64,000 nt of DNA from Agrobacterium tumefaciens. Lineage in GTDB: Bacteria > Pseudomonadota > Alphaproteobacteria > Rhizobiales > Rhizobiaceae. Every line of letters begins with the position of its first letter. Within the stretch, counting starts at the first letter, position 1. The notes under the pieces were generated by a model. That model was not told where the DNA came from and searched no databases. It was given only the letters and a program-made list of their open reading frames with translations. Positions 1 to 64,000 of the stretch are shown piece by piece. The DNA is taken from contig NZ_CP039903.1 in the NCBI RefSeq assembly GCF_005221385.1, forward strand, positions 1,922,001 through 1,986,000, written 5' to 3'. The position numbers were made by a program, and so were the translations under genes.

Positions 1-1095
1 ACCGATGGCGCCGCCCATGAAAAACGTCGCCATATAGATGCCGTTCAGGCGGCTGCGGAATTCCGCACCGAGCGTGAAGATGGCGCGCTGGCCAAGCACC
101 AGATTGGTGGTGACGCCGAAATCCAGAACGATTGCCGCAACCACCAGAATGGCGAGCGCCAGATGCGACCCTTCGGGCGCAAGATGCGTGACGGCGAAAG
201 AAAGCGCCACCGCCACCAATGCAAGGAAAGTTGCCGCACGGGTCCAGCCGCGATCAGCCATCCGCCCTGCAATTGGCGCAGCCACGGTGCCCGCAGCACC
301 GGCAAGCGCAAAGAGCGCAATCTCACCCTGGCTCAGGTTGAAATGCGGTCCGCTCAGATAAAGCGGCGTCGTGGTCCAGAACAGGCTGAACGCTGCAAAC
401 AGGAAGGCATGGTAGATCGCCCGCCGCCGCAGGATCGGCGTGTGGAGGGCAAGCCTTCCCATCGAGGCCATCAGCGAGCCATAACCCAGCCGTGCCTCCG
501 GCATGCGGGCGGGCAGAAGCCGGAAAAGCACCACTGCAAGAAGCGCCATGACTGCCGCCGACGTGAGAAACACTCCGCGCCACGAAACCACTTCCGACAG
601 CAGGCTGGATACCGGCCGCGCCAGCATGATGCCGGCCATCAGCCCGCTCATGACATTGCCGACCACCCGCCCGCGAATGGCGTGCGGCGCCATATGGGCG
701 GCATAGGGGACGATAACCTGCACCGCCACTGAACTGACACCCACCAGGAAGGCCGCGATGAGAAACGGAGCCGCATGCGGCGCGAATGCCGCAGCCACAA
801 GGGAAAGCACCGCCATCGCGACAGAACTCACCACCAGCCTGCGATTTTCGATGAGATCGCCGAGCGGTACGACGAACAGCAGGCCGACACCGTAACCGAT
901 CTGCGTCAGGGTCACGATCAGCCCGGTGGCGCCGGCGGAAAGACCAAGCTCCGCCCCGATGATGCCGGCAAGCGGCTGGGCATAATAAAGATTGGCGGCA
1001 ATCAATCCGCAGGCTGTCGCCAACAGAAAGGTCAGAGCCGGGGACATGGATGTTGCCTCAACATCCTCCCCTTCAATTACACGCGTCGTCATCAT
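1..1095 (-). CDS. MFS transporter, drug-efflux type (partial, C-terminus outside window)
   Basis: The minus-strand frame opens at an ATG at 1095 and is still open at base 1, giving 365 codons. The N-terminus is followed by repeated hydrophobic segments. A loop reading VPLGDLIENR after the second segment matches the MFS signature between TM2 and TM3. A later loop after the central break reads GRMADRGW, as expected for the second half of the permease. It should export a small hydrophobic compound across the inner membrane using the proton gradient; the substrate cannot be told. It lies 43 bp downstream of a TetR-type regulator gene on the same strand and has the same 16-bp palindrome before its start as that gene, so it is probably repressed by that TetR protein. 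Confidence 0.85.
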   Translation of the reverse strand, partial: MMTTRVIEGEDVEATSMSPALTFLLATACGLIAANLYYAQPLAGIIGAELGLSAGATGLIVTLTQIGYGVGLLFVVPLGDLIENRRLVVSSVAMAVLSLVAAAFAPHAAPFLIAAFLVGVSSVAVQVIVPYAAHMAPHAIRGRVVGNVMSGLMAGIMLARPVSSLLSEVVSWRGVFLTSAAVMALLAVVLFRLLPARMPEARLGYGSLMASMGRLALHTPILRRRAIYHAFLFAAFSLFWTTTPLYLSGPHFNLSQGEIALFALAGAAGTVAAPIAGRMADRGWTRAATFLALVAVALSFAVTHLAPEGSHLALAILVVAAIVLDFGVTTNLVLGQRAIFTLGAEFRSRLNGIYMATFFMGGAIG

Positions 1096-1107
1096 CTTCT
1101 CCAATAT

Positions 1108-1123
1108 GGAAACAATCGTTTCC
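1108..1123. promoter_or_regulatory. Putative TetR operator upstream of the MFS gene
   Basis: Near-perfect palindrome GGAAACAATCGTTTCC, 12 bp before the MFS start codon. It matches the palindrome at 1775-1790 in front of the TetR gene at 14 of 16 positions. Two such sites bracketing a regulator and its exporter are what an autoregulated TetR system would show. Confidence 0.6.
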
Positions 1124-1138
1124 TAAATAGTCACAAAA

Positions 1139-1762
1139 TCACTCGGCAAGTTTCATGGCGATATCCACCACGGCCACCATGTCTTTGAGGCTGCGCCCTG
1201 TCTTTCCCACCACACGCATGCCGTACATCATGCACAGCATCGCCCGGGCGAGATCATCGGGATCGGCCCTCGAATGCACCGAACCATCCTTCTGCCCTTC
1301 GGCAACGAGACGGGCGACAATCCGCTCCCTCGCCTTCACGGCCCGCTCGACCACGACGGCAATATCATCATCCAGCGCCGCCAGATCGGCAGCAGCACCG
1401 ACAACAAGGCATCCATCAGAGCCGGCACCGCCATGCGACCGCTCCGCATAGAACATCAGCCCTGCCCTCAGGCGCTCGTTACCGGTATTGTAACCGGCCA
1501 CCGCCGCCTCGAAACGCTCGGTCTGCACAATCCTGTAGCGTTCCATCGTGGCAATAAAGACGGCCTTTTTGTCCTTGAAGGCCTTGTAGAGACTGCCCTG
1601 TGCCAGCTCCATCGCATCGGTAAGGTCACCGACGGAGGTGGCGTGATAACCGCGCCTGGAAAAAATCCGGATCGCACCATCGAGCGCTCGGTCGATATCG
1701 AACTCGCGCGGCCTGCCGCGATGGCGCTGTTCCTCGGACTGGTTGTGGCTGATATTGCTCAT
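1139..1762 (-). CDS. TetR/AcrR family transcriptional repressor
   Basis: 207 residues from the ATG at 1762, the usual TetR length. I chose this start because the longer open frame would run through the operator at 1775-1790. The N-terminus carries a TetR helix-turn-helix: a basic stretch (GRPREFD), then IFSRRGYHATSVGDLTDAM and LAQGSLYKAFKDKKAVF, the classic recognition helix with SLY-F. The C-terminal half is a helical ligand-binding domain, with a cysteine in a GCLVVGAA motif seen in several TetR proteins near exporters. The gene precedes the MFS exporter and shares an operator sequence with it, so it likely represses both genes until the exported compound binds. The inducer is unknown. Confidence 0.88.
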   Translation of the reverse strand: MSNISHNQSEEQRHRGRPREFDIDRALDGAIRIFSRRGYHATSVGDLTDAMELAQGSLYKAFKDKKAVFIATMERYRIVQTERFEAAVAGYNTGNERLRAGLMFYAERSHGGAGSDGCLVVGAAADLAALDDDIAVVVERAVKARERIVARLVAEGQKDGSVHSRADPDDLARAMLCMMYGMRVVGKTGRSLKDMVAVVDIAMKLAE

Positions 1763-1774
1763 GGTCGGAATATA

Positions 1775-1790
1775 GGAAACGATCATTTCC
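1775..1790. promoter_or_regulatory. Putative TetR autoregulatory operator
   Basis: Palindrome GGAAACGATCATTTCC, 12 bp upstream of the TetR start. The spacing to the start codon is the same as for the copy at 1108-1123. The shared consensus is GGAAACRATCRTTTCC. Confidence 0.6.
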
Positions 1791-1930
1791 AAATCAAGCA
1801 AATAATGAAGCTGACAGGAAAAGGCCGTGACCGCACTCGGGCGAGCCAAACGGCAGTCGAGCATCTGAAACATCATCCCGCCTCTGCGGCGATGAACACC
1901 GCAGACGGGGCGAACGTTGAAAACAGTGTC

Positions 1931-2647
1931 TCAGGCGGCTTTGCGGGTGAAGAGGCGCGCGGGTGGCGTGCCGAGCCGCAACAGGCGTTTTGGCAGCAGG
2001 CCAAGCACTTCGCCGGTGAATGCTCTGGCATTCTCGACCGCCTTGTCGATATTGCTCACCTTGTTCTTATCGAGACAGAGAAGCGTGCCGCCAAGATCGA
2101 AAATATCGCGATAGGCCGCTCTCTCGACAATCGGCGTATTGAGAACCGAAACATTCTTTTCCGCCAGCAACATCTTGACGAGCAGCAGCGAGCGCGTCGC
2201 CACCATGGCGTTCACCCGCGTCAGCACGATGGAATGGGCAATCGCCTTGCCCATCTTGCGCTTCAGGAATTCGATATGGTCCAGAACCTCGGCAGCGCCG
2301 CGCGCATCCATGGCGCAGCCCTGAACCGGGATCAGCACATGATCGGAAATGCCGAGCGCCATGGTTAGAAGCGGGCTTTTCGCACCTGGCAGATCGATGA
2401 TGAAACAGTCGGTATTGGTTTTGTTTTCGCGAATATGGCCCTCGAGCGAGGCCATCGTCACATGCGAAATCACCGAGAGATTTTCGATCTCGCCTGATAA
2501 TTCGTACCAGCGGGAAATCCACAATTGCGGGTCGGCGTCCAGAACCGTCACGCGGTGGCCGCTGCGGGCCAGTTCGGTCGCCAGAAGCAGCACGGCGGTC
2601 GTTTTTCCGGCGCCGCCCTTGGTATTGGCGAAAGTGATGACTGACAT
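1931..2647 (-). CDS. Orphan ParA/VirC1-like ATPase
   Basis: 238 residues. A deviant Walker A motif (KGGAGKTT) lies at about residues 10-17, with the signature lysine of the ParA/MinD class. Walker A' (VLDADPQ) follows near residue 40 and a Walker B-like strand (DCFIIDLPG) near residue 100. ParA proteins form ATP-dependent dimers that bind DNA nonspecifically and position plasmids, chromosomes or protein complexes. No parB or centromere-like repeat lies beside it, so it is an orphan, like VirC1 of Ti plasmids, which it resembles in size and motif spacing. The partner and cargo are unknown. It starts after a G-rich ribosome-binding site (GGGGGTGTC) and is transcribed on its own. Confidence 0.8.
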   Translation of the reverse strand: MSVITFANTKGGAGKTTAVLLLATELARSGHRVTVLDADPQLWISRWYELSGEIENLSVISHVTMASLEGHIRENKTNTDCFIIDLPGAKSPLLTMALGISDHVLIPVQGCAMDARGAAEVLDHIEFLKRKMGKAIAHSIVLTRVNAMVATRSLLLVKMLLAEKNVSVLNTPIVERAAYRDIFDLGGTLLCLDKNKVSNIDKAVENARAFTGEVLGLLPKRLLRLGTPPARLFTRKAA

Positions 2648-2857
2648 GACACCCCCTGTTGGTCAGAGCCGTTTCATGCTCATTCACGCACCGAAGCAAT
2701 TCATGGTGCTTTCCGTAATCTTAACGAACAGGGTTAATAAAAGGCTAAGACGCTTATGCCGCACAGCGAAAAGCCCACGATCGGGTCATCGCGGGCTTCA
2801 TGGATTAGAAATCGTACGTAGCTCGGTTCTGATGCAGGGCACGACGTTGCCGCTATT

Positions 2858-2980
2858 TTCTTCTCCCCGCCGGGGAGAAGGTGGCCCGAAGGGTCGGATG
2901 AGGGGGCAACGTTGCCGGATTTCGGAGAGCTTGCCCCCCTCATCCCGCTGCCGCGACCTTCTCCCCCACGGGGAGAAGAA
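2858..2980. repeat. RIME-like palindromic intergenic repeat
   Basis: An imperfect inverted repeat of about 120 bp in the gap between the ParA gene and the alcohol dehydrogenase gene. The left arm (2858-2909) begins TTCTTCTCCCCGCCGGGGAG and ends GGATGAGGGGGCAA. The right arm (2930-2980) mirrors it, from CTTGCCCCCCTCATCC to CACGGGGAGAAGAA. Each arm also contains its own short hairpin. This is the architecture of rhizobial intergenic mosaic elements. The rest of the 2648-3032 gap shows no gene. Confidence 0.75.
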
Positions 2981-3032
2981 ACATGCGGCACCCTCTCAAC
3001 CTCTCACAAACCTGACAAATAAAGGTAGCTCC

Positions 3033-4178
3033 TTAAAAGCAGTCCTCGAACAATTTCCTGGTATTTTCCAGCGTCATCGGCACCGGATTGCCGCCGCAGC
3101 TCGGATCCTTGATCGCCTCCGCCGCCAGTTCGTCGATACGGTCCGGCTTGATGCCCATGGCGGTCAGGTTTTCAGGCACGCCGAGTTCCCTGCGAAGTTC
3201 CAGCACGTAGTCATAAAAGCCGTCGAAGCCGCCGGAGATACCGAGATAGGCGGCAGCGCGGGCAATCTTGTCCTCGATGGCCGACCGGTTGAAACGCAGC
3301 ACCGCCGGCATGACGACGGCATTGGTCATGCCATGATGTGTGTTGTAGACCGCGCCGATCGGATGCGAGAGCGAATGAATGGCGCCGAGACCTTTCTGGA
3401 AGGCCACCGCCCCCATCGCCGCCGCCGCCATCATATTGGTGCGCGCCTCGATGTCAGTTCCGTCCTTATAAGCGCGCGGCAGGAATTCCTTGACGAGCCG
3501 CAGGCCCTCCAGCGCCACACCGGCGCTCATCGGATGATAGAAGGGCGAGGAATAGGCCTCGAGGCAATGGGCAAAGGCATCCATGCCCGTGCCCGCCGTG
3601 ATGACCTTCGGCATGCCGACCGTCAGTTCCGGATCGCAGATGACGACGCCGGGCAACAGCTTCGGATGGAAGATGATCTTCTTCACATGGGTCTGCGAAT
3701 TGGTGATGACGCTGGCGCGGCCGACTTCCGAACCGGTGCCTGCCGTCGTCGGAACCGCGACGATAGGGGCGATCTTGGCGGCATCCGCCCGTGTCCACCA
3801 GTCGCCGATATCCTCGAAATCCCAGACCGGGCGCGTCTGCCCGGCCATGAAGGCGATGGTCTTGCCGAGATCGAGGCCAGAGCCGCCGCCGAAGGCGACG
3901 ACACCGTCATGGCCGCCATCGCGGTAAGCCTTCACGCCGGCTTCCATGTTGATCTCGTTGGGGTTTGGATCGACTTCGGCGAAGATCGCCCGGCCAAGTC
4001 CCGCCTCTTCCAGCACGTCGAGCGCGTGCGCGGTGATCGCCATATTGGCAAGGCCGCGATCCGTGACGAGAAGCGGCTTCTTGATGCCGAGCGTCTTGCA
4101 GGCTTCCGCCAGTTCCTTGATCCGGCCACGGCCAAGCTTGACGGCGGTGGGGTAGCTCCAGTTGGCGACGATATTCAT
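3033..4178 (-). CDS. Iron-containing alcohol dehydrogenase
   Basis: 381 residues from the ATG at 4178, the usual size for group III Fe-dependent alcohol dehydrogenases. The start overlaps the aldehyde dehydrogenase stop by 4 bp (ATGA), which implies translational coupling. An upstream extension of the frame inside the preceding gene was discarded. Visible motifs are the NAD-binding GGGSGLDLGK, PTTAGTGSEV, and the metal-binding region with TAGTGMDAFAHCLEAY, the IHSLSHPIGA block and the NTHHG motif that supply the ligand His residues. It would oxidise a primary alcohol to an aldehyde. As the last gene of an operon with an ethanolamine-type permease, a glutamine-synthetase-like ligase and an aldehyde dehydrogenase, it may oxidise the hydroxyl of a gamma-glutamyl amino alcohol (inference). 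Confidence 0.9.
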   Translation of the reverse strand: MNIVANWSYPTAVKLGRGRIKELAEACKTLGIKKPLLVTDRGLANMAITAHALDVLEEAGLGRAIFAEVDPNPNEINMEAGVKAYRDGGHDGVVAFGGGSGLDLGKTIAFMAGQTRPVWDFEDIGDWWTRADAAKIAPIVAVPTTAGTGSEVGRASVITNSQTHVKKIIFHPKLLPGVVICDPELTVGMPKVITAGTGMDAFAHCLEAYSSPFYHPMSAGVALEGLRLVKEFLPRAYKDGTDIEARTNMMAAAAMGAVAFQKGLGAIHSLSHPIGAVYNTHHGMTNAVVMPAVLRFNRSAIEDKIARAAAYLGISGGFDGFYDYVLELRRELGVPENLTAMGIKPDRIDELAAEAIKDPSCGGNPVPMTLENTRKLFEDCF

Positions 4179-5563
4179 TTCGTGACTTTCTTCAGATGGT
4201 AGGATTTCGGACGGGTCAGGTTCTGGAAACCGAGGACGGAGAGCGACCCGCCACGGCCGGTTTCCTTCACGCCGGTCCAGCAAAGGGCGGGGTCGAGATA
4301 ATCGGCGCGGTTCATGAACACGGTGCCGGTTTCGATTTCGCGACCAATGCGCCCGGCACGCGCCGCATCCTGCGTCCACAGCGAAGCGGTGAGGCCGTAT
4401 TTGCTGTCATTCATCAGCGCGATGGCTTCATCGTCGTTTTTGACCTTCATGATGCCGATGGCGGGACCGAAAGTCTCTTCGGTCATGAATTCCATGGAAT
4501 GATCGACATTGACGAGGATTTGCGGTGCAACATAAGCGCTCTCGCCGTCATCGGCCGGGAACAGTTTCGAATCGACCAGCGCCTTGGCGCCCTTGGCAAC
4601 GGCGTCCGTGATCTGCGCCCGCACCACCTTGGCGAAACGCTTGTTGGCCATCGGCCCGAGCGTGGTTTCCTGTTCCAGCGGATTACCGAGCTTGTAGTTG
4701 GACACCCAGGCGACGGACTTCTCGACGAATTCGTCGTAAAGGTTTTCGTTGACGTAGATGCGCTCGATACCACAGCAGCATTGCCCGGAATTATAGGTGC
4801 CGCCATCCATCAGCGTATCGACGGCAGCGTCGAGATCGGCATCCTCCATCACATAGCCGGGGTCCTTGCCGCCGAGTTCAAGCCCAAGGCCGGTGAAGGT
4901 GCCGGCAGCGGCGCGCTCGATGGCACGACCGCCTTCCACCGAACCGGTGAAATTGACGAAATTGAACAGGCCCTCGGAAATCAGCGCCGAAGTCGTGCCA
5001 TGGTCGAGGAAAACATTGATGAAGACATCGTCAGGCACACCGGCCTCGACGAAAGCCCGCACCATGCGTTCGCCGACCAGCAGCGTCTGCGCCGCATGTT
5101 TGATGACGACCGTATTACCGGCCATCAAGGCGGGTGCGACGGTGTTGATCGCCGTCATATAGGGATAGTTCCACGGCGCGATGACGAAGACCACGCCATG
5201 CGCCTCGCGCTCGATGCGACGCTCGAAATTGCCGCTTTCCTCGATGACGAGCGGCGCCAGCGCATCGGCCGCAATGGAAGCGACATAGTTGGAGCGCTCG
5301 TTGAAGCCCTTGAACTCGCCGCCATAACGCACCGGACGGCCCATCATATGCGCCAGTTCCGGCACCACCTCCGCCACCATTTCGTTGAGGCGCGCGACAC
5401 CCTTCAGAACCAGCTGAACGCGGTCCTCAAGCGGGCGGCGAGCCCAGTCCTTTTGCGCCTTGCGTGCCTTCGAAACGGCGGCGCGCGCCGCCTCCAGCGA
5501 CATCGCCTCCCGCTCGGCATAAACCGAGCCGTCGATGGGCGAGATATTCTGGATCATGGTCAT
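4175..5563 (-). CDS. NAD(P)-dependent aldehyde dehydrogenase
   Basis: 462 residues. Motifs in order are the PWNYP cofactor-site segment, the NFTGSVEGG Rossmann segment, the catalytic-glutamate motif LELGGKDP, and the active-site segment YNSGQCCCGIERIYV, which has three consecutive cysteines at the nucleophile position. A C-terminal TGVKETGRGG motif follows. It would oxidise an aldehyde to a carboxylate with NAD(P). It sits 18 bp downstream of the glutamine-synthetase-like gene and overlaps the alcohol dehydrogenase gene, so the three are almost surely one transcript. In the proposed pathway it turns a gamma-glutamyl amino aldehyde into the acid. The true substrate is not readable from sequence. 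Confidence 0.92.
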   Translation of the reverse strand: MTMIQNISPIDGSVYAEREAMSLEAARAAVSKARKAQKDWARRPLEDRVQLVLKGVARLNEMVAEVVPELAHMMGRPVRYGGEFKGFNERSNYVASIAADALAPLVIEESGNFERRIEREAHGVVFVIAPWNYPYMTAINTVAPALMAGNTVVIKHAAQTLLVGERMVRAFVEAGVPDDVFINVFLDHGTTSALISEGLFNFVNFTGSVEGGRAIERAAAGTFTGLGLELGGKDPGYVMEDADLDAAVDTLMDGGTYNSGQCCCGIERIYVNENLYDEFVEKSVAWVSNYKLGNPLEQETTLGPMANKRFAKVVRAQITDAVAKGAKALVDSKLFPADDGESAYVAPQILVNVDHSMEFMTEETFGPAIGIMKVKNDDEAIALMNDSKYGLTASLWTQDAARAGRIGREIETGTVFMNRADYLDPALCWTGVKETGRGGSLSVLGFQNLTRPKSYHLKKVTK

Positions 5564-5581
5564 GATGTTTTCCCGTAATGA

Positions 5582-6949
5582 TTAGGCTCGTTCGAAACCG
5601 CGCGCCACTTCCCAGTCGGTCACGCGGCGGTCGTATTCTTCCTGTTCCCACCGTCCGGCATGGACGTAATGATCGATCACATCGTCACCGAAGGCGTTGC
5701 GCAGCATTTTCGATCCATCCAGAAAGGCGGTGGCGTCACGCAGTGTCTTGGGTATCTCGCGCACATCCTTGCCGCCATAGGCATCGCCGACAAAAGCGGG
5801 TTCAAGTTCGAGTTTATTTTCGATGCCGTCAATGCCCGCCGCAAGCAAAGCCGCCATGGCGAGATAGGGATTGAGATCGGAGCCGCCGACGCGGCATTCG
5901 ATGCGGATGCCCTTGGTGCCTTCGCCGCACAGGCGATATCCCGCCGTGCGGTTGTCGAGGCTCCAGATCGCCTTGGTGGGCGCAAACGTGCCAGCCATGA
6001 ACCGCTTGTAGGAATTGATGTAGGGCGCCAGAAAATAGGTGATCTCGCTGGCATGGGCGAGAAGCCCGGCAACATAGTGCCGCATCAACTCAGACATACC
6101 GTGCTTGGCGTCCTTGTCGAGGAAAGCAGGTGTCTTGCCGTCAGCGCTCCAAAGCGACTGATGAATATGCGAGGAACTGCCGGCGGCGTTGTAATTCCAT
6201 TTGGCAAGGAAAGTTACCGCCTTGCCCTTCGACCAGGCGATCTCCTTGGTGGCGTTCTTGATGATGGCGTGCCGGTCGGCCATGGTCAGCGCCTCGGCAT
6301 AACGCACATTGATTTCGGCCTGGCCGGGAGACGCCTCGCCCTTGGAGTTCTCGACCGGAATTCCCGCCCCCTGCAGACCCTTGCGCAGCGCCCGCATGAC
6401 ATCCTCTTCCTTGGTCGTCTGGAAGATATGGTAATCCTCATTATAACCGCTGGCGAGGTTCAGGCCCTTGTAGCCGCTGGCGCGCGCCGCATCGAAGGTC
6501 TGGTCGAACAGGAAGAATTCCAGCTCGGTCGCCATATAGGCCTTCAGACCCATGGCCTCCAGCCGCGCCACCTGCTTTTTCAGGAGCGCACGCGGCGAAT
6601 GCGGCACTTCTTCATGGGTGTGATGATCGAGCACATCGCACAGAACCAGCGCCGTGCCTTCCAGCCACGGCACACGCCGCAGCGTCGAAAGATCGGGTTT
6701 CAGCACATAGTCGCCATAACCCTTTTCCCAGCTGGAGGATTTATAGCCGGGAACGGTTTCCATCTCCATATCGGTGGCAAGCACGTAATTGCAGCTATGG
6801 GTTTCCTCATAGGCGCTTTCAACGAAAAATTCGGCCTGAAATCTCTTGCCCATCAGACGCCCCTGCATGTCGACAAGGCAGGCCAGAACCGTGTCGATGC
6901 GCCCCTCGGCGACATCCATCTTAAGCGCGTCGAATGTATAGCTCGTCAT
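5582..6949 (-). CDS. Glutamine synthetase-like gamma-glutamyl-amine ligase (GlnA4/PuuA type)
   Basis: 455 residues, shorter at the N-terminus than GlnA of nitrogen assimilation. The catalytic motifs are ATELEFFLFD (metal ligands), SPGQAEINVRYA, the nucleotide-site GSSSHIHQSLW in place of the usual GSGMH-H-S, the glutamate-site FAPTKAIWSLDNRTAGYR, and IECRVGGSDLNPYL. No adenylylation-loop tyrosine motif is seen. Relatives join glutamate to amines: PuuA with putrescine, IpuC with isopropylamine, Streptomyces GlnA4 with ethanolamine. The operon context includes an ethanolamine-type permease and both an alcohol and an aldehyde dehydrogenase. It therefore favours an amino alcohol such as ethanolamine as substrate (inference). 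Putrescine is less likely because no PuuB-type oxidase is present. Confidence 0.85.
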   Translation of the reverse strand: MTSYTFDALKMDVAEGRIDTVLACLVDMQGRLMGKRFQAEFFVESAYEETHSCNYVLATDMEMETVPGYKSSSWEKGYGDYVLKPDLSTLRRVPWLEGTALVLCDVLDHHTHEEVPHSPRALLKKQVARLEAMGLKAYMATELEFFLFDQTFDAARASGYKGLNLASGYNEDYHIFQTTKEEDVMRALRKGLQGAGIPVENSKGEASPGQAEINVRYAEALTMADRHAIIKNATKEIAWSKGKAVTFLAKWNYNAAGSSSHIHQSLWSADGKTPAFLDKDAKHGMSELMRHYVAGLLAHASEITYFLAPYINSYKRFMAGTFAPTKAIWSLDNRTAGYRLCGEGTKGIRIECRVGGSDLNPYLAMAALLAAGIDGIENKLELEPAFVGDAYGGKDVREIPKTLRDATAFLDGSKMLRNAFGDDVIDHYVHAGRWEQEEYDRRVTDWEVARGFERA

Positions 6950-6976
6950 TTTGTCCGTTCCCTTTATTGTCTTGGC

Positions 6977-7000
6977 CGGGCGGCCGCATACGGCCGCCCG
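6977..7000. other. Perfect intercistronic hairpin between permease and ligase genes
   Basis: A 10-bp perfect stem (CGGGCGGCCG / CGGCCGCCCG) with a 4-base loop sits in the 63-bp gap of the operon. No T-run follows on the coding strand, so it is more likely an mRNA-stabilising or processing hairpin than a terminator. Confidence 0.5.
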
Positions 7001-7012
7001 TTTGTTTGAGCA

Positions 7013-8527
7013 TCAGGCCTTTGCAGCCGCCGCTGCCATGGCAGCCTGCTTGTGCTCCAGCGCAAATTCCTCTTCCGGCGACAGGATGAGGCGATGGCGT
7101 CCGACAAAGGCGAAATAAGCGATCGCCACGGCAAACCAGACCGCTACCCACAGCACGCCTTTGCTGAAGTTCGGATCCTGGATCTGGTAAAGCAGCGTGA
7201 CGATGGCGATGATGATCGTCAGCACCGCACCCGGAATACCGAAGGGCGAACGGAACGGCCGCTCGATATGCGGCAGGTTCTTTCGGAGCAGAATGAAGGA
7301 AATCGCCTGCAGGATGTAGGAGAACATCGCGCCGAACACGGCCATGTTCAAAAGCACGCTGCCGATGATGCTGCCGCCCTGTTCCGCACCCAGCGAGAAC
7401 CAGATGACCAGCATGACCGCAAGACCAACAATTGCGCCGGCAATGTTGGCGACGAAGGGTGTGCGATATTTCGAGTGGGTGATCGACAGCACGGTCGGGA
7501 AATAGCCCGCACGTGACAGCGAATAGATCTGCCGGCCCTGCGCATACAGGATCGTATGGAAGCTGGCGATCAGGCCGGTGAGCGCCACGAGACCAAGCAG
7601 CACCACGCCACCATCGCCGTAAATCGCCTTGAAACCATCAAGCAGCGGTTCCAGCGAAGAACCGAGATGGAAGGCGCCGACACCCGGCAGCGACGGGTTG
7701 AGCAGCACGATCATGAAGGCCGAAACCATCAGTGTGATGACGCCGAGAATGATGCCCTTCGGCATATCACGTTTCGGATCGACCGATTCTTCCGCCGCCA
7801 GCGGCAGCTGTTCAATGGCGAGGAACAGCCAGACCGCAAAAGGCAGCGTGGCGAGAACGCCCGAAAAACCGAAGGGGAAGAACGAACCGCCGCCCTCTGG
7901 CAGCTCCACAGCCTTGCCGTCAGGACCAACGCCGATATTCAGCGCGAAACGCGAGAAATCCATGTTCGGAATGGCGCTGATCCAGAAAAACACCAGAACA
8001 CCGAGCGAAATCAGCGTGATGACCAGCGTCACCTTGAAGGAAAGCTCCAGCCCGAAGACGTTGAGGGCAAGGAAGATCAGATAGAAACCTATCCACACAA
8101 AGGGTGAATAGGCCGGATCGAGCCCCAGAATGGAATTCATATAGGCCGTGATGAAGGTGACGATGACCGCCGGCGTCAGCACATATTCGACATTCTCGCA
8201 AAGTCCGGTGACGAAGCCGCCCCAGGGACCCATCGCGGTACGGGCGAAGGAATAGGCCGCCCCCGTATGCGGCAAGGCCGGGCTCATTTCCGCGATCGAA
8301 AATGTCAGTCCCAGATACATGATGGCGATGATGATGCCCGCCACCAGCATGCCGCCCCAGCCGCCGGTGGAAAAGCCGAAATTCCATCCGGAAAAATGCC
8401 CTGATATGACCGCCCCGACGCCGAGCGCCCAGAGCGACCAGACGCCCGCATAACGGGATAGTCCGCGTTTTTCGAAATAGGATGCATCAGCCTTCTTGTA
8501 GCTGACGCCTGACGATGAACTGTCCAT
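7013..8527 (-). CDS. eat: APC-superfamily amino acid/amine permease, ethanolamine permease (Eat) type
   Basis: 504 residues from the ATG at 8527, preceded by AGGAGA. About twelve hydrophobic segments are visible. The N-terminal third carries a block typical of ethanolamine permeases: LGVGAVISGHFSGWNFG in TM1, EMSPALPHTGAAYSFAR in TM2-3 and AMGPWGGFVTGLCENVEYVL after it. The alanine-rich C-terminal tail is cytoplasmic. It should import ethanolamine or a related small amine by cation symport. The gene is the second of an operon headed by a formylglutamate-amidohydrolase-like gene and leads into the gamma-glutamyl ligase. A plain amino-acid permease remains possible, since the Eat call rests on recalled motif similarity. 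Confidence 0.82.
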   Translation of the reverse strand: MDSSSSGVSYKKADASYFEKRGLSRYAGVWSLWALGVGAVISGHFSGWNFGFSTGGWGGMLVAGIIIAIMYLGLTFSIAEMSPALPHTGAAYSFARTAMGPWGGFVTGLCENVEYVLTPAVIVTFITAYMNSILGLDPAYSPFVWIGFYLIFLALNVFGLELSFKVTLVITLISLGVLVFFWISAIPNMDFSRFALNIGVGPDGKAVELPEGGGSFFPFGFSGVLATLPFAVWLFLAIEQLPLAAEESVDPKRDMPKGIILGVITLMVSAFMIVLLNPSLPGVGAFHLGSSLEPLLDGFKAIYGDGGVVLLGLVALTGLIASFHTILYAQGRQIYSLSRAGYFPTVLSITHSKYRTPFVANIAGAIVGLAVMLVIWFSLGAEQGGSIIGSVLLNMAVFGAMFSYILQAISFILLRKNLPHIERPFRSPFGIPGAVLTIIIAIVTLLYQIQDPNFSKGVLWVAVWFAVAIAYFAFVGRHRLILSPEEEFALEHKQAAMAAAAAKA

Positions 8528-8740
8528 GCCCTTCTCTCCTGAATAAGAAAAAAACAAGCCAGTCAGCCGTTATTGGCCGATTGTGCCCCAGTTTTCAGCA
8601 CTTGCGGAAGGTTTCCGCGCTGTGCCGCACGCATTTGCTGTTCCCTTGCCGCTTCATGCCTTTCCGGCTTTCCTTGAATGTCGGCAGTCTCGTCTGGTGG
8701 CCGGCCCCGGTGTTTTCACCATCGGCCAGCCCTTGCTCCC

Positions 8741-9514
8741 TCACTCATCGATTGATGAGAGCGCCTTCCCCATAAGCTCGTGGAGGAACCCGGCAATTGC
8801 GGCCTGCTCCCCTTCATTGGTGATGAGATCGTTGCGAATCTCGATCATGACGTTCAAAAGCCCGTCCGGCAGCGCATGTAGCCTCAGCGTATGCGTCACG
8901 CCATCTTCCGGACCATAGGGATCGTTGCGTTTGACCGTGAGCGCCGACCCTTCGGCGCCAGCCAGCATCGCATCGGCCAGACGGCTGTCGCTATCATGCA
9001 AAATGCCGATCTGAACGGCGCGAAACTGGCCGTGATAGACCGGTGTGAAACTGTGGATCGTCACCACGACCACCTTGCGCCCGGAGACCTGCCGCTCGGC
9101 GATGATCTCGCTGACGCGGTCGTGAAACGGAACATAGAGCGCAGAAGTGCGGGCGAACCGCTCCGCTTCGGAAAGATCGAAATTGCCGGGAATATCGTAA
9201 ATCTCGCTTTTCACCGGCATGGCGGAAGGCGATTCGGGCGGGCGGTTGCAATCATAGACCAGACGCGAAAACCGTTGATGGACGAGCGTGGCGTCAAGGC
9301 TTTGCGAAAGCAGTCGCGCCACGGCAAGGGCACCTGGATCCCAGGCCGCATGGCTCGAGAGCACCTCCGGCGACAGACCGAGCGTACCGAATTTTTCAGG
9401 GATGGTGGCGGAAGCATGTTCGCAGACGAGAAGGACATCGCCCTTTCCCGCAGCGTTCTCGACGCCAACCGCCTGTCCTTCCACCTGCTTGAAAAACCGT
9501 GAACGCACCGTCAT
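8741..9514 (-). CDS. N-formylglutamate amidohydrolase family protein
   Basis: 257 residues from the ATG at 9514, preceded by GGATGGGG; an in-frame start 36 bp upstream is possible. Family motifs are VLLVCEHASATIP near the N-terminus (probable zinc-binding Glu-His), SHAAWDPGA, VYDCNRPP, VVTIHSFTPVY with a conserved His, and EIRNDL near the end. Known members hydrolyse N-formylglutamate to glutamate and formate in histidine breakdown, but no hut genes are nearby. It heads the operon divergent from the RpiR regulator. Here it may release glutamate from a gamma-glutamyl or N-acyl-glutamate intermediate made by the other genes (inference). Confidence 0.82.
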   Translation of the reverse strand: MTVRSRFFKQVEGQAVGVENAAGKGDVLLVCEHASATIPEKFGTLGLSPEVLSSHAAWDPGALAVARLLSQSLDATLVHQRFSRLVYDCNRPPESPSAMPVKSEIYDIPGNFDLSEAERFARTSALYVPFHDRVSEIIAERQVSGRKVVVVTIHSFTPVYHGQFRAVQIGILHDSDSRLADAMLAGAEGSALTVKRNDPYGPEDGVTHTLRLHALPDGLLNVMIEIRNDLITNEGEQAAIAGFLHELMGKALSSIDE

Positions 9515-9691
9515 GCACGAACCCCATCCGGAAACCCGCCGTTCCGTCAACGACGAAAAGAATTCTTCACATTATTGCCAGTGTCAAATGGAATTTTGAA
9601 ATTTTCTCTTCATTTTTCCCATTGACTCGATCGCCGACACAGATGTTTATTTTAGTGGAAGCACCGGCAGAAAGACCGGAAGGGGAAAGAT

Positions 9692-10570
9692 TTGCGCAGC
9701 ACGACGGCGACCGTGTCGGATGTCATCCATGCCCATTATGATGCGCTGACCCGTTCGGAAAAACGGCTGGCGGAGAGCCTGCTCGGCAACTACCCCGTCT
9801 CGGGCCTCGGCAGCATCACCACCATTGCCGAAAATGCAGGCGTTTCAACACCGACCGTGGCGCGCATGGTGCAGAAGCTCGGCTATAAGGGCTACCCGGA
9901 ATTTCAGGCGCATCTGCACCAGGAGCTTGAAGCGACAATCTCCGGGCCGGTCGCCAAACACGACCGCTGGGCCACCAATGCGCCGGGGCTGCATATTCTC
10001 AACCGCTTTGCCGACGCCATCACCGGCAATCTGCGCGACACGTTGAGCGACCTCGATACCGCCGTCTTCGACAATGCGGCAGCACTGCTTTCCGACCGCA
10101 AACGCAGCATCTATTTCGTCGGCGGACGCATCACCGGCGCGATCGCCGAATATTTCTTCACCCATATGCAGGTGATCCGGCCGAAAACGACGCTGATGTC
10201 ATCAAATTCCAGCGCCTGGCCGCAATATATGCTGAATATGAGCGCCGGCGACGTGCTGGTAATCTTCGATATCCGTCGCTACGAACACGATATGACGACA
10301 CTCGCCGAAGTCGCGAAAGCAAACGGCGTGCAGATTATTCTCTTCACCGACCAATGGACATCACCGGTGGCGCGCCACGCGCTGCACACTTTCCGCGTGA
10401 AGATTGAGGCACCCTCGGCCTGGGATTCCTCAGTCGTCACATTATTCGTGGTCGAAGCGTTGATCGAGGCGGTGCAAAGCGGCACCTGGGATGAAACGAA
10501 GCAGCGCATGAACGCGCTGGAGGGCCTGTTCGAGCAGACGCGGTTGTTCCGCCGGCCGGACAGAACATGA
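9692..10570 (+). CDS. RpiR family transcriptional regulator (HTH + SIS domain)
   Basis: 292 residues from a TTG start at 9692, preceded by AAGGGGAAAG. The N-terminal helix-turn-helix reads LGSITTIAENAGVSTPTVARMVQKLGYKG split over about residues 37-65, with the GYPEFQ segment typical of RpiR proteins directly after it. A C-terminal sugar-isomerase (SIS) fold spans about residues 125-260, with IYFVGGRITG and AGDVLVIFDIRRY. SIS domains usually bind phosphosugars or other small ligands. The gene is divergent from the five-gene operon starting at 9514, with a 177-bp shared promoter region, so it most likely controls that operon. The inducer is unknown. A low-GC stretch with TTTTGAAATTTTC lies in the shared region. 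Confidence 0.88.
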   Translation: MRSTTATVSDVIHAHYDALTRSEKRLAESLLGNYPVSGLGSITTIAENAGVSTPTVARMVQKLGYKGYPEFQAHLHQELEATISGPVAKHDRWATNAPGLHILNRFADAITGNLRDTLSDLDTAVFDNAAALLSDRKRSIYFVGGRITGAIAEYFFTHMQVIRPKTTLMSSNSSAWPQYMLNMSAGDVLVIFDIRRYEHDMTTLAEVAKANGVQIILFTDQWTSPVARHALHTFRVKIEAPSAWDSSVVTLFVVEALIEAVQSGTWDETKQRMNALEGLFEQTRLFRRPDRT

Positions 10571-10861
10571 GAAATTATATAGCCGGCAACTTGCTTGACG
10601 CGGATGCCGCACGCTGATTGGATACCTGTGATCGCTACCAGCACGAAAAACAGGGTACATAACCAAGCTGGGGAACAGATCTGGCCAATAGGATGATGAG
10701 GGGATTATCCCGCAATTGCAGGCATAAAAGCCTGACGATGGCGGAAAATGGGCGTAAAGTGACGGAATCCGGATAAATAAATTGCAATCCAGCCGTCACA
10801 TTAGCTTCATCTAGAATCCGTATCAGCGTCCGCAATATGAGAACACGAAGAGGAGAAAAAA

Positions 10862-11968
10862 GTGATCTCTCACTGCCGCCGACTGCTTGCTACGACCACT
10901 GCACTGGTCATCGCCTCCACCGCGATCGCCGCTGCTGAACCGAGCGCCGAACTGATCGCTGCCGCCAAGAAAGAAGGCATGCTGACCACCGTTGCGCTGC
11001 CGCACGACTGGTGCGGTTACGGCGACGTCATCGCCGCCTTCAAGGCGAAGTACCCGGAAATCACCGTCAACGAGCTGAACCCCGACGCCGGCTCCGCCGA
11101 CGAAGTGGAAGCAGTCAAGGCAAACAAGGACAACAAGGGCCCGCAGGCGCCTGACGTCGTCGACGTCGGCCTCGCTTTCGGCCCGCAGATGAAGGCTGAA
11201 GGCCTGCTGCAGCCCTACAAGGTCTCCACCTGGGACGAAATTCCCGACAACGTCAAGGATGCCGACGGTTAATGGTACGGCGACTATTACGGCGTGATGT
11301 CGATGTTCGTGAACAAGGACCTCGTCAAGAACACGCCGAAGGACTGGGCCGACCTGCTGAAGCCGGAATATTCCGGTCAGGTAGCACTCGCAGGTGATCC
11401 GCGCGCTTCCAACCAGGCGATCCTCGGCGTTCTCGCCGCTGGTCTTGCCTCCGGTGCGAAATCCGGCAAGGAAGCCGGTGAAGCTGGCCTGAAGTACTTC
11501 GCCGACCTCAACAAGGCCGGAAACTTCCTGCCGGTTATCGGCAAGGCCGGCACGCTGGCGCAGGGCGCGACCCCAATCATCATCGCCTGGGACTATAACG
11601 CCCTTTCCTGGAAGAAGACGCTGAACGACAACCCGCCGACGGAAGTCGTCGTCCCTGAGAAGGGCGTTCTGGCTGGCGTTTACGTTCAGGGTATCTCCGC
11701 TTACGCGCCGCATCCGAATGCCGCCAAGCTGTGGATGGAACATCTTTATTCCGACGACGGTCAGCTCGGCTGGCTGAAGGGCTATTGCCACCCGATCCGC
11801 TTCAACGCCATGGTCAAGGCTGGCAAGGTTCCGCAGGAACTGATCGATAGCCTGCCGCCGGCAGCCGCCTATGAAAAGGCGATCTTCCCGACGCTCGAGG
11901 AAGTTGACGCCAACAAGGCCGCCGTTACGGCCGGCTGGGACAGCGTCGTCGGCGCAAACGTGAAGTAA
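10862..11968 (+). pseudogene. ABC transporter periplasmic substrate-binding protein, interrupted by an in-frame TAA
   Basis: The frame begins at GTG 10862 after AGGAG. It starts with a signal peptide (basic start, hydrophobic core, cut near AIAAAEP). It stops at TAA 11270-11272 (codon 137) and continues in the same frame from TGG 11273 to a stop at 11968, for about 368 codons in total. Both halves are clearly one family-1 solute-binding protein of the iron/polyamine group. Around the stop the protein reads KDADG, stop, WYGDYYGVMSMFV, where relatives usually have an aromatic residue. TAT or TAC changed to TAA would explain it. The N-terminal 136 residues alone lack the second lobe. Possible explanations are a recent loss-of-function mutation, a sequencing error or readthrough. 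The downstream permease and ATPase genes look intact. Confidence 0.85.
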
Positions 11969-11981
11969 ACTGTTGAAAAAG

Positions 11982-12018
11982 CACCCCGGCTGATCAAAAA
12001 GCCGGGGTGTTTCTTCTT
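11982..12018 (+). terminator. Rho-independent terminator/attenuator after the binding-protein gene
   Basis: Stem CACCCCGGCT / AGCCGGGGTG with an 8-base loop, followed by TTTCTTCTT. It lies between the binding-protein gene and the permease gene, a common place for partial termination that keeps binding protein in excess over the membrane parts. Confidence 0.8.
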
Positions 12019-12072
12019 ATAATGAAGACCTTAATAGACAGACCGTTCGAAAACGGCGTTTGGGGACAAGGC

Positions 12073-12957
12073 ATGCCATCAACCAACACCGGCGGACCAT
12101 CCGACGCGGGCAGAAAGTTGCCGCTGCACTGGATAGGCGTCGTACCTTTTGCCGTTTTTGTTCTGCTGTTTCTGATCATGCCGACGATGAAGATCGTCAT
12201 TGGCGCGTTTCAGCATGCCGATGGCAGCTTGACGCTGGAAAACATCGCCGGGCTTTTCACCCCGTCCATTCTTTCGGCCTACTGGATTTCGATCAAGATC
12301 AGCCTCGCCTCGGCGGCTCTCGGCTGCCTGATCGGTTTTGGCGTCGCCGCCGCCGTGGTGCTCGGCGGCCTGCCGCAGCGCATCCGCGGGCCGCTTCTCA
12401 CCTTTTCGGGCGTCGCCTCGCAATTTGCCGGCGTTCCGCTTGCCTTCGCCTTCATCGCCACGCTTGGTCCGGTTGGCCTGCTGACCGTCTTCCTGAAGAC
12501 GCAGATCGGCATTGATCTTCGGCTCCTCGGCTTCAACATCCTGTCCTTCTGGGGCCTCACGGTCACCTATCTGTTCTTCCAGATACCGCTGATGATCCTC
12601 ATCATCACGCCGGCGCTGGACGGGCTGAAGCGCGAATGGCGCGAGGCTGCGGAAATCCTCGGCGCGACCGGCCTGCAATATTGGCGCATGGTGGCCTTCC
12701 CCATCCTTTTGCCGTCGCTGCTCGGCACCATGTCGCTGCTGTTTGCCAATGCCTTCGGCGCGGTGGCCACAGCAATCGCGCTCACCGGTTCCTCGCTCAA
12801 CATCGTGCCGATCCTGCTTTTCGCGCAGATCCGCGGCGATGTCCTCGGCAATCCGCATCTTGGTTACGCACTCGCCTTCGGCATGATTGTCGTCACCGGC
12901 ATTGCCAATGCACTATATATCTGGCTGCGCGCCCGCAGCGAAAGGTGGCTGAAATGA
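12073..12957 (+). CDS. ABC transporter inner-membrane permease (iron/polyamine type), subunit 1
   Basis: 294 residues from the ATG at 12073, chosen because a GGGGACAAGG ribosome-binding site precedes it and the earlier in-frame ATG at 12022 directly follows the terminator. About six transmembrane segments are seen. The EAA loop that contacts the ATPase is visible as REWREAAEILGATGLQYW near residue 200. It forms the translocation pore with the next gene product. The last codon overlaps the next start (ATGA), implying coupled translation. The substrate is unknown; binding-protein relatives carry ferric iron, polyamines or phosphonates. Confidence 0.88.
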   Translation: MPSTNTGGPSDAGRKLPLHWIGVVPFAVFVLLFLIMPTMKIVIGAFQHADGSLTLENIAGLFTPSILSAYWISIKISLASAALGCLIGFGVAAAVVLGGLPQRIRGPLLTFSGVASQFAGVPLAFAFIATLGPVGLLTVFLKTQIGIDLRLLGFNILSFWGLTVTYLFFQIPLMILIITPALDGLKREWREAAEILGATGLQYWRMVAFPILLPSLLGTMSLLFANAFGAVATAIALTGSSLNIVPILLFAQIRGDVLGNPHLGYALAFGMIVVTGIANALYIWLRARSERWLK

Positions 12958-13736
12958 AGCGGTTCTTCGCCTGGGGCGCGCTGATCTTCGGCCTGCTTTA
13001 TTTCGCCCTGCCGCTGATCGGCATGACCAACTTCTCGCTGAAGATGCGGCGCGGCGAATATTCCTTCGACGCCTATGGCAAGGTGCTCACCGACCCACGT
13101 TTCCAGGAAACCTTCAGCTATTCGGTGGTAATGGCGCTGTTCACCATCGTTTTCGGGGTTCTGCTGGTGGTGCCGACGGCCTATTGGGTGCGCCTGAAAC
13201 TGCCGCACCTGCGTCCCTATATTGAATTCATCACACTCCTGCCGCTGGTCATCCCGGCCATCGTCATCGTTTTCGGTTATATCAGGCTTTACAACACCTC
13301 AAGCTGGCTGCCGCTGACCGGCACGACCTTCGGCACCAACCTGCTTCTGATGTTCGGTTATGCCACACTGGCCTTGCCCTATATGTACCGCGCCGTCGAT
13401 ACGGGCCTCAGGACCATCGATGTTTCGACGCTGACGGAAGCCGCCCAAAGCCTCGGCGCAGGCTGGACGACCATCCTGTCGCGCATCATCCTGCCCAATG
13501 TTCTGGTCGCCGTGCTGTCCGGTGCGTTTTTGACTTTCGCCATCGTCATCGGTGAATTCACCATGGCGGCCCTTTTGAACCGCCCGGCCTTCGGCCCCTA
13601 CATGCAGCTGCTTGGCGCCAACCGCGCCTATGAGCCGGCAGCACTTGCCGTGATTTCCTTCGGCATCACCTGGGGTTGCCTTGGTCTGATCCAACTCGTT
13701 TCACGCTACCAGAAGGGCGCGCCTCCCAAGGCCTGA
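12954..13736 (+). CDS. ABC transporter inner-membrane permease (iron/polyamine type), subunit 2
   Basis: 260 residues starting at the ATG that overlaps the stop of subunit 1. About six hydrophobic segments. The EAA loop reads LTEAAQSLGAGWTTILSRI in the second half. The first segment (FFAWGALIFGLLYFALPLIG) follows a short basic N-terminus, so the N-terminus is cytoplasmic. With the preceding subunit and the ATPase 14 bp downstream it should make a heterodimeric importer of the PotBC class. Its only obvious binding protein in the window is the interrupted gene at 10862-11968, so the importer may currently lack its cognate receptor. Confidence 0.88.
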   Translation: MKRFFAWGALIFGLLYFALPLIGMTNFSLKMRRGEYSFDAYGKVLTDPRFQETFSYSVVMALFTIVFGVLLVVPTAYWVRLKLPHLRPYIEFITLLPLVIPAIVIVFGYIRLYNTSSWLPLTGTTFGTNLLLMFGYATLALPYMYRAVDTGLRTIDVSTLTEAAQSLGAGWTTILSRIILPNVLVAVLSGAFLTFAIVIGEFTMAALLNRPAFGPYMQLLGANRAYEPAALAVISFGITWGCLGLIQLVSRYQKGAPPKA

Positions 13737-13749
13737 GGACAAGATTTTC

Positions 13750-14808
13750 ATGAGCTTTTTGACACTTAGCAACATCAAGAAATCCTTCGGCTCCGTACAG
13801 GTCGTGCATGATTTCAACATGGCCATCGAAAAGGGCGAATTCGTCTCCTTCCTCGGGCCATCGGGCTGCGGCAAGACCACCGTGCTGCGCATGATAGCCG
13901 GCTTCGAAATCCCGACAGGCGGCTCCATCGTCATCAACGGCAAGGACCAGACGACGCTGCGCCCCAACCAGCGCAATATCGGCATGGTGTTCCAGGCCTA
14001 TGCGCTGTTCCCGAACATGAATGTCTATGAGAACGTCGCCTTTGGCCTGAAAGTCGCCGGCAAGCCGAAAGCCGAGATCGATGCGCGCGTGAAGGAAATG
14101 CTCCAGCTCATCCATCTGGAACATCTGGCAGACCGCTATCCCTACCAGATGTCGGGCGGGCAGCAGCAGCGCGTGGCGCTTGCCCGCGCGCTCGCGCCGA
14201 AGCCGGAAGTGCTTCTGCTGGATGAACCGCTCTCCGCGCTCGACGCCAAAATCCGCGTGTCGCTGCGTGAGGAAATCCGCCAGATCCAGCAAAAGCTCGG
14301 CATCACCACCATTTTCGTGACCCATGATCAGGAAGAGGCGCTGTCGATCTCCGACCGCATCGTGGTGATGAATGGCGGCCGTGCCGACCAGATCGGCACG
14401 CCCTTCGATATCTACAACAAGCCCGCCACCCGCTTCGTCGCCTCCTTCGTCGGCACGCTGAACCTCATCGACGCCACCATCGTCGATTCCGCGTCCAACA
14501 TCATCCGCGTCGGAGAGCAGCAGATCACGCTCCACAAGCCGGTCGAAGCCGCAAACGGCGAAAAAATCACCCTCGCGCTCCGCCCGGAAGCGGGCTCGCT
14601 CGGCAGCGACGCGAAAGGCGATGTCGCCATTTCCGGCGTCGTCACCTCCAGCCAGTTCCTCGGCTCCGTCATCCGCACCCGTCTCGATCTCGGCGGCTCG
14701 ACCCTGTCTTTCGACATGTTCAATGATCCCGGCACCGCGCCGCCCGCCATTGGCGAACAGGTGACGCTCAAATTCGCAGCCGGCGATCTGATGGTGATCA
14801 GGGACTAA
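13750..14808 (+). CDS. ABC transporter ATP-binding protein (iron/polyamine type)
   Basis: 352 residues. Walker A GPSGCGKTT is at about residues 37-45. The Q-loop lies in NIGMVFQAYALFP, the ABC signature is YQMSGGQQQRVALARAL, Walker B is LLLDEPLSALD and the switch His is in TIFVTHDQEEAL. The last 110 residues form a TOBE domain, as in PotA, FbpC and UgpC, which often senses substrate or regulates transport. It powers the two permeases just upstream. The region downstream to 14946 holds a repeat and no gene. Confidence 0.92.
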   Translation: MSFLTLSNIKKSFGSVQVVHDFNMAIEKGEFVSFLGPSGCGKTTVLRMIAGFEIPTGGSIVINGKDQTTLRPNQRNIGMVFQAYALFPNMNVYENVAFGLKVAGKPKAEIDARVKEMLQLIHLEHLADRYPYQMSGGQQQRVALARALAPKPEVLLLDEPLSALDAKIRVSLREEIRQIQQKLGITTIFVTHDQEEALSISDRIVVMNGGRADQIGTPFDIYNKPATRFVASFVGTLNLIDATIVDSASNIIRVGEQQITLHKPVEAANGEKITLALRPEAGSLGSDAKGDVAISGVVTSSQFLGSVIRTRLDLGGSTLSFDMFNDPGTAPPAIGEQVTLKFAAGDLMVIRD

Positions 14809-14835
14809 ACCGCTTTTCTCCATCGGTAGAAGAGG

Positions 14836-14908
14836 CTAGAGCATTTCCAGTAAAAGTGCGTAGCGGTTTTGCGTCCGGAAAATGCGAAGAAATAAAGATA
14901 TAGAGCAG
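14836..14908. repeat. Short dispersed intergenic repeat (Agrobacterium/Rhizobium type)
   Basis: The segment begins CTAGAGCATTTCCAG and ends GATATAGAGCA. In between is GCGTAGCGGTTTTGCGTCCGG split by short spacers. I recall this sequence type as a common intergenic repeat in Rhizobiaceae; the TAGAGCA ends repeat directly. Only one copy is in this window, so the call depends on that recollection. Confidence 0.45.
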
Positions 14909-14949
14909 GTATTGAATACGAACCTGCATGCCAGCGATATGAGGCCATG

Positions 14950-15993
<1,044 letters not shown>

Positions 15994-16037
15994 TGCAGGC
16001 TCCCGCAACCACCTGAGATTCGCAAATTGCGTCCGGT

Positions 16038-16682
16038 TCAGGCACCCCTGCGCCCGAATGCCCGGACCGGAGCCGCTCCCGGGGCAGACGCATGGGCCGG
16101 CGATGCTGCCGGGATATGCGCCGCGTGATCGGTCTGGCTATCGGTCCATTGACGGTTTATCAGCTGTTTCTTGCGGACCTCCAGCGGGTCGGGGGCATCC
16201 TCCTCCTGCTGTTGCTTACTTCCCGCAACTGCGGAGGTCGTCGCCAATCGCGAAATCCACCGCACGACCTGCATGCCCTTGTGAACAAGCACAAAGATAC
16301 CAACAATTCCGACCGCTATGATAATCACGAGGTTCCAGGGCGCGTCGCTGCCCCTCGCCGCCCGCTCCATGCGGTCTTTTGTCGTCGGATCAAAACCAAG
16401 CGTCGCCTTCAGCCTGGCGATGTCCGCATCGCTGAGCTTGCTGTACCGCTCTCCACGATACAGCACATAACCGCTCCTATCCCCGCTGTTGAGATAGCCA
16501 ACGTCGAATGCTTCCCCGTCGCGAAGAAAAGGCTCGTTGTCCGGCAGATCGTAAACGAGATCGACCGTCTCGCCGCCGCCAAATCCGGGGATGACAAAAA
16601 ACCGAGACCTTCGCGCCTCAGCTTCGCTCACGAATAACGCAGAAAATAGAACCGCAACCGAAAAAAGCGCAACATGCTTCAT
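16038..16682 (-). CDS. Hypothetical secreted/membrane-anchored protein
   Basis: 214 residues. A cleavable signal peptide covers about the first 23 residues (hydrophobic core, then SEAEARR). A periplasmic stretch of about 90 residues follows. It includes paired phrases on a value and its state (VLYRGERYSKLSDADI) that resemble short-linker or SH3-like modules, but I recognise no named domain. A single transmembrane helix lies near residues 115-135 (NLVIIIAVGIVGIFVLVHKG). The C-terminal tail is charged and then Ala/Pro/His-rich, probably disordered and cytoplasmic. No clear operon partner. Its promoter lies in the AT-rich gap upstream. Confidence 0.7.
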   Translation of the reverse strand: MKHVALFSVAVLFSALFVSEAEARRSRFFVIPGFGGGETVDLVYDLPDNEPFLRDGEAFDVGYLNSGDRSGYVLYRGERYSKLSDADIARLKATLGFDPTTKDRMERAARGSDAPWNLVIIIAVGIVGIFVLVHKGMQVVRWISRLATTSAVAGSKQQQEEDAPDPLEVRKKQLINRQWTDSQTDHAAHIPAASPAHASAPGAAPVRAFGRRGA

Positions 16683-17012
16683 TCACTCTCTCCAATAACA
16701 ACGAGAATGACGATAACTGGCATTACTGAATTAATTTAAGATTTATACTTAAAGTAACATCCTAAGGTTAAGACATTTATTATAAGTTCCTAAATTATAC
16801 AAAATTATTACTTTATATATATTATCTAAGTTATAATAGTATTGTTTTCTAAAGAGGCGGCATGGCGTATTCCGCCAACACTGCAAACCATTGCGCACAT
16901 AGGGCCCCACGTTAAGCCGCAATCACACGCAATTGCTTTGAGACCAGGGCCGCGATGATGCGACAGAGCGCAACGTCGGCAAACATGACGGATTAGATGC
17001 AAGGACCGTGAC
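16683..17012. other. AT-rich divergent intergenic region, no gene seen
   Basis: The part from about 16,730 to 16,850 is almost entirely A and T, with many TATA/TTATAA steps, in sharp contrast to the high-GC surroundings. It separates two divergent genes and probably holds both promoters. I see no coding frame, RNA structure or clear repeat in it. Confidence 0.6.
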
Positions 17013-17789
17013 ATGCTGTTTCTCGATAGCGTAACCATGAAAGAAACGCCGGGCGGACGGGACGACTATCCTTTCTCGGTTCCGGCGCTACGCCAGCTGG
17101 AACGCCTGGAATTCAAGACGCCGATCACTTTTTTTGCCGGCAATAACGGCTCCGGTAAATCAACGCTTCTGGAAGGATTGGCGGCCGGAATGACGGCCTA
17201 TGCCATCGGCAACCACGGCCAGGTTTCGGGCGATCTGTACCTTCAGCATGCCGAGACAGTCTCTAAGGCCTTTTATTTCGCCCGCAAGAAATATCCGAAA
17301 ATCCGCATGTTCATGCGCGCCGAAGATGTGCTTGGCTATATCCGCCGGCTGAATGAAGAGACGCTGGACGATTTTCGCTGGGAGCGGGAAAAAGCCCTGA
17401 AAAAAGGCGAGGACTTTCCGGAAGAAACCCCGGAGACCTTTCGCAGGATCGTGAGGAACAACACCATCGACCGGCGGTCGCATGGCGAAGGATTTCTCGA
17501 TATCATGCAACAGCGGGTGCATGGCGCCGGCCTCTATTTCCTCGACGAACCGGAAAGCCCGCTTTCACCGCAAAAACAGCTGGATCTTGCGGCCATCATC
17601 CGCCACGCCGCCGACAGTGGCGGGCAGCTGATCATCGCCACCCATTCACCCGTGCTTTTGGCCATTCCCGAAGCGACGATCTATTATTTCGATGAGAACG
17701 GCATCACCGAACGCCTCTATGACGAGCTGGAGAACATCACTTTCCTGCGGCGCTTTCTCGATCGTCCATCAAAATTCATAAGCGATTGA
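17013..17789 (+). CDS. AAA/ABC-type ATPase (COG3910-like)
   Basis: 258 residues. Walker A is GNNGSGKST at about residues 44-52, a signature-like HGEGFLDIM lies near residue 160, Walker B is GLYFLDEPESPLSP and the H-loop is LIIATHSPVLLAIP. This is a soluble single-domain ATPase of the SMC/ABC fold, with no transmembrane segment and only a short helical insert (about residues 95-150). Members of this family are found near transporters and in phage-defence or stress loci, but their substrates are unknown. It starts after AAGGACC with good spacing. It stands alone: the upstream gene is divergent and the downstream MHS gene is 79 bp away. Confidence 0.8.
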   Translation: MLFLDSVTMKETPGGRDDYPFSVPALRQLERLEFKTPITFFAGNNGSGKSTLLEGLAAGMTAYAIGNHGQVSGDLYLQHAETVSKAFYFARKKYPKIRMFMRAEDVLGYIRRLNEETLDDFRWEREKALKKGEDFPEETPETFRRIVRNNTIDRRSHGEGFLDIMQQRVHGAGLYFLDEPESPLSPQKQLDLAAIIRHAADSGGQLIIATHSPVLLAIPEATIYYFDENGITERLYDELENITFLRRFLDRPSKFISD

Positions 17790-17868
17790 GAGCCGATAAA
17801 GCTTGAAATCCCACTTCTCTTGCAGCATGCCCATTAGCAACATGTGAATTAGAAAAAGAAGCAGGCCT

Positions 17869-19200
17869 ATGTCTCCCACCAACACACCGGCAGCTGCCCG
17901 GCCCCTGAACAGCCAGGATTACAGAACTCTTGGCCTTTCGGCCCTCGGCGGCGCGCTCGAATTTTACGATTTCATCATTTTCGTGTTTTTCGCCACCGTC
18001 ATTGGCCATCTGTTCTTCCCGCCGGAAATGCCGGACTGGCTGGTGATGATCCAGACCTTCGGCATCTTTGCCGCCGGTTATCTGGTGCGACCGCTCGGCG
18101 GCATCGTTCTGGCGCATTATGGCGACCGTTATGGCCGCAAGCGCGTCTTTGCCTTCTCCATCCTCCTGATGGCGCTCTCCACCCTCGGCATGGCGCTGAT
18201 GCCGACCTATGCCACCATCGGCGTCGCCGCTCCCATCCTGCTCATCATCCTGCGCATGCTGCAGGGCGCGGCCATCGGCGGTGAAGTGCCGGGCGCCTGG
18301 ACCTTCGTTGCCGAACACGTGCCCTTCCGCCGCGTCGGGCTTGCCTGCGGTTTCCTCACATCGGGTCTTTCCTTTGGCATCATGCTGGGCTCGTTGATCG
18401 CCTTTGCCATCAATTCCCTGTTCTCGGCAGAAGATGTGGCGGCTTATGCCTGGCGCATTCCCTTCCTGCTCGGCGGCATCTTCGGCCTGATCGCCGTCTA
18501 TTTGCGCCGCTGGCTGGAAGAGACGCCGATCTTCAACGAGATGAAAAAATCGAAATCACTGACGGACAAGCTGCCGCTTGGGCTGGTGCTGAAACATCAT
18601 ATGCGTGGTGTCATCATTTCCGCCCTGCTGACCTGGGTTCTGTCGGCCGCCATCGTCGTGACGACGCTGATGACAGCCACATTCCTGCAAAAGCTTTATG
18701 GCTACACCCCGACGCAGGCGCTCGCGGGCACCAGCTTCGGCACGCTGTTCCTGATCTTCGGCGTCATCATTGCCGGCGCGCTCATCGACCGCGTCGGCTC
18801 CGGCATCTTCTTCATGGCGGCAAGCATCTTCTTCGGCATCGCCACCTTCACCTTCTACAGCTACGCTGGCGCGTCGCTTGAAACCATGTTCATTCTCTAC
18901 GGCGTCATGGGCCTTTCGGTCGGCATGGCGGGAGCCGTGCCCTATGTCATGGTGCGTGCCTTCCCGGCATCGGTCCGCTTCTCCGGCCTCTCCTTCGCCT
19001 ATAACGTCTCCTATGCCGTCTTCGGTGGATTGACACCGATTGGCGTGACCACGGCACTTGCCGTCAATCCCATGGCGCATGCCTGGTATCTGGTGTTCAT
19101 AGCCGTCCTCGCCTTCTGCATCGGCCTTTACCTTTATCTGCGCGGCAGCGAGGTCGAGAGCCATGTCGGCATAGAAGAACTGGCGGCGTTGAGGTCGTAA
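17869..19200 (+). CDS. MFS transporter, metabolite:H+ symporter (MHS) family
   Basis: 443 residues, twelve predicted transmembrane segments. The N-terminus reads ALGGALEFYDFIIFVFFA, and the loop after TM2 has RPLGGIVLAHYGDRYGRKR, which is the MHS family signature (ProP, KgtP, ShiA). The loop after TM6 begins RRWLEETPIF, also typical. It should import an organic acid or osmolyte with protons. The precise substrate is unclear. A strong terminator directly follows. Confidence 0.9.
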   Translation: MSPTNTPAAARPLNSQDYRTLGLSALGGALEFYDFIIFVFFATVIGHLFFPPEMPDWLVMIQTFGIFAAGYLVRPLGGIVLAHYGDRYGRKRVFAFSILLMALSTLGMALMPTYATIGVAAPILLIILRMLQGAAIGGEVPGAWTFVAEHVPFRRVGLACGFLTSGLSFGIMLGSLIAFAINSLFSAEDVAAYAWRIPFLLGGIFGLIAVYLRRWLEETPIFNEMKKSKSLTDKLPLGLVLKHHMRGVIISALLTWVLSAAIVVTTLMTATFLQKLYGYTPTQALAGTSFGTLFLIFGVIIAGALIDRVGSGIFFMAASIFFGIATFTFYSYAGASLETMFILYGVMGLSVGMAGAVPYVMVRAFPASVRFSGLSFAYNVSYAVFGGLTPIGVTTALAVNPMAHAWYLVFIAVLAFCIGLYLYLRGSEVESHVGIEELAALRS

Positions 19201-19212
19201 GCTTAACGGCCA

Positions 19213-19247
19213 ACAAAAAAAGCGCGGGCAGAACCCGCGCTTTTTTA
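19213..19247. terminator. Bidirectional rho-independent terminator (MHS gene / metH)
   Basis: Stem GCGCGGG / CCCGCGC with a 5-base loop, an A-run on the left and a T-run on the right. It lies between two convergent genes, so it can stop transcription from both sides. Confidence 0.88.
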
Positions 19248-19267
19248 TTGCAGCAACGCCCGAAACA

Positions 19268-23041
<3,774 letters not shown>

Positions 23042-23087
23042 GGGCACACTCCTCATTTCGATTTGCAAGATCGCAAGCCGTCAAGTC

Positions 23088-23107
23088 ACATAAAGATATG
23101 TTTATGT
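23088..23107. promoter_or_regulatory. Putative SahR-type operator upstream of metH
   Basis: Perfect 7-bp arms, ACATAAA and TTTATGT, flank a 6-bp core (GATATG), 47 bp before the metH start. In Proteobacteria methionine-cycle genes such as metH and ahcY are often repressed by the ArsR-family protein SahR through AT-rich palindromes of this form. The regulator gene is not in the window. I found no SAM or SAH riboswitch fold here. Confidence 0.55.
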
Positions 23108-23232
23108 CAATATATCTTCAAGGGACAGGCATAGCTTTGCGTCGTTGCGGCAGACTACGAAATTTCACTGACAGATGACAGGTTTATACGGCAAGGATAT
23201 AAGCCAAGGCAGCAAACCGCATGGAGGACGAA

Positions 23233-24480
23233 ATGCCCGAGGAAGATCACAACAGCCGCAACTGGAACACCCTTCCCTGGCACCGCCAATGGCTGGTGAA
23301 ACAGGCCGAAGGACTTTTCGATTTCTTCCAGTATCGCGCCGTGAATTCCGCCGGCGGCTTTTTCGACCTCGATCCCAAGGGCGCGCCGCTGCAGAAAAAT
23401 GACCCCGTGCGCGGCATCCACGCCTCGGCCCGCATGGTGCATTGCTTCTCCATCGGCCATCTGCTCGGCCGGCCGGGCTGCGGCGATATCGTCGACCACG
23501 GCATGACCTATCTCTGGAACAAACACCGTGACAGTGAGCATGGCGGTTATTTCTGGCAGGTGAACGATGCCGGCCCGGTGGACGCCACCAAGCAGGGTTA
23601 CGGCCATGCCTTCGTGCTTCTGGCCGCCTCTTCCGCCAAGACCGTCGGGCATCCGCTGGCCGACCGGATGCTGGCCGATATTACCGAGGTGCTGGAAACC
23701 CGCTTCTGGGAAGAAAAACACGGCGCCATCGCCGAGGAATTCAACCGCGACTGGTCGCCCATCGATAATTATCGCGGCCAGAATTCCAACATGCACCTGA
23801 CCGAAGCGCTGATGGCCGCTTATGAGGCGACAGGCGACAGCAACTATCTCAGCAAGGCCGAACGCATCGCCGATCTCGTCATCCGCCGCCGCGCCGGCGA
23901 ACTGGACTTCCGCGTGCCGGAGCATTTCGACGAGAGCTGGACGCTGGACAAGGAGTATCGCGGCAACGAAATGTTCCGCCCCTCCGGCTCCACCCCCGGC
24001 CACTGGCTGGAATGGGCACGTCTCATCCTGCAATTATGGGTGCTGGGCGAGCGCCGCCACGACTGGATGCCGGTGGCCGCAAAATCGCTATTCGTGCAAT
24101 CCATGGCGCTCGGCTGGGACCGGGAAAAGGGCGGCTTCTTTTACACGCTCGACTGGGACGACAATCCGGACAAGACGGCAAAGCTCTGGTGGCCGATGTG
24201 CGAGGCGGCGGGTGCTGCCCACTTCCTGAACGAAAACCTGCCGGCGGACCCCTTTTACGAAGACAGCTATCGCCGCATCTGGAGCACCATCTCCAACAAC
24301 TTCATCGACCATGACAATGGCGGCTGGCACGAGGAACTGACGGAAAATCTGGTTCCGGCGCATACATTGTTCCCCGGCAAGGGCGATATCTACCACGCGC
24401 TTCAGGCCTGCCTCATCCCGCTTTTCCCGGCCACGGGAAGCCTGACGAAGGTGATTGCGGAAACCGGCGGTGATTATTGA
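23233..24480 (+). CDS. AGE-family sugar epimerase/isomerase (probable D-mannose isomerase type)
   Basis: 415 residues from the ATG at 23233, five bases after GGAGG. The family is marked by an (alpha/alpha)6 barrel with catalytic histidines. Visible blocks are IHASARMVHCFSIGHL, QGYGHAFVLLAAS, YRGQNSNMHLTEALMAAYEA, STPGHWLEWARLIL and the late GDIYHALQACLIP. The pattern of RxxNxxMH and the HxLEWA motif matches bacterial mannose/aldose-ketose isomerases (YihS and Agrobacterium mannose isomerase) better than N-acylglucosamine epimerase. It would interconvert free aldoses and ketoses in the cytoplasm. It stands alone, with a palindromic repeat directly after the stop. Confidence 0.85.
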   Translation: MPEEDHNSRNWNTLPWHRQWLVKQAEGLFDFFQYRAVNSAGGFFDLDPKGAPLQKNDPVRGIHASARMVHCFSIGHLLGRPGCGDIVDHGMTYLWNKHRDSEHGGYFWQVNDAGPVDATKQGYGHAFVLLAASSAKTVGHPLADRMLADITEVLETRFWEEKHGAIAEEFNRDWSPIDNYRGQNSNMHLTEALMAAYEATGDSNYLSKAERIADLVIRRRAGELDFRVPEHFDESWTLDKEYRGNEMFRPSGSTPGHWLEWARLILQLWVLGERRHDWMPVAAKSLFVQSMALGWDREKGGFFYTLDWDDNPDKTAKLWWPMCEAAGAAHFLNENLPADPFYEDSYRRIWSTISNNFIDHDNGGWHEELTENLVPAHTLFPGKGDIYHALQACLIPLFPATGSLTKVIAETGGDY

Positions 24481-24509
24481 GGCGCGTTGCGGCCAATAGC
24501 CCTTCTGCC

Positions 24510-24595
24510 GTCATGCTCGGGCTTGTCCCGAGCATCTGCAACCTATCTGCCGGACGCAACGTGGTTAGATCCTCGGCACAGGGCCGAGGATGACG
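24510..24595. repeat. REP/BIME-like double-hairpin repeat
   Basis: The first hairpin is ATGCTCGGG-CTTGT-CCCGAGCAT and the second is ATCCTCGGC-ACAG-GGCCGAGGAT. They sit in the orientation GTCAT...ATGAC and are about 40 bp apart. A related unit is at 32692-32783, and single-hairpin or scrambled relatives are at 41613-41640 and 45552-45667. Confidence 0.75.
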
Positions 24596-24613
24596 TCGCG
24601 TATAAAGCAACCC

Positions 24614-25192
24614 TCAAAACCCGATGGTTTCCTCGAAATCATCCCAGGACTGATACATCTCATATCGGCCGATCCCCGGGATCGGCACATGCCCGTAATA
24701 GGGCGAGAGCTGGAATTCGGCCGCCGCCTCGCCCTTGCCGGCCACGGCTCCCACATAGATTGCCGAGGCAAGCCCCGTGCGGTTGGCGCCATGTTCGCAA
24801 TGGATGAGGATGGGTTTTTCCGCATTCTGCAGCACGGCCACCAGCGTTTCCGCATCTTGCGGCGAAAGCTTTTCGCTTGAACTCATCGGAAAATCGACCA
24901 GCCGGATACCGTTTTTCTTCGCCGCCTGGCTTTCGGCGTCATACCAGCCCTCGCGCTTTTCATCGCGCAGGTTGATGATGGTCTTTATGCCGTAAGCCTT
25001 TGCATAGGTTGCGATATCCTTCCCGCTCGGCTGGGCTGAACGATAAAGTTCGCCGGGGATGACCTCGTGAAAATTTCCGGTCAGCTGGCCGATACCCATA
25101 TGTGCGCCCGCCAGAACCGGCAGGCCGACAAGGCCGATGGCCGTGATTTTCAGAAACTTCAAAATAATACGCAAAACATCAACCCGCGACAT
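24614..25192 (-). CDS. Tyrosine/dual-specificity phosphatase family protein
   Basis: 192 residues. An N-terminal membrane anchor (about residues 8-32) is followed by a periplasmic phosphatase fold. ELYRSAQPSGKDI and IKTIINLRDEKREGWYD are the typical entry motifs of this family. The catalytic loop HCEHGANRTG (CX5R with Cys and Arg) is at about residues 131-140. It probably removes phosphate from proteins or lipids at the outer face of the inner membrane. An upstream general-acid aspartate candidate lies in the DFPMSSSEKLS segment. The 193-bp region upstream separates it from another gene on the same strand. Confidence 0.85.
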   Translation of the reverse strand: MSRVDVLRIILKFLKITAIGLVGLPVLAGAHMGIGQLTGNFHEVIPGELYRSAQPSGKDIATYAKAYGIKTIINLRDEKREGWYDAESQAAKKNGIRLVDFPMSSSEKLSPQDAETLVAVLQNAEKPILIHCEHGANRTGLASAIYVGAVAGKGEAAAEFQLSPYYGHVPIPGIGRYEMYQSWDDFEETIGF

Positions 25193-25384
25193 TCATCGGA
25201 CGGTGGCGAGATGGCATTGCAAACCGGCAAAAACAAGTCCGCCACCGGCCAAACAGGCAGCCGCTTGGCAGGCAATCGGCTGATGGCCCGCACAGATCCG
25301 CTGCACCGCAAGGGTTTTCACGCCGCTGCGCGGCAGAGGTGGAGTTTTCAAAATGCCGTGATGGCCGCACCCGCGACCGGCGGT

Positions 25385-25837
25385 TCAATCAAACTCAGCC
25401 GAAATAACGGTAACGCGCCATTCCAGCCGTTGGGGTTCCACTCTTTCGTTGTTGCGCAACCGGAAAGCGCGGCATGCGGCGAAAGTCTCCCCCGCCTCGA
25501 TGCGCCTTTCGCTGACCTGATAGGGATCAAAGGCGACGGAAGCGCGAAAGGCGGGCTCGAACCCTTCGAGCGTATAGGTCAGGCGCTGTACCGCGACATT
25601 GTTGTCGTTGCGGAAACTGACGCGAATGGGCAAAGCCGGATCCGGGCAGGCGGCATCGAAACTGGCTGTCGCAATGACATGGCCGAGCCGCTGGCTGCCG
25701 CGCCACCAGTCATAAATGACAAAGGCAGCGGTCGCCCCCCAGATCAGCAGCAGGCAGATGACGACGGGTTTGAGATGCCGCGGAAATGCGATGAGGGTCA
25801 GAAGAAGAACGGCACTGAGAACGGCTCCGACGATCAC
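25385..25837 (-). CDS. Hypothetical membrane-anchored protein
   Basis: 150 residues from a GTG at 25837, preceded by GAGGGAGGGG. Two hydrophobic helices at the N-terminus (about residues 1-18 and 23-42) are followed by a soluble periplasmic domain that looks like a beta-sandwich. RVSFRNDNNVAVQRLTYTLEG and RRIEAGETFAACRAF suggest an Ig-like fold. I recognise no named family. The gene is on the same strand as the phosphatase gene downstream of it, 192 bp away. Confidence 0.65.
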   Translation of the reverse strand: MIVGAVLSAVLLLTLIAFPRHLKPVVICLLLIWGATAAFVIYDWWRGSQRLGHVIATASFDAACPDPALPIRVSFRNDNNVAVQRLTYTLEGFEPAFRASVAFDPYQVSERRIEAGETFAACRAFRLRNNERVEPQRLEWRVTVISAEFD

Positions 25838-26279
25838 GTCGCCCCTCCCTCATAAAAACAAACCCGCATGCGATCCTGCCCTCCCTTACCCATTTCCGTC
25901 CATGGCGACCCGGCGTGACAACAACGGTTCAACCGCTCACCACATCCTTTCCGATGTGAAGCGGCTGGAGCGCCGAAGCGGCGGTCCTGCCACGGACAGG
26001 CACAACTCTATGGTCGTGCCCCCCGCTGTCAAGACAACCAAGCGTGACACCGGACAGCCAGTTCGCCGGCCCGCTGACGGAAAGACAAAGGGAACCAAAC
26101 ACCGCTGAAGACGTTCGCCGCATCACAACAGCATGGCGGGGCGAGAAAAAACGCCGCGATCCGGGCACGACAGTCAAGAACACCGGAGGACACAGCGCCT
26201 CTTGGAACTGCCAGGCCCGAGACCATATTAAATGCGACTAATATATGCTATAGACGACAGTAGCTCAGGGAGAATAACG
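25838..26279. other. 440-bp intergenic region, no gene seen
   Basis: Several short open frames exist but none has a ribosome-binding site or sensible composition. The last 60 bp contain AT-rich ATATTAAATGCGACTAATAT, likely part of the promoter of the outer-membrane protein gene. Confidence 0.5.
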
Positions 26280-26912
26280 ATGAAAACGTTGATCGTAACG
26301 TCACTTCTGGCCCTTTCGGCCAGCACCGCAATGGCCGCGGATGCCGTCTACGAAACGCCGGCACCTCCGGTCGCGCAGGAAACCCTGCCGGTCTTCACCT
26401 GGTCTGGCCCCTATCTTGGTATTCAAGGCGGCGCGGGCTGGGCAAATGGCGATTTTTCGGCTGGCGGTCCCGTCGCTTCGGATAATTTCGATGGCGGCAT
26501 TCTGGGTGCCTTTGCCGGTTACAATTACCAGTTCGATAATAATTTCGTCGTCGGCATCGAAGGTGATGTCGATTATAACTGGAATGACAATGACTATGCC
26601 GGCGTGCAGATCGGCACCGACTGGCAGGGCTCCGTCCGCGGCCGCGTCGGTTATGCCTTCGACCGCGCCCTGCTCTACGGCACTGCCGGCTGGACAGCCA
26701 CACGTGGTTTCATCGAAACCCCCGGCGCCGGCAAGGACAGCACCACGTTCAACGGCTACACCATTGGCGCGGGTCTCGACTACGCCTTCACCGACAATGT
26801 GTTCGGCCGGCTGGAATATCGCTACAACGATTATGGCGACAAGGACATTTTCGGCGTCAATACCGATTTCGACCAGCACACCGTCAAGGTGGGTCTCGGC
26901 GTGAAATTCTGA
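26280..26912 (+). CDS. Outer-membrane beta-barrel protein (RopB/Omp25-31 like)
   Basis: 210 residues. A signal peptide (about residues 1-20, cut near TAMAAD) is followed by a short proline-rich linker and an eight-stranded barrel. Barrel evidence: FTWSGPYLGIQGGAGW, then alternating strands such as GAFAGYNYQFDNNFVVGIEGD and NVFGRLEYRYNDYGD, and a C-terminal strand ending in phenylalanine (VKVGLGVKF), needed for BAM recognition. Such proteins stabilise the envelope and are abundant surface antigens in Rhizobiales. It stands alone with a strong terminator. Confidence 0.9.
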   Translation: MKTLIVTSLLALSASTAMAADAVYETPAPPVAQETLPVFTWSGPYLGIQGGAGWANGDFSAGGPVASDNFDGGILGAFAGYNYQFDNNFVVGIEGDVDYNWNDNDYAGVQIGTDWQGSVRGRVGYAFDRALLYGTAGWTATRGFIETPGAGKDSTTFNGYTIGAGLDYAFTDNVFGRLEYRYNDYGDKDIFGVNTDFDQHTVKVGLGVKF

Positions 26913-26940
26913 TCCTGCCCAACCAGCTTCAGCATGAATA

Positions 26941-26968
26941 AGCCCGGCCCTTCGCCGGGCTTTTTCTT
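26941..26968 (+). terminator. Rho-independent terminator of the outer-membrane protein gene
   Basis: Stem AGCCCGGC / GCCGGGCT with a 5-base loop, followed by TTTTTCTT. Confidence 0.88.
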
Positions 26969-27129
26969 GGCCAAAAGAACAATGTCCGCCTCAACCTGCC
27001 GACTTTAGCGATGCCAAAAACATGAACCCCTCAACAACGAAACATTCACAAACCGTTCAGCAGACCCGTGCCATCATGCGGGCATAATGAGCCTCTATCT
27101 CCCAAGGCAGGCTTATGGAGTAGCCCCCG

Positions 27130-27504
27130 ATGAAAAAGATCATTCTTTCCACCCTTGCCGCGCTGGTCGCCACCGGCAGCGTCTTCGCATCCTACGGCAC
27201 CGCTGCCGCGCAGGATTATCCCTATCGTCCGCGCTACGACCGTGGTTATGACCGTGGCGGCCCACCCCCGCCGCCCTACCGCGAACATCGCCGCCACAAT
27301 GACGGCGCAGCAATCGCCGGTGGCCTTGCCGCAGGCGTCATCGGCGGCCTGATCGGTGGCGCCATCGCCAACGGCAACAACAACGCCCCCCGCTACTACG
27401 AACCCCCGCCGCCGCCCCGCCCGCGCTGCTGGTTCGAAGACCGCCGCGTTCCCAATTCCTATGACGGCGGCTGGCACACCGAAAGCATGCGGGTCTGTAA
27501 CTGA
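27130..27504 (+). CDS. Hypothetical secreted glycine-zipper protein
   Basis: 124 residues. A signal peptide (cut near TAAAQD) is followed by an Arg/Tyr/Pro-rich segment and a glycine-zipper helix (GAAIAGGLAAGVIGGLIGGAIANG) in two pieces, each under twenty residues. A proline-rich linker and a small C-terminal domain with two cysteines (CWFEDRR and MRVCN) follow. Glycine zippers can oligomerise in membranes, as in the Rickettsia 17-kDa antigen family. GGAG precedes the start with a good gap. The terminator at 27533-27567 follows. Confidence 0.75.
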   Translation: MKKIILSTLAALVATGSVFASYGTAAAQDYPYRPRYDRGYDRGGPPPPPYREHRRHNDGAAIAGGLAAGVIGGLIGGAIANGNNNAPRYYEPPPPPRPRCWFEDRRVPNSYDGGWHTESMRVCN

Positions 27505-27532
27505 CCGCATGGCCAAAAATTCACAACGGATG

Positions 27533-27567
27533 ATCCGATCAGTCTGAATGGCTGGTCGGATTTTTTG
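27533..27567 (+). terminator. Rho-independent terminator
   Basis: Imperfect stem ATCCGATCAG / CTGGTCGGAT with a 9-base loop, followed by a T-run (TTTTTTGTTG). Confidence 0.75.
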
Positions 27568-27664
27568 TTGTAAGGAGCCAAAAGTGCCGAAGATGGCGAT
27601 GATCAACGAAATATCGATTCGCCCCTGCGGAATATCGCCAGTTCATTGGAAATATGAAAGAAAA

Positions 27665-27740
27665 TGGTGGGCCTGGAGAGACTCGAACTCCCAACCAAGC
27701 GGTTATGAGCCGCCGGCTCTAACCATTGAGCTACAGGCCC
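27665..27740 (-). tRNA. tRNA-Ile2 (anticodon CAT, lysidine-modified)
   Basis: 76 nt on the minus strand with CCA encoded. The acceptor stem GGGCCTG pairs with CAGGCCC, the discriminator base is A, and the D, anticodon and T arms are complete (T loop TTCGAGT). The anticodon loop is CTCATAA. The anticodon arm and variable region (GGCGG, loop, CCGCT, TGGTT) match E. coli tRNA-Ile2 closely, including the G-T closing pair. Elongator tRNA-Met of alphaproteobacteria has a different stem. It should read AUA codons after TilS converts C34 to lysidine. Simple anticodon-based annotation would call it tRNA-Met. Confidence 0.9.
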
Positions 27741-27921
27741 TTATCGGAACAAGGTGATCCGAAATACCGGTTTCGCAATGGTTCGAATCCGGTGGGTCAC
27801 GCTCTAACGTAATTTTTATAGCCCGACAAGCCATTGATGCTTCCGCAAGGCAGCGCCGCCGTATTAGCTACACAATCTAAGGCAATACCCTGCAAAGGGA
27901 CACAATCAACGAGGAAACACC

Positions 27922-28665
27922 ATGACGACAAAAAAGGCCCGCCTCTTCGCACTCACCGCTTTGACCGCAGCAGCAATGGTGCCGCTGGCCAGCCAGGTGC
28001 TTGCGCAGGACGCCAACCCGCGCGAAGCCACCATCAGTGTTTCCGGCGAAGGCCAGGCGGCCATTGCCCCTGATATGGCGATCCTTTCCTTCAGCGTCGT
28101 CAAGCAGGCGGAGACGGCAGCTGCCGCGCTCACGGAGAATTCCAAGGCGCTCGCCGATGTTCTGAAAGCGCTGAAAGAAGCCGCCATCGAAGACCGGGAT
28201 CTGCAGACCAGCAATTTCTCGGTACAGCCGCTCTACAAGCATTATGAGCCGAAGGACGGCGTTTATGTTGCGCCTGAGATCACCGGTTATCAGGTTTCCA
28301 ACGGCCTGACCGTGCGGGTGCGCGACCTGAAGAAGCTCGGCGCGATCCTCGATACCTCCGTCAAGCTTGGTATCAATCAGGGCGGCGATATCACCTTCAC
28401 CAATGACAAGCCCGAAGCCACTGTTACCGAGGCCCGCAAGCAGGCCGTGGCCGATGCTATCGCCAAGGCAAAAACGCTGACGGAAGCGGCAGGCGTGAAG
28501 CTCGGCCGCGTCATCCAGATCAGCGAAAACTCGCAGCGCCCGATGCCGATGCCAGCCGGCGCGATGCGCGCTTCGATGATGAAGGAAGCCGACAGCGTGC
28601 CGATCGCTTCGGGTGAGAACAATTACAGCGTTGTGGTCAACGTCACCTTCGCCCTCGACCAGTAA
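27922..28665 (+). CDS. SIMPL (DUF541) domain periplasmic protein
   Basis: 247 residues. A signal peptide (about residues 1-28, cut after LAQ) is followed by the SIMPL domain. REATISVSGEGQAAIAPDMAI is its typical opening strand (seen here across about residues 33-55), and LQTSNFSVQPLY and GYQVSNGLTVRVRDL are its conserved blocks. KALADVLKALKEAAIED and EARKQAVADAIAKAKTLTEAAG form the helices. Members such as YggE and BP26/Omp28 are periplasmic proteins linked to oxidative-stress tolerance and host immunity; the biochemical function is uncertain. GAGGAAACACC precedes the start. A terminator follows. Confidence 0.88.
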   Translation: MTTKKARLFALTALTAAAMVPLASQVLAQDANPREATISVSGEGQAAIAPDMAILSFSVVKQAETAAAALTENSKALADVLKALKEAAIEDRDLQTSNFSVQPLYKHYEPKDGVYVAPEITGYQVSNGLTVRVRDLKKLGAILDTSVKLGINQGGDITFTNDKPEATVTEARKQAVADAIAKAKTLTEAAGVKLGRVIQISENSQRPMPMPAGAMRASMMKEADSVPIASGENNYSVVVNVTFALDQ

Positions 28666-28737
28666 GAACAATGGAGGGGCGGCACCTGCGTGTCGCCTCC
28701 CCCATTTTAATCCGGTCATCGGCCGGTTTAAAAAAAG

Positions 28738-28782
28738 AAATGCCCCTCGCCTGCCTTTCCGGACAAGCGAGGGGCATTTTTT
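28738..28782 (+). terminator. Rho-independent terminator of the SIMPL gene
   Basis: Stem ATGCCCCTCGC / GCGAGGGGCAT with a 16-base loop, then TTTTTTAT. Confidence 0.85.
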
Positions 28783-28827
28783 ATCCATCCGGCGGACGGG
28801 GATGTCACCGGATCGATATTGTCCGCT

Positions 28828-29169
28828 TTAGCGGCGGATTACCGGGCAGCCACGCTCATTGGCGAAGACGATGCGGTCACGGCCCCGACGGTCGAAGCCT
28901 GCAACCACAACGCGGCGCGGCGACACATCAACAACGCGGGCACGGCGAAGACCCATGCGGCTTGCCTTTTCTTCCGCAAAGCGCGGCGAGCAACCAAAGC
29001 GCGGGCGATCGGGACGACCCCAGCCGCGGCCTCTGTCATGGCCATAGCCATCCTGAACCTGAACTCTGAACTGAACATCCGAGCCAGCCGAAGCCGCAGG
29101 AGCGGTGGCGGAGATGCCGCCGAAGGCAATGAGAGCGGCAAGGCCGGCTTTTGCGAAGGTGTTGAACAT
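28828..29169 (-). CDS. Hypothetical secreted basic protein
   Basis: 113 residues. A signal peptide (about residues 1-28, cut near AASAGS) is followed by an Arg/Gly/Asp-rich mature part with two cysteines (RFGCSPRF and ERGCPVI) that could form one disulfide. The phrase AEEKASRMGLRRARVVDVSPRRVVVAG recurs in small rhizobial secreted proteins (given here as a description across residues 66-92). GGAGTGAG precedes the start. No named domain. It converges with the SIMPL gene. Confidence 0.7.
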   Translation of the reverse strand: MFNTFAKAGLAALIAFGGISATAPAASAGSDVQFRVQVQDGYGHDRGRGWGRPDRPRFGCSPRFAEEKASRMGLRRARVVDVSPRRVVVAGFDRRGRDRIVFANERGCPVIRR

Positions 29170-29318
29170 GAACTCACTCCATTTGTTCTTCGCCGGCAGG
29201 GAACGTCCCTCAGCGATTGACGAGACCCTAGCCCCACCCGTCTGAATATTAACAGAACCGCATGTTCAGCAGGGGTTCATGGTTATTAACGGGAAAACAC
29301 ACATTCCCTAACGGAAGA

Positions 29319-29741
29319 TCAGGCGGAAATATGCAGCACGATTTCGCGGCGGTGCGGCCGGTCGCGGTGCTCGAAAAGATAAATCCCCTGCCAGGTGCCA
29401 AGCGCAAGCCTGCCCTGCCCGATCGGCACGCCGATCGAAACCGCGGTCAGGGCCGATTTGATATGGGCAGGCATATCATCAGGGCCTTCCAGCGTGTGGG
29501 TGACCCAGCGCATCGAGGCATCGTCCGAAGGCGGCACGAGGCGGGAGAAGAACACCGAGAGATCGCGCCGGACATCCGGATCGGCATTTTCCTGGATAAG
29601 CAGCGAGCACGATGTATGCCGCACAAAGACGGTCAGCAAGCCTTCGTCCACGCCGCTCTCTCTCACGAAACCCTTGGCCTCGGATGTAAACTCGTAGAGC
29701 CCCTGCCCATGGGTGGCGATGGTTATTGTCTTCTGCGGCAC
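29319..29741 (-). CDS. YjbQ/UPF0047 family protein
   Basis: 140 residues from a GTG at 29741, matching the usual family length; a TTG 42 bp upstream gives a longer but atypical N-terminus. Family motifs are VFVRHTSCSLLIQENADPDV near residues 50-70, MRWVTHTLEGPDDMPAHIKS, and GRLALGTWQGIYLFEHRD near the C-terminus, with a metal-site set of histidines. The YjbQ fold is a small trimeric enzyme; E. coli YjbQ has weak thiamin-phosphate synthase activity, and the true role is uncertain. It is divergent from the phytochrome gene. Confidence 0.9.
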   Translation of the reverse strand: MPQKTITIATHGQGLYEFTSEAKGFVRESGVDEGLLTVFVRHTSCSLLIQENADPDVRRDLSVFFSRLVPPSDDASMRWVTHTLEGPDDMPAHIKSALTAVSIGVPIGQGRLALGTWQGIYLFEHRDRPHRREIVLHISA

Positions 29742-30007
29742 ATTTTTTCTTTCAAACAGGCTGGAACAAAATCGGCGTTGCAAACGTTACGCCATGTCAA
29801 ATTCTACCCGATGGGGGTAGAGATAAAACAATAACGTGACGGCGGGCCGTAACAACTAACGGAAAAGCGGCGTCACGGTTGCAAGAAAACGGGGAAGGGT
29901 TGGCAATATCAGAATGAACTATTCAGGCTTCCCCGTCCCTCGACGAACAGAATATTTTCAGCGCAAGACAAGTACCAAGCCAGGCACAGGGTGCGAAAGA
30001 CGTATTC

Positions 30008-32560
30008 ATGGCATCCACTGACTATCAAGTCGACCTGACCAATTGCGATCGTGAACCCATCCACATTCCAGGTTATATTCAACCGCATGGCTGTCTGATC
30101 GCCTGCGACAATTCCCTGCGCATGGTTCTGCGTCATTCGGAAAACTGCCGCGACATTCTGGGCATTGAGGGCGATCTGAACGGCAGGACTGCCGAAGAGG
30201 TGCTCGGGAAAGACCTCGTCCACGATCTTCGCAACGCGCTGACTGTAACCGGCAGAACCACGCGCCCCGCCATGCTGCCCAACATGCAGATGAGCGATGG
30301 CCGCAGCTTCGATATTGCTCTGCACCGCTACAAATCCACCACCATCATCGAGTTCGAACCATCGCAAAGCGAAACGCAGCCGCTTGGCACGGCGCGCAAG
30401 ATGGTGGATCGCATCCGTGAGGCTGACAGCGTCGAAAGCCTGATTTCAAGAACGACCCGGCTGATAAAGGCGACGTTGGGTTATGACCGGGTGATGATCT
30501 ACCGTTTCGAGGATGACGGGGCCGGCAAGGTGGTGTCAGAGGCAAAGCAGCCGGAACTGGAAAGCTTTCTCGGACAATATTTTCCGGCCAGCGACATACC
30601 GCAGCAAGCCCGGGCGCTTTATCTCAAGAACACGCTGCGCATCATTTCCAATGCCAGCGGCGCGCGCGTTGCCATCCTGCCTGCTTTCGATGCCTCCGGC
30701 GAACCGCTCGATCTGTCCTTCGCGCATCTGCGCAGCGTCTCGCCCATCCATTGCGAATATCTTCGCAACATGGGTGTCGGCGCTTCCATGTCGATTTCGG
30801 TGATTGTCGATGGTGCTCTCTGGGGCCTCATCGCCTGTCACCATTATTCTCCGCGCGTGCTGACAATGCCGGTCAGGATCGCCGCCGAAATGTTCGGAGA
30901 GTTTTTCTCCATGCATTTGCAGGTTCTGAAGCAGAAACGCCGGCTCGATACCGTCAACCACGCCCATGCAGCACTTGACCGCTTCCTGCGGCTTGCCGCT
31001 CATCACACCAACATCGAAGAATTGCTGATCGACAGTTTCCAGGATTTTGCCGATCTGATGCCCTGCGATGGCGTCGGGCTCTGGGTCGGCAACAACTGGC
31101 ACGGCCATGGCGCAACGCCGCCACAGGATGCCATTCCACGGCTGGCGCGCTTTGTCGCCTCGGCTTCGGAAGGTAAGGTCTGGGCCACCCATGCCATGTC
31201 GCAAGCCATACCGGAAGCGGAAATCTATGCCGGCACCGCCGCCGGGATGCTCGCCATTCCGTTGTCGCAGGTCAAGAACGACTACCTGCTGTTTTTCCGC
31301 AAGGAGATCGTGCAAAATCTGAACTGGGCAGGCAATCCCGAAAAATCCTATGAGACCGGGCCGTTAGGTGACCGTCTCACCCCCCGCAAGAGCTTTGCAA
31401 TCTGGAAAGAAACCGTTCGCCTGCAGGCGCAGCCCTGGTCGGAGGCAGACCGGGAAATTGCCGAAGCGGCCAGGATTGCGCTTGTTGAGGTCGCCTTCCA
31501 TCACAGCGAGCTGATGGCCGGCGAAAGGGAGCGCGCGGAAGTGCGCCAGCGCATGCTGAACGAGGAGCTTAATCACCGCGTCAAGAATGTTCTGGCCATC
31601 ATCAAATCGCTGGTCGGCAATCCCTCGCAGGAGGGTAAGACGCTGCAGGAATATGTCACCGCCTTGAAGGGTCGCATTCAGGCGCTGTCATTCGCCCATG
31701 ACCAGATCATTCGCGGTGAAGGCGGTGGCGCGTTGCGCGATCTGCTGGAAGCTGAACTGTCGCCGCATCGTTCGCCGGAAACGGCGGTTAAACTTGCAGG
31801 CCCGCAGATCACGCTCGATTCGCGCGCTTTCTCCGTCATGGCCCTGGTTCTGCATGAACTGGCGACGAATGCCGCTAAATACGGTGCGCTTTCACAGACC
31901 GGCGGGCAATTGCACGTACACTGGGATGTCAACGAGAACCGCGATTGCGAAATTCAATGGCGTGAAACCCTGCCGACCAAGCTGCCGACGCCGTCGCGCG
32001 CCGGTTTCGGCACGGCGCTCATCAGTCGCAGCATTCCTTACGATCTCGGCGGACGCAGCACGATGCGATATTTGCCGGACGGGCTGGAGGCGGACATTGT
32101 CCTGCCCTCCCGCCACGTTTCATCGGCCACGGCGGCTTCCACCGCAAAAACCGAGGAAGAAATCGCGCCGCAGGCCAGACGTTACAATCGGGAGGAACCG
32201 TTGAAGATATTGCTCGTCGAAGACCAGATGCTGATCGCCATGGATGTCGAAAACATGCTGGAAGACAACGGCATCAAGACGATCGAAACGGCAACCTCAT
32301 CGGCGATGGCGATCGAAAAGCTGAAGAGCTACATGCCTGACGTCGCCATCCTCGACATCAATCTCGGTTCCGACACTTCGATCCCCGTCGCCCGTGAACT
32401 CCACCGCCGCGGCGTCCCCTTCCTGTTCGCCACCGGTTATGCGGATGGCAGCATGGTGCCGGACGAATTCGGCAACGTGCCGGTGATCAGGAAGCCTTAT
32501 GATGAGGATGCACTGATGGCTGGCATCGGGCTTCTGGTGGGGGATGCGGAGCGGGTGTAA
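30008..32560 (+). CDS. bphP2: Bacteriophytochrome with HWE histidine kinase and fused receiver (Agp2/BphP2 type)
   Basis: 850 residues. The biliverdin-attaching Cys13 lies in TNCDREPIHIPG, before the PAS domain. The GAF domain carries the DIP motif in FPASDIPQQAR, and SPIHCEYLRNMGVGASMS lies in its chromophore pocket. PHY has the PRxSF tongue motif (PRKSFAIW). The HWE kinase has the phosphoacceptor His523 in LNHRVKNVLAII and the N-box HELATNAAKYGALS. The C-terminal receiver has its acceptor Asp783 in VAILDINLGSD. This order, with an N-terminal Cys and HWE plus receiver, matches Agrobacterium Agp2, a bathy phytochrome whose dark state absorbs far-red light. It should sense red/far-red light and phosphorylate its own receiver. 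No heme oxygenase gene is adjacent. Confidence 0.95.
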   Translation: MASTDYQVDLTNCDREPIHIPGYIQPHGCLIACDNSLRMVLRHSENCRDILGIEGDLNGRTAEEVLGKDLVHDLRNALTVTGRTTRPAMLPNMQMSDGRSFDIALHRYKSTTIIEFEPSQSETQPLGTARKMVDRIREADSVESLISRTTRLIKATLGYDRVMIYRFEDDGAGKVVSEAKQPELESFLGQYFPASDIPQQARALYLKNTLRIISNASGARVAILPAFDASGEPLDLSFAHLRSVSPIHCEYLRNMGVGASMSISVIVDGALWGLIACHHYSPRVLTMPVRIAAEMFGEFFSMHLQVLKQKRRLDTVNHAHAALDRFLRLAAHHTNIEELLIDSFQDFADLMPCDGVGLWVGNNWHGHGATPPQDAIPRLARFVASASEGKVWATHAMSQAIPEAEIYAGTAAGMLAIPLSQVKNDYLLFFRKEIVQNLNWAGNPEKSYETGPLGDRLTPRKSFAIWKETVRLQAQPWSEADREIAEAARIALVEVAFHHSELMAGERERAEVRQRMLNEELNHRVKNVLAIIKSLVGNPSQEGKTLQEYVTALKGRIQALSFAHDQIIRGEGGGALRDLLEAELSPHRSPETAVKLAGPQITLDSRAFSVMALVLHELATNAAKYGALSQTGGQLHVHWDVNENRDCEIQWRETLPTKLPTPSRAGFGTALISRSIPYDLGGRSTMRYLPDGLEADIVLPSRHVSSATAASTAKTEEEIAPQARRYNREEPLKILLVEDQMLIAMDVENMLEDNGIKTIETATSSAMAIEKLKSYMPDVAILDINLGSDTSIPVARELHRRGVPFLFATGYADGSMVPDEFGNVPVIRKPYDEDALMAGIGLLVGDAERV

Positions 32561-32599
32561 CGCCGTTTATTCGAGAACGTTGACGCCGTACTCTAAGAT

Positions 32600-32934
32600 A
32601 TCCTCGGGCTTGTCCCACTACTGTCCGGTTTGAATTTCCGTGCAGGCTGCAGTCCCCTTGCCGTGAATCGTGAAGGGTGCGCATTCTCTCAACGTCATCC
32701 TCGGCCCTGTGCCGAGGATCTAATCACGTCGAATGAAATCAATACGTTGGCAGATCCTCGGGACAGGCCCGAGGATGACGTCGGCGCGATTGGCTCGACT
32801 CTTCTTCCCATCTGACGCCGCCGCTCTTCTTTGGTGTCCGGTTAAGGCGGGAATCCTAAAAGCCTATTCGAATGAGAGTCTACGCTTTGTCCGGAAATTT
32901 ACCGGACAGTAGTGGGACAAGCCTGAGGATGACG
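32600..32934. repeat. Outer palindrome of a nested repeat, MITE-like
   Basis: The arms at 32600-32629 and 32901-32930 are inverted copies with one mismatch over 30 bp, beginning TCCTCGGGCTTGTCCCACTA and ending CTGTCCGGT. Their outer half (TCCTCGGGCTTGTCCC) equals half of the REP-like hairpin, and their inner half (ACTACTGTCCGGT) is a separate inverted terminus. This suggests that a 270-bp element with ACTACTGTCCGGT ends lies inside a split REP-like hairpin. No open reading frame of note lies inside. A second complete REP-like unit is at 32692-32783. Confidence 0.65.
32692..32783. repeat. REP/BIME-like double-hairpin repeat, inner copy
   Basis: Hairpins ATCCTCGGC-CCT-GTGCCGAGGAT and ATCCTCGGG-ACA-GGCCCGAGGAT in the orientation GTCAT...ATGAC. 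It is the same class as 24510-24595 and is nested within the outer palindrome. Confidence 0.7.
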
Positions 32935-32980
32935 AAAGAGATGTTGGGAGTTTCACCGGCGAACTTAGAATCTACCACCC

Positions 32981-33946
32981 TTACTGGAAACGCGTGAAGC
33001 CCCGCTTTTTCGCATCTTCCGGGCTGATGGCGTTCCCGATTTTAAACCGGAATTCCGTGACCGCGTAGTTTTCCAGATCGACGTCACACTGGAACGATAC
33101 ATCATACCAGGTTCCACCCACGTTGAATGCACCGCCAGTCGCGTCGATCGAACTTCCGGAAATCTTACGACCGGTATCCGATGTCGGTATCATACCTCTG
33201 GCAGCAAAACCCGCACTTTGAATTTGGGCCAGAGCTTCCGTGCTGCAAAGATTAACAATACGGCGGCGAGGCGGCAGGTCACCGAACATCTGACGTCTCT
33301 GGGCGGGGGAAAGCAGCGACGAGGAAAGCAGGCTTTTGGCAGCAGGAAGTTTTGCGGGCTTTTCCTCCGCCACGTCAGCGGGCTTTTCCTCCGTGGGCTT
33401 CGCTTGCGGCACGGGTGCTTGATCCGGCTCAACCTCTTGCTTGATGGGTGAGACCGCGATTTCCCCCTGCTCGGCGGAAGCCTGAAGATCGCTGTTGGCG
33501 GCGACAGGTGCGGGCTTTTCCTCGGCCGTCTTTTCAGGCTGGCTTGCGGGCTCCTTGGAAGGCTCGGTCTTTTCCGCTTCCTCAGTCTTTCCCGGCTTGT
33601 CTTCGCGGTCCGCTTGCATTTCCTCAGGCCTCATGGCGATGGCCGGCAACGTCGCCTGCGGCTGCGGCAAAGGTTTCGCCTCTTCTGCCGGAGGAGTGGG
33701 CGGCGGCGGTGGAGGTTGCGGCTTTTCCTCTTTCGCCTTCTCTTCGCCCGGTGGCGGAGCCTCTTCCGCCTTTTTTTCTTCGGGTGGCGGCACCAGATCG
33801 ACGCTGATGCTCTCCGGCTCCTGCGGCTCGGCTATCCGCTCCGGCAGTTGAAAAAAGAAGAGAGCAACAACGGCAATATGCAGCAGCACGGAGACGGGCA
33901 CAGCCCATCCTCCCCGACGCCATCTGCTTGCCGAAACCTGTTGCAT
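32981..33946 (-). CDS. TonB-like DUF930 domain protein
   Basis: 321 residues from the ATG at 33946; a longer frame would overlap the rpoD terminator and was rejected. One N-terminal membrane helix (about residues 13-33, VPVSVLLHIAVVALFFF) follows a short basic start. Then come about 170 residues rich in Pro, Glu, Lys and Ala (PPPEEKKAEE and similar), which should span the periplasm. The folded C-terminal domain (about 110 residues) carries RRRIVNLCSTEALAQI, GGTWYDVSFQCDVD and a late KKRGFTRF, matching DUF930, with two cysteines that may bond. The layout copies TonB, but the end domain differs, so coupling to an outer-membrane receptor is unproven. The promoter region is shared with the end of rpoD. 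Confidence 0.75.
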   Translation of the reverse strand: MQQVSASRWRRGGWAVPVSVLLHIAVVALFFFQLPERIAEPQEPESISVDLVPPPEEKKAEEAPPPGEEKAKEEKPQPPPPPPTPPAEEAKPLPQPQATLPAIAMRPEEMQADREDKPGKTEEAEKTEPSKEPASQPEKTAEEKPAPVAANSDLQASAEQGEIAVSPIKQEVEPDQAPVPQAKPTEEKPADVAEEKPAKLPAAKSLLSSSLLSPAQRRQMFGDLPPRRRIVNLCSTEALAQIQSAGFAARGMIPTSDTGRKISGSSIDATGGAFNVGGTWYDVSFQCDVDLENYAVTEFRFKIGNAISPEDAKKRGFTRFQ

Positions 33947-34042
33947 CTCATCGAACCAAATCGAACCTGCGCATATCCACCAGAAGCGGAATGCTTCGTC
34001 CTCACACATAAGGCTTGTCGCAGAGTTCGCCAGTGCGGGAAA

Positions 34043-34075
34043 CAAAAAACCCGGCCAGAGGTGACTGACCGGGTT
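34043..34075 (-). terminator. Rho-independent terminator of rpoD
   Basis: Read on the minus strand: stem AACCCGGTCAG / CTGGCCGGGTT with a 6-base loop, then TTTTTTG. It lies 24 bp past the rpoD stop and inside the longer frame of the DUF930 gene. Confidence 0.85.
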
Positions 34076-34098
34076 CAATTTTAAAGGAAGCGCAACGC

Positions 34099-36153
34099 TT
34101 AGCTGTCGAGGAAGCTGCGCAGCTTTCTCGAGCGGCTCGGATGCTTCAGCTTGCGCAGCGCCTTCGCCTCAATCTGACGAATACGTTCGCGCGTGACCGA
34201 AAACTGCTGGCCGACTTCTTCCAGCGTATGGTCGGTGTTCATGCCGATGCCAAAGCGCATGCGCAGAACACGTTCCTCGCGCGGCGTCAGCGAAGCCAGA
34301 ACGCGAGTTGTCGTCTCGCGCAGGTTCGCCTGAATGGCGGCGTCGATCGGCAAGAGCGCATTCTTGTCCTCGATGAAGTCACCGAGATGCGAATCTTCTT
34401 CGTCACCCACGGGGGTTTCGAGCGAGATCGGCTCCTTGGCGATCTTCAGAACCTTGCGCACCTTTTCAAGCGGCATGGCCAGCTTCTCGGCCAGCTCTTC
34501 CGGGGTCGGCTCGCGGCCGATCTCGTGCAGCATCTGGCGCGAGGTGCGAACGATCTTGTTGATCGTCTCGATCATGTGAACCGGAATACGGATCGTGCGC
34601 GCCTGATCGGCGATCGAGCGGGTGATCGCCTGCCTGATCCACCAGGTCGCATAGGTCGAGAACTTGTAACCACGGCGATATTCGAACTTGTCGACCGCCT
34701 TCATCAGGCCGATATTGCCTTCCTGAATGAGATCGAGGAACTGCAGACCACGGTTGGTGTATTTCTTCGCAATCGAGATAACCAGACGCAGGTTGGCCTC
34801 GACCATCTCCTTCTTGGCGATGCGCGCTTCGCGCTCGCCCTTCTGCACCATGGAAACGATGCGGCGGAATTCGGCGATGGAAATGCCGGTTTCCGTGGAG
34901 AGGTTCTGGATTTCCTGACGGATTTCGCGGATCGTGTTGCTTTCCTCGCGGGCGAATTCCTTCCAGCCGCGGGCGGCCAGATTGGCGATCGACTTCATCC
35001 AGTTCGGATCGAGTTCCGCACCGTGATACTGCTCGAGGAAGCTGTCGCGCTTGACGCCGTAGGATTCGGCAAGGCGCAGCAGCCGGCCTTCATTCTGCAT
35101 CAGACGCTTGGAAATGTCGTAGAGCTGCTCGACGAGGCTGTCGATACGGTTCTGGTTCAGCGACAGCGACTTGACGGCCGTGATCAGCTGATCCTTCAGT
35201 TCCTTGTAACGACGCTCCTGGCCGGAAGAAAGCGTGCCCGTGCAGGCCAGACGCGCCTCAACCTGCTGGTCCTGAAGCTTGCGCAGCTTCTTGTAGGTAT
35301 CAGCGATGGTGTCGAGCGTTTCCATGACCTGCGGGCGCAGTTCGGCTTCCATGGCGGCAAGAGAAAGATTGGACTCGTCGTCGTCCTCTTCTTCCTCTTC
35401 CGGCGGAAGGCCATCGCCACCCACATCGGTCACGTCATCGTCGCCGGTCGGCGCACGCAGCTTGCGGGTCTTTTCCTTTTCTTCGGCAGCCTTGCGGTCC
35501 GCTTCGATCTTTTCCGGGCTCTGGAACTGCGGCGCAGCCTTGGCTTCCGGACCCGAATAGGTGGTCTCGAGATCGATGATCTCGCGCAGCAGCGTCGTGC
35601 CTTCATTCAGCTCGTCGCGCCAGATGATCAGCGCCTGGAACGTCAGCGGGCTTTCGCACAGGCCCGAAATCATCGTTTCGCGGCCGGCCTCGATGCGCTT
35701 GGCAATGGCGATTTCGCCTTCGCGCGACAGAAGCTCGACGGAACCCATTTCGCGCAGATACATGCGCACCGGGTCATCGGTACGGTCGGTCGGTTCTTTC
35801 TTCTTGGCGGTCGCAAGTGCTGTGCCGCCGGAGGGCGCCAGTTCGCCGCCTTCGGAATCTTCCGATTCCGAATCGTCGCTTTCAGCCTCGCCAGACGCTT
35901 CTTCCGCATCCTCGTCCTCGATGACGTTGATGCCCATATCGGACAGCATAGCCATCGTGTCTTCGATCTGCTCGGACGTCACCTCTTCGGACGGCAGGAC
36001 GGAATTCAGCTCGTCCATCGTCACATAGCCGCGCTTCTTGGCGGCCTTGATCATTTTCTTGACCGCGTCATCCGAAAGATCGAGAAGCGGACCGTCCGTC
36101 GCACCGTCGCGTTCGTTTTCTGCTTCTTCGTTTTCTTTGACTTTGGTTGCCAT
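34099..36153 (-). CDS. rpoD: Primary sigma factor (sigma-70/SigA)
   Basis: 684 residues. Region 1.1 begins near residue 15 ([20 protein letters not shown]) and is followed by a Glu/Ser-rich acidic stretch. Region 1.2 carries [11 protein letters not shown] and [14 protein letters not shown] long non-conserved insert comes before region 2, which has [38 protein letters not shown] and the -10 recognition helix [10 protein letters not shown]. Region 3 is [13 protein letters not shown], and region 4 has the -35 helix [17 protein letters not shown] near the end. It directs RNA polymerase to housekeeping promoters. It lies downstream of dnaG on the same strand, as in the classic macromolecular-synthesis operon. 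Confidence 0.97.
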
Positions 36154-36546
36154 CTATCTCGTCGCTTTCCCTGACGCTAACACCTGTTCCGCCGCATCGC
36201 CGTCCGCCCCATGAGCATCCAGCGGTTTGCCGCGAATCACTGTCAGACACCTAACGGAGTGATCTTTAATTGCCGATTAACCACGGCAGCCTCAGGCAGA
36301 ATGCAAAGACAGTGCACCCGGAAATGCTTGCTCATGCAATTTCTATCCGCCAAGGCTCATTCCACCTTACTTTTCCTGAAATGGTGATTCCCGCTATTTC
36401 CCGCCCCGTCAAGCCTTTGAGGGCGAGACAGCCACGGAAATTCTCAAAAAAGGCCGCATTTCGCGGTTATCACCAGACTATCCCCTATTTAGGACGCTTG
36501 CCGCAAAAGGCAACCCCACACGTCTTTCAATTCTTGGCCAGCCCTC
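36154..36546. other. 393-bp gap between rpoD and dnaG, no gene seen
   Basis: No coding frame with a plausible start. It likely holds an rpoD promoter of its own; TTAATTGCCGATTAACC at about 36268 is an AT-rich candidate region. No terminator hairpin follows dnaG here, so readthrough from dnaG is likely. Confidence 0.45.
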
Positions 36547-38532
36547 TCAGCCATGACCGAAGGCCGGCCCCTTCACCCGCCCGGACATAACCCCGAAACC
36601 ATCGATGATCGCCTCCTGATTTTCCATTCGGCCGATTTCAAGCTGCACCTCGGCCAATGCCCGCACCAGAAGCGTGCCGCGCTCGTCATCCGTCGCCTCG
36701 GCAATTTCCCGTTCCAGCTCCCGCTTCTGCCAGAGCAGGGATTTGGTTCGCTTGTGCAATGACAGCGCCTGCACATAACCTTCACGCGCATCTTCCATCG
36801 CCGCCTGTTCAGTCGCCGTCCACAGGCGGGCATTACGCACCTGCTGGTCCATCGTCTTCAAAAGCGCCTCGAAATCCTGCTGCGACAGGCGCTCGATCAG
36901 CCCGGCCCGCGATATCTCCGCCGCACTTTCCGCCGCATAGGTCAGCACCGTCGACCACAGACGTTGCAGATCACGGTTCTCATAGTCTATGGCAGCGATC
37001 TCGTCATATTCCTCGAGCAGCAATTCGGGATGGTTGACGATGGTGATGGCAAGAACGCTTTCCCGGAGCGAGGGCTTGGTCTGATACCCCCTCACCAGGC
37101 CCGATTGCGCCAACCGGTCCGAAATACTGCTGGCAGGCGTCGACATCGCCCCGCCCCGCCCCGGCGCATTGCGCTGGAAGCCACGCCCGGCTCCCTGCCC
37201 GCCATCGCGACGGAAGTTACCGCCCTGTTGCCCGCCTTGCTGAAAGCGCGGCTGGAAGAAGCCATTCAGCCTGTCGCGCATATCCTGCTGATAAAAACGG
37301 CGCACCGTCTCGTCGCCGATCACGGAAACGATCTGTCGCAGGCGGCTTTCAAGCTGGGCTCGCTTTTCGGGCGTATCGAAGGTAACGGCGGATGTCTCAC
37401 GGCTCCAGACCATCGCCGCAAGCGGCTTTGCTTCCGAAAGCACCCGGTCGAACGGCGCGCGCCCCTCCAGCCGCACGAGATCATCAGGGTCCTTTCCGTC
37501 AGGCAACAACGCAAAGCTGACGGAGCGGTCCGGCTTGATATGCGGCAGGGCCAGATCTGCCGCACGGTTGGCGGCGCGAATACCGGCGCCATCGCCATCG
37601 AAGCAGAGGATCGGCTGCGGCGACATTTTCCACAGGAGATCGAGCTGGCTTTCCGTCAGCGCCGTACCAAGCGGCGCGACGGCGTTTTCGACACCGGCCT
37701 GATAAAGCGCGATGACATCCATATAGCCTTCAACGGCGATGACCGTGCCGCCGGCAGCCTGCGAGGCGCGACGGGCGCGGGCAAAATTGTAAAGAACATT
37801 GCCCTTGTGAAAAAGCTCGGTCTCGTTGGAGTTCAGATATTTCGCCACCGCATCCGCCGCCATGGCGCGGCCGCCGAAAGCGATCACCTTTTCCCGCGAC
37901 GACAGGATCGGGAACATGATGCGATCCCGGAACCGGTCATAAGAAACCGGTACGTTTTCATGCACCACCAGCCCGCAGGCCTCCATCTGCTCGCGCGCCA
38001 CACCCTTGCTCGCCAGATGCTCTTTGAGAGCATTGCGGCTATCCGGCGCAAAACCAAGCCTGAAGGTCTCGATGGTGCGCCCGGTCAGCCCGCGATCGCG
38101 CAAATAAGCCCGCGCCCGCGCGCCAAGCGCCGTCTGTAACTGATCCTGAAAGAACAGCGTCGCCATTTCCATAACGTCCTGCAGCGAGGTGCGCTCACGC
38201 TCGCGCTTTTCCGCCTGCGGATCGGGCTGCGGCATGGAAATGCCGGCCATATCGGCAATCTGCTGCACGGCCTCGGGAAAACTCAAGCCCTCAAGGTCGG
38301 TCAAGAACCGGAAATGATCGCCGGAAACACCGCAGCCGAAACAATGATACCGCCCCTTGCGGTCCTCACAATGGAAACTGGGGCTTTTTTCACCGTGGAA
38401 CGGGCAGCAGGCCCAATAATCGCCCCGCGGCGTATTGGTCTTCTTCTTGTCCCAGGACACACGTCGGCCGATCACATCGGAGATGTTCACGCGGTCGCGT
38501 ATCTCATCGAGAAAAGAATTGGAAAAGCGCAT
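36547..38532 (-). CDS. dnaG: DNA primase
   Basis: 661 residues. The N-terminal zinc-binding domain CCPFHGEKSPSF...YHCFGCGVSG is at about residues 41-72. The RNA-polymerase core follows, with IMFPILSSREKVIAFGGRAM. The TOPRIM catalytic site has EGYMDVIALYQAGVENAVAPLG and CFDGDGAGIRAANRA, with the acidic metal ligands. After a Gly/Gln-rich linker (about residues 430-465) the C-terminal helical domain binds DnaB helicase. It makes RNA primers for replication. It lies upstream of rpoD. Confidence 0.97.
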   Translation of the reverse strand: MRFSNSFLDEIRDRVNISDVIGRRVSWDKKKTNTPRGDYWACCPFHGEKSPSFHCEDRKGRYHCFGCGVSGDHFRFLTDLEGLSFPEAVQQIADMAGISMPQPDPQAEKRERERTSLQDVMEMATLFFQDQLQTALGARARAYLRDRGLTGRTIETFRLGFAPDSRNALKEHLASKGVAREQMEACGLVVHENVPVSYDRFRDRIMFPILSSREKVIAFGGRAMAADAVAKYLNSNETELFHKGNVLYNFARARRASQAAGGTVIAVEGYMDVIALYQAGVENAVAPLGTALTESQLDLLWKMSPQPILCFDGDGAGIRAANRAADLALPHIKPDRSVSFALLPDGKDPDDLVRLEGRAPFDRVLSEAKPLAAMVWSRETSAVTFDTPEKRAQLESRLRQIVSVIGDETVRRFYQQDMRDRLNGFFQPRFQQGGQQGGNFRRDGGQGAGRGFQRNAPGRGGAMSTPASSISDRLAQSGLVRGYQTKPSLRESVLAITIVNHPELLLEEYDEIAAIDYENRDLQRLWSTVLTYAAESAAEISRAGLIERLSQQDFEALLKTMDQQVRNARLWTATEQAAMEDAREGYVQALSLHKRTKSLLWQKRELEREIAEATDDERGTLLVRALAEVQLEIGRMENQEAIIDGFGVMSGRVKGPAFGHG

Positions 38533-38626
38533 GGGTTACCTGTTCGAGGCCAGTCTTTCATATAAGCGCATAAAGGCCGCAATACAAAATGGGTAGGTGA
38601 ATAATACCCACTATTCACAGGCGGCA

Positions 38627-38670
38627 TTGACATCAGTGTATATACAGAAGAATATACGAGTGTATATACA
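38627..38670 (+). promoter_or_regulatory. brnTA promoter with twin palindromic operator
   Basis: A TTGACA -35 box (38627-38632) is followed 17 bp later by GAATAT. Two copies of the perfect palindrome TGTATATACA lie at 38637-38646 and 38661-38670, the first between the -35 and -10 boxes. The copies start 24 bp apart, a little over two helical turns. This fits cooperative binding by a ribbon-helix-helix antitoxin such as BrnA. Confidence 0.6.
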
Positions 38671-38718
38671 TACTCAGTGCATGAGTGCCTATGAGCTGAA
38701 AGCAGCGGTAGGCAACTC

Positions 38719-39012
38719 ATGGATATCGTGATGAAAGATTTCATTTCCTTTGATTGGGATGAAAACAAGCGGCTGAGCAATATCGAGAAGCACGGCATCG
38801 ACTTTCCAAGGGCGGCACGAGCGCTTTCACAACCCCATCTGGAAAGTCGCTCCGATCAAAATGGGGAGTGTCGTATTCTGGCGATATGCCCGGAAACAGA
38901 CGATCTCATCGCAATCGTTTATACGATGCGGGGCGAGGTCTGCCGGATCATATCGGCAAGGGCGACAAGGAAAAATGAGCGAAGAACGTATCGTCAGATA
39001 TTCTCTGGATGA
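38719..39012 (+). CDS. brnT: BrnT family type II toxin
   Basis: 97 residues. The family is marked by FDWDENKRLSNIEKHGIDFPRA near the N-terminus, RILAICPETDDLIAIVYTMRG in the middle and the C-terminal arginine cluster RIISARATRKNERRTY, where the catalytic RNase residues lie. BrnT cuts mRNA and stops translation until BrnA binds it. An in-frame ATG four codons downstream is possible. The last 38 bp overlap brnA, so translation is coupled. The toxin is first in the operon, as is usual for brnTA. Confidence 0.92.
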   Translation: MDIVMKDFISFDWDENKRLSNIEKHGIDFPRAARALSQPHLESRSDQNGECRILAICPETDDLIAIVYTMRGEVCRIISARATRKNERRTYRQIFSG

Positions 39013-39304
39013 GATCCGGGAAAAGATCGCCAGGGGTGAAGATCGCACCGATTGGGCGCGTGTCGACGCCATGACCGACGAGGATATCGACCGCGCCATG
39101 CGCGACGATCCGGACTGGGCCGGCTTTGAAGACATCGACTGGGCGAAGGCCGAAGTGGTTTTCCCCACCCCCAAGCAATCGATTTCCATTCGCGTGGACC
39201 AGGATGTCGTCGATTTTTTCAAATCCACCGGCAAAGGCTATCAAACCCGGATGAATGCGGTTCTGCGCCACTATGTGCATGAGCAGAAAAAACGGCCGGG
39301 TTGA
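38975..39304 (+). CDS. brnA: BrnA family antitoxin
   Basis: 109 residues. The N-terminal part (SLDEIREKIARGEDRTDWARV) wraps BrnT, and the acidic middle (DEDIDRAMRDDPDWAGFEDIDW) is typical. The C-terminal ribbon-helix-helix begins KQSISIRVDQDVVDFFK and includes GYQTRMNAVLRHYV. It neutralises BrnT and represses its own promoter; the twin palindrome at 38637-38670 is the probable target. It overlaps brnT in another frame. Confidence 0.92.
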   Translation: MSEERIVRYSLDEIREKIARGEDRTDWARVDAMTDEDIDRAMRDDPDWAGFEDIDWAKAEVVFPTPKQSISIRVDQDVVDFFKSTGKGYQTRMNAVLRHYVHEQKKRPG

Positions 39305-39533
39305 CAATGCAAAGCCGCCATTGCGCCTGCTTCCGGCGAATTTATGGCAGTGCAACATCACCAAAAATTATGTTTTTGTAATTTGAGCACCCCGTCGCGA
39401 CGGTGTAAAAACAAAACACAGTCAAAGGCAGTGCGTGAACATTTCCATAAATCTGCCGACGCCCACAGGCACGTCCCCCTAAAAAAGCCTGTGAGGACCG
39501 CATTTTGATCCGCCGGAATGCGCTTTCGTCGAC

Positions 39534-39578
39534 AGAAAAAAGGCAGGGTAGCCTCGGCTACCCTGCCTTTACTTTTTC
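39534..39578 (-). terminator. Rho-independent terminator of the YqeY-family gene
   Basis: Minus-strand reading: stem AGGCAGGGTAGCC / GGCTACCCTGCCT with a 3-base loop, followed by TTTTTTCTG. A T-rich tail also exists on the plus side. Confidence 0.9.
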
Positions 39579-39593
39579 CAACACGCTGAAAGC

Positions 39594-40046
39594 CTACTTC
39601 AGCAAGTCCTTGACAACGCCGGAGGCCTTCGCAAAGTCGATCTGACCGGGATAACGTTCCTTCAGCGCGTTCATGCACTTGCCCATGTCACGCAGACCGG
39701 AGGCACCGGTTTCGCTGATGACCGCCTGGCACAGTTCGCGCACCTTCTCGGCCGGGATTTCTTCCGGCATGAATTCCTTGATGATGACGATTTCCTCGCG
39801 CTCCTGCGCGGCGAGCTCGGGTCGGCCGGCACCGTCATAGATGGTGGCGGACTCTTCGCGCTGCTTTACCATCTTGGTCAGGATCTGCATGATATCTTCG
39901 TCGCTGACGGGATCCTTGCCCACGCCACGATTGGCGATATCGCGATCCTTGATGGCCGCCTGAATGAGACGCACGGTCGATGTACGTCGGGCGTCACGAG
40001 CCTTCAGCGCATCTTTCAAAGTATTTGCGAACGTGTCGCGCATCAT
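39594..40046 (-). CDS. GatB/YqeY domain protein
   Basis: 150 residues, the full family length. Opening LKDALKARDARRTSTVRLI, middle DEDIMQILTKMVKQREESATIY and closing MGKCMNALKERYPGQID are the conserved blocks. The YqeY domain is the tRNA-binding tail of the GatB amidotransferase subunit, and stand-alone copies may bind tRNA, but their role is not established. AAGGAG lies 7 nt before the start. It is divergent from carA across 335 bp; this neighbourhood (YqeY, carA) is common in Rhizobiales. Confidence 0.9.
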   Translation of the reverse strand: MMRDTFANTLKDALKARDARRTSTVRLIQAAIKDRDIANRGVGKDPVSDEDIMQILTKMVKQREESATIYDGAGRPELAAQEREEIVIIKEFMPEEIPAEKVRELCQAVISETGASGLRDMGKCMNALKERYPGQIDFAKASGVVKDLLK

Positions 40047-40381
40047 TTTTCTTCTCCTTGGGAAAGCCCATTCCGCAGCTTCGCGATAGGCAAACTTTCC
40101 ACCTTATTTTTCGCAACGACATAAACGAGCAACTACGCTCAAGCAAATCAATTGCATAAGCCCTTGAATCCACGGCATCTTAAATCCGCGTAAATCTTGA
40201 GCCTATGGTTGACCGCTTGGGCTGCTTTCGTTATTTTCCGGCACCTGCACGAGATTTTAACGAAGGGTCGGAACGCGAGCTTTATCGCGCGCCCCTTTAT
40301 GTCACGAAGCCTGCGACAAAAATGGCCCCTTACCCCCTGCCTTTCAAGAGGCGGGGTGCGAAGCGGCAGAAACGGAACGAG
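40047..40381. other. Divergent promoter region of yqeY-family gene and carA
   Basis: 335 bp without a credible gene. An upstream in-frame extension of carA is open but has no start signal. A short GC-rich near-palindrome (CCCCTGCCTTTCAAGAGGCG) lies about 45 bp before carA. No PyrR- or arginine-type site is obvious. Confidence 0.45.
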
Positions 40382-41587
40382 ATGACCGAGACAGCGCCCT
40401 GGACTACCCGCAAACCGACCGCAATGCTTGTTCTTGCCGATGGCACGGTGATCGAGGGCACAGGTATCGGCGCAACCGGCAAGGTTCAGGCCGAAGTCTG
40501 CTTCAACACGGCGCTGACGGGCTACGAGGAAATCCTCACTGACCCTTCCTATCTCGGCCAGATCGTCACCTTCACCTTCCCGCATATCGGCAATGTCGGC
40601 ACCAACGAGGAAGACATTGAAGACCTGACTCCCGCCGCCCGCCGCGGCGCCGTTGGCGTCATCTTCAAGGCCGACATCACCGATCCCTCGAACTTCCGCG
40701 CCGTCAAGCATCTGGATGCCTGGCTGAAGGCCCGCGGCGTCATCGGCCTTTGCGGCATCGATACGCGCGCGCTGACCGCATGGATCCGCGAAAACGGCGC
40801 ACCGAACGCGGTCATCGCCCATGATCCGAACGGCGTCTTCGACATCGAGGCGCTAAAGGCCGAAGCAAAGGCCTGGAGCGGCCTTGTCGGCCTCGACCTC
40901 GCCATCGAAGCGACCTCCGGCCAATCCTCCAGCTGGGCTGAAACGCCGTGGGTCTGGAACAAGGGTTATGGCACGCTCGGCGAAGCCGATGCCAAATATC
41001 ACGTCGTCTGCGTGGATTTCGGCGTCAAGCGTAACATTCTGCGCCTTTTCGCCGGTCTCGATTGCAAGGTGACCGTAGTTCCCGCCCAGACTTCGGCCGA
41101 AGACATTCTGGCGCTGAAGCCGGACGGCGTGTTCCTGTCCAACGGCCCGGGAGACCCGGCGGCTACAGGCGAATATGCCGTGCCGGTCATCCAGAACCTC
41201 ATCAAGAGCGAGCTGCCGATCTTCGGCATCTGCCTCGGCCACCAGATGCTCGGCCTCGCCGTCGGCGCAAAGACCGAAAAGATGCATCAGGGTCACCACG
41301 GCGCCAACCATCCGGTCAAGGACTTCACGACAGGCAAGGTTGAAATCGTCTCGATGAACCACGGTTTTGCGGTTGATGCCAAATCGCTGCCTGATGGCGT
41401 CGAAGAAACCCACACGTCGCTGTTCGATGGCACCAATTGCGGCCTGCGCATCGTCGGCAAGCCGGTCTTCTCCGTCCAGCATCACCCGGAAGCTTCACCC
41501 GGCCCGCAGGACAGCCATTATCTCTTCCGCCGCTTCGTCAACCTGCTGCGCGAGAGACAAGGCGAGGCAGCGCTCGCCGAGCGCTGA
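40382..41587 (+). CDS. carA: Carbamoyl-phosphate synthase small subunit
   Basis: 401 residues from the ATG at 40382. The N-terminal dimerisation domain has LVLADGTVIEGTGIGA and GYEEILTDPSYLGQI. The C-terminal class-I glutamine amidotransferase has the oxyanion-loop FLSNGPGDPA, the nucleophile elbow FGICLGHQML with its catalytic Cys, and the FSVQHHPEASPGP histidine/glutamate pair. It hydrolyses glutamine and passes ammonia to CarB, making carbamoyl phosphate for arginine and pyrimidines. carB lies 7.3 kb downstream on the same strand, so the two are not one operon. Confidence 0.97.
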   Translation: MTETAPWTTRKPTAMLVLADGTVIEGTGIGATGKVQAEVCFNTALTGYEEILTDPSYLGQIVTFTFPHIGNVGTNEEDIEDLTPAARRGAVGVIFKADITDPSNFRAVKHLDAWLKARGVIGLCGIDTRALTAWIRENGAPNAVIAHDPNGVFDIEALKAEAKAWSGLVGLDLAIEATSGQSSSWAETPWVWNKGYGTLGEADAKYHVVCVDFGVKRNILRLFAGLDCKVTVVPAQTSAEDILALKPDGVFLSNGPGDPAATGEYAVPVIQNLIKSELPIFGICLGHQMLGLAVGAKTEKMHQGHHGANHPVKDFTTGKVEIVSMNHGFAVDAKSLPDGVEETHTSLFDGTNCGLRIVGKPVFSVQHHPEASPGPQDSHYLFRRFVNLLRERQGEAALAER

Positions 41588-41612
41588 GACAGGCCTTCGA
41601 AACCTCTCCTCC

Positions 41613-41640
41613 GTCATCCTCGCCCTTGAGGCGAGGATCC
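41613..41640. repeat. Single REP-like hairpin
   Basis: GTCATCCTCGCC-CTTGA-GGCGAGGAT, one half-unit of the double-hairpin repeat at 24510-24595. Confidence 0.55.
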
Positions 41641-41679
41641 ATTGACTTCGGCGGGTATGGAAAGCTTTCCAACATTCGC

Positions 41680-41707
41680 ACGGCCCGCTATCAGCGGGCC
41701 GTTTGCA
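41680..41707 (+). terminator. carA terminator hairpin
   Basis: Perfect stem ACGGCCCGCT / AGCGGGCCGT with a 3-base loop, followed by TTGCATTT. It overlaps the stop codon of the convergent MATE gene. Confidence 0.65.
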
Positions 41708-43088
41708 TTTCGCGCTTCACCAGAATGACGAAGCGGACGGTGAGCAAAACAGCTGCCGTCGAAAGACCGATCACGAAACCGAACCAGACGCCACGCCCGC
41801 CAAAACCGAGCGGAAAGGCCATGGTCCAGGCAAGCGCCAGGCCGATCGGCCAATAGGAGATCAGCGCCAGCATCGCTGGAATGCGGGCATCCTTCAGCCC
41901 GCGCAGCAGCCCCGCCGTCACGGCCTGAATGCCATCCACCAGCTGGAAGACGCCGGCGATCACCACGAGGCTGCTGGCATAGGCGAGCACTTCCGCGGCT
42001 TCCGGCAATTTTGGATCGAGGAACCATTTCGCCAGAAAGTCCGGAACGACCGCAAACAGGATGCCGCCGCAAAGTGCAATGCCACAGGCAATGGCGTAGA
42101 TCATGATGGAGGCGCGAATGAGATTTTTGAAATCTCCCTGACCGCGGGCAATGCCCACGCGCACGGTTGCCGCCTGCGACAGGCCAAGCGGGATCATGAA
42201 GGCGATCGAGGCAAGCTGCAGGGCAATGCCATGCGCCGCAAGCTGCACGGTGCCAATCTGCCCCATCAGGATCGAGGCGGCGGCAAACAACGTCACTTCG
42301 GCAAGGATGGTGATGCTGATCGGCAGGCCGAGACGCAGCACTTCGAAAAGCGCATGCCAGTCCGGCCGCCAGAAACGCACGAACAGCTCGTATTTCTTCG
42401 TCTCTTCACGCGTCTGTACATAGAAAACGATGAAGACGAAGCTGAAGGCATTGACGATGACGGCAACGACGGCAGCACCATTCATGCCCATTGCCGGCAA
42501 GCCGAAATGGCCGAACACGAGCGCATAAGCCATCAAACCGTTCATCACCAACATGATGATGGTGACATAAAGAATGATGCCCGCCCGGCCGATGGCGCTG
42601 ACAAGTCCGCGCAGCACGTAGAAAAGCAAAGCTGGCAACAGGCCGAATTTGGCGATGGCGAGATAATGGCCGGTCAACGCCGCCACGTTGGGATTCTGCC
42701 CGAGATAGACCAGAATCCGCTCGGCATTGAAGAAGATCGGCAAAGCGAGGATCCAGTAGGCGATAGCCACCCACATGCCCATGCGCAGCGAGCGGCGGGC
42801 CGCCGTCGCATCGCCCTGCCCATAAGCCTGCGCCACCATTGGCACCACGGCCACGGAAAATCCCGAGCCAAAAATGAAGACGACGAAGAAGAACTGCCCG
42901 GCCAGCACCATGGCCGCCAGCTTTTCAGCCCCCAGCTGCCCGACGATGACCATGTCAGTGGTATGGATGCCAAGCTGCGCGAGCTGCGCACCGATAAGCG
43001 GAATTCCAAGCGCAAGCGTAGCCTTGAAATGCGAAAGCCACGACCCCGATCCGGAGGGAACGGTTTCTGCAACAACCGACGAAGACAT
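41691..43088 (-). CDS. MATE family multidrug efflux transporter (NorM type)
   Basis: 465 residues in about twelve hydrophobic segments, forming two six-helix halves. The first half starts LGIPLIGAQLAQLGIHTTDM with the typical TTDMVIVGQLG. VVPMVAQAYGQGD and the second-half counterpart QAATVRVGIARGQGD are the repeated MATE blocks. It should export cationic drugs or metabolites in exchange for Na+ or H+. It converges with carA. It is preceded by about 330 bp without a gene. Confidence 0.92.
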   Translation of the reverse strand: MSSSVVAETVPSGSGSWLSHFKATLALGIPLIGAQLAQLGIHTTDMVIVGQLGAEKLAAMVLAGQFFFVVFIFGSGFSVAVVPMVAQAYGQGDATAARRSLRMGMWVAIAYWILALPIFFNAERILVYLGQNPNVAALTGHYLAIAKFGLLPALLFYVLRGLVSAIGRAGIILYVTIIMLVMNGLMAYALVFGHFGLPAMGMNGAAVVAVIVNAFSFVFIVFYVQTREETKKYELFVRFWRPDWHALFEVLRLGLPISITILAEVTLFAAASILMGQIGTVQLAAHGIALQLASIAFMIPLGLSQAATVRVGIARGQGDFKNLIRASIMIYAIACGIALCGGILFAVVPDFLAKWFLDPKLPEAAEVLAYASSLVVIAGVFQLVDGIQAVTAGLLRGLKDARIPAMLALISYWPIGLALAWTMAFPLGFGGRGVWFGFVIGLSTAAVLLTVRFVILVKREMQTAR

Positions 43089-43417
43089 TGTAATTCACCT
43101 GAATTTTGGCCATTGCCCGCGAATTGCGCAACGGCAGCAGGGTGATGAATAAAATATTCCCTTCCTGCACGCAACCTTTGCAGCCCGATGATCAAAATTT
43201 ACGCAAAATGGCAAAACCTGCCGGCACAGTCTGAAACGGCATGAACCAAAACAAATTTAGTCGAATTTTACCATTTCACTTTACGTATTAGAACATCGCG
43301 TAGTTCTTTTAAATCATAAGCTGCATGACGCAGAATATTCCCGCCCTAGAGGCATGTCTTTCCCCCCATTCTCCAAGATGACCCGACCGGGCATATCTGG
43401 TTTCAAGGACGTGTAGC
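43089..43417. other. 329-bp divergent gap (MATE / chemoreceptor), no gene seen
   Basis: The central part (about 43,240-43,320) is AT-rich and includes AACAAATTTAGTCGAATTTT, probably promoter sequence. No RNA or coding signal found. Confidence 0.45.
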
Positions 43418-45508
43418 TTGCCAAAAAAATCCAACCTCATGACGCGCATTCTGTTTGCGGCATCATCACTTGTTGTCGCCGCCTTTGCGGGATTTTCTTT
43501 CTATATCGATAGCCTTCAGCACCGGGTCACGACGGAAGCGGTGGCGGAAAACATCGATTCGTCCGGCAAGCAGGCCGCACAGAGCATCGCAAACTGGCTG
43601 AACGGCCGCATCATGCTCACCGACACGGTGGCGAAAACGCTTGCGAAGCTTCCGGAGGACGATGCCAAGCTGCAGTTCCTTCAGAACGACGTGCTGACAG
43701 CGCAGTTCATGTCCACCTATTTCGGCAATGCCGAAAACGGCGTCTTCACGACGTTCCCGAAAACACCGCTTCCGGAAGGTTATGACCCGCGCAAGCGCCC
43801 CTGGTATCTGGATGCGGTCAAGGCCGGCAAGCCGGTGCTGACCGAACCTTACACCGACGCCTCGACCGGCGGCCTCGTCATCACTGCAGCGATGCCCGTT
43901 TCCGTTGATGGCAAGTTGGCTGGCGTGACGGGAAGCGACTTCTCGCTGGATTCGTTGGTAAAGATGATCAAGTCCGTAGATGCCGGCACGGACGGTTACG
44001 CCTTCCTTGTCAGTAAGGACGGCAAGATCCTTATTCATCCCGATCCGAAACTCGTCGATAAGCCGCTGAGCGATCTTTTCAAGGTCAACACACCGGCAAT
44101 TTCCTCGGCGATTTCCCAGACCGAAATTGACGGCAAGGGCAAGATCACCAGCTTCATCCCGGTTGCCGGCCTGCCCTCGGTCGACTGGTATCTCGGCTTT
44201 GTCGTCGATTCCGATATAGCCTACAGCGCAATCGGCCAGTTCCGGCTGGCAGCGACCATTGCCACGGTTCTTGCCGCTGCAATCATGATCGCGCTGCTTG
44301 CAACTGTGCTCTCCCGTTTCATCGTCCGCCCTGTCACACAGATGACCTCGGCCATGGAAGGCCTTGCGGCCGGCAATCTCGATGTCGCCATTCCCGGCCA
44401 GGAGCGCACCGACCAGATCGGCTCGATGGCCGCGGCAGTTGCCGTTTTCAGGTCGAACGCCATGGAGCGCCTGCGTCTCGAAGGTGACGCCGAAGAAAAC
44501 CGCACGCTTTCCGAACAGGAGCGCAACGAGCGGGAGAGAAGTTCGGCGAAAGACGCGGCGGACATCCAGTTCGCGGTCGATTCGCTCGCCAAAGGTCTGG
44601 CGCATCTTTCGGACGGCGATCTCAATTACCGCATCGACACGCCTTTCGTGAGCCGCATCGACCGCCTGCGCGACGATTTCAACAATTCCGTCGCCAAGCT
44701 GAATGTGGCGCTCAGCACCGTTGGCCAGAATGCCCGCGCAATCGACGCCGGTGCTGGTGAGATTCGCCAATCCGCCGACGATCTGGCACGGCGCACGGAG
44801 CAGCAGGCAGCCTCGGTGGAGGAAACCGCCGCGGCGCTCGAGGAAATCACCACCACCGTGAAGGACTCCGCCCGCCGCGCCGAGGAAGTCGGACGTCTGG
44901 TTGATCGCGCCCGCGGCAATGCCGAACAATCCGGCATCATCGTCGAAGATGCGGTTCGCGCCATGGAAGGCATTGAAAAATCATCGTCGGAGATCAGCAA
45001 TATCATCGGCGTGATCGACGAAATCGCCTTCCAGACAAACCTTCTGGCGCTGAATGCCGGCGTGGAAGCGGCGCGTGCCGGTGAAGCCGGCAAGGGTTTT
45101 GCCGTCGTCGCACAGGAAGTGCGCGAACTTGCCCAGCGCTCCGCCAATGCCGCCAAGGAAATCAAGACGCTGATCAATGCCTCGACATCGCAGGTGCAGT
45201 CCGGCGTCGATCTCGTCGGCAATGCCGGCAAGGCGCTGGAAACCATCGTCCGCGAAGTGCAGGAGATCAACCGTCACATCGACGCCATCGTGACGTCGTC
45301 GCGCGAACAGTCGACCGGGCTTCAGGAAATCAACACCGCCATCAACACCATCGATCAGGGCACGCAGCAGAATGCCGCCATGGTCGAGGAACAGACGGCC
45401 GCAAGCCATGGCCTTGCTTCGGAAGCGGCGGCGCTCAACGATCTGCTGGCGCAATTCCAGCTTGCCACGGCCACGCGGCGGCAGGCGGAATATGGGCGGG
45501 CTGCTTAG
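43418..45508 (+). CDS. Methyl-accepting chemotaxis protein with dCache sensor
   Basis: 696 residues from a TTG at 43418 with AAGGA 8 nt before it; an ATG seven codons in is possible. TM1 is at about residues 9-29. The periplasmic dCache domain (about 30-275) has the RKRPWYLDAVKAGKPVLTEPY ligand motif in two nearby pieces. TM2 is at about 278-300, followed by a HAMP domain and a second HAMP-like segment (LAHLSDGDLNYRID). The signalling hairpin tip reads IDEIAFQTNLLALNAGVEAARAGE, the universal MCP signature, seen across positions 530-555. The dCache pocket with R-K-PWY suggests an amino acid or similar ligand. No CheR-tail pentapeptide is evident. Confidence 0.94.
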   Translation: MPKKSNLMTRILFAASSLVVAAFAGFSFYIDSLQHRVTTEAVAENIDSSGKQAAQSIANWLNGRIMLTDTVAKTLAKLPEDDAKLQFLQNDVLTAQFMSTYFGNAENGVFTTFPKTPLPEGYDPRKRPWYLDAVKAGKPVLTEPYTDASTGGLVITAAMPVSVDGKLAGVTGSDFSLDSLVKMIKSVDAGTDGYAFLVSKDGKILIHPDPKLVDKPLSDLFKVNTPAISSAISQTEIDGKGKITSFIPVAGLPSVDWYLGFVVDSDIAYSAIGQFRLAATIATVLAAAIMIALLATVLSRFIVRPVTQMTSAMEGLAAGNLDVAIPGQERTDQIGSMAAAVAVFRSNAMERLRLEGDAEENRTLSEQERNERERSSAKDAADIQFAVDSLAKGLAHLSDGDLNYRIDTPFVSRIDRLRDDFNNSVAKLNVALSTVGQNARAIDAGAGEIRQSADDLARRTEQQAASVEETAAALEEITTTVKDSARRAEEVGRLVDRARGNAEQSGIIVEDAVRAMEGIEKSSSEISNIIGVIDEIAFQTNLLALNAGVEAARAGEAGKGFAVVAQEVRELAQRSANAAKEIKTLINASTSQVQSGVDLVGNAGKALETIVREVQEINRHIDAIVTSSREQSTGLQEINTAINTIDQGTQQNAAMVEEQTAASHGLASEAAALNDLLAQFQLATATRRQAEYGRAA

Positions 45509-45551
45509 GGGAACCGCCTGCTCGTTTAGTGGAGGCAACGCATACAAACGC

Positions 45552-45667
45552 CGTCACCCCGGACTAGATCCGGGGTCCAGCGCGATCAGGTCCTTGATCG
45601 CGAAAGACTCATTCCTCACGGCGCAGACGCGCCGTAGCTGGATGCCGGATCAAGTCCGGCATGACGG
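45552..45667. repeat. Composite REP-like repeat with four hairpins
   Basis: Bounded by GTCACCCCGG and CCGGCATGAC. Inside are CCCCGGACTAGATCCGGGG, GCGATCAGG-TCCTTGATCGC, GGCGCAGACGCGCC and TGCCGGATCAAGTCCGGCA hairpins in succession. Confidence 0.7.
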
Positions 45668-45689
45668 AGGATAGGTTTCAACCTCTTTC

Positions 45690-45719
45690 ATGGCCGGATC
45701 GATCCGGCCATTTTTATTT
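45690..45719 (+). terminator. Rho-independent terminator downstream of the chemoreceptor
   Basis: Perfect palindrome ATGGCCGGATC / GATCCGGCCAT followed by TTTTTATTT. Confidence 0.75.
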
Positions 45720-45797
45720 GCTGTGCGAAAGATACCCCGTTCTCTCCACCCGCCCGATCCGCTAGAGCTTGATCGATCATGATATGCGGAGGAACTC

Positions 45798-46277
45798 ATG
45801 CTGGAACTGATTTGGCGCGGCATTGCCATGGGCATTGGCGGCACGGTGTTTATGGATATATGGGCGATTGTGCTGCATCGGTTTTTTGGCCAGTCAGCGC
45901 CGAACTGGGCGCCGGTCGGCCGCTGGTTCTGGCACGTACCGAAAGGTACGATATTTCACGATAGCATCGCCACGGCCGCGCCTTATGAACATGAACTGGC
46001 GCTCGGCTGGATTTCGCACTACGCCGTCGGCATCCTCTACGGCATCATTCTGGCGCTGGTGGTGCCGGCTGCCTGGTTTGCAAACCCGTCCTTCATCCAG
46101 CCGTGGATCGTCGGCATCGTCACGGTCGGCGCGGGCTGGTTCCTGTTGCAGCCGGGTCTCGGCATCGGCTGGGCGGCCTCAAAAACGCCCAATCCCACCA
46201 AGGTTCGTGTTCTCAACCTCGTTGCCCATACGGTCTTCGCACTCGGCATGTATGCCGTGGCGCTTTTGATGCGCTAA
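45798..46277 (+). CDS. DUF2938 family membrane protein
   Basis: 159 residues, four hydrophobic segments. Family blocks are IAMGIGGTVFMDIWA, GRWFWHVPKGTIFHDSIA and PGLGIGWAASKTPNP. The function is unknown. GGAGG lies 6 nt before the ATG. It converges with a zinc-peptidase gene, and a strong terminator lies between them. Confidence 0.85.
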   Translation: MLELIWRGIAMGIGGTVFMDIWAIVLHRFFGQSAPNWAPVGRWFWHVPKGTIFHDSIATAAPYEHELALGWISHYAVGILYGIILALVVPAAWFANPSFIQPWIVGIVTVGAGWFLLQPGLGIGWAASKTPNPTKVRVLNLVAHTVFALGMYAVALLMR

Positions 46278-46280
46278 ACA

Positions 46281-46310
46281 AAAAAGGGGGCTAAAAAGCC
46301 CCCTCATCTC
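46281..46310 (-). terminator. Terminator between DUF2938 and zinc-peptidase genes
   Basis: Stem GGGGGCT / AGCCCCC with a 4-base loop. On the minus strand it is followed by TTTTTTTG, so it mainly serves the zinc-peptidase gene. Confidence 0.85.
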
Positions 46311-46317
46311 TTCATTC

Positions 46318-47250
46318 TCAAAGATTGGCCGAGAACGTATCGCAATCCTCGACACGGCCGCTCTGGAAACCGCGCTTGAACCATTCCGCCCGCTGTGCCG
46401 AGGTGCCGTGGTTGAAACTATCAGGCACCACATAACCTTGGGTCTGCTTCTGCAACGTGTCGTCACCGATCTGATGGGCGGCGTTCAACGCTTCCTCAAG
46501 GTCGCCGGTTTCGAGAATGCCCTTCTGCTCGGTGAACTTGCCCCAGATGCCGGCATAACAATCCGCCTGAAGCTCCACGCGCACCGACATCTTGTTGGCA
46601 TCCACCTGGCTCATCGACTGGCGGCGGCGGTTGAATTCCGGCAGGACGCCGGTCAGGTTCTGGATGTGGTGGCCAATCTCATGCGCAATCACGTAAGCCT
46701 GCGCGAAATCGCCGGCCGCGCCGAAACGCTGGTCCAATTCCTTGAAGAAGCTGGTGTCGAGATAGACCTTGCGGTCACCCGGGCAATAAAACGGGCCGCT
46801 GGCAGCCGAAGCATAACCGCAGGCGGAAGACACCTGGCCGGAGAACAGAACCAGCGTCGGTTTCTGATAGGTCTCGCCAGCGGACTGGAAAATGCCACTC
46901 CACGTATCTTCGGTCTCGGCCAGCACGGTGCGCACGAAAGCCGTCGTCTCGTCAGATGATTGCCCCTGCGGACGCGTGCCGGACTGCTGGGTTCCGGATT
47001 GCTGCGTTGTGCCACCACCATCCAGTGAAATATCGCCGCCCGAAAGCAGCGTCAGCGGATTGATGCCAAGCACCCAGCTGATCAGCAGGATGACCAGAAT
47101 GCCGCCGATGCCGATGCCGCCGCCGCGGCGCCCAATCGGCACACGCATTCCCCCTCGGGAAAAAGGATCGTTGCCCGAAGGCCCCGAACCCGCTGACATG
47201 CCGCGCCGGTCCTCGATATTGTCCGATTGGCGACGCCCTCTCCATTCCAT
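46318..47250 (-). CDS. YpfJ-like neutral zinc metallopeptidase
   Basis: 310 residues. A cytoplasmic N-terminus rich in Arg and Gly is followed by one membrane helix (about residues 47-63) and a Gln/Gly/Thr linker. The catalytic domain (about 100-305) has the zinc-binding YVIAHEIGHHIQNLTG motif near residues 185-200, plus the family phrases ASGPFYCPGDRKVYLD and VELQADCYAGIWGK, where the third metal ligand lies. The family is PF04228; the substrate is unknown. A DUF2306 gene lies 88 bp upstream on the same strand. Confidence 0.9.
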   Translation of the reverse strand: MEWRGRRQSDNIEDRRGMSAGSGPSGNDPFSRGGMRVPIGRRGGGIGIGGILVILLISWVLGINPLTLLSGGDISLDGGGTTQQSGTQQSGTRPQGQSSDETTAFVRTVLAETEDTWSGIFQSAGETYQKPTLVLFSGQVSSACGYASAASGPFYCPGDRKVYLDTSFFKELDQRFGAAGDFAQAYVIAHEIGHHIQNLTGVLPEFNRRRQSMSQVDANKMSVRVELQADCYAGIWGKFTEQKGILETGDLEEALNAAHQIGDDTLQKQTQGYVVPDSFNHGTSAQRAEWFKRGFQSGRVEDCDTFSANL

Positions 47251-47337
47251 GCTCTTCTCCCGGCGAATATCGCCTCAACAAGCTGCCTTATAACGGCACT
47301 ATAATACATCTTGTTCCGGAAGAAAGCTTGGCCTCTC

Positions 47338-47826
47338 TCAGGCGGCACGCCGCTTTTGCCTGAAGACCGCAACGAACAGGAAAACAAACAACAGGCCACC
47401 GACCGACAGCGTCAGAAAATCCTCCCCGCCATTGCCGAAAACAACCTCGTTCATGATACGCGTGGGAAGGAAGGTGAAACCGCCCGCAATGACGATGCCG
47501 CCGAGATAAACGCCCTGCATGATCCGCATATGGCGCTTTATTTCACCCCTGCGCGCGAAATAGACCGATTGCAGACAGCCATATATGGTGAAAATCGACA
47601 TCAGGTGGATCGGGCTGAAACCATAAAAGACATTCAGTTCATGGATGAAGAATGTCGAGAAGGACGTGAGAACCATCAGCGCGACCCAGATCTTGCCGAG
47701 CAGCCGGTGAAGAGGCGTGCCTTTGGGAGAAAACAAAACCACCGCGCCGAGAATGGCGGCGGGAATGACCGTCGCCACATGCAGCTGAACGGCGAAAGGC
47801 GCGTCGAGAAGAGGTTGAAGGGACAT
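47338..47826 (-). CDS. DUF2306 family membrane protein
   Basis: 162 residues from the ATG at 47826, preceded by GGGTGAG; a GTG nine bases earlier also fits. Four transmembrane segments. HVATVIPAAILGAVVLF, HRLLGKIWVALM and the FIHELNVFYGFSPIHLMSI block (histidines inside helices) are typical of DUF2306. The function is unknown; intramembrane histidines hint at heme or metal binding. It is divergent from a LytTR regulator gene over 85 bp. Confidence 0.85.
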   Translation of the reverse strand: MSLQPLLDAPFAVQLHVATVIPAAILGAVVLFSPKGTPLHRLLGKIWVALMVLTSFSTFFIHELNVFYGFSPIHLMSIFTIYGCLQSVYFARRGEIKRHMRIMQGVYLGGIVIAGGFTFLPTRIMNEVVFGNGGEDFLTLSVGGLLFVFLFVAVFRQKRRAA

Positions 47827-47835
47827 TTGTCTCAC

Positions 47836-47885
47836 CCGGTTGAACTCGGCGGCAATTTCAGCGAAACATGGCTTGGCTCAACCGG
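47836..47885. promoter_or_regulatory. Inverted half-sites in the DUF2306/LytTR divergent promoter
   Basis: CCGGTTGA at 47836-47843 and its exact complement TCAACCGG at 47878-47885, 34 bp apart. Candidate binding sites for the LytTR protein encoded by one of the two genes. Confidence 0.35.
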
Positions 47886-47911
47886 AATAGCGCAAACAGC
47901 GGGAGAACTTC

Positions 47912-48733
47912 GTGAACGGCAATGTCGTGCAATCCACGCTTCGCCAATTGCAAGCGAAGGGTCGTTCCCGCTCGTTGTGGAGCACCTTCGTCGCCATAGC
48001 CGTTCTCTTCATCGTGACAGGTCCCTATGGTACGGGCCAGAAAATGGCCTTTTGGCCAAGGGCTGCCTATTGGACCCTGCTCTTAGGCTCGGGCTGGATC
48101 ATCACCACCGGTTTTTCGGCCTTCGCCAATGCCGCGCTGGTACGGACGCTGACAAGCCCGCTTGCCCGGATGATGGCCGGAGCGATCGCCGCCGCCCTGC
48201 CGATCGGTGCGACCATAACCCTCGCTAACCATGCGTTTTTCGCGCAGCCCGTCGATATCGCCTCGATTGGCGAGGATGCTCAGGCTGCTCTGCCGCTTTG
48301 CCTGATATTCTGTTTCCTCGGTTACCTGACAGCCGGCCCCGCAAACACAACCGATCCAACCGAAGAGACAGGAGCGGAAACCACGCCACCACCTTCGGTC
48401 AAGGAGCGTCCCGCAATTCTTGACCGCCTGGAGCCGGAGCGGCGCGGACCGCTGCTGCGTCTTTCCGTGCAGGATCACTATACCGAGGTGGTGACGACGC
48501 GGGGATGTCAGCTGGTTCTGCTGCGTTTTGCCGATGCGATGAAGGAAATTGGCGATACGAAAGGCTTGCAGGTACACCGCTCGCACTGGATTGCCGATGC
48601 CGACGTCGTCTCGCTGCGCAAACAGGCGGGCCGCCTGCACCTCATGACCAGAGACGGCACGGAAATTCCCGTCAGCCGCTCCCATAATGCGGCGGTGCAG
48701 GCCCGTTTCGCCGCGCACGCCCCTGCCGGTTAA
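47912..48733 (+). CDS. LytTR family DNA-binding protein with membrane N-terminus
   Basis: 273 residues from a GTG at 47912 after GGGAGA. Four hydrophobic segments fill about residues 23-145. A proline/threonine-rich linker follows, and a C-terminal LytTR domain from about residue 170 (LLRLSVQDHYTEVVTTRG, VHRSHWIADADV, VSRSH at the end). LytTR domains bind DNA through beta strands. No receiver domain is present, so the membrane part is likely the sensor. It is paired divergently with the DUF2306 gene, a recurrent arrangement that suggests mutual regulation. Confidence 0.88.
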   Translation: MNGNVVQSTLRQLQAKGRSRSLWSTFVAIAVLFIVTGPYGTGQKMAFWPRAAYWTLLLGSGWIITTGFSAFANAALVRTLTSPLARMMAGAIAAALPIGATITLANHAFFAQPVDIASIGEDAQAALPLCLIFCFLGYLTAGPANTTDPTEETGAETTPPPSVKERPAILDRLEPERRGPLLRLSVQDHYTEVVTTRGCQLVLLRFADAMKEIGDTKGLQVHRSHWIADADVVSLRKQAGRLHLMTRDGTEIPVSRSHNAAVQARFAAHAPAG

Positions 48734-48890
48734 GAGTTTCTGTCGATTCCGGAATTTATGGGGTTCCGTTCTCAAAAACATTTGCCTATAAGCCGCTTCT
48801 AGCCTGAAAACATTTGAATTGCGCTCCCCGGCCGGTGATCTTCCACCGTAGCCGGTGCTTTGCGCAACCAAAAAGCGGAACGAGAGAGCC

Positions 48891-51800
48891 ATGCCGAAGC
48901 GCCAAGATATCAAGTCCATCCTCATCATCGGCGCGGGACCGATCGTCATCGGTCAGGCATGTGAATTCGACTATTCCGGCACGCAGGCCTGCAAGGCGCT
49001 GAAGGAAGAGGGTTACCGGGTCATTCTGGTCAACTCCAACCCCGCGACCATCATGACCGATCCGGGCCTTGCCGACGCCACTTATGTCGAGCCGATCACG
49101 CCCGAAGTCGTGGCGAAGATCATCGCCAAGGAACGCCCGGACGCGCTGCTTCCGACCATGGGCGGCCAGACCGCGCTCAACACTGCGCTTTCTCTCAAGC
49201 GCATGGGCGTTCTCGACCGTTACAATGTCGAAATGATCGGCGCAAAGCCGGAAGCCATCGACATGGCCGAAGACCGCGCTCTCTTCCGCGAAGCCATGGC
49301 GCGCATCGGCCTTGAAACGCCGAAATCTATGCTGGCCAACGCGACCGAAATCAAGGATGCCGACCGCAAGACCCATGAGGCGGCGCGCGCTGAGCTGAAG
49401 GCAAAGCTTTCCGGCGCTGAACTGGACAAGGCGCTGGATGATCTCGAAAACCAGTGGAACCTCGGCGAGACTGACCGCAAGCAGCGCTACATGGCCCATG
49501 CGATTGCGATTGCCGCGCAGGCAATCGACCATGTCGGCCTGCCCGCCATCATCCGCCCGTCCTTCACGCTCGGCGGCACCGGCGGCGGCATTGCCTATAA
49601 CCGCTCGGAATTCTTCGACATCGTCTCGGGCGGCCTCGATGCCTCGCCGACCACCGAAGTGCTGGTCGAAGAATCGGTTCTCGGCTGGAAGGAATATGAG
49701 ATGGAAGTGGTCCGCGACACGGCGGACAATTGCATCATCATCTGCTCCATCGAAAACATCGATCCGATGGGCGTCCACACGGGTGACTCGATCACGGTTG
49801 CGCCGGCGCTGACCCTGACCGACAAAGAATACCAGATCATGCGCAACGCCTCGATTGCGGTGCTGCGCGAGATCGGCGTGGAAACCGGCGGCTCGAACGT
49901 GCAGTTCGCCGTCAATCCGAAAGATGGCCGCCTCGTCGTCATCGAAATGAACCCGCGCGTCTCGCGCTCGTCCGCACTGGCATCGAAGGCCACCGGCTTC
50001 CCGATTGCCAAGATCGCCGCCAAGCTCGCCATCGGCTACACGCTGGACGAGCTGGAAAACGACATTACCGGCGGTGCGACGCCGGCATCCTTCGAGCCTT
50101 CGATCGACTACGTCGTCACCAAGATCCCGCGTTTCGCCTTCGAGAAATTCCCGGGCGCTTCGCCGATCCTCACCACCGCCATGAAGTCGGTCGGCGAAGT
50201 CATGGCAATCGGCCGCACCTTCGCCGAATCGCTGCAGAAGGCTCTGCGCGGCATGGAAACCGGCCTCACCGGTCTCGATGAAATCGAAATCCCCGGCTTT
50301 GAGGAAGGCGAAGGCTCCAAGAACGCCATCCGCGCCGCCATCGGCACGCCGACGCCGGACCGTCTGCGCATGGTCGCCCAGGCGCTGCGCATGGGCATGA
50401 CCGAAGAGGAAGTCCACGAAAACTCGAAGATCGATCCGTGGTTCATCGCCCAGTTCAAGGCCATCGTCGACATGGAAGCCCGCATCCGCGAGCACGGCCT
50501 GCCGCAGGATGCCGAAAACCTGCGCATGCTCAAAGCCATGGGCTTTTCCGACGCCCGCCTCGCCAGCCTGACGTCCAAGCGCCCGAAGGAAGTGGCCGAG
50601 CTGCGCAACAGCCTCAATGTTCGCCCGGTCTTCAAGCGCATCGACACCTGCGCGGCCGAATTCGCTTCGCCGACCGCTTACATGTATTCGACCTATGAAA
50701 TCCCCTTCGTCGGCGCCGCCCGTTCGGAAGCGCAGGTTTCCGACCGCAAGAAAGTCGTCATCCTCGGTGGTGGTCCGAACCGCATCGGCCAGGGCATCGA
50801 GTTCGATTATTGCTGCTGCCATGCCGCCTTCGCGCTGAAGGATGCCGGCTTCGAAGCGATCATGATCAACTGTAACCCGGAAACGGTTTCCACCGACTAC
50901 GACACCTCCGACCGCCTCTATTTCGAACCGCTGACGGCCGAAGACGTGATCGAGATCATGCGTGCCGAACAGGAAAAGGGTGAACTCGTCGGCGTCATCG
51001 TGCAGTTCGGCGGCCAGACCCCGCTGAAGCTTGCCGAAGCGCTGGAAAAGAACGGTATCCCGATCCTCGGCACAGCGCCTGACATGATCGACCTTGCCGA
51101 AGACCGCGACCGCTTCCAGAAACTGCTGATGAAGCTGGACCTCGCCCAGCCGAACAACGGCATCGCCTATTCGGTCGAGCAGGCCCGCCTCGTCGCGTCT
51201 GAAATCGGCTTCCCGCTGGTGGTTCGCCCGTCCTACGTTCTGGGTGGCCGCGCCATGCAGATCATCCATTCGGAAGGCCAGCTCCAGACCTATCTGCTCG
51301 ACACGGTTCCGGGCCTGGTGCCTGAGGACATCAAGCAGCGTTACCCGAACGACAAGACCGGCCAGATCAACACCCTGCTCGGCAAGAACCCGCTTCTGTT
51401 CGACAGCTACCTGACCAACGCCGTCGAAGTGGACGTCGATGCGCTTTGCGACGGCGAAAGCGTCTTCGTTTCCGGCATCATGGAACACATCGAAGAAGCC
51501 GGCATCCACTCGGGCGATAGCGCCTGCTCGCTGCCGTCCCGTTCACTGAGCAAGGAAACCCTTGACGAGCTGGAACGCCAGACGACGGCACTTGCAAAAG
51601 CGCTTAATGTCGGCGGCCTGATGAACGTGCAATACGCCATCAAGGACGGCACGATCTACGTTCTCGAAGTCAACCCGCGCGCCTCGCGCACCGTGCCTTT
51701 CGTGGCGAAGACCATCGGCGCGCCGATTGCCAAGATTGCCGCCCGCGTCATGGCCGGTGAAAAGCTCGGCGCGGCGATTGCGGCTTACGGCGAAAAGCCT

Positions 51801-52379
51801 GATCCGCGCAACCTGAAGCACATCGCCGTCAAGGAAGCCGTCTTCCCCTTCGCCCGCTTCCCCGGCGTCGACATTCTGCTCGGACCGGAAATGCGCTCGA
51901 CCGGTGAAGTCATCGGCCTCGACACGGATTTCGCGCTGGCCTTCGCCAAGAGCCAGCTCGGCGCCGGCGTCGACCTGCCGCGCTCCGGCACCGTCTTTGT
52001 CTCGGTGCGTGACGACGATAAGGAAGGCGTTCTCCCCGCCATCCGCATTCTGGTGGAAAGCGGCTTCAAAGTCGTGGCGACCGGCGGCACCCAGCGTTTC
52101 CTCGCAGAACGGGGCGTCAACGCTGAAAAGATCAACAAGGTGCAGGAAGGCCGTCCGCATATCGAAGATGCCATCCGAAACCGCCAGGTCCAGCTCGTCA
52201 TCAATACCACTGATAGCAACAAGGCGATTTCCGATAGCAAGTCGCTGCGTCGTGCAACACTGATGCAGAAGGTACCCTACTACACAACCATGGCCGGCGC
52301 GGAAGCCGCCGCCCTTGCCATCAAGGCGCTGAAGGCCGGCAATCTGGAAGTGAAGCCGCTGCAGAGCTATTTCCAGTAA
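48891..52379 (+). CDS. carB: Carbamoyl-phosphate synthase large subunit
   Basis: 1162 residues from the ATG at 48891, preceded by GAGAGAG. Two homologous ATP-grasp halves: the first opens [20 protein letters not shown], and the second reads [19 protein letters not shown] from about residue 620. The C-terminal MGS-like allosteric domain (about 1020-1160) starts [18 protein letters not shown] and has [15 protein letters not shown]. The protein is about 90 residues longer than E. coli CarB, with a helical insert near residues 150-195, as usual in Rhizobiales. It makes carbamoyl phosphate from bicarbonate, ammonia and two ATP, with CarA. Confidence 0.97.
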
Positions 52380-52421
52380 GCGGCCTGCGGGAAATCCACG
52401 CCGTTACGTGCTGAATGAAAA

Positions 52422-52457
52422 CGAAACGCCGCGGGTCACAAGATCCGCGGCGTTTCG
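52422..52457 (+). terminator. Hairpin after carB
   Basis: 13-bp perfect stem CGAAACGCCGCGG / CCGCGGCGTTTCG with a 10-base loop. The T-run is weak, so efficiency is uncertain. Confidence 0.55.
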
Positions 52458-52524
52458 CATTGCGTAATCCCCCTGCAATCCGTTTCCGGTATCAAAAACG
52501 CATCATTCCCACGTGAGGTTCATG

Positions 52525-52662
52525 ATGCCCTTATCCAAGACCGACATACCGCCCTCGACCGCGGGCGGAAATAGTCCGCTTATGCTTGCCCGCATGATCG
52601 CCGGCATTTCCGCGCCTGTTGACGCAACCCCGGTGATCGACACCGCAACCTTGCGGGGCTGA
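52525..52662 (+). CDS. Small ORF (45 residues) upstream of the Arc-like gene
   Basis: ATG 52525 lies 6 nt after GAGG. The product starts MPLSKTDIPPSTAGG and ends TATLRG, and the stop is 4 bp before the next start, so the two could be translated together. It holds a short amphipathic stretch (MLARMIAGISAPV). I recognise no family. It is too short to judge codon bias with confidence. Confidence 0.45.
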   Translation: MPLSKTDIPPSTAGGNSPLMLARMIAGISAPVDATPVIDTATLRG

Positions 52663-52666
52663 AGCG

Positions 52667-52855
52667 ATGGCAGGACGTCCGCCGGGACCGGAACGGGTGG
52701 CTTTTCCGCTGCGGATCGAACCCGCAATATTGAACGTGATCAGGAACACTGCCAGCGGCGAATTGCGCAGCATCAATGCCCAGATCGAGATCTTGCTCAA
52801 GGAAGCCCTGCACCATCGCGCCGCGGCGGATGAAGTGAGCGAGCCGCAGGGCTAG
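52667..52855 (+). CDS. Arc-like ribbon-helix-helix DNA-binding protein
   Basis: 62 residues. The core FPLRIEPAILNVIRNTASGE...RSINAQIEILLKEAL is an Arc/MetJ-type ribbon-helix-helix: one beta strand that reads DNA bases (RVAFPLRIEP) and two helices. Antitoxins and small repressors use this fold. No toxin gene recognised; the 45-residue ORF upstream is the only partner. Its last codons overlap the end of the convergent diguanylate cyclase gene by 4 bp. Confidence 0.75.
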   Translation: MAGRPPGPERVAFPLRIEPAILNVIRNTASGELRSINAQIEILLKEALHHRAAADEVSEPQG

Positions 52856-53991
52856 GCCGCCAGCGCCTCGCGCACACAGTTACGCCCTTCGCTCTTGGCC
52901 CGGTAAAGGGCGCGATCCGCCATTTCCGCCAGCGTCTGCAGGTCGCAGCGCATCTCGCCCGCGGTCGCAACGCCGATGCTGATCGTGACACCAACGCGCA
53001 ACCCACCGCAATCAACGTCGTTGACCGCAACCGCATTGCGAATACGCTCGCCGATAACAGAGGCTTTCTGACCACCCGCACCCGGCAGGAAGATGATGAA
53101 TTCCTCACCACCGTACCGCGCCAATACATCGCCGCCGCGTATGCTGCCGCCGATGCGTTTTGCCACTTCCTGAAGGACGCTGTCACCGACGGCATGGCCA
53201 AAACGGTCGTTGATCGATTTGAAGTGATCGATATCCAGCAGCATGGCCGCATCGGCAGGATCGGGCGCCGCAGGCATCGCCTGGAAAAAGAACCGGCGGT
53301 TCTTGACGCCGGTCAGCGGGTCGGTATTGGCAAGAACCAGCAATTTCCGTTCGGACCGCTCGGCCACCAGCATCATCACGAACAGCGCGATGGCGAAATT
53401 CAACATGATGATGAAGAAAAACGCATTGACCAGGTTGATGGTGGCATAGTCCGGGAAAAATATGCTCTTCACCACAGAGAGCGAAATCAGACCGGAAATC
53501 CCGGCGATTGCGCCAAGCGCCAGACGGGAGAGAAGCCGCTCCTTGCGCCACCTTGCGAAAAGCCCAACCGCGCCCGCAAGATAGGCGAGAGCCGCGCAGC
53601 CATTGAACAAAGCCGCGCGATACGCATTGTTTTCAGCCACTTGCAGCGCGACGACAATCGCCAGCAGCGCGACAAGACAGAGGGCGACCACCGTCCGGCG
53701 GCCCACAGGGCGTCCGTCGCTCAGAACTTTCAGACCGAGCCAGATCAGCGCATAACCGATAATGCCGAAAACGACACTGCCGAGCCGCCATAAAGCCGGT
53801 GACATTATCCCCCATTCGCCGTAACCGGCGAGTGTGGAGCCAATTGTCATGGCTGCAAAGCCGGCAGCAAGAGCCACCGGGCCACGCAACCCTCGATTCG
53901 ACAACTTTAGATAGATGAAACTCAACAATCCTACAATATAAGAGCACTTCTGCATCAATATGACTGTCGTGAGGTCGAGTTCACCCAACAT
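52852..53991 (-). CDS. Membrane diguanylate cyclase (GGDEF)
   Basis: 379 residues from the ATG at 53991. About six membrane helices fill residues 1-205. A GGDEF domain follows: LANTDPLTGVKNRRFF at about residue 223 starts it. The active site is GGEEF in LARYGGEEFIIF, and an RxxD inhibitory site (RGGD) sits five residues before it, so product inhibition by c-di-GMP is likely. It makes c-di-GMP from two GTP. The membrane part is not a named sensor. It is preceded by a 133-bp very AT-rich promoter region (54,007-54,139). Confidence 0.92.
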   Translation of the reverse strand: MLGELDLTTVILMQKCSYIVGLLSFIYLKLSNRGLRGPVALAAGFAAMTIGSTLAGYGEWGIMSPALWRLGSVVFGIIGYALIWLGLKVLSDGRPVGRRTVVALCLVALLAIVVALQVAENNAYRAALFNGCAALAYLAGAVGLFARWRKERLLSRLALGAIAGISGLISLSVVKSIFFPDYATINLVNAFFFIIMLNFAIALFVMMLVAERSERKLLVLANTDPLTGVKNRRFFFQAMPAAPDPADAAMLLDIDHFKSINDRFGHAVGDSVLQEVAKRIGGSIRGGDVLARYGGEEFIIFLPGAGGQKASVIGERIRNAVAVNDVDCGGLRVGVTISIGVATAGEMRCDLQTLAEMADRALYRAKSEGRNCVREALAA

Positions 53992-54006
53992 AATATGTCC
54001 ACGCAA

Positions 54007-54139
54007 TAAATAAATAAAACCGATTCAATTATCATCGATAAGTATAAAATTTTAATAAAAATACCGAATCAAAAAATCGTAAGTTATATTCATAAAACCT
54101 AAAATACATTTTTATATATAAATAGATCAATAAAACAAT
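54007..54139. other. Very AT-rich intergenic segment
   Basis: 133 bp made almost wholly of A and T between the diguanylate cyclase start and the UdgX stop. Probably the diguanylate cyclase promoter; no gene or RNA seen. Confidence 0.5.
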
Positions 54140-55594
54140 TTATTCGAATAATCTTAGAAACTCCATGTCCTTTTTGAAGAGCAGAGTTTCCGCCTCTCTC
54201 GCCCGCACATCCGGCAGACGCAGCAGATAGGATGGATGCACCGTGACAAAAAGCGTCCGCCCTTCCTGCATGGGAAGAGGGCGGCTCCTAACTTCGGTGA
54301 CTTTCTCCTTGCCACCGGTCAGGGCATAAAGCGCCGTAGCGCCCATGGCGACGATGAGCTTCGGCTGCACCAGTGCAATTTCCTGGTTCAGCCACCAGCG
54401 GCATTGCTGGATCTCACCCGCATTCGGCCGCTGGTGAATACGCCGCTTGCCGCGTGTTTCATATTTGAAATGCTTGACGGCATTGGTGACGTAAAGCCGC
54501 CTGCGGTCCACGCCAATCTCGCCCAGCGTTCGATCAAACAGCTGACCAGCAGGACCGAGGAAAGGTTTTCCGGCAAGATCTTCGTGATCGCCCGGCTGTT
54601 CACCGACGATCATGACATCCGCATTTTCCGGCCCCTCGCCAAAAACAGTTTGTGTCGCCTTGCAATGCAGCGGACATCGGGTGCATTCGCCTGCCTGCCG
54701 CCTCAGGGACCCAAGCGAATCTTCCAGTTCCTGCGGGGCCTCCTTCCGCGCCGCGGCGGCAACGGCCTGCAGGCGGTGATGAAACGGCTGCGGCTGGCTT
54801 GCCGCCTTGGCCGCCATATCAAGCACCCGCGCCTCCGCGCCCAGAATGAGGCCGGGAATGAGATCCGCTTCCGGCAGGTTCTTCCAGTATTTTTTTGGCA
54901 TCTCCGCCGTCATCGCCTTGATCTTCAAGCGGGCCGGATTGAAAATATTGGCATAATAGGTCCGCCAGAGATCGTCCGTTTCATCTTTCAGGTCGGGTTG
55001 AGCGGCGGCCTCCCGCGACGTCTGCAACACGCTTCCATCCCATCGCGCAGACCCTTTCGGCGTCGCGATCAGCCAGTCCATGTCAGTGAACCGCCGCTGG
55101 AAAAACGGCGCCTCGCGCTCGACAATGAAATGATCCGGCTCAAACCAGGCGACGAAGCGCCGTCGCCCACCCTGCCCCTGCGGTAATGGTAACTCCTTGA
55201 AACGAACGAAGGCCGTCATCTTGTGACAGTCACGGCGGACGGATTTTTCGAGCAGTCGCGCTTGTGAAACATCCGGATCGGACTTGAACTGCAACAGGGC
55301 GCGATCCTGCCTAAGCCGCCACAACAGCCGGTATAGTAACGCAAAACGGCCATTATCGCTGTGACAGATCACCGCCTGCGCCAGCGCCACGAAGGCGGAC
55401 GGAACGGAAACCTGTGCTTCCCCAACCCTGGGTGTCGGCAACGGCTCACCGGCAAAATCCAGCAGCCCCGCTTCGTCATCCCGCAGCTGCCAGTCAATCG
55501 CTTCCGGTGGTATATTGGCGGCAAGCGCCATCCGAGCCGCGTCACGCCACTCGCCGAAATCGCCCCGCCCTTCCAGAACCGGGCCGTACATCAC
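54140..55594 (-). CDS. udgX: DUF4130-UdgX fusion, uracil-DNA glycosylase superfamily
   Basis: 484 residues. The first 250 or so match DUF4130 (RRDCHKMTAFVRFKE, HFIVEREAPFFQRRF, YWKNLPEADLIPGL). The C-terminal 200 are a family-4-like uracil glycosylase: a FeS-type cysteine pair in ECTRCPLHCKAT, motif A GEQPGDHEDLAGKPFLGPAG from residue 331, YVTNAVKHFKY, the loop GKRRIHQRP with His387, a further Cys in IQQCRWWL and motif B VHPSYLLRLPD. The KRRIH loop defines UdgX, whose histidine forms a covalent bond with the uracil-site sugar in DNA. It starts inside the stop of the radical SAM gene (ATGA), so the two products are made together. Its exact lesion and fate after crosslinking are not known. Confidence 0.9.
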   Translation of the reverse strand: MMYGPVLEGRGDFGEWRDAARMALAANIPPEAIDWQLRDDEAGLLDFAGEPLPTPRVGEAQVSVPSAFVALAQAVICHSDNGRFALLYRLLWRLRQDRALLQFKSDPDVSQARLLEKSVRRDCHKMTAFVRFKELPLPQGQGGRRRFVAWFEPDHFIVEREAPFFQRRFTDMDWLIATPKGSARWDGSVLQTSREAAAQPDLKDETDDLWRTYYANIFNPARLKIKAMTAEMPKKYWKNLPEADLIPGLILGAEARVLDMAAKAASQPQPFHHRLQAVAAAARKEAPQELEDSLGSLRRQAGECTRCPLHCKATQTVFGEGPENADVMIVGEQPGDHEDLAGKPFLGPAGQLFDRTLGEIGVDRRRLYVTNAVKHFKYETRGKRRIHQRPNAGEIQQCRWWLNQEIALVQPKLIVAMGATALYALTGGKEKVTEVRSRPLPMQEGRTLFVTVHPSYLLRLPDVRAREAETLLFKKDMEFLRLFE

Positions 55595-56823
55595 AACAGC
55601 GACAATTGTTCGGGCTGCGGCGCAAACATTGCCCGCAGATCCGGCCGTTCAGTCAGTTTGCCCGGCGTCCAGCCGTCCGCAACGATAAAGGCCTTCACTT
55701 TTTTCAGAGACACCCCAAAGCGGGCAATATCCTCCAGCCGTACCCGCCGAAACCGTCGCGACGAGAGAATGGAAGCGACCGTCTTGGTGCCGAAACCCGG
55801 CACTCGCAGCAGCATTTCCCGATCCGCGACATTCACATCCACCGGAAAACGGTCGCGATTTTTGAGCGCCCATGCCAGCTTCGGATCGATATCGAGATCC
55901 AGCATGCCATCGCCACCAATCGCGGTTATCTCGCCGATGTCAAAACCGTAAAACCGATAAAGCCAGTCCGCCTGATAAAGCCTGTGCTCACGCATCAAAG
56001 GCGGCTTGATCAGCGGCAGGTTTTTCGAAGAATCCGGAATGGGGCTGAAGGCCGAATAATAGACGCGCCGCAGACCATAACTGCCATAAAGCCTGGCGCT
56101 GGTGGAGAGGATGGTGCTGTCATCGGCACCGTCAGCACCCACGATCATCTGTGTGCTCTGTCCGGCGGGCGCGAAGCGCTTGGTCCGACGCGTCCGCGCC
56201 GTTGGCTCGCCCGCCTCCTCGATCTTCAGACGGATATCGGCCATGGAGCGGCGAATATTGGCGGGCTGCTTTTCCGGCGCGAAACGACCAATACCGCTAT
56301 CGGTCGGCAACTCGATATTGATCGACAGGCGGTCCGCATAAAGCCCCGCCTCCTCTATGAGCTTCGGCGACGCTTCAGGGATCGATTTCAAATGGATATA
56401 ACCACGAAATCCATGGGTAACGCGCAGCTCCCGCGCCACGCGCACCATCTCTTCCATCGTATGATCCGAGGAGCGGATAATGCCGGAAGACAGAAACAGC
56501 CCCTCAATATAGTTGCGTCGATAGAACTCCAGCGTCAGCCACACCACCTCCTCGGCAGTAAATCGCGCGCGCTCCACATTGCTGGAGGAGCGGTTGATGC
56601 AATAGGCGCAGTCATAGATGCAAAAATTGGTGAGCAGGATTTTCAGGAGCGAAATGCAGCGCCCGTCCGGCGCATAAGCATGGCAGATACCCGACCCCTC
56701 CGTTGAACCCAGCCCGCCAGACGCAGCGGAGCTGCGTTTCGTCGTGCCGCTGGAGGCGCAGGATGCGTCATATTTCGCCGCATCGGAGAGAATGGCCAGA
56801 CGTTGCCTGATTGACTTCTTCAT
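55591..56823 (-). CDS. Putative DNA modification/repair radical SAM protein (UDG-linked)
   Basis: 410 residues from the ATG at 56823; the longer frame starts inside the LexA box and was rejected. The N-terminus reads RLAILSDAAKYDASCASSG, a family hallmark. The radical SAM cluster is in LTNFCIYDCAYC (CxxxCxxC) near residue 70. A barrel follows, with GLFLSSGIIRSSDHT and GYIHLKSIPEAS. The C-terminus has a helix-hairpin-helix DNA-binding motif (LRVPGFGTKTVASIL). The family TIGR03916 is almost always next to a DUF4130-UDG gene, as here. It likely performs radical chemistry on DNA or a nucleic-acid intermediate; no substrate is known to me. Confidence 0.9.
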   Translation of the reverse strand: MKKSIRQRLAILSDAAKYDASCASSGTTKRSSAASGGLGSTEGSGICHAYAPDGRCISLLKILLTNFCIYDCAYCINRSSSNVERARFTAEEVVWLTLEFYRRNYIEGLFLSSGIIRSSDHTMEEMVRVARELRVTHGFRGYIHLKSIPEASPKLIEEAGLYADRLSINIELPTDSGIGRFAPEKQPANIRRSMADIRLKIEEAGEPTARTRRTKRFAPAGQSTQMIVGADGADDSTILSTSARLYGSYGLRRVYYSAFSPIPDSSKNLPLIKPPLMREHRLYQADWLYRFYGFDIGEITAIGGDGMLDLDIDPKLAWALKNRDRFPVDVNVADREMLLRVPGFGTKTVASILSSRRFRRVRLEDIARFGVSLKKVKAFIVADGWTPGKLTERPDLRAMFAPQPEQLSLL

Positions 56824-56829
56824 AATTGT

Positions 56830-56844
56830 GTTCACTATATGTTC
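56830..56844. promoter_or_regulatory. Consensus alphaproteobacterial LexA (SOS) box
   Basis: GTTCACTATATGTTC, an exact GTTC-N7-GTTC, ends 7 bp before the radical SAM start codon. This is the known LexA target form in alphaproteobacteria. LexA bound here would block the two-gene transcript until DNA damage. Confidence 0.75.
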
Positions 56845-57045
56845 TATTGAAAAATGTCAATCATGCCGCTTAACTCCATGAATGGACGTATAAAATTGAC
56901 CGCCTCAAATTTGCTGGCATTTCGCTGTCGTCTTCTGATATAGTCGGCTTAGTTATGATTTTGGCATGGTTCCGGAGTTCCTCTCCGGAACCTGTTTCTT
57001 TTTGTGTCTGCAAGTAAAAGCGACAGGACTGCGAAGGATAAAAAA

Positions 57046-57522
57046 ATGGTAGAAAAAGTGCCGATGACTCAGGGTGGATTCGTCAAGCTGCAGGAGGAGC
57101 TGCGCTTTCGCCAGCAGGAGGAACGTCCCCGTATCATCGAGGCAATTGCGGAAGCGCGCGCCCATGGCGACCTTTCGGAAAATGCCGAATACCACGCTGC
57201 CAAGGAAGCCCAGAGCCATAATGAAGGCCGCATCACCGAACTGGAAGACCTGACCGCGCGCGCGGAGGTCATCGACCTTTCCAAGATGTCCGGTTCCAAG
57301 ATCAAGTTCGGCGCCACCGTCAAGCTGGTCGATGAGGACAGCGACGAGGAAAAGACCTACCAGATCGTCGGCGACCAGGAAGCCGATGTGAAGGCAGGCC
57401 GCATTTCCATCTCTTCGCCCATCGCCCGTGCCTTGATCGGCAAGGAAGTCGGCGACAGCATCGAAGTCAACGCCCCGGGCGGCGCCAAGGGTTACGAAAT
57501 CCTCGCGGTACAGTGGGGCTGA
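57046..57522 (+). CDS. greA: Transcription elongation factor GreA
   Basis: 158 residues from the ATG at 57046, with AAGGA upstream. The N-terminal coiled coil has [13 protein letters not shown] and the tip motif [14 protein letters not shown], whose acidic residues promote RNA cleavage in the RNA polymerase secondary channel. The C-terminal FKBP-like domain has [11 protein letters not shown] and [15 protein letters not shown]. It rescues backtracked polymerase. It is divergent from the radical SAM gene, and a terminator follows. Confidence 0.97.
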
Positions 57523-57533
57523 TGAGCCTCACC

Positions 57534-57564
57534 GCAATGCGCCCCTCGCGGGCGCATTGCTTTC
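57534..57564 (+). terminator. greA terminator
   Basis: Perfect stem GCAATGCGCCC / GGGCGCATTGC with a 5-base loop, followed by TTTCT. Confidence 0.8.
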
Positions 57565-57609
57565 TGACATATCAAACCGCCAAACCAGCCGCAGAGACGG
57601 AAGCCCATC

Positions 57610-58665
57610 TTGTCCCACGTCAGTCTGAAAGATGTGCAGGTGCTTGCGCCGAACTTCAAGCGCAGGCTCTCCGGCGTCACCTCCACCATCGTTCAGCTCA
57701 TTCCGGTGCAGAACCGGCTGGGACAGAAAGTGGCCGTCATCGGCCCCGGCCTGCCACCGCATCTGCCGCATGTGCGCTTCCACGATCTGTGGCGTCTCTG
57801 GCAAAACGGGCCATTCGGCGCCCCCCGCATCTGGCACGCCCGCCGCAATCTTGAAATGCTGCCGGGCATTTTCATGCGTGATGTACTGCGCATGAAGGTA
57901 AAGCTGCTCTTCACCTCGGCCGCACAGAGGCGGCATTCCGCCTATACCCGCTTTCTGATTTCGAAGATGGATGCGGTCGTTGCGACAAACGGCCGTTCCG
58001 GCGCGTTTCTGGAAGTTCCCCACAGGGTCGTCATGCACGGCGTCGATACCGAGCTGTTTCACCCGGCGACGGGCGCCGAGGATACCATCGCGTCAACCGG
58101 CCTGCCGGGGCAATATCTGATCGGCTGTTTCGGGCGGGTGCGCCACCAGAAGGGCACCGACCTCTTCGTGCGCGCCATGATCGAGCTTCTGCCACACTAT
58201 CCGGAATGGACAGCCGTGGTTTCCGGCCGCGTGACGGCGGAACACAAGGCCTTTGGCGATACGCTGAAGGCCGATGTTGCCACGGCCGGCCTTTCCGACC
58301 GCATCGTGTTTCAGGGCGAAGTCGATGACATAAAGCCCTGGTATCGGCGACTGACGCTCTATGTCGCGCCGTCACGCAATGAGGGTTTCGGCTTGACGCC
58401 ACTGGAGGCCATGGCCTCGCAGACGGCGGTCGTTACCAGCAATGCCGGCGCCTATGAAGAAATGACCGTCAAGGGCGAGACCGGCATGGTCGTCGAGGCC
58501 GGGGACTATGCATCGCTCAGGGATGCGATAAAGCCCTATCTTGCGGACCCTGCTCTGGCCAAGAGCCATGCGCTCGCCGGGCTTGCGCATGTGCGCACCA
58601 CATTCCCGCTGGAAAAAGAGGCGACAAGTCTCGGTGCGGTTTATGACGCGCTACGGCGCGGATAA
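57610..58665 (+). CDS. lpcC: Glycosyltransferase, LPS-core mannosyltransferase type
   Basis: 351 residues from a TTG at 57610. It is a GT-B fold, GT4 family: VVMHGVDTELFHP, GCFGRVRHQKGTDLFVRAM at the nucleotide-sugar site and the E-x7-E motif in SRNEGFGLTPLEAMASQTAVV. The size and N-terminus (NFKRRLSGVTSTIVQL) match LpcC, which adds mannose to Kdo of the rhizobial lipopolysaccharide core, as I recall it. Act site: cytoplasmic face of the inner membrane. It follows greA and its terminator, so it likely has its own promoter. The symbol rests on family resemblance. Confidence 0.85.
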   Translation: MSHVSLKDVQVLAPNFKRRLSGVTSTIVQLIPVQNRLGQKVAVIGPGLPPHLPHVRFHDLWRLWQNGPFGAPRIWHARRNLEMLPGIFMRDVLRMKVKLLFTSAAQRRHSAYTRFLISKMDAVVATNGRSGAFLEVPHRVVMHGVDTELFHPATGAEDTIASTGLPGQYLIGCFGRVRHQKGTDLFVRAMIELLPHYPEWTAVVSGRVTAEHKAFGDTLKADVATAGLSDRIVFQGEVDDIKPWYRRLTLYVAPSRNEGFGLTPLEAMASQTAVVTSNAGAYEEMTVKGETGMVVEAGDYASLRDAIKPYLADPALAKSHALAGLAHVRTTFPLEKEATSLGAVYDALRRG

Positions 58666-58696
58666 CGCTCGGCAAAGCAGCTGCAAAGCCCGCCGT

Positions 58697-59164
58697 TCAG
58701 ATTTCCACGAGACCGACGCGCTTGACCTGGCGGATGGTGAGCATGGTGCGCACCGTATCGACATTTTCGTCCGCCGTCAGAACCTCGATGACGAAATCCT
58801 GAAACTCGGTGAGGTTTCTGGCGACGCAATGCAGCAGGAAATCGCTTTCGCCTGACACCATCCATGCCTGCCGCACCAGCGACCATCCGCCCGTCGCCGC
58901 CGCGAAGGCCTTCAGGTTGCTGTCCGACTGCCGCTTGAGGCCGACCATGCAGAAGGCAACGAGATTGAAACCGAGCTTCGGCGCGTTCAACATGGCGTGA
59001 TAACCCTCGATCACATCAGCTTCCTCAAGCTTGCGGACGCGCCGGAGGCATGGCGGTGCGGAAATACCGACCCTTTCGGCCAGCTCCACATTGGTCATGC
59101 GCCCGTCGCGCTGCAATTCGCGCAGGATTTTCAGATCGATGGCATCGAGTTCGACGCTGGTCAC
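58697..59164 (-). CDS. Lrp/AsnC family transcriptional regulator
   Basis: 155 residues from a GTG at 59164; a longer frame upstream lacks any start signal. The N-terminal HTH is LDAIDLKILRELQRDGRMTN...LAERVGISAPPCLRRVRKLE, and the C-terminal RAM domain has the VRQAWMVSGESDFLLHCVA block. Lrp proteins form octamers and sense amino acids. It is divergent from trxB over 249 bp; this lrp-trxB-lsrB order is common in Rhizobiales. Confidence 0.92.
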   Translation of the reverse strand: MTSVELDAIDLKILRELQRDGRMTNVELAERVGISAPPCLRRVRKLEEADVIEGYHAMLNAPKLGFNLVAFCMVGLKRQSDSNLKAFAAATGGWSLVRQAWMVSGESDFLLHCVARNLTEFQDFVIEVLTADENVDTVRTMLTIRQVKRVGLVEI

Positions 59165-59413
59165 GGAGAAGTTCCTCGTTAAGCCGTAGAAGTTCCTTGT
59201 ACTATTCGGCACGGGATTCGCAACAATATGCCGCCGGCCGGTCACAAAATTGCGCGTGCATCCACAACTGCCTTGTTGGTAACGCAAGGCTGCCCTTGAA
59301 TAAAGACACTAGACAACCTTAAATACCTGCCAACGAAGGGGTTGCGGCCCGTCCGCCGTCCTGCGGCTGGAAGGCCTTGAGCGAAGACCCTGCTATTGAG
59401 AAGGAATGTTCCC

Positions 59414-60388
59414 ATGTCTGCCCGCCACACGAAGGTATTGATCATCGGCTCCGGTCCCGCCGGCTATACCGCGGCGATCTACGCGGCCCGCGCAATGCTG
59501 AAACCTGTGCTGATTGCCGGCATGGAACAGGGCGGGCAATTGATGATCACCACCGATGTGGAGAACTATCCGGGCTTTGCCGATCCGATCCAGGGCCCAT
59601 GGCTGATGGACCAGATGCTGAAACAGGCAACCCATGTGGGTGCGGAAATCGTCAGCGACCTCGTCACCGAAGTTGATACCACGACCCGGCCATTTGTGGT
59701 CAAGACCGATTCCGGTCAGGTCTGGACCGCCGATACCCTGATCATCGCCACCGGCGCCAAGGCCAAATGGCTCGGCATCGAGAGCGAGCAGCATTTTCAG
59801 GGCTTCGGTGTTTCCGCCTGCGCCACCTGCGATGGTTTCTTCTATCGCAACAAGGATGTGATCGTGGTCGGCGGCGGCAATTCCGCCGTGGAAGAAGCGC
59901 TCTATCTCGCCCATATCGCCAAATCGGTCACCGTCGTGCATCGCCGCGACAGCTTCCGTTCGGAAAAGATCCTGCAGGAACGGCTGTTCGCCAAGGAAAA
60001 CGTCAAAATCCTGTGGAACACGGAAATTGCCGAAATCACCGGCGCTCCGGCCAAGCCACCCATGCCACCCTCCGTCTCGGGCGTGCGCCTGCGCGACACC
60101 AAAACCGGCGTCATCAGCGATAAGCCCATCGACGGTGTCTTCGTCGCCATCGGCCATGCGCCTGCGGTTGAACTGTTCAAGGGCAAGGTGAAGCTGAAAG
60201 ACAACGGCTACATGTGGACCGCCTCCGATTCCACGGCAACCGACGTCGAAGGTATCTTCGCGGCCGGTGACGTCACCGATGACATTTACCGCCAGGCGAT
60301 CACCGCCGCCGGCATGGGCTGCATGGCCGCCCTCGAAGCAGAACGCTATCTCACGGCGCAACAACCGCTTGCGGTTGCAGCGGAATAA
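59414..60388 (+). CDS. trxB: Thioredoxin reductase
   Basis: 324 residues from the ATG at 59414, with AAGGAA 7 nt upstream. FAD-binding GSGPAGYTAAIYAARA is at the N-terminus, the redox-active pair is in GVSACATCDGFFY (CATC, about residue 136), the NADPH site GGGNSAVEEALYLAHIAKSV follows, and the C-terminal FAD loop is GIFAAGDVTDDIYRQAIT. It reduces thioredoxin with NADPH. It lies 18 bp before a LysR gene, so they are likely cotranscribed. Confidence 0.97.
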   Translation: MSARHTKVLIIGSGPAGYTAAIYAARAMLKPVLIAGMEQGGQLMITTDVENYPGFADPIQGPWLMDQMLKQATHVGAEIVSDLVTEVDTTTRPFVVKTDSGQVWTADTLIIATGAKAKWLGIESEQHFQGFGVSACATCDGFFYRNKDVIVVGGGNSAVEEALYLAHIAKSVTVVHRRDSFRSEKILQERLFAKENVKILWNTEIAEITGAPAKPPMPPSVSGVRLRDTKTGVISDKPIDGVFVAIGHAPAVELFKGKVKLKDNGYMWTASDSTATDVEGIFAAGDVTDDIYRQAITAAGMGCMAALEAERYLTAQQPLAVAAE

Positions 60389-60406
60389 CCGAAAGGCAGG
60401 ATAGGC

Positions 60407-61309
60407 ATGGCAATGCCATTGGACTGGGATAAACTGCGCATTTTTCATGCCGCAGCCGAAGCAGGGTCTTTCACCCATGCTGCCGACAAGCTGCATTTGT
60501 CCCAGTCGGCCATCAGCCGTCAGGTCAGCGCACTGGAGCAGGATGTCGGCGTCAAGCTGTTCCATCGTCACGCTCGCGGCCTGATCCTCACCGAACAGGG
60601 CGAGCTGCTGTATCGCACCGCCCATGACGTGTTGCTGAAGCTCGAAACCGTCAAGATGCAACTGACCGAAACGACGGAGAAGCCAAGCGGCAAGTTGCGC
60701 GTGACGACGACGGTTGGTCTCGGCCAGGGCTGGCTGACGGACAAGGTGCAGGAATTCCTGCAGCTCTATCCGGAAATGTCGATCCAGCTCATCCTCGACA
60801 ACGAGGAACTGGACGTGAACATGCGCCACGCAGATTGCGCCATCCGCCTGCGCCAGCCGCAGCAATCGGACCTTATTCAGCGCAAGCTGTTTACGGTGCA
60901 CATGCATGTCTATGCCGCGCCGTCCTACATCAATCGCCACGGCGAACCGCAGTCGATCGAGGATTTGGACAATCACCGCATCATCTCCTTCGGTGAACCG
61001 GCGCCCAACTACCTTCTGGACGTCAACTGGCTGGAGAATGCCGGACGGTCTTCGGATAATACGCGCATCCCGCATCTGCAGATCAACAGCCAGACCTCGA
61101 TCAAACGTGCCTGCCTGCTGGGAATAGGCATTGCCTGTCTGCCCGACTACATCGTCGGCCGCGATCCCGGTCTCATCCAGCTGTCGCTGGCCGCGGATAT
61201 TCCGTCATTCGATACCTACTTCTGCTATCCCGATGAAATGAAAAACGCTGCAAAGCTGAAAGCTTTCCGAGATTTCATCGTCGCCAAGGCGCGGAACTGG
61301 AACTTCTGA
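60407..61309 (+). CDS. vtlR: LysR family regulator, VtlR/LsrB type
   Basis: 300 residues. An N-terminal winged helix (LRIFHAAAEAGSFTHAADKL and LSQSAISRQVSALEQDVG) is followed by the LysR effector domain (LRVTTTVGLGQGWLTDKV, LLGIGIACLPDYIVGRDPG). It sits directly after trxB and before two tandem sRNA genes. That order fits VtlR of Agrobacterium and LsrB of Sinorhizobium, linked to redox response, host interaction and AbcR sRNA control. The cysteine in HADCAI is a candidate redox-sensing residue (inference). Confidence 0.85.
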   Translation: MAMPLDWDKLRIFHAAAEAGSFTHAADKLHLSQSAISRQVSALEQDVGVKLFHRHARGLILTEQGELLYRTAHDVLLKLETVKMQLTETTEKPSGKLRVTTTVGLGQGWLTDKVQEFLQLYPEMSIQLILDNEELDVNMRHADCAIRLRQPQQSDLIQRKLFTVHMHVYAAPSYINRHGEPQSIEDLDNHRIISFGEPAPNYLLDVNWLENAGRSSDNTRIPHLQINSQTSIKRACLLGIGIACLPDYIVGRDPGLIQLSLAADIPSFDTYFCYPDEMKNAAKLKAFRDFIVAKARNWNF

Positions 61310-61369
61310 CGTTAAAATAGTCGGAAACCCAAGATATCCGTTTAAATTCAAATACTTAAAATTGTGAAT

Positions 61370-61397
61370 GTGAGGGCTGCCGATGGGCGGCCCTCAC
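61370..61397 (+). terminator. Hairpin after the LysR gene
   Basis: GTGAGGGC pairs with GCCCTCAC, with an inner GCC/GGC pair. It lacks a T-run, so it is either a weak terminator or a 3-prime stabilising hairpin. Confidence 0.4.
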
Positions 61398-61471
61398 CAG
61401 CATTGCACATAAAATATACCGGAAATATCGAGGCCTGCATCGCGCGCATGCCTGACCTGCACAAAAAAGAG

Positions 61472-61500
61472 TTGTTTCGTGCACAAAAAAGCACCATATC
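61472..61500 (+). promoter_or_regulatory. Promoter of the first AbcR-like sRNA
   Basis: TTGTTT (61472-61477), 17-bp spacer, CATATC (61495-61500). Confidence 0.65.
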
Positions 61501-61506
61501 GCTCTC

Positions 61507-61623
61507 AGCTGATGCACACGGTGGCTTTTCCTCCCAGTTCCACCGCATCAGCTGTTCCCCTCTGGAGGTTTTTGACCTTCACACTTAAAGGGCCCTGGAT
61601 CTATCCGGCGGCCCTCTTTTTTT
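61507..61623 (+). ncRNA. abcR1: AbcR1-like trans-acting sRNA
   Basis: About 117 nt. The 5-prime stem AGCTGATGC / GCATCAGCT has an inner GGTGG/CCACC and a loop with TTTTCCTCCCAGTT, an anti-Shine-Dalgarno sequence. Then comes the single-stranded block CTGTTCCCCTCTGGAGG, shared with the second sRNA. The 3-prime end is a terminator AGGGCC...GGCCCT with TTTTTTT (61589-61623). It lies right after the VtlR-type gene, as the AbcR1/AbcR2 pair does in Agrobacterium. AbcR1 silences ABC-transporter mRNAs, with Hfq, by pairing at the ribosome-binding site. The end points are inferred from the promoter and terminator. Confidence 0.82.
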
Positions 61624-61671
61624 ACCCGCAAGAATTTTCCCCAATTTGGCGAAATATCGCATGATGCAACC

Positions 61672-61700
61672 TTGTTTTGCATTATTAGCGCTCCCATATT
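61672..61700 (+). promoter_or_regulatory. Promoter of the second AbcR-like sRNA
   Basis: TTGTTT (61672-61677), 17-bp spacer, CATATT (61695-61700): the same geometry as the first, exactly 200 bp away. Confidence 0.65.
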
Positions 61701-61706
61701 TTAGTT

Positions 61707-61807
61707 GGCTGTCACGCTCCCATAAGGCACGCGACAGCTGTTCCCCTCTGGAGGTTTTAACCTTCAAACTTATCAGGCCGCGGAGACATCCAGCGGCCTT
61801 CTTTTTT
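61707..61807 (+). ncRNA. abcR2: AbcR2-like trans-acting sRNA
   Basis: About 101 nt. The 5-prime stem GCTGTCACGC / GCGACAGC carries CGCTCCCATAAGG in its loop. The block CTGTTCCCCTCTGGAGG is identical to that of the first sRNA. The terminator is AGGCCGC / GCGGCCT with TTCTTTTTT (61775-61807). The two RNAs share little else, which is typical of AbcR1/AbcR2. Which of the two is called AbcR1 is assigned by order and could be reversed. Confidence 0.8.
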
Positions 61808-61854
61808 GGGAAGCGCTCCCGTCACCCCACAGGCCCTCACGGATACGTGATTTG

Positions 61855-61876
61855 TATATCGTAAATCATCGATATA
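61855..61876. promoter_or_regulatory. Putative ArsR-family operator
   Basis: TATATCG and CGATATA, perfect 7-bp arms 8 bp apart, end 10 bp before the ArsR gene start. Typical for autorepression by an ArsR protein. Confidence 0.6.
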
Positions 61877-61886
61877 AACATCGCTC

Positions 61887-62201
61887 ATGCCAGATATTAG
61901 AGAAACACCGATGAACCCGGAGGAAGTCCTCAAAGCCCTTTCCCACCCTGCGAGGCTGAAATTTCTGGAATGGCTGAAGTGCCCGGAAAATCACTTCTGC
62001 CAGGATCATCCGCTCAGCATGGGTGTGTGCGCCAACCAGTTTCAGATCAGCGGCCTGTCACAATCCACCGTCTCGTCGCATCTGGCGGTGTTGCAGGCAG
62101 CCGGCCTGATCCGGTCGAAGAAGGTCGGGCAATGGGTGTTTTTCGAACGCAACGAGGAAACCATCGACGCGTTCCGCAATTATCTGCACGCGAATCTCTG
62201 A
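61887..62201 (+). CDS. ArsR family transcriptional regulator
   Basis: 104 residues from the ATG at 61887; a second ATG eight codons in also fits. HTH blocks are ALSHPARLKFLEWL and GLSQSTVSSHLAVLQAAGLI. Three cysteines in the segment KCPENHFCQDHPLSMGVCANQF sit ahead of the recognition helix and could sense metals or reactive thiols. The gene precedes an Old Yellow Enzyme gene by 127 bp on the same strand, so it probably controls an electrophile or nitro-compound response (inference). Confidence 0.88.
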   Translation: MPDIRETPMNPEEVLKALSHPARLKFLEWLKCPENHFCQDHPLSMGVCANQFQISGLSQSTVSSHLAVLQAAGLIRSKKVGQWVFFERNEETIDAFRNYLHANL

Positions 62202-62223
62202 GCCTCCCAAGCTTTGAGCCCTG

Positions 62224-62268
62224 GGGTGCCGGACCGGAAACCAGCAAGCGGTTCTCCTTCCGGCACCC
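62224..62268. other. Intercistronic palindrome between ArsR and OYE genes
   Basis: GGGTGCCGGA and its complement TCCGGCACCC, 25 bp apart, flank an inner imperfect pair. It may act as a processing hairpin or as a weak terminator between the two genes. Confidence 0.45.
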
Positions 62269-62328
62269 AGACCGAAAGACAGCGCGCCCTAAGCGCAATT
62301 TCGCCAACCGACCAGAAAGTGAAGTCGC

Positions 62329-63441
62329 ATGACCAGTCTTTTCGAACCGGCACAGGCCGGCGATATCGCACTCGCCAATCGTATCGTCATGGCTCCCCTC
62401 ACCCGCAACCGTTCGCCGGGGGCAATTCCCAACAATCTGAACGCCACATATTACGAGCAGCGCGCCACAGCCGGGCTGATCGTCACCGAAGGCACCCCGA
62501 TTTCCCAGCAGGGACAGGGCTACGCCGATGTTCCGGGCCTCTACAAGCAGGAAGCGGTCGAAGGCTGGAAGAAGATCACCGACGGCGTGCATTCGGCCGG
62601 TGGCAAGATCGTTGCGCAGATCTGGCATGTGGGCCGCATTTCGCATACGTCGCTGCAGCCACACGGCGGCCAGCCCGTCGCTCCTTCCGCCATCCCTGCC
62701 AAATCGAAGACCTATATCATCAATGATGACGGCACAGGCGCCTTTGCGGAGACCTCCGAGCCGCGCGCGCTCACCATCGACGATATCGGCCTCATCCTTG
62801 AAGATTACCGCAGCGGCGCCCGTGCCGCGCTGGAAGCCGGTTTCGATGGTGTCGAAATCCATGCCGCCAATGGTTATCTGATCGAGCAGTTCCTGAAATC
62901 CAGCACCAACCAGCGCACCGACGATTATGGCGGCTCGATCGAAAACCGCGCCCGCTTCCTTCTGGAAGTGGTGGATGCGGTTACGGAAGAAATCGGCGCG
63001 GGCCGCACCGGCATCCGTCTCTCCCCCGTTACGCCTGCCAACGATATTTTCGAGGCCGATCCGCAGCCGCTTTACAATTACGTGGCGGAACAGCTCGGAA
63101 AGCGCAATCTCGCCTTCATCCACGTCGTCGAGGGTGCGACCGGCGGCCCGCGTGATTTCAAGCAGGGGGACAAGCCCTTCGATTACGCCGCCTTTAAGGG
63201 CGCCTATCGCAATGCCGGCGGCAAGGGCCTGTGGATCGCCAATAATGGCTACGACCGTGCAAGCGCCATCGAAGCCGTGGAAAGCGGCAAGGTCGATGCC
63301 GTCGCCTTCGGCAAGGCCTTCATCGCCAATCCGGACCTGGTGCGCCGCTTCAAGAACGATGCGCCGCTGAATGAGCCGAACCAGCCAACCTTCTATGGTG
63401 GCGGCGCAGAAGGCTATACCGACTATCCGGCGCTCGGCTGA
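62329..63441 (+). CDS. Old Yellow Enzyme family NADH:flavin oxidoreductase (NemA/NerA type)
   Basis: 370 residues, FMN TIM barrel. MAPLTRNRSPGAIPN, IVAQIWHVGRISH with the FMN-site His/Asn region, GFDGVEIHAANGYLIEQFLK in two near-contiguous pieces, DDYGGSIENRARF and GLWIANNGYDRASAI are the family blocks. The catalytic pair is His and Asn in the EIHAANGYL loop. Such enzymes reduce activated alkenes, nitro groups and nitrate esters; the NerA enzyme of an Agrobacterium removes nitrite from nitroglycerin. It follows an ArsR gene and is ended by a perfect terminator. Confidence 0.93.
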   Translation: MTSLFEPAQAGDIALANRIVMAPLTRNRSPGAIPNNLNATYYEQRATAGLIVTEGTPISQQGQGYADVPGLYKQEAVEGWKKITDGVHSAGGKIVAQIWHVGRISHTSLQPHGGQPVAPSAIPAKSKTYIINDDGTGAFAETSEPRALTIDDIGLILEDYRSGARAALEAGFDGVEIHAANGYLIEQFLKSSTNQRTDDYGGSIENRARFLLEVVDAVTEEIGAGRTGIRLSPVTPANDIFEADPQPLYNYVAEQLGKRNLAFIHVVEGATGGPRDFKQGDKPFDYAAFKGAYRNAGGKGLWIANNGYDRASAIEAVESGKVDAVAFGKAFIANPDLVRRFKNDAPLNEPNQPTFYGGGAEGYTDYPALG

Positions 63442-63453
63442 TCATTGATAAAA

Positions 63454-63491
63454 CCAAACGCCGCACTGCTTCTCAGCAGTGCGGCGTTTGG
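63454..63491. terminator. Perfect bidirectional terminator
   Basis: 17-bp perfect stem CCAAACGCCGCACTGCT / AGCAGTGCGGCGTTTGG with a 4-base loop, between convergent genes. Confidence 0.8.
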
Positions 63492-63495
63492 CGTT

Positions 63496-63885
63496 TCAGG
63501 ATGCGATGCGCGCTTGCCGGGCGGCGAAATCGGAAAACGCACCCATGACAAAGGCATTGGCCACATGCAGCGCCTGCAGAAAGCCATTGCCCGTTTCCCG
63601 GCCGATGCTCATCAGCGCCACTTGCAGGCAATAGAGGGCAAGCAAAACCAGCGCACGATTGAGGTTCGGCCGCAAATCATCGTAACGCAGCGCAAGGACC
63701 ACCAGCGACGCGACGGGGACGGCGATAAACATGCCAAGCCCCTTATGCATCGAAATCAGCGATCCGTCATAATAGATCGACAACCCCGCCAAGAGCACCT
63801 GCGCTAAAATCAGCACCGGCACGCCTGCCGAAATAACCGCGAACACGTGACGCCGCGCTGACATCCCATTTGCCGACGTAGCCAT
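63496..63885 (-). CDS. Small integral membrane protein (DUF6220-like)
   Basis: 129 residues from the ATG at 63885. Four hydrophobic segments: VFAVISAGVPVLILAQVLLAG, SLISMHKGLGMFIAVPVASLVV, LNRALVLLALYCLQVALMSI and ALHVANAFVMGAFSDF (each given whole or shortened to under twenty here by description). The MHKGLG histidine and the HVANAF histidine in helices suggest heme binding. The start overlaps the stop of the upstream partial gene (TGATG), so the two are coupled. Confidence 0.75.
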   Translation of the reverse strand: MATSANGMSARRHVFAVISAGVPVLILAQVLLAGLSIYYDGSLISMHKGLGMFIAVPVASLVVLALRYDDLRPNLNRALVLLALYCLQVALMSIGRETGNGFLQALHVANAFVMGAFSDFAARQARIAS

Positions 63886-64000
63886 CACACCCTGCCCCCG
63901 GCATCAGCCGGATGATGGAGGCTCGCCGGTTGCTGCACCTGTTCGAGACAGCCGAGGCTCGCCAATGTCGCCGACACGGCTGCATCAATCGGCGTCCGTG
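63885..64000 (-). CDS. C-terminal end of an unidentified gene (partial)
   Basis: A frame open from the window edge ends in TGA at 63885-63887, overlapping the start of the small membrane protein gene by one base. The visible tail of about 38 residues contains TPIDAAVSATLASLGCLEQ and ends ADAGGRV. Too little to name a family. The overlap argues for a real operon partner. Confidence 0.5.
   Translation of the reverse strand, partial: RTPIDAAVSATLASLGCLEQVQQPASLHHPADAGGRV

Follow-up and report, generated by a model that had tools for sequence, protein, structure and literature searches.

A radical SAM-DUF4130 gene pair with an accessory UdgX fusion behind a predicted LexA operator in an Agrobacterium-like bacterium

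The 64,000-nucleotide stretch of DNA analysed here (the window) comes from an Agrobacterium-like bacterium and carries a cassette of two genes, both on the minus strand. Gene 1 (55591-56823) encodes a radical SAM protein (rSAM) of 410 amino acids belonging to TIGR03916, and gene 2 (54140-55594) a 484-residue fusion of DUF4130 with a UdgX-type uracil-DNA glycosylase (UDG). Open reading frames and profile scores bear out this arrangement, which a first-pass annotation of the DNA had proposed. The same annotation had the two genes overlapping by ATGA. They do overlap, but not in that way: with a GTG start at 55594, gene 2 shares 4 nt (GTGA) with gene 1, and with an ATG start only 1 nt (TGATG). 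The mechanical reading frame of gene 1 begins at a GTG inside the upstream box described below; comparison with relatives backs the ATG at 56823, 6 nt past the box, as its start.

Ahead of the pair lies a predicted LexA operator, the exact GTTC-N7-GTTC box already noticed in the first pass, at 56830-56844 of the plus strand (GTTCACTATATGTTC). Read on the genes' own strand it is GAACATATAGTGAAC and ends 6 nt before the ATG of gene 1. By itself the box is not significant within the window, where four such motifs are found against 1.67 expected and 6 of 100 shuffles reach four; genome-wide, there are 170 occurrences versus 94 for a reversed control. The lexA and uvrA genes of the same genome are preceded by the same type of box. 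They are among the four DNA repair or SOS-type genes, together with an AlkZ-like gene and a PA0069-family radical SAM gene, identified near 18 own-genome boxes that were picked by hand, mostly for AT-rich spacers, among the first 100 of the 170 places listed; most of these 18 boxes have no identified repair or SOS gene nearby. The spacer at the locus contains TATAGT (56834-56839, minus strand), a possible -10 element, with TTGACA 15 nt upstream of it, and the spacer consensus of the 73 boxes sharing the locus's box orientation reads A-TATAAT. A sigma-70 scan requiring a spacing of 16-18 nt found no promoter at the box.

The case for the operator is made by the relatives. GTTC-N7-GTTC stands directly upstream in all 87 alphaproteobacterial loci, against a mean of 0.67 and a maximum of 3 in 200 rounds of shuffling. 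Since the box is conserved upstream of the rSAM gene in orthologues, a chance origin can be rejected; an upstream GTTC-N7-GTTC that is kept in orthologues is also a feature expected of a member of the alphaproteobacterial LexA regulon. Its retention in 87 of 87 loci supports the first-pass proposal that the rSAM-DUF4130-UdgX pair is under LexA-type control, a prediction made from sequence. Loci from other Pseudomonadota families carry CTG-N10-CAG instead (24 of 29), in 19 of the 29 in the strict form CTGT-N8-ACAG (shuffle mean 0.09). Five of the 29 show no recognised box. Family f174 matched none of the motifs tried. In the three Acinetobacter loci, neither the UmuDAb motif nor the gram-positive-type GAAC-N4-GTTC had an exact upstream match. 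The window's own locus (L004) is included in the 87 loci, as it is in the 195 and 83 sequences considered below, and enters the 83 also as row Q. Left out of the counts were L011 (an rSAM fragment, though with a box), L012-L017 (weak matches), L124-L127 (duplicates), G232 (a partial match from which no locus was taken) and L063 (a possible frameshift, not joined).

A further set of 80 named loci, mostly from Bacteroidota, represents the best 80 of 587 confirmed candidates ordered by similarity to L047; as L047 itself lacks UdgX, the sample is biased. Subtracting nine loci titled Psychrobacter, Moraxella, Brachymonas or Acinetobacter leaves 71 of Bacteroidota type, one of which (L199) is titled Saccharospirillaceae. 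A published Bacteroidetes SOS motif, GGA-N5-TCC or CTAA-N5-TTAG, was found in 40 of these 71, and both motifs are absent from the other 31. Clustering of the reading frames over the 80 loci returned, beyond the pair itself, only groups of 17 loci or fewer, the largest (17 of the 80) being a divergently oriented HTH-S24 repressor of the Bacteroidetes-LexA type; the four repressors scanned all have both the HTH and the S24 domain. GGA sites beside this gene may serve the repressor rather than the cassette.

The gene 1 product scores 564.6 bits against TIGR03916 (cut-off 343.5), which places it in this family, and 30.4 bits against PF04055 (cut-off 29.5); the COG of the family is presumably COG4277. 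The CxxxCxxC SAM-cluster motif reported in the first pass corresponds to C68, C72 and C75 (56599-56622, minus strand). All 195 full-length relatives compared have it unchanged, a shorter row having been omitted, and the same holds for three extra cysteines, C22, C47 and C56 (56656-56760, minus strand), candidate ligands of an auxiliary Fe-S cluster. The modelled fold is nearest to lipoyl synthase and HydE, with biotin synthase also matched; over most of the region with the extra cysteines the model has low confidence. Together with this lipoyl-synthase/HydE-like fold, the six invariant cysteines suggest that the protein may hold a second Fe-S cluster. The cysteine spacing in lipoyl synthase, HydE and biotin synthase differs from that of the gene 1 product, which is also set apart from them by a C-terminal helix-hairpin-helix-like (HhH) segment (about residues 327-362; 55738-55845, minus strand). 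The DNA-binding HhH that had been claimed here finds weak profile matches to the HhH proteins EEPD1, ComEA and RuvA (best E values 0.014-0.07), and some close relatives carry the Pfam label PF14520, but a Pfam scan of the window's own protein returned no HhH match. The 50 fold matches listed include no spore photoproduct lyase, an absence that proves nothing.

The gene 2 product passes the cut-offs for TIGR03915 (DUF4130; 217.7 bits, cut-off 112.25), TIGR03914 (UDG; 343.5 bits, cut-off 189.95) and PF13566 (133.6 bits, cut-off 27), and its structure model has a mean pLDDT of 92.2. The DUF4130 domain (PF13566, residues 83-242; 54869-55348, minus strand) is invariant over 58 rows at H124, R131, F132, P153, F165, R168, I176, W210, Y213, R222, W237 and E242; a search of the PDB by sequence found no relative of it. 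The C-terminal domain (residues 286-484; 54143-54739, minus strand) has the UdgX fold, and this UDG part fills the list of structural matches. Its R-loop, KRRIH, lies at residues 383-387 (54434-54448, minus strand), where the first pass had put it, and ends in His387, the crosslinking histidine of UdgX, present in 82 of 83 fused rows. Motif A (GEQPG, at residue 331; 54590-54604, minus strand) has its Glu and its Gln each in 82 of the 83, and motif B (HPSYLLR, at residue 453; 54218-54238, minus strand) its His in all 83 and its Arg in 81. These counts omit L005, L024, L030 and L041, which are cut, and the duplicate L126; L125 represents L005. The residues support a complete UdgX crosslinking active site in the predicted protein.

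Comparison of loci separates the parts of the cassette. In 111 of 116 Pseudomonadota loci, and in 78 of the best 80 of 587, the sequence fetched has DUF4130 downstream of rSAM. Of the seven loci without it, six encode DUF4130 elsewhere in the genome and one ends at a contig end; the two proteins co-occur even when unlinked. Control searches gave matches to all three families in the Caulobacter vibrioides genome, the one to TIGR03915 exceeding its cut-off. UdgX behaves differently. A UDG domain was found in none of the stretches around the cassette in the best 80 of 587, and each of the 21 DUF-only proteins put through the scan matched DUF4130 but no UDG model. In a survey of 148 Bacteroidota genomes, a less biased test than the set of 80, DUF4130 exceeds its cut-off in 43 and UdgX in none. 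Several proteobacterial lineages without UdgX still hold rSAM, DUF4130 and the box, and in one fused copy (L101) the UDG domain has decayed while rSAM, DUF4130 and operator are kept. Most alphaproteobacterial copies, including the window's, retain the fusion; its state changed at least nine times on the rSAM tree. Relocation of UdgX elsewhere in the genome was rejected: among 27 genomes whose locus lacks UdgX, only one (G033) has a separate UdgX above the cut-off (L039 and L076, where gene 2 is cut at a stretch or contig end, were not scored as UdgX-less). UdgX as part of the core was rejected on the strength of the Bacteroidota survey, the UdgX-less proteobacterial lineages and the decayed copy, and the best reading of these sequence comparisons is that the conserved core would consist of rSAM and DUF4130, with UdgX an accessory fusion. 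The SOS-linked core and the dispensable fusion thereby become separable questions, UdgX-less hosts being suited to the study of core chemistry and fused hosts to that of what UdgX adds.

On balance, we lean toward a LexA-controlled rSAM-DUF4130 unit that chemically processes a damaged DNA base, with UdgX as an optional uracil-capturing add-on. LexA would keep the cassette promoter off, its likely -10 element sitting inside the operator, and DNA damage would lift this repression. HhH and DUF4130 would present the lesion and a SAM-derived radical would reverse or convert it, while the fused UdgX would likely capture uracil at lesion sites. As a weakly held choice, the substrate might be a pyrimidine lesion. 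Cytosines within UV dimers deaminate fast, so that light-independent reversal would leave uracil in the DNA, and this could be why a uracil-specific domain is fused to DUF4130 in Proteobacteria. The full version of this idea is an SOS-induced, light-independent repair enzyme distinct from SplB, in which an rSAM with a second, lipoyl-synthase-like cluster and an HhH reverses pyrimidine lesions presented by DUF4130, and UdgX catches the uracils arising from deaminated dimerised cytosines; in all its particulars it is decidedly unlikely.

The arrangement has been read in other ways. In PMC8565304, the passage on the COG1573-COG4277 operon describes a putative UDG-based base-excision-repair system, citing Verrucomicrobia and Alphaproteobacteria; applied here, the glycosylase would do the work on uracil and the COG4277 protein assist. 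The intact UdgX active site would suit such an SOS-induced operon. However, the want of a UDG in the best 80 of 587 stretches, in the DUF-only proteins scanned and in the Bacteroidota surveyed, and the irreversibility of the UdgX-DNA complex as stated in PMC10359453, make it a poor prospect. We give no better chance to the first-pass proposal that UdgX covalently traps the lesion and that rSAM and DUF4130 then act on or resolve the trapped nucleotide. Operon order, the fusion itself and catalytic residues kept in nearly all fused rows speak for it, but because Bacteroidota and several proteobacterial lineages retain the rSAM-DUF4130-operator unit while lacking UdgX, the mechanism is unlikely to be general; it could be tenable only as a lineage-specific extension.

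Two further proposals bear on the radical SAM protein. A legend in PMC3765255, by Aravind and colleagues, raises thymine modification as a possible activity of DUF4130 with radical SAM and UDG, and a damage-induced pair that modifies rather than repairs bases, for mutagenesis or protection, would agree with a modelled fold that matches lipoyl synthase, HydE and biotin synthase. But a fold match reveals no reaction, PADLOC families are unmatched and viral contigs gave only two related loci, and we regard this reading as unlikely. Anti-phage defence was rejected as a function, a PADLOC search with three proteins having matched no defence family and PHROGs matches being weak only. A phage-borne cassette, which the two loci from viral contigs had raised, was also set aside. 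PMC3765255, where it deals with DUF4130, terms its radical SAM partners SplB-like, and gene 1 could be a spore photoproduct lyase under another name, both being radical SAM proteins with an SOS link. Against this, only TIGR03916 was matched and no NCBIfam spore-photoproduct-lyase model at E 0.001 or better, on which ground SplB membership was rejected, and the PA0069-family radical SAM protein, the other one in the genome with a box, has no significant BLASTP similarity to the gene 1 product (best E 0.25). An SplB identity is extremely improbable.

The preferred reading, an rSAM-DUF4130 unit acting on damaged bases, concerns a gene set that is already catalogued. The first pass had called the system undescribed; it is preceded by the accounts in PMC3765255 and PMC8565304 and by the NCBIfam trio TIGR03916/TIGR03915/TIGR03914 (rSAM_link_UDG, SAM_7_link_chp, UDG_fam_dom), and the cassette is a member of a known family. 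Its proteins pass all three cut-offs, no feature sets the window copy apart from the trio, and the entries for the radical SAM and DUF4130 parts give no reaction. The SOS-regulated operon in the passage cited from PMC8565304 shares the two-gene, SOS-linked layout. It includes COG1573, whereas no UDG domain lies beside rSAM in the best 80 of 587 loci, mostly Bacteroidota; the label probably comes from the fused form. That an operon published as a uracil-glycosylase repair system includes no glycosylase domain at the Bacteroidota-type loci among those 80 calls for caution. Aravind et al. 2013 (PMC3765255) placed DUF4130 with radical SAM proteins and uracil-DNA glycosylases in an SOS network. The SplB-like name used there is unsupported at the NCBIfam level in the window copy, and the portion concerned with the pair offers no operator evidence. 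As for UdgX, the pertinent part of PMC10359453 calls its physiological role largely unknown. The crystallised Mycobacterium smegmatis protein (PDB 6ajo) is the UDG domain alone; unlike it, the UdgX of the window is C-terminal to DUF4130 and stands behind a predicted LexA box.

We propose that the cassette is a LexA-controlled radical SAM–DUF4130 unit that processes a DNA base lesion, with UdgX serving as an accessory uracil trap. The proposal builds on the architecture of the locus, conservation of the operator and of catalytic residues, co-occurrence of the genes and the dispensability of UdgX. LexA would repress the pair, and induction would lift this repression; the radical SAM–DUF4130 unit would then act chemically on a base lesion, DNA being its presumed substrate, while UdgX would trap uracil. 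In the least supported step, the uracil would arise via deaminated pyrimidine dimers, a link favoured because it would explain why a uracil-specific domain has joined a radical enzyme able to persist without UdgX.

The radical SAM gene (gene 1; 55591-56823, minus strand) encodes a 410 aa protein whose TIGR03916 score of 564.6 bits exceeds the cut-off of 343.5. The 484 aa product of gene 2 (54140-55594, minus strand) passes both the TIGR03915 and the TIGR03914 cut-off, with Pfam matches to PF13566 (DUF4130) and PF03167 (UDG). The nearest named proteins of both are from Agrobacterium and Rhizobium, with identities up to 98% for gene 1 and of 98% in Agrobacterium genomosp. 3 for gene 2, which marks the source as an Agrobacterium-like bacterium. 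The genes overlap by GTGA or TGATG, not by ATGA as the first-pass annotation had it. On the gene 2 side lie what we take, from their translations, to be a carB-like gene (48855-52379, plus strand) and a GGDEF-like gene (52852-54006, minus strand); on the gene 1 side is a divergent, presumably greA-like gene (57004-57522, plus strand), likewise named from its translation, whose leader holds a hairpin and T run resembling a terminator (56968-56992, plus strand).

The same annotation regarded the pair as a candidate undescribed DNA-repair system. That it is undescribed cannot be maintained, because passages of two papers already cover the gene set: PMC3765255 places DUF4130 in an SOS network with uracil-DNA glycosylases and radical SAM proteins, terms the latter SplB-like photolyases and suggests that DUF4130 and its partners might modify thymines, and PMC8565304 presents a putative BER system based on UDG, a two-gene, SOS-regulated COG1573-COG4277 operon, citing earlier reports from Verrucomicrobia and Alphaproteobacteria. 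Among the papers listed by literature searches, none beyond these two concerned DUF4130; COG4277 led to nothing beyond PMC8565304, the TIGR family names led to one Chloroflexota genomics paper, and UdgX together with radical SAM gave no match. Within that literature, the statement that the radical SAM family has no assigned reaction holds.

The exact GTTC-N7-GTTC box reported ahead of the pair is indeed present (GTTCACTATATGTTC, 56830-56844, plus strand). The bare pattern, with four copies in the window versus 1.67 expected, is by itself unremarkable; it is conservation that makes the box remarkable. In the 250 nt that precede gene 1's N-terminal DAAKYDASC motif, the direct repeat occurs in all 87 alphaproteobacterial loci, which represent 14 families (shuffled control: mean 0.67, maximum 3, 200 rounds); the control patterns GAAC-N6-GAAC, GAAC-N8-GAAC and CAAG-N7-CAAG occur in 1, 0 and 3 of these loci. 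Seventy-three boxes are oriented as in the window and 14 oppositely, and 37 of the 73 stand at identical spacing to the DAAKYDASC motif. Among 29 loci from other Pseudomonadota families, CTG-N10-CAG is found in 24, at about -48 to -89, and the strict CTGT-N8-ACAG in 19 (shuffle mean 0.09); the five lacking CTG-N10-CAG belong to families f174 (three), f213 and f165 (one each). For Bacteroidetes, passages of PMC8565304 give GGA-N5-TCC and CTAA-N5-TTAG as SOS motifs. One or the other is present in 40 of 71 Bacteroidota-type loci (from the best 80 of 587 candidates), GGA-N5-TCC in 18 (shuffle mean 2.2) and CTAA-N5-TTAG in 24 (0.47), and both are absent from 31, which include 14 Chryseobacterium-group loci. 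By these counts, most groups have retained predicted SOS control, the operator changing with the host.

Three f174 loci without known boxes upstream of the radical SAM gene (L078, L079, L083) have in common a palindrome, GGTTTCC-nnn-ATGGAAACC, spanning the start codon, possibly a different operator. Acinetobacter, which is not known to have LexA, is represented by L186, L187 and L203; these three loci have in common a CGTCA-CCTCA-TGACG-type palindrome upstream of the radical SAM gene. Four Chryseobacterium loci (L133-L136) carry a GAAC-N7-GAAC repeat there despite the absence of both Bacteroidetes motifs; sister loci have similar near-matches.

The seven-base spacer of the 73 same-orientation boxes has the consensus A-TATAAT, which may be read as a -10 hexamer within the operator. 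Thirteen of the 73 loci have a TTGAC beginning 15-18 nt ahead of the box; the window has TTGACA 15 nt upstream of TATAGT. With the -10 inside the operator, the transcript would start only a few bases ahead of the ATG. A sigma-70 scan requiring 16-18 nt spacing found no promoter, and this arrangement is therefore offered as a suggestion only.

In some loci the cassette is physically linked to a probable SOS repressor. In 17 of the best 80 of 587 loci, a regulator of about 250-260 aa is encoded divergently from the radical SAM gene, and the four of these 17 that were scanned all have HTH_3 and Peptidase_S24 above the Pfam cut-off. Their domain make-up is like that of the Bacteroidetes non-canonical LexA, which passages of PMC8565304 describe as combining a CI-type HTH (PF01381) with an S24 peptidase and recognizing GGA-N5-TCC or CTAA-N5-TTAG. 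GGA-N5-TCC occurs between regulator and radical SAM gene in 15 of the 17 loci (again from the best 80 of 587), where it may serve either the regulator or the cassette gene. In the window's own genome, boxes of the cassette's type lie, counting from the first box base, 78 nt ahead of the lexA (TIGR00498) start and 161 nt ahead of uvrA. At L208 (G000:C1, box 398869-398883), the start of a PA0069-family radical SAM gene is 128 nt from a GAAC-N7-GAAC box, making its product a possible second SOS-linked radical SAM protein of this genome. At L209 (G000:C1, box 426765-426779), 52 nt separate a GAAC-N7-GAAC box from the start of a gene for an AlkZ-like DNA glycosylase.

In 111 of 116 Pseudomonadota loci, the fetched stretch contains DUF4130 downstream of the radical SAM gene and on its strand; the same is true of 78 of the best 80 of 587 loci, where the two genes are up to about 1.2 kb apart. 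The exceptions support the link: in G216, G472 and G460, DUF4130 is on the same strand but 2.3-3.1 kb farther downstream; in G211 it shares the contig at a distance of about 495 kb; and for the named loci L131 and L166 it is elsewhere in the genome. In the fifth pseudomonadotal exception, G045 (85% complete), the radical SAM gene is cut by the contig end and DUF4130 was not found, nor was it in G232 (76% complete, partial radical SAM gene). The distribution of the cassette is patchy: it occurs in 31 of the 61 family genomes, above cut-off in 84 of the 398 phylum genomes, and in 158 of 72,556 plasmid records, of which 142 are classified as non-mobilizable. Among 190 class genomes, TIGR03916 and TIGR03915 each exceed the cut-off in 10 and co-occur in nine; G045 has the radical SAM gene only, and G182 has DUF4130 next to a degraded one. 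In this degraded cassette (L011, G182:C1), most of the radical SAM domain is gone; the box and the DUF4130 gene remain.

UdgX is an addition to the cassette, not its core. No UDG domain was detected (phmmer, E 0.001) in the stretches of the best 80 of 587 loci, a sample biased because it was ranked by similarity to a UdgX-less protein. In a less biased sample of 148 Bacteroidota genomes, DUF4130 is above cut-off in 43 and UdgX in none; sub-threshold UDG matches in 108 are probably ordinary family-4 UDGs. The 21 DUF-only proteins that were scanned all matched DUF4130/TIGR03915, and none matched any UDG model. Pseudomonadotal cassettes that lack UdgX and retain the operator include five alphaproteobacterial loci (L002, L003, L007, L053, L057) and sixteen from families f171, f172 and f179; L047 and L075 lack both UdgX and a recognized box. 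Among 27 scanned genomes that carry a UdgX-less locus, a separate UdgX passes the cut-off in one, G033. On a midpoint-rooted radical SAM tree of 72 rows (41 fused, 31 unfused), fusion state changes at least nine times, at least six of them forced by well supported branches; most simply, the fusion arose once in the proteobacterial branch and was lost several times; it may also have been regained by transfer. In L101 the UDG domain is in frame, but the motif A Glu, R-loop His and motif B Arg are gone. In seven fused UdgX domains (L045, L093, L095, L096, L102, L106, L116), the cysteines corresponding to C304, C307 and C398 have all disappeared, as though the Fe-S cluster had been abandoned, and the crosslinking His is retained; L060 also deviates at these cysteine positions, possibly through misalignment.
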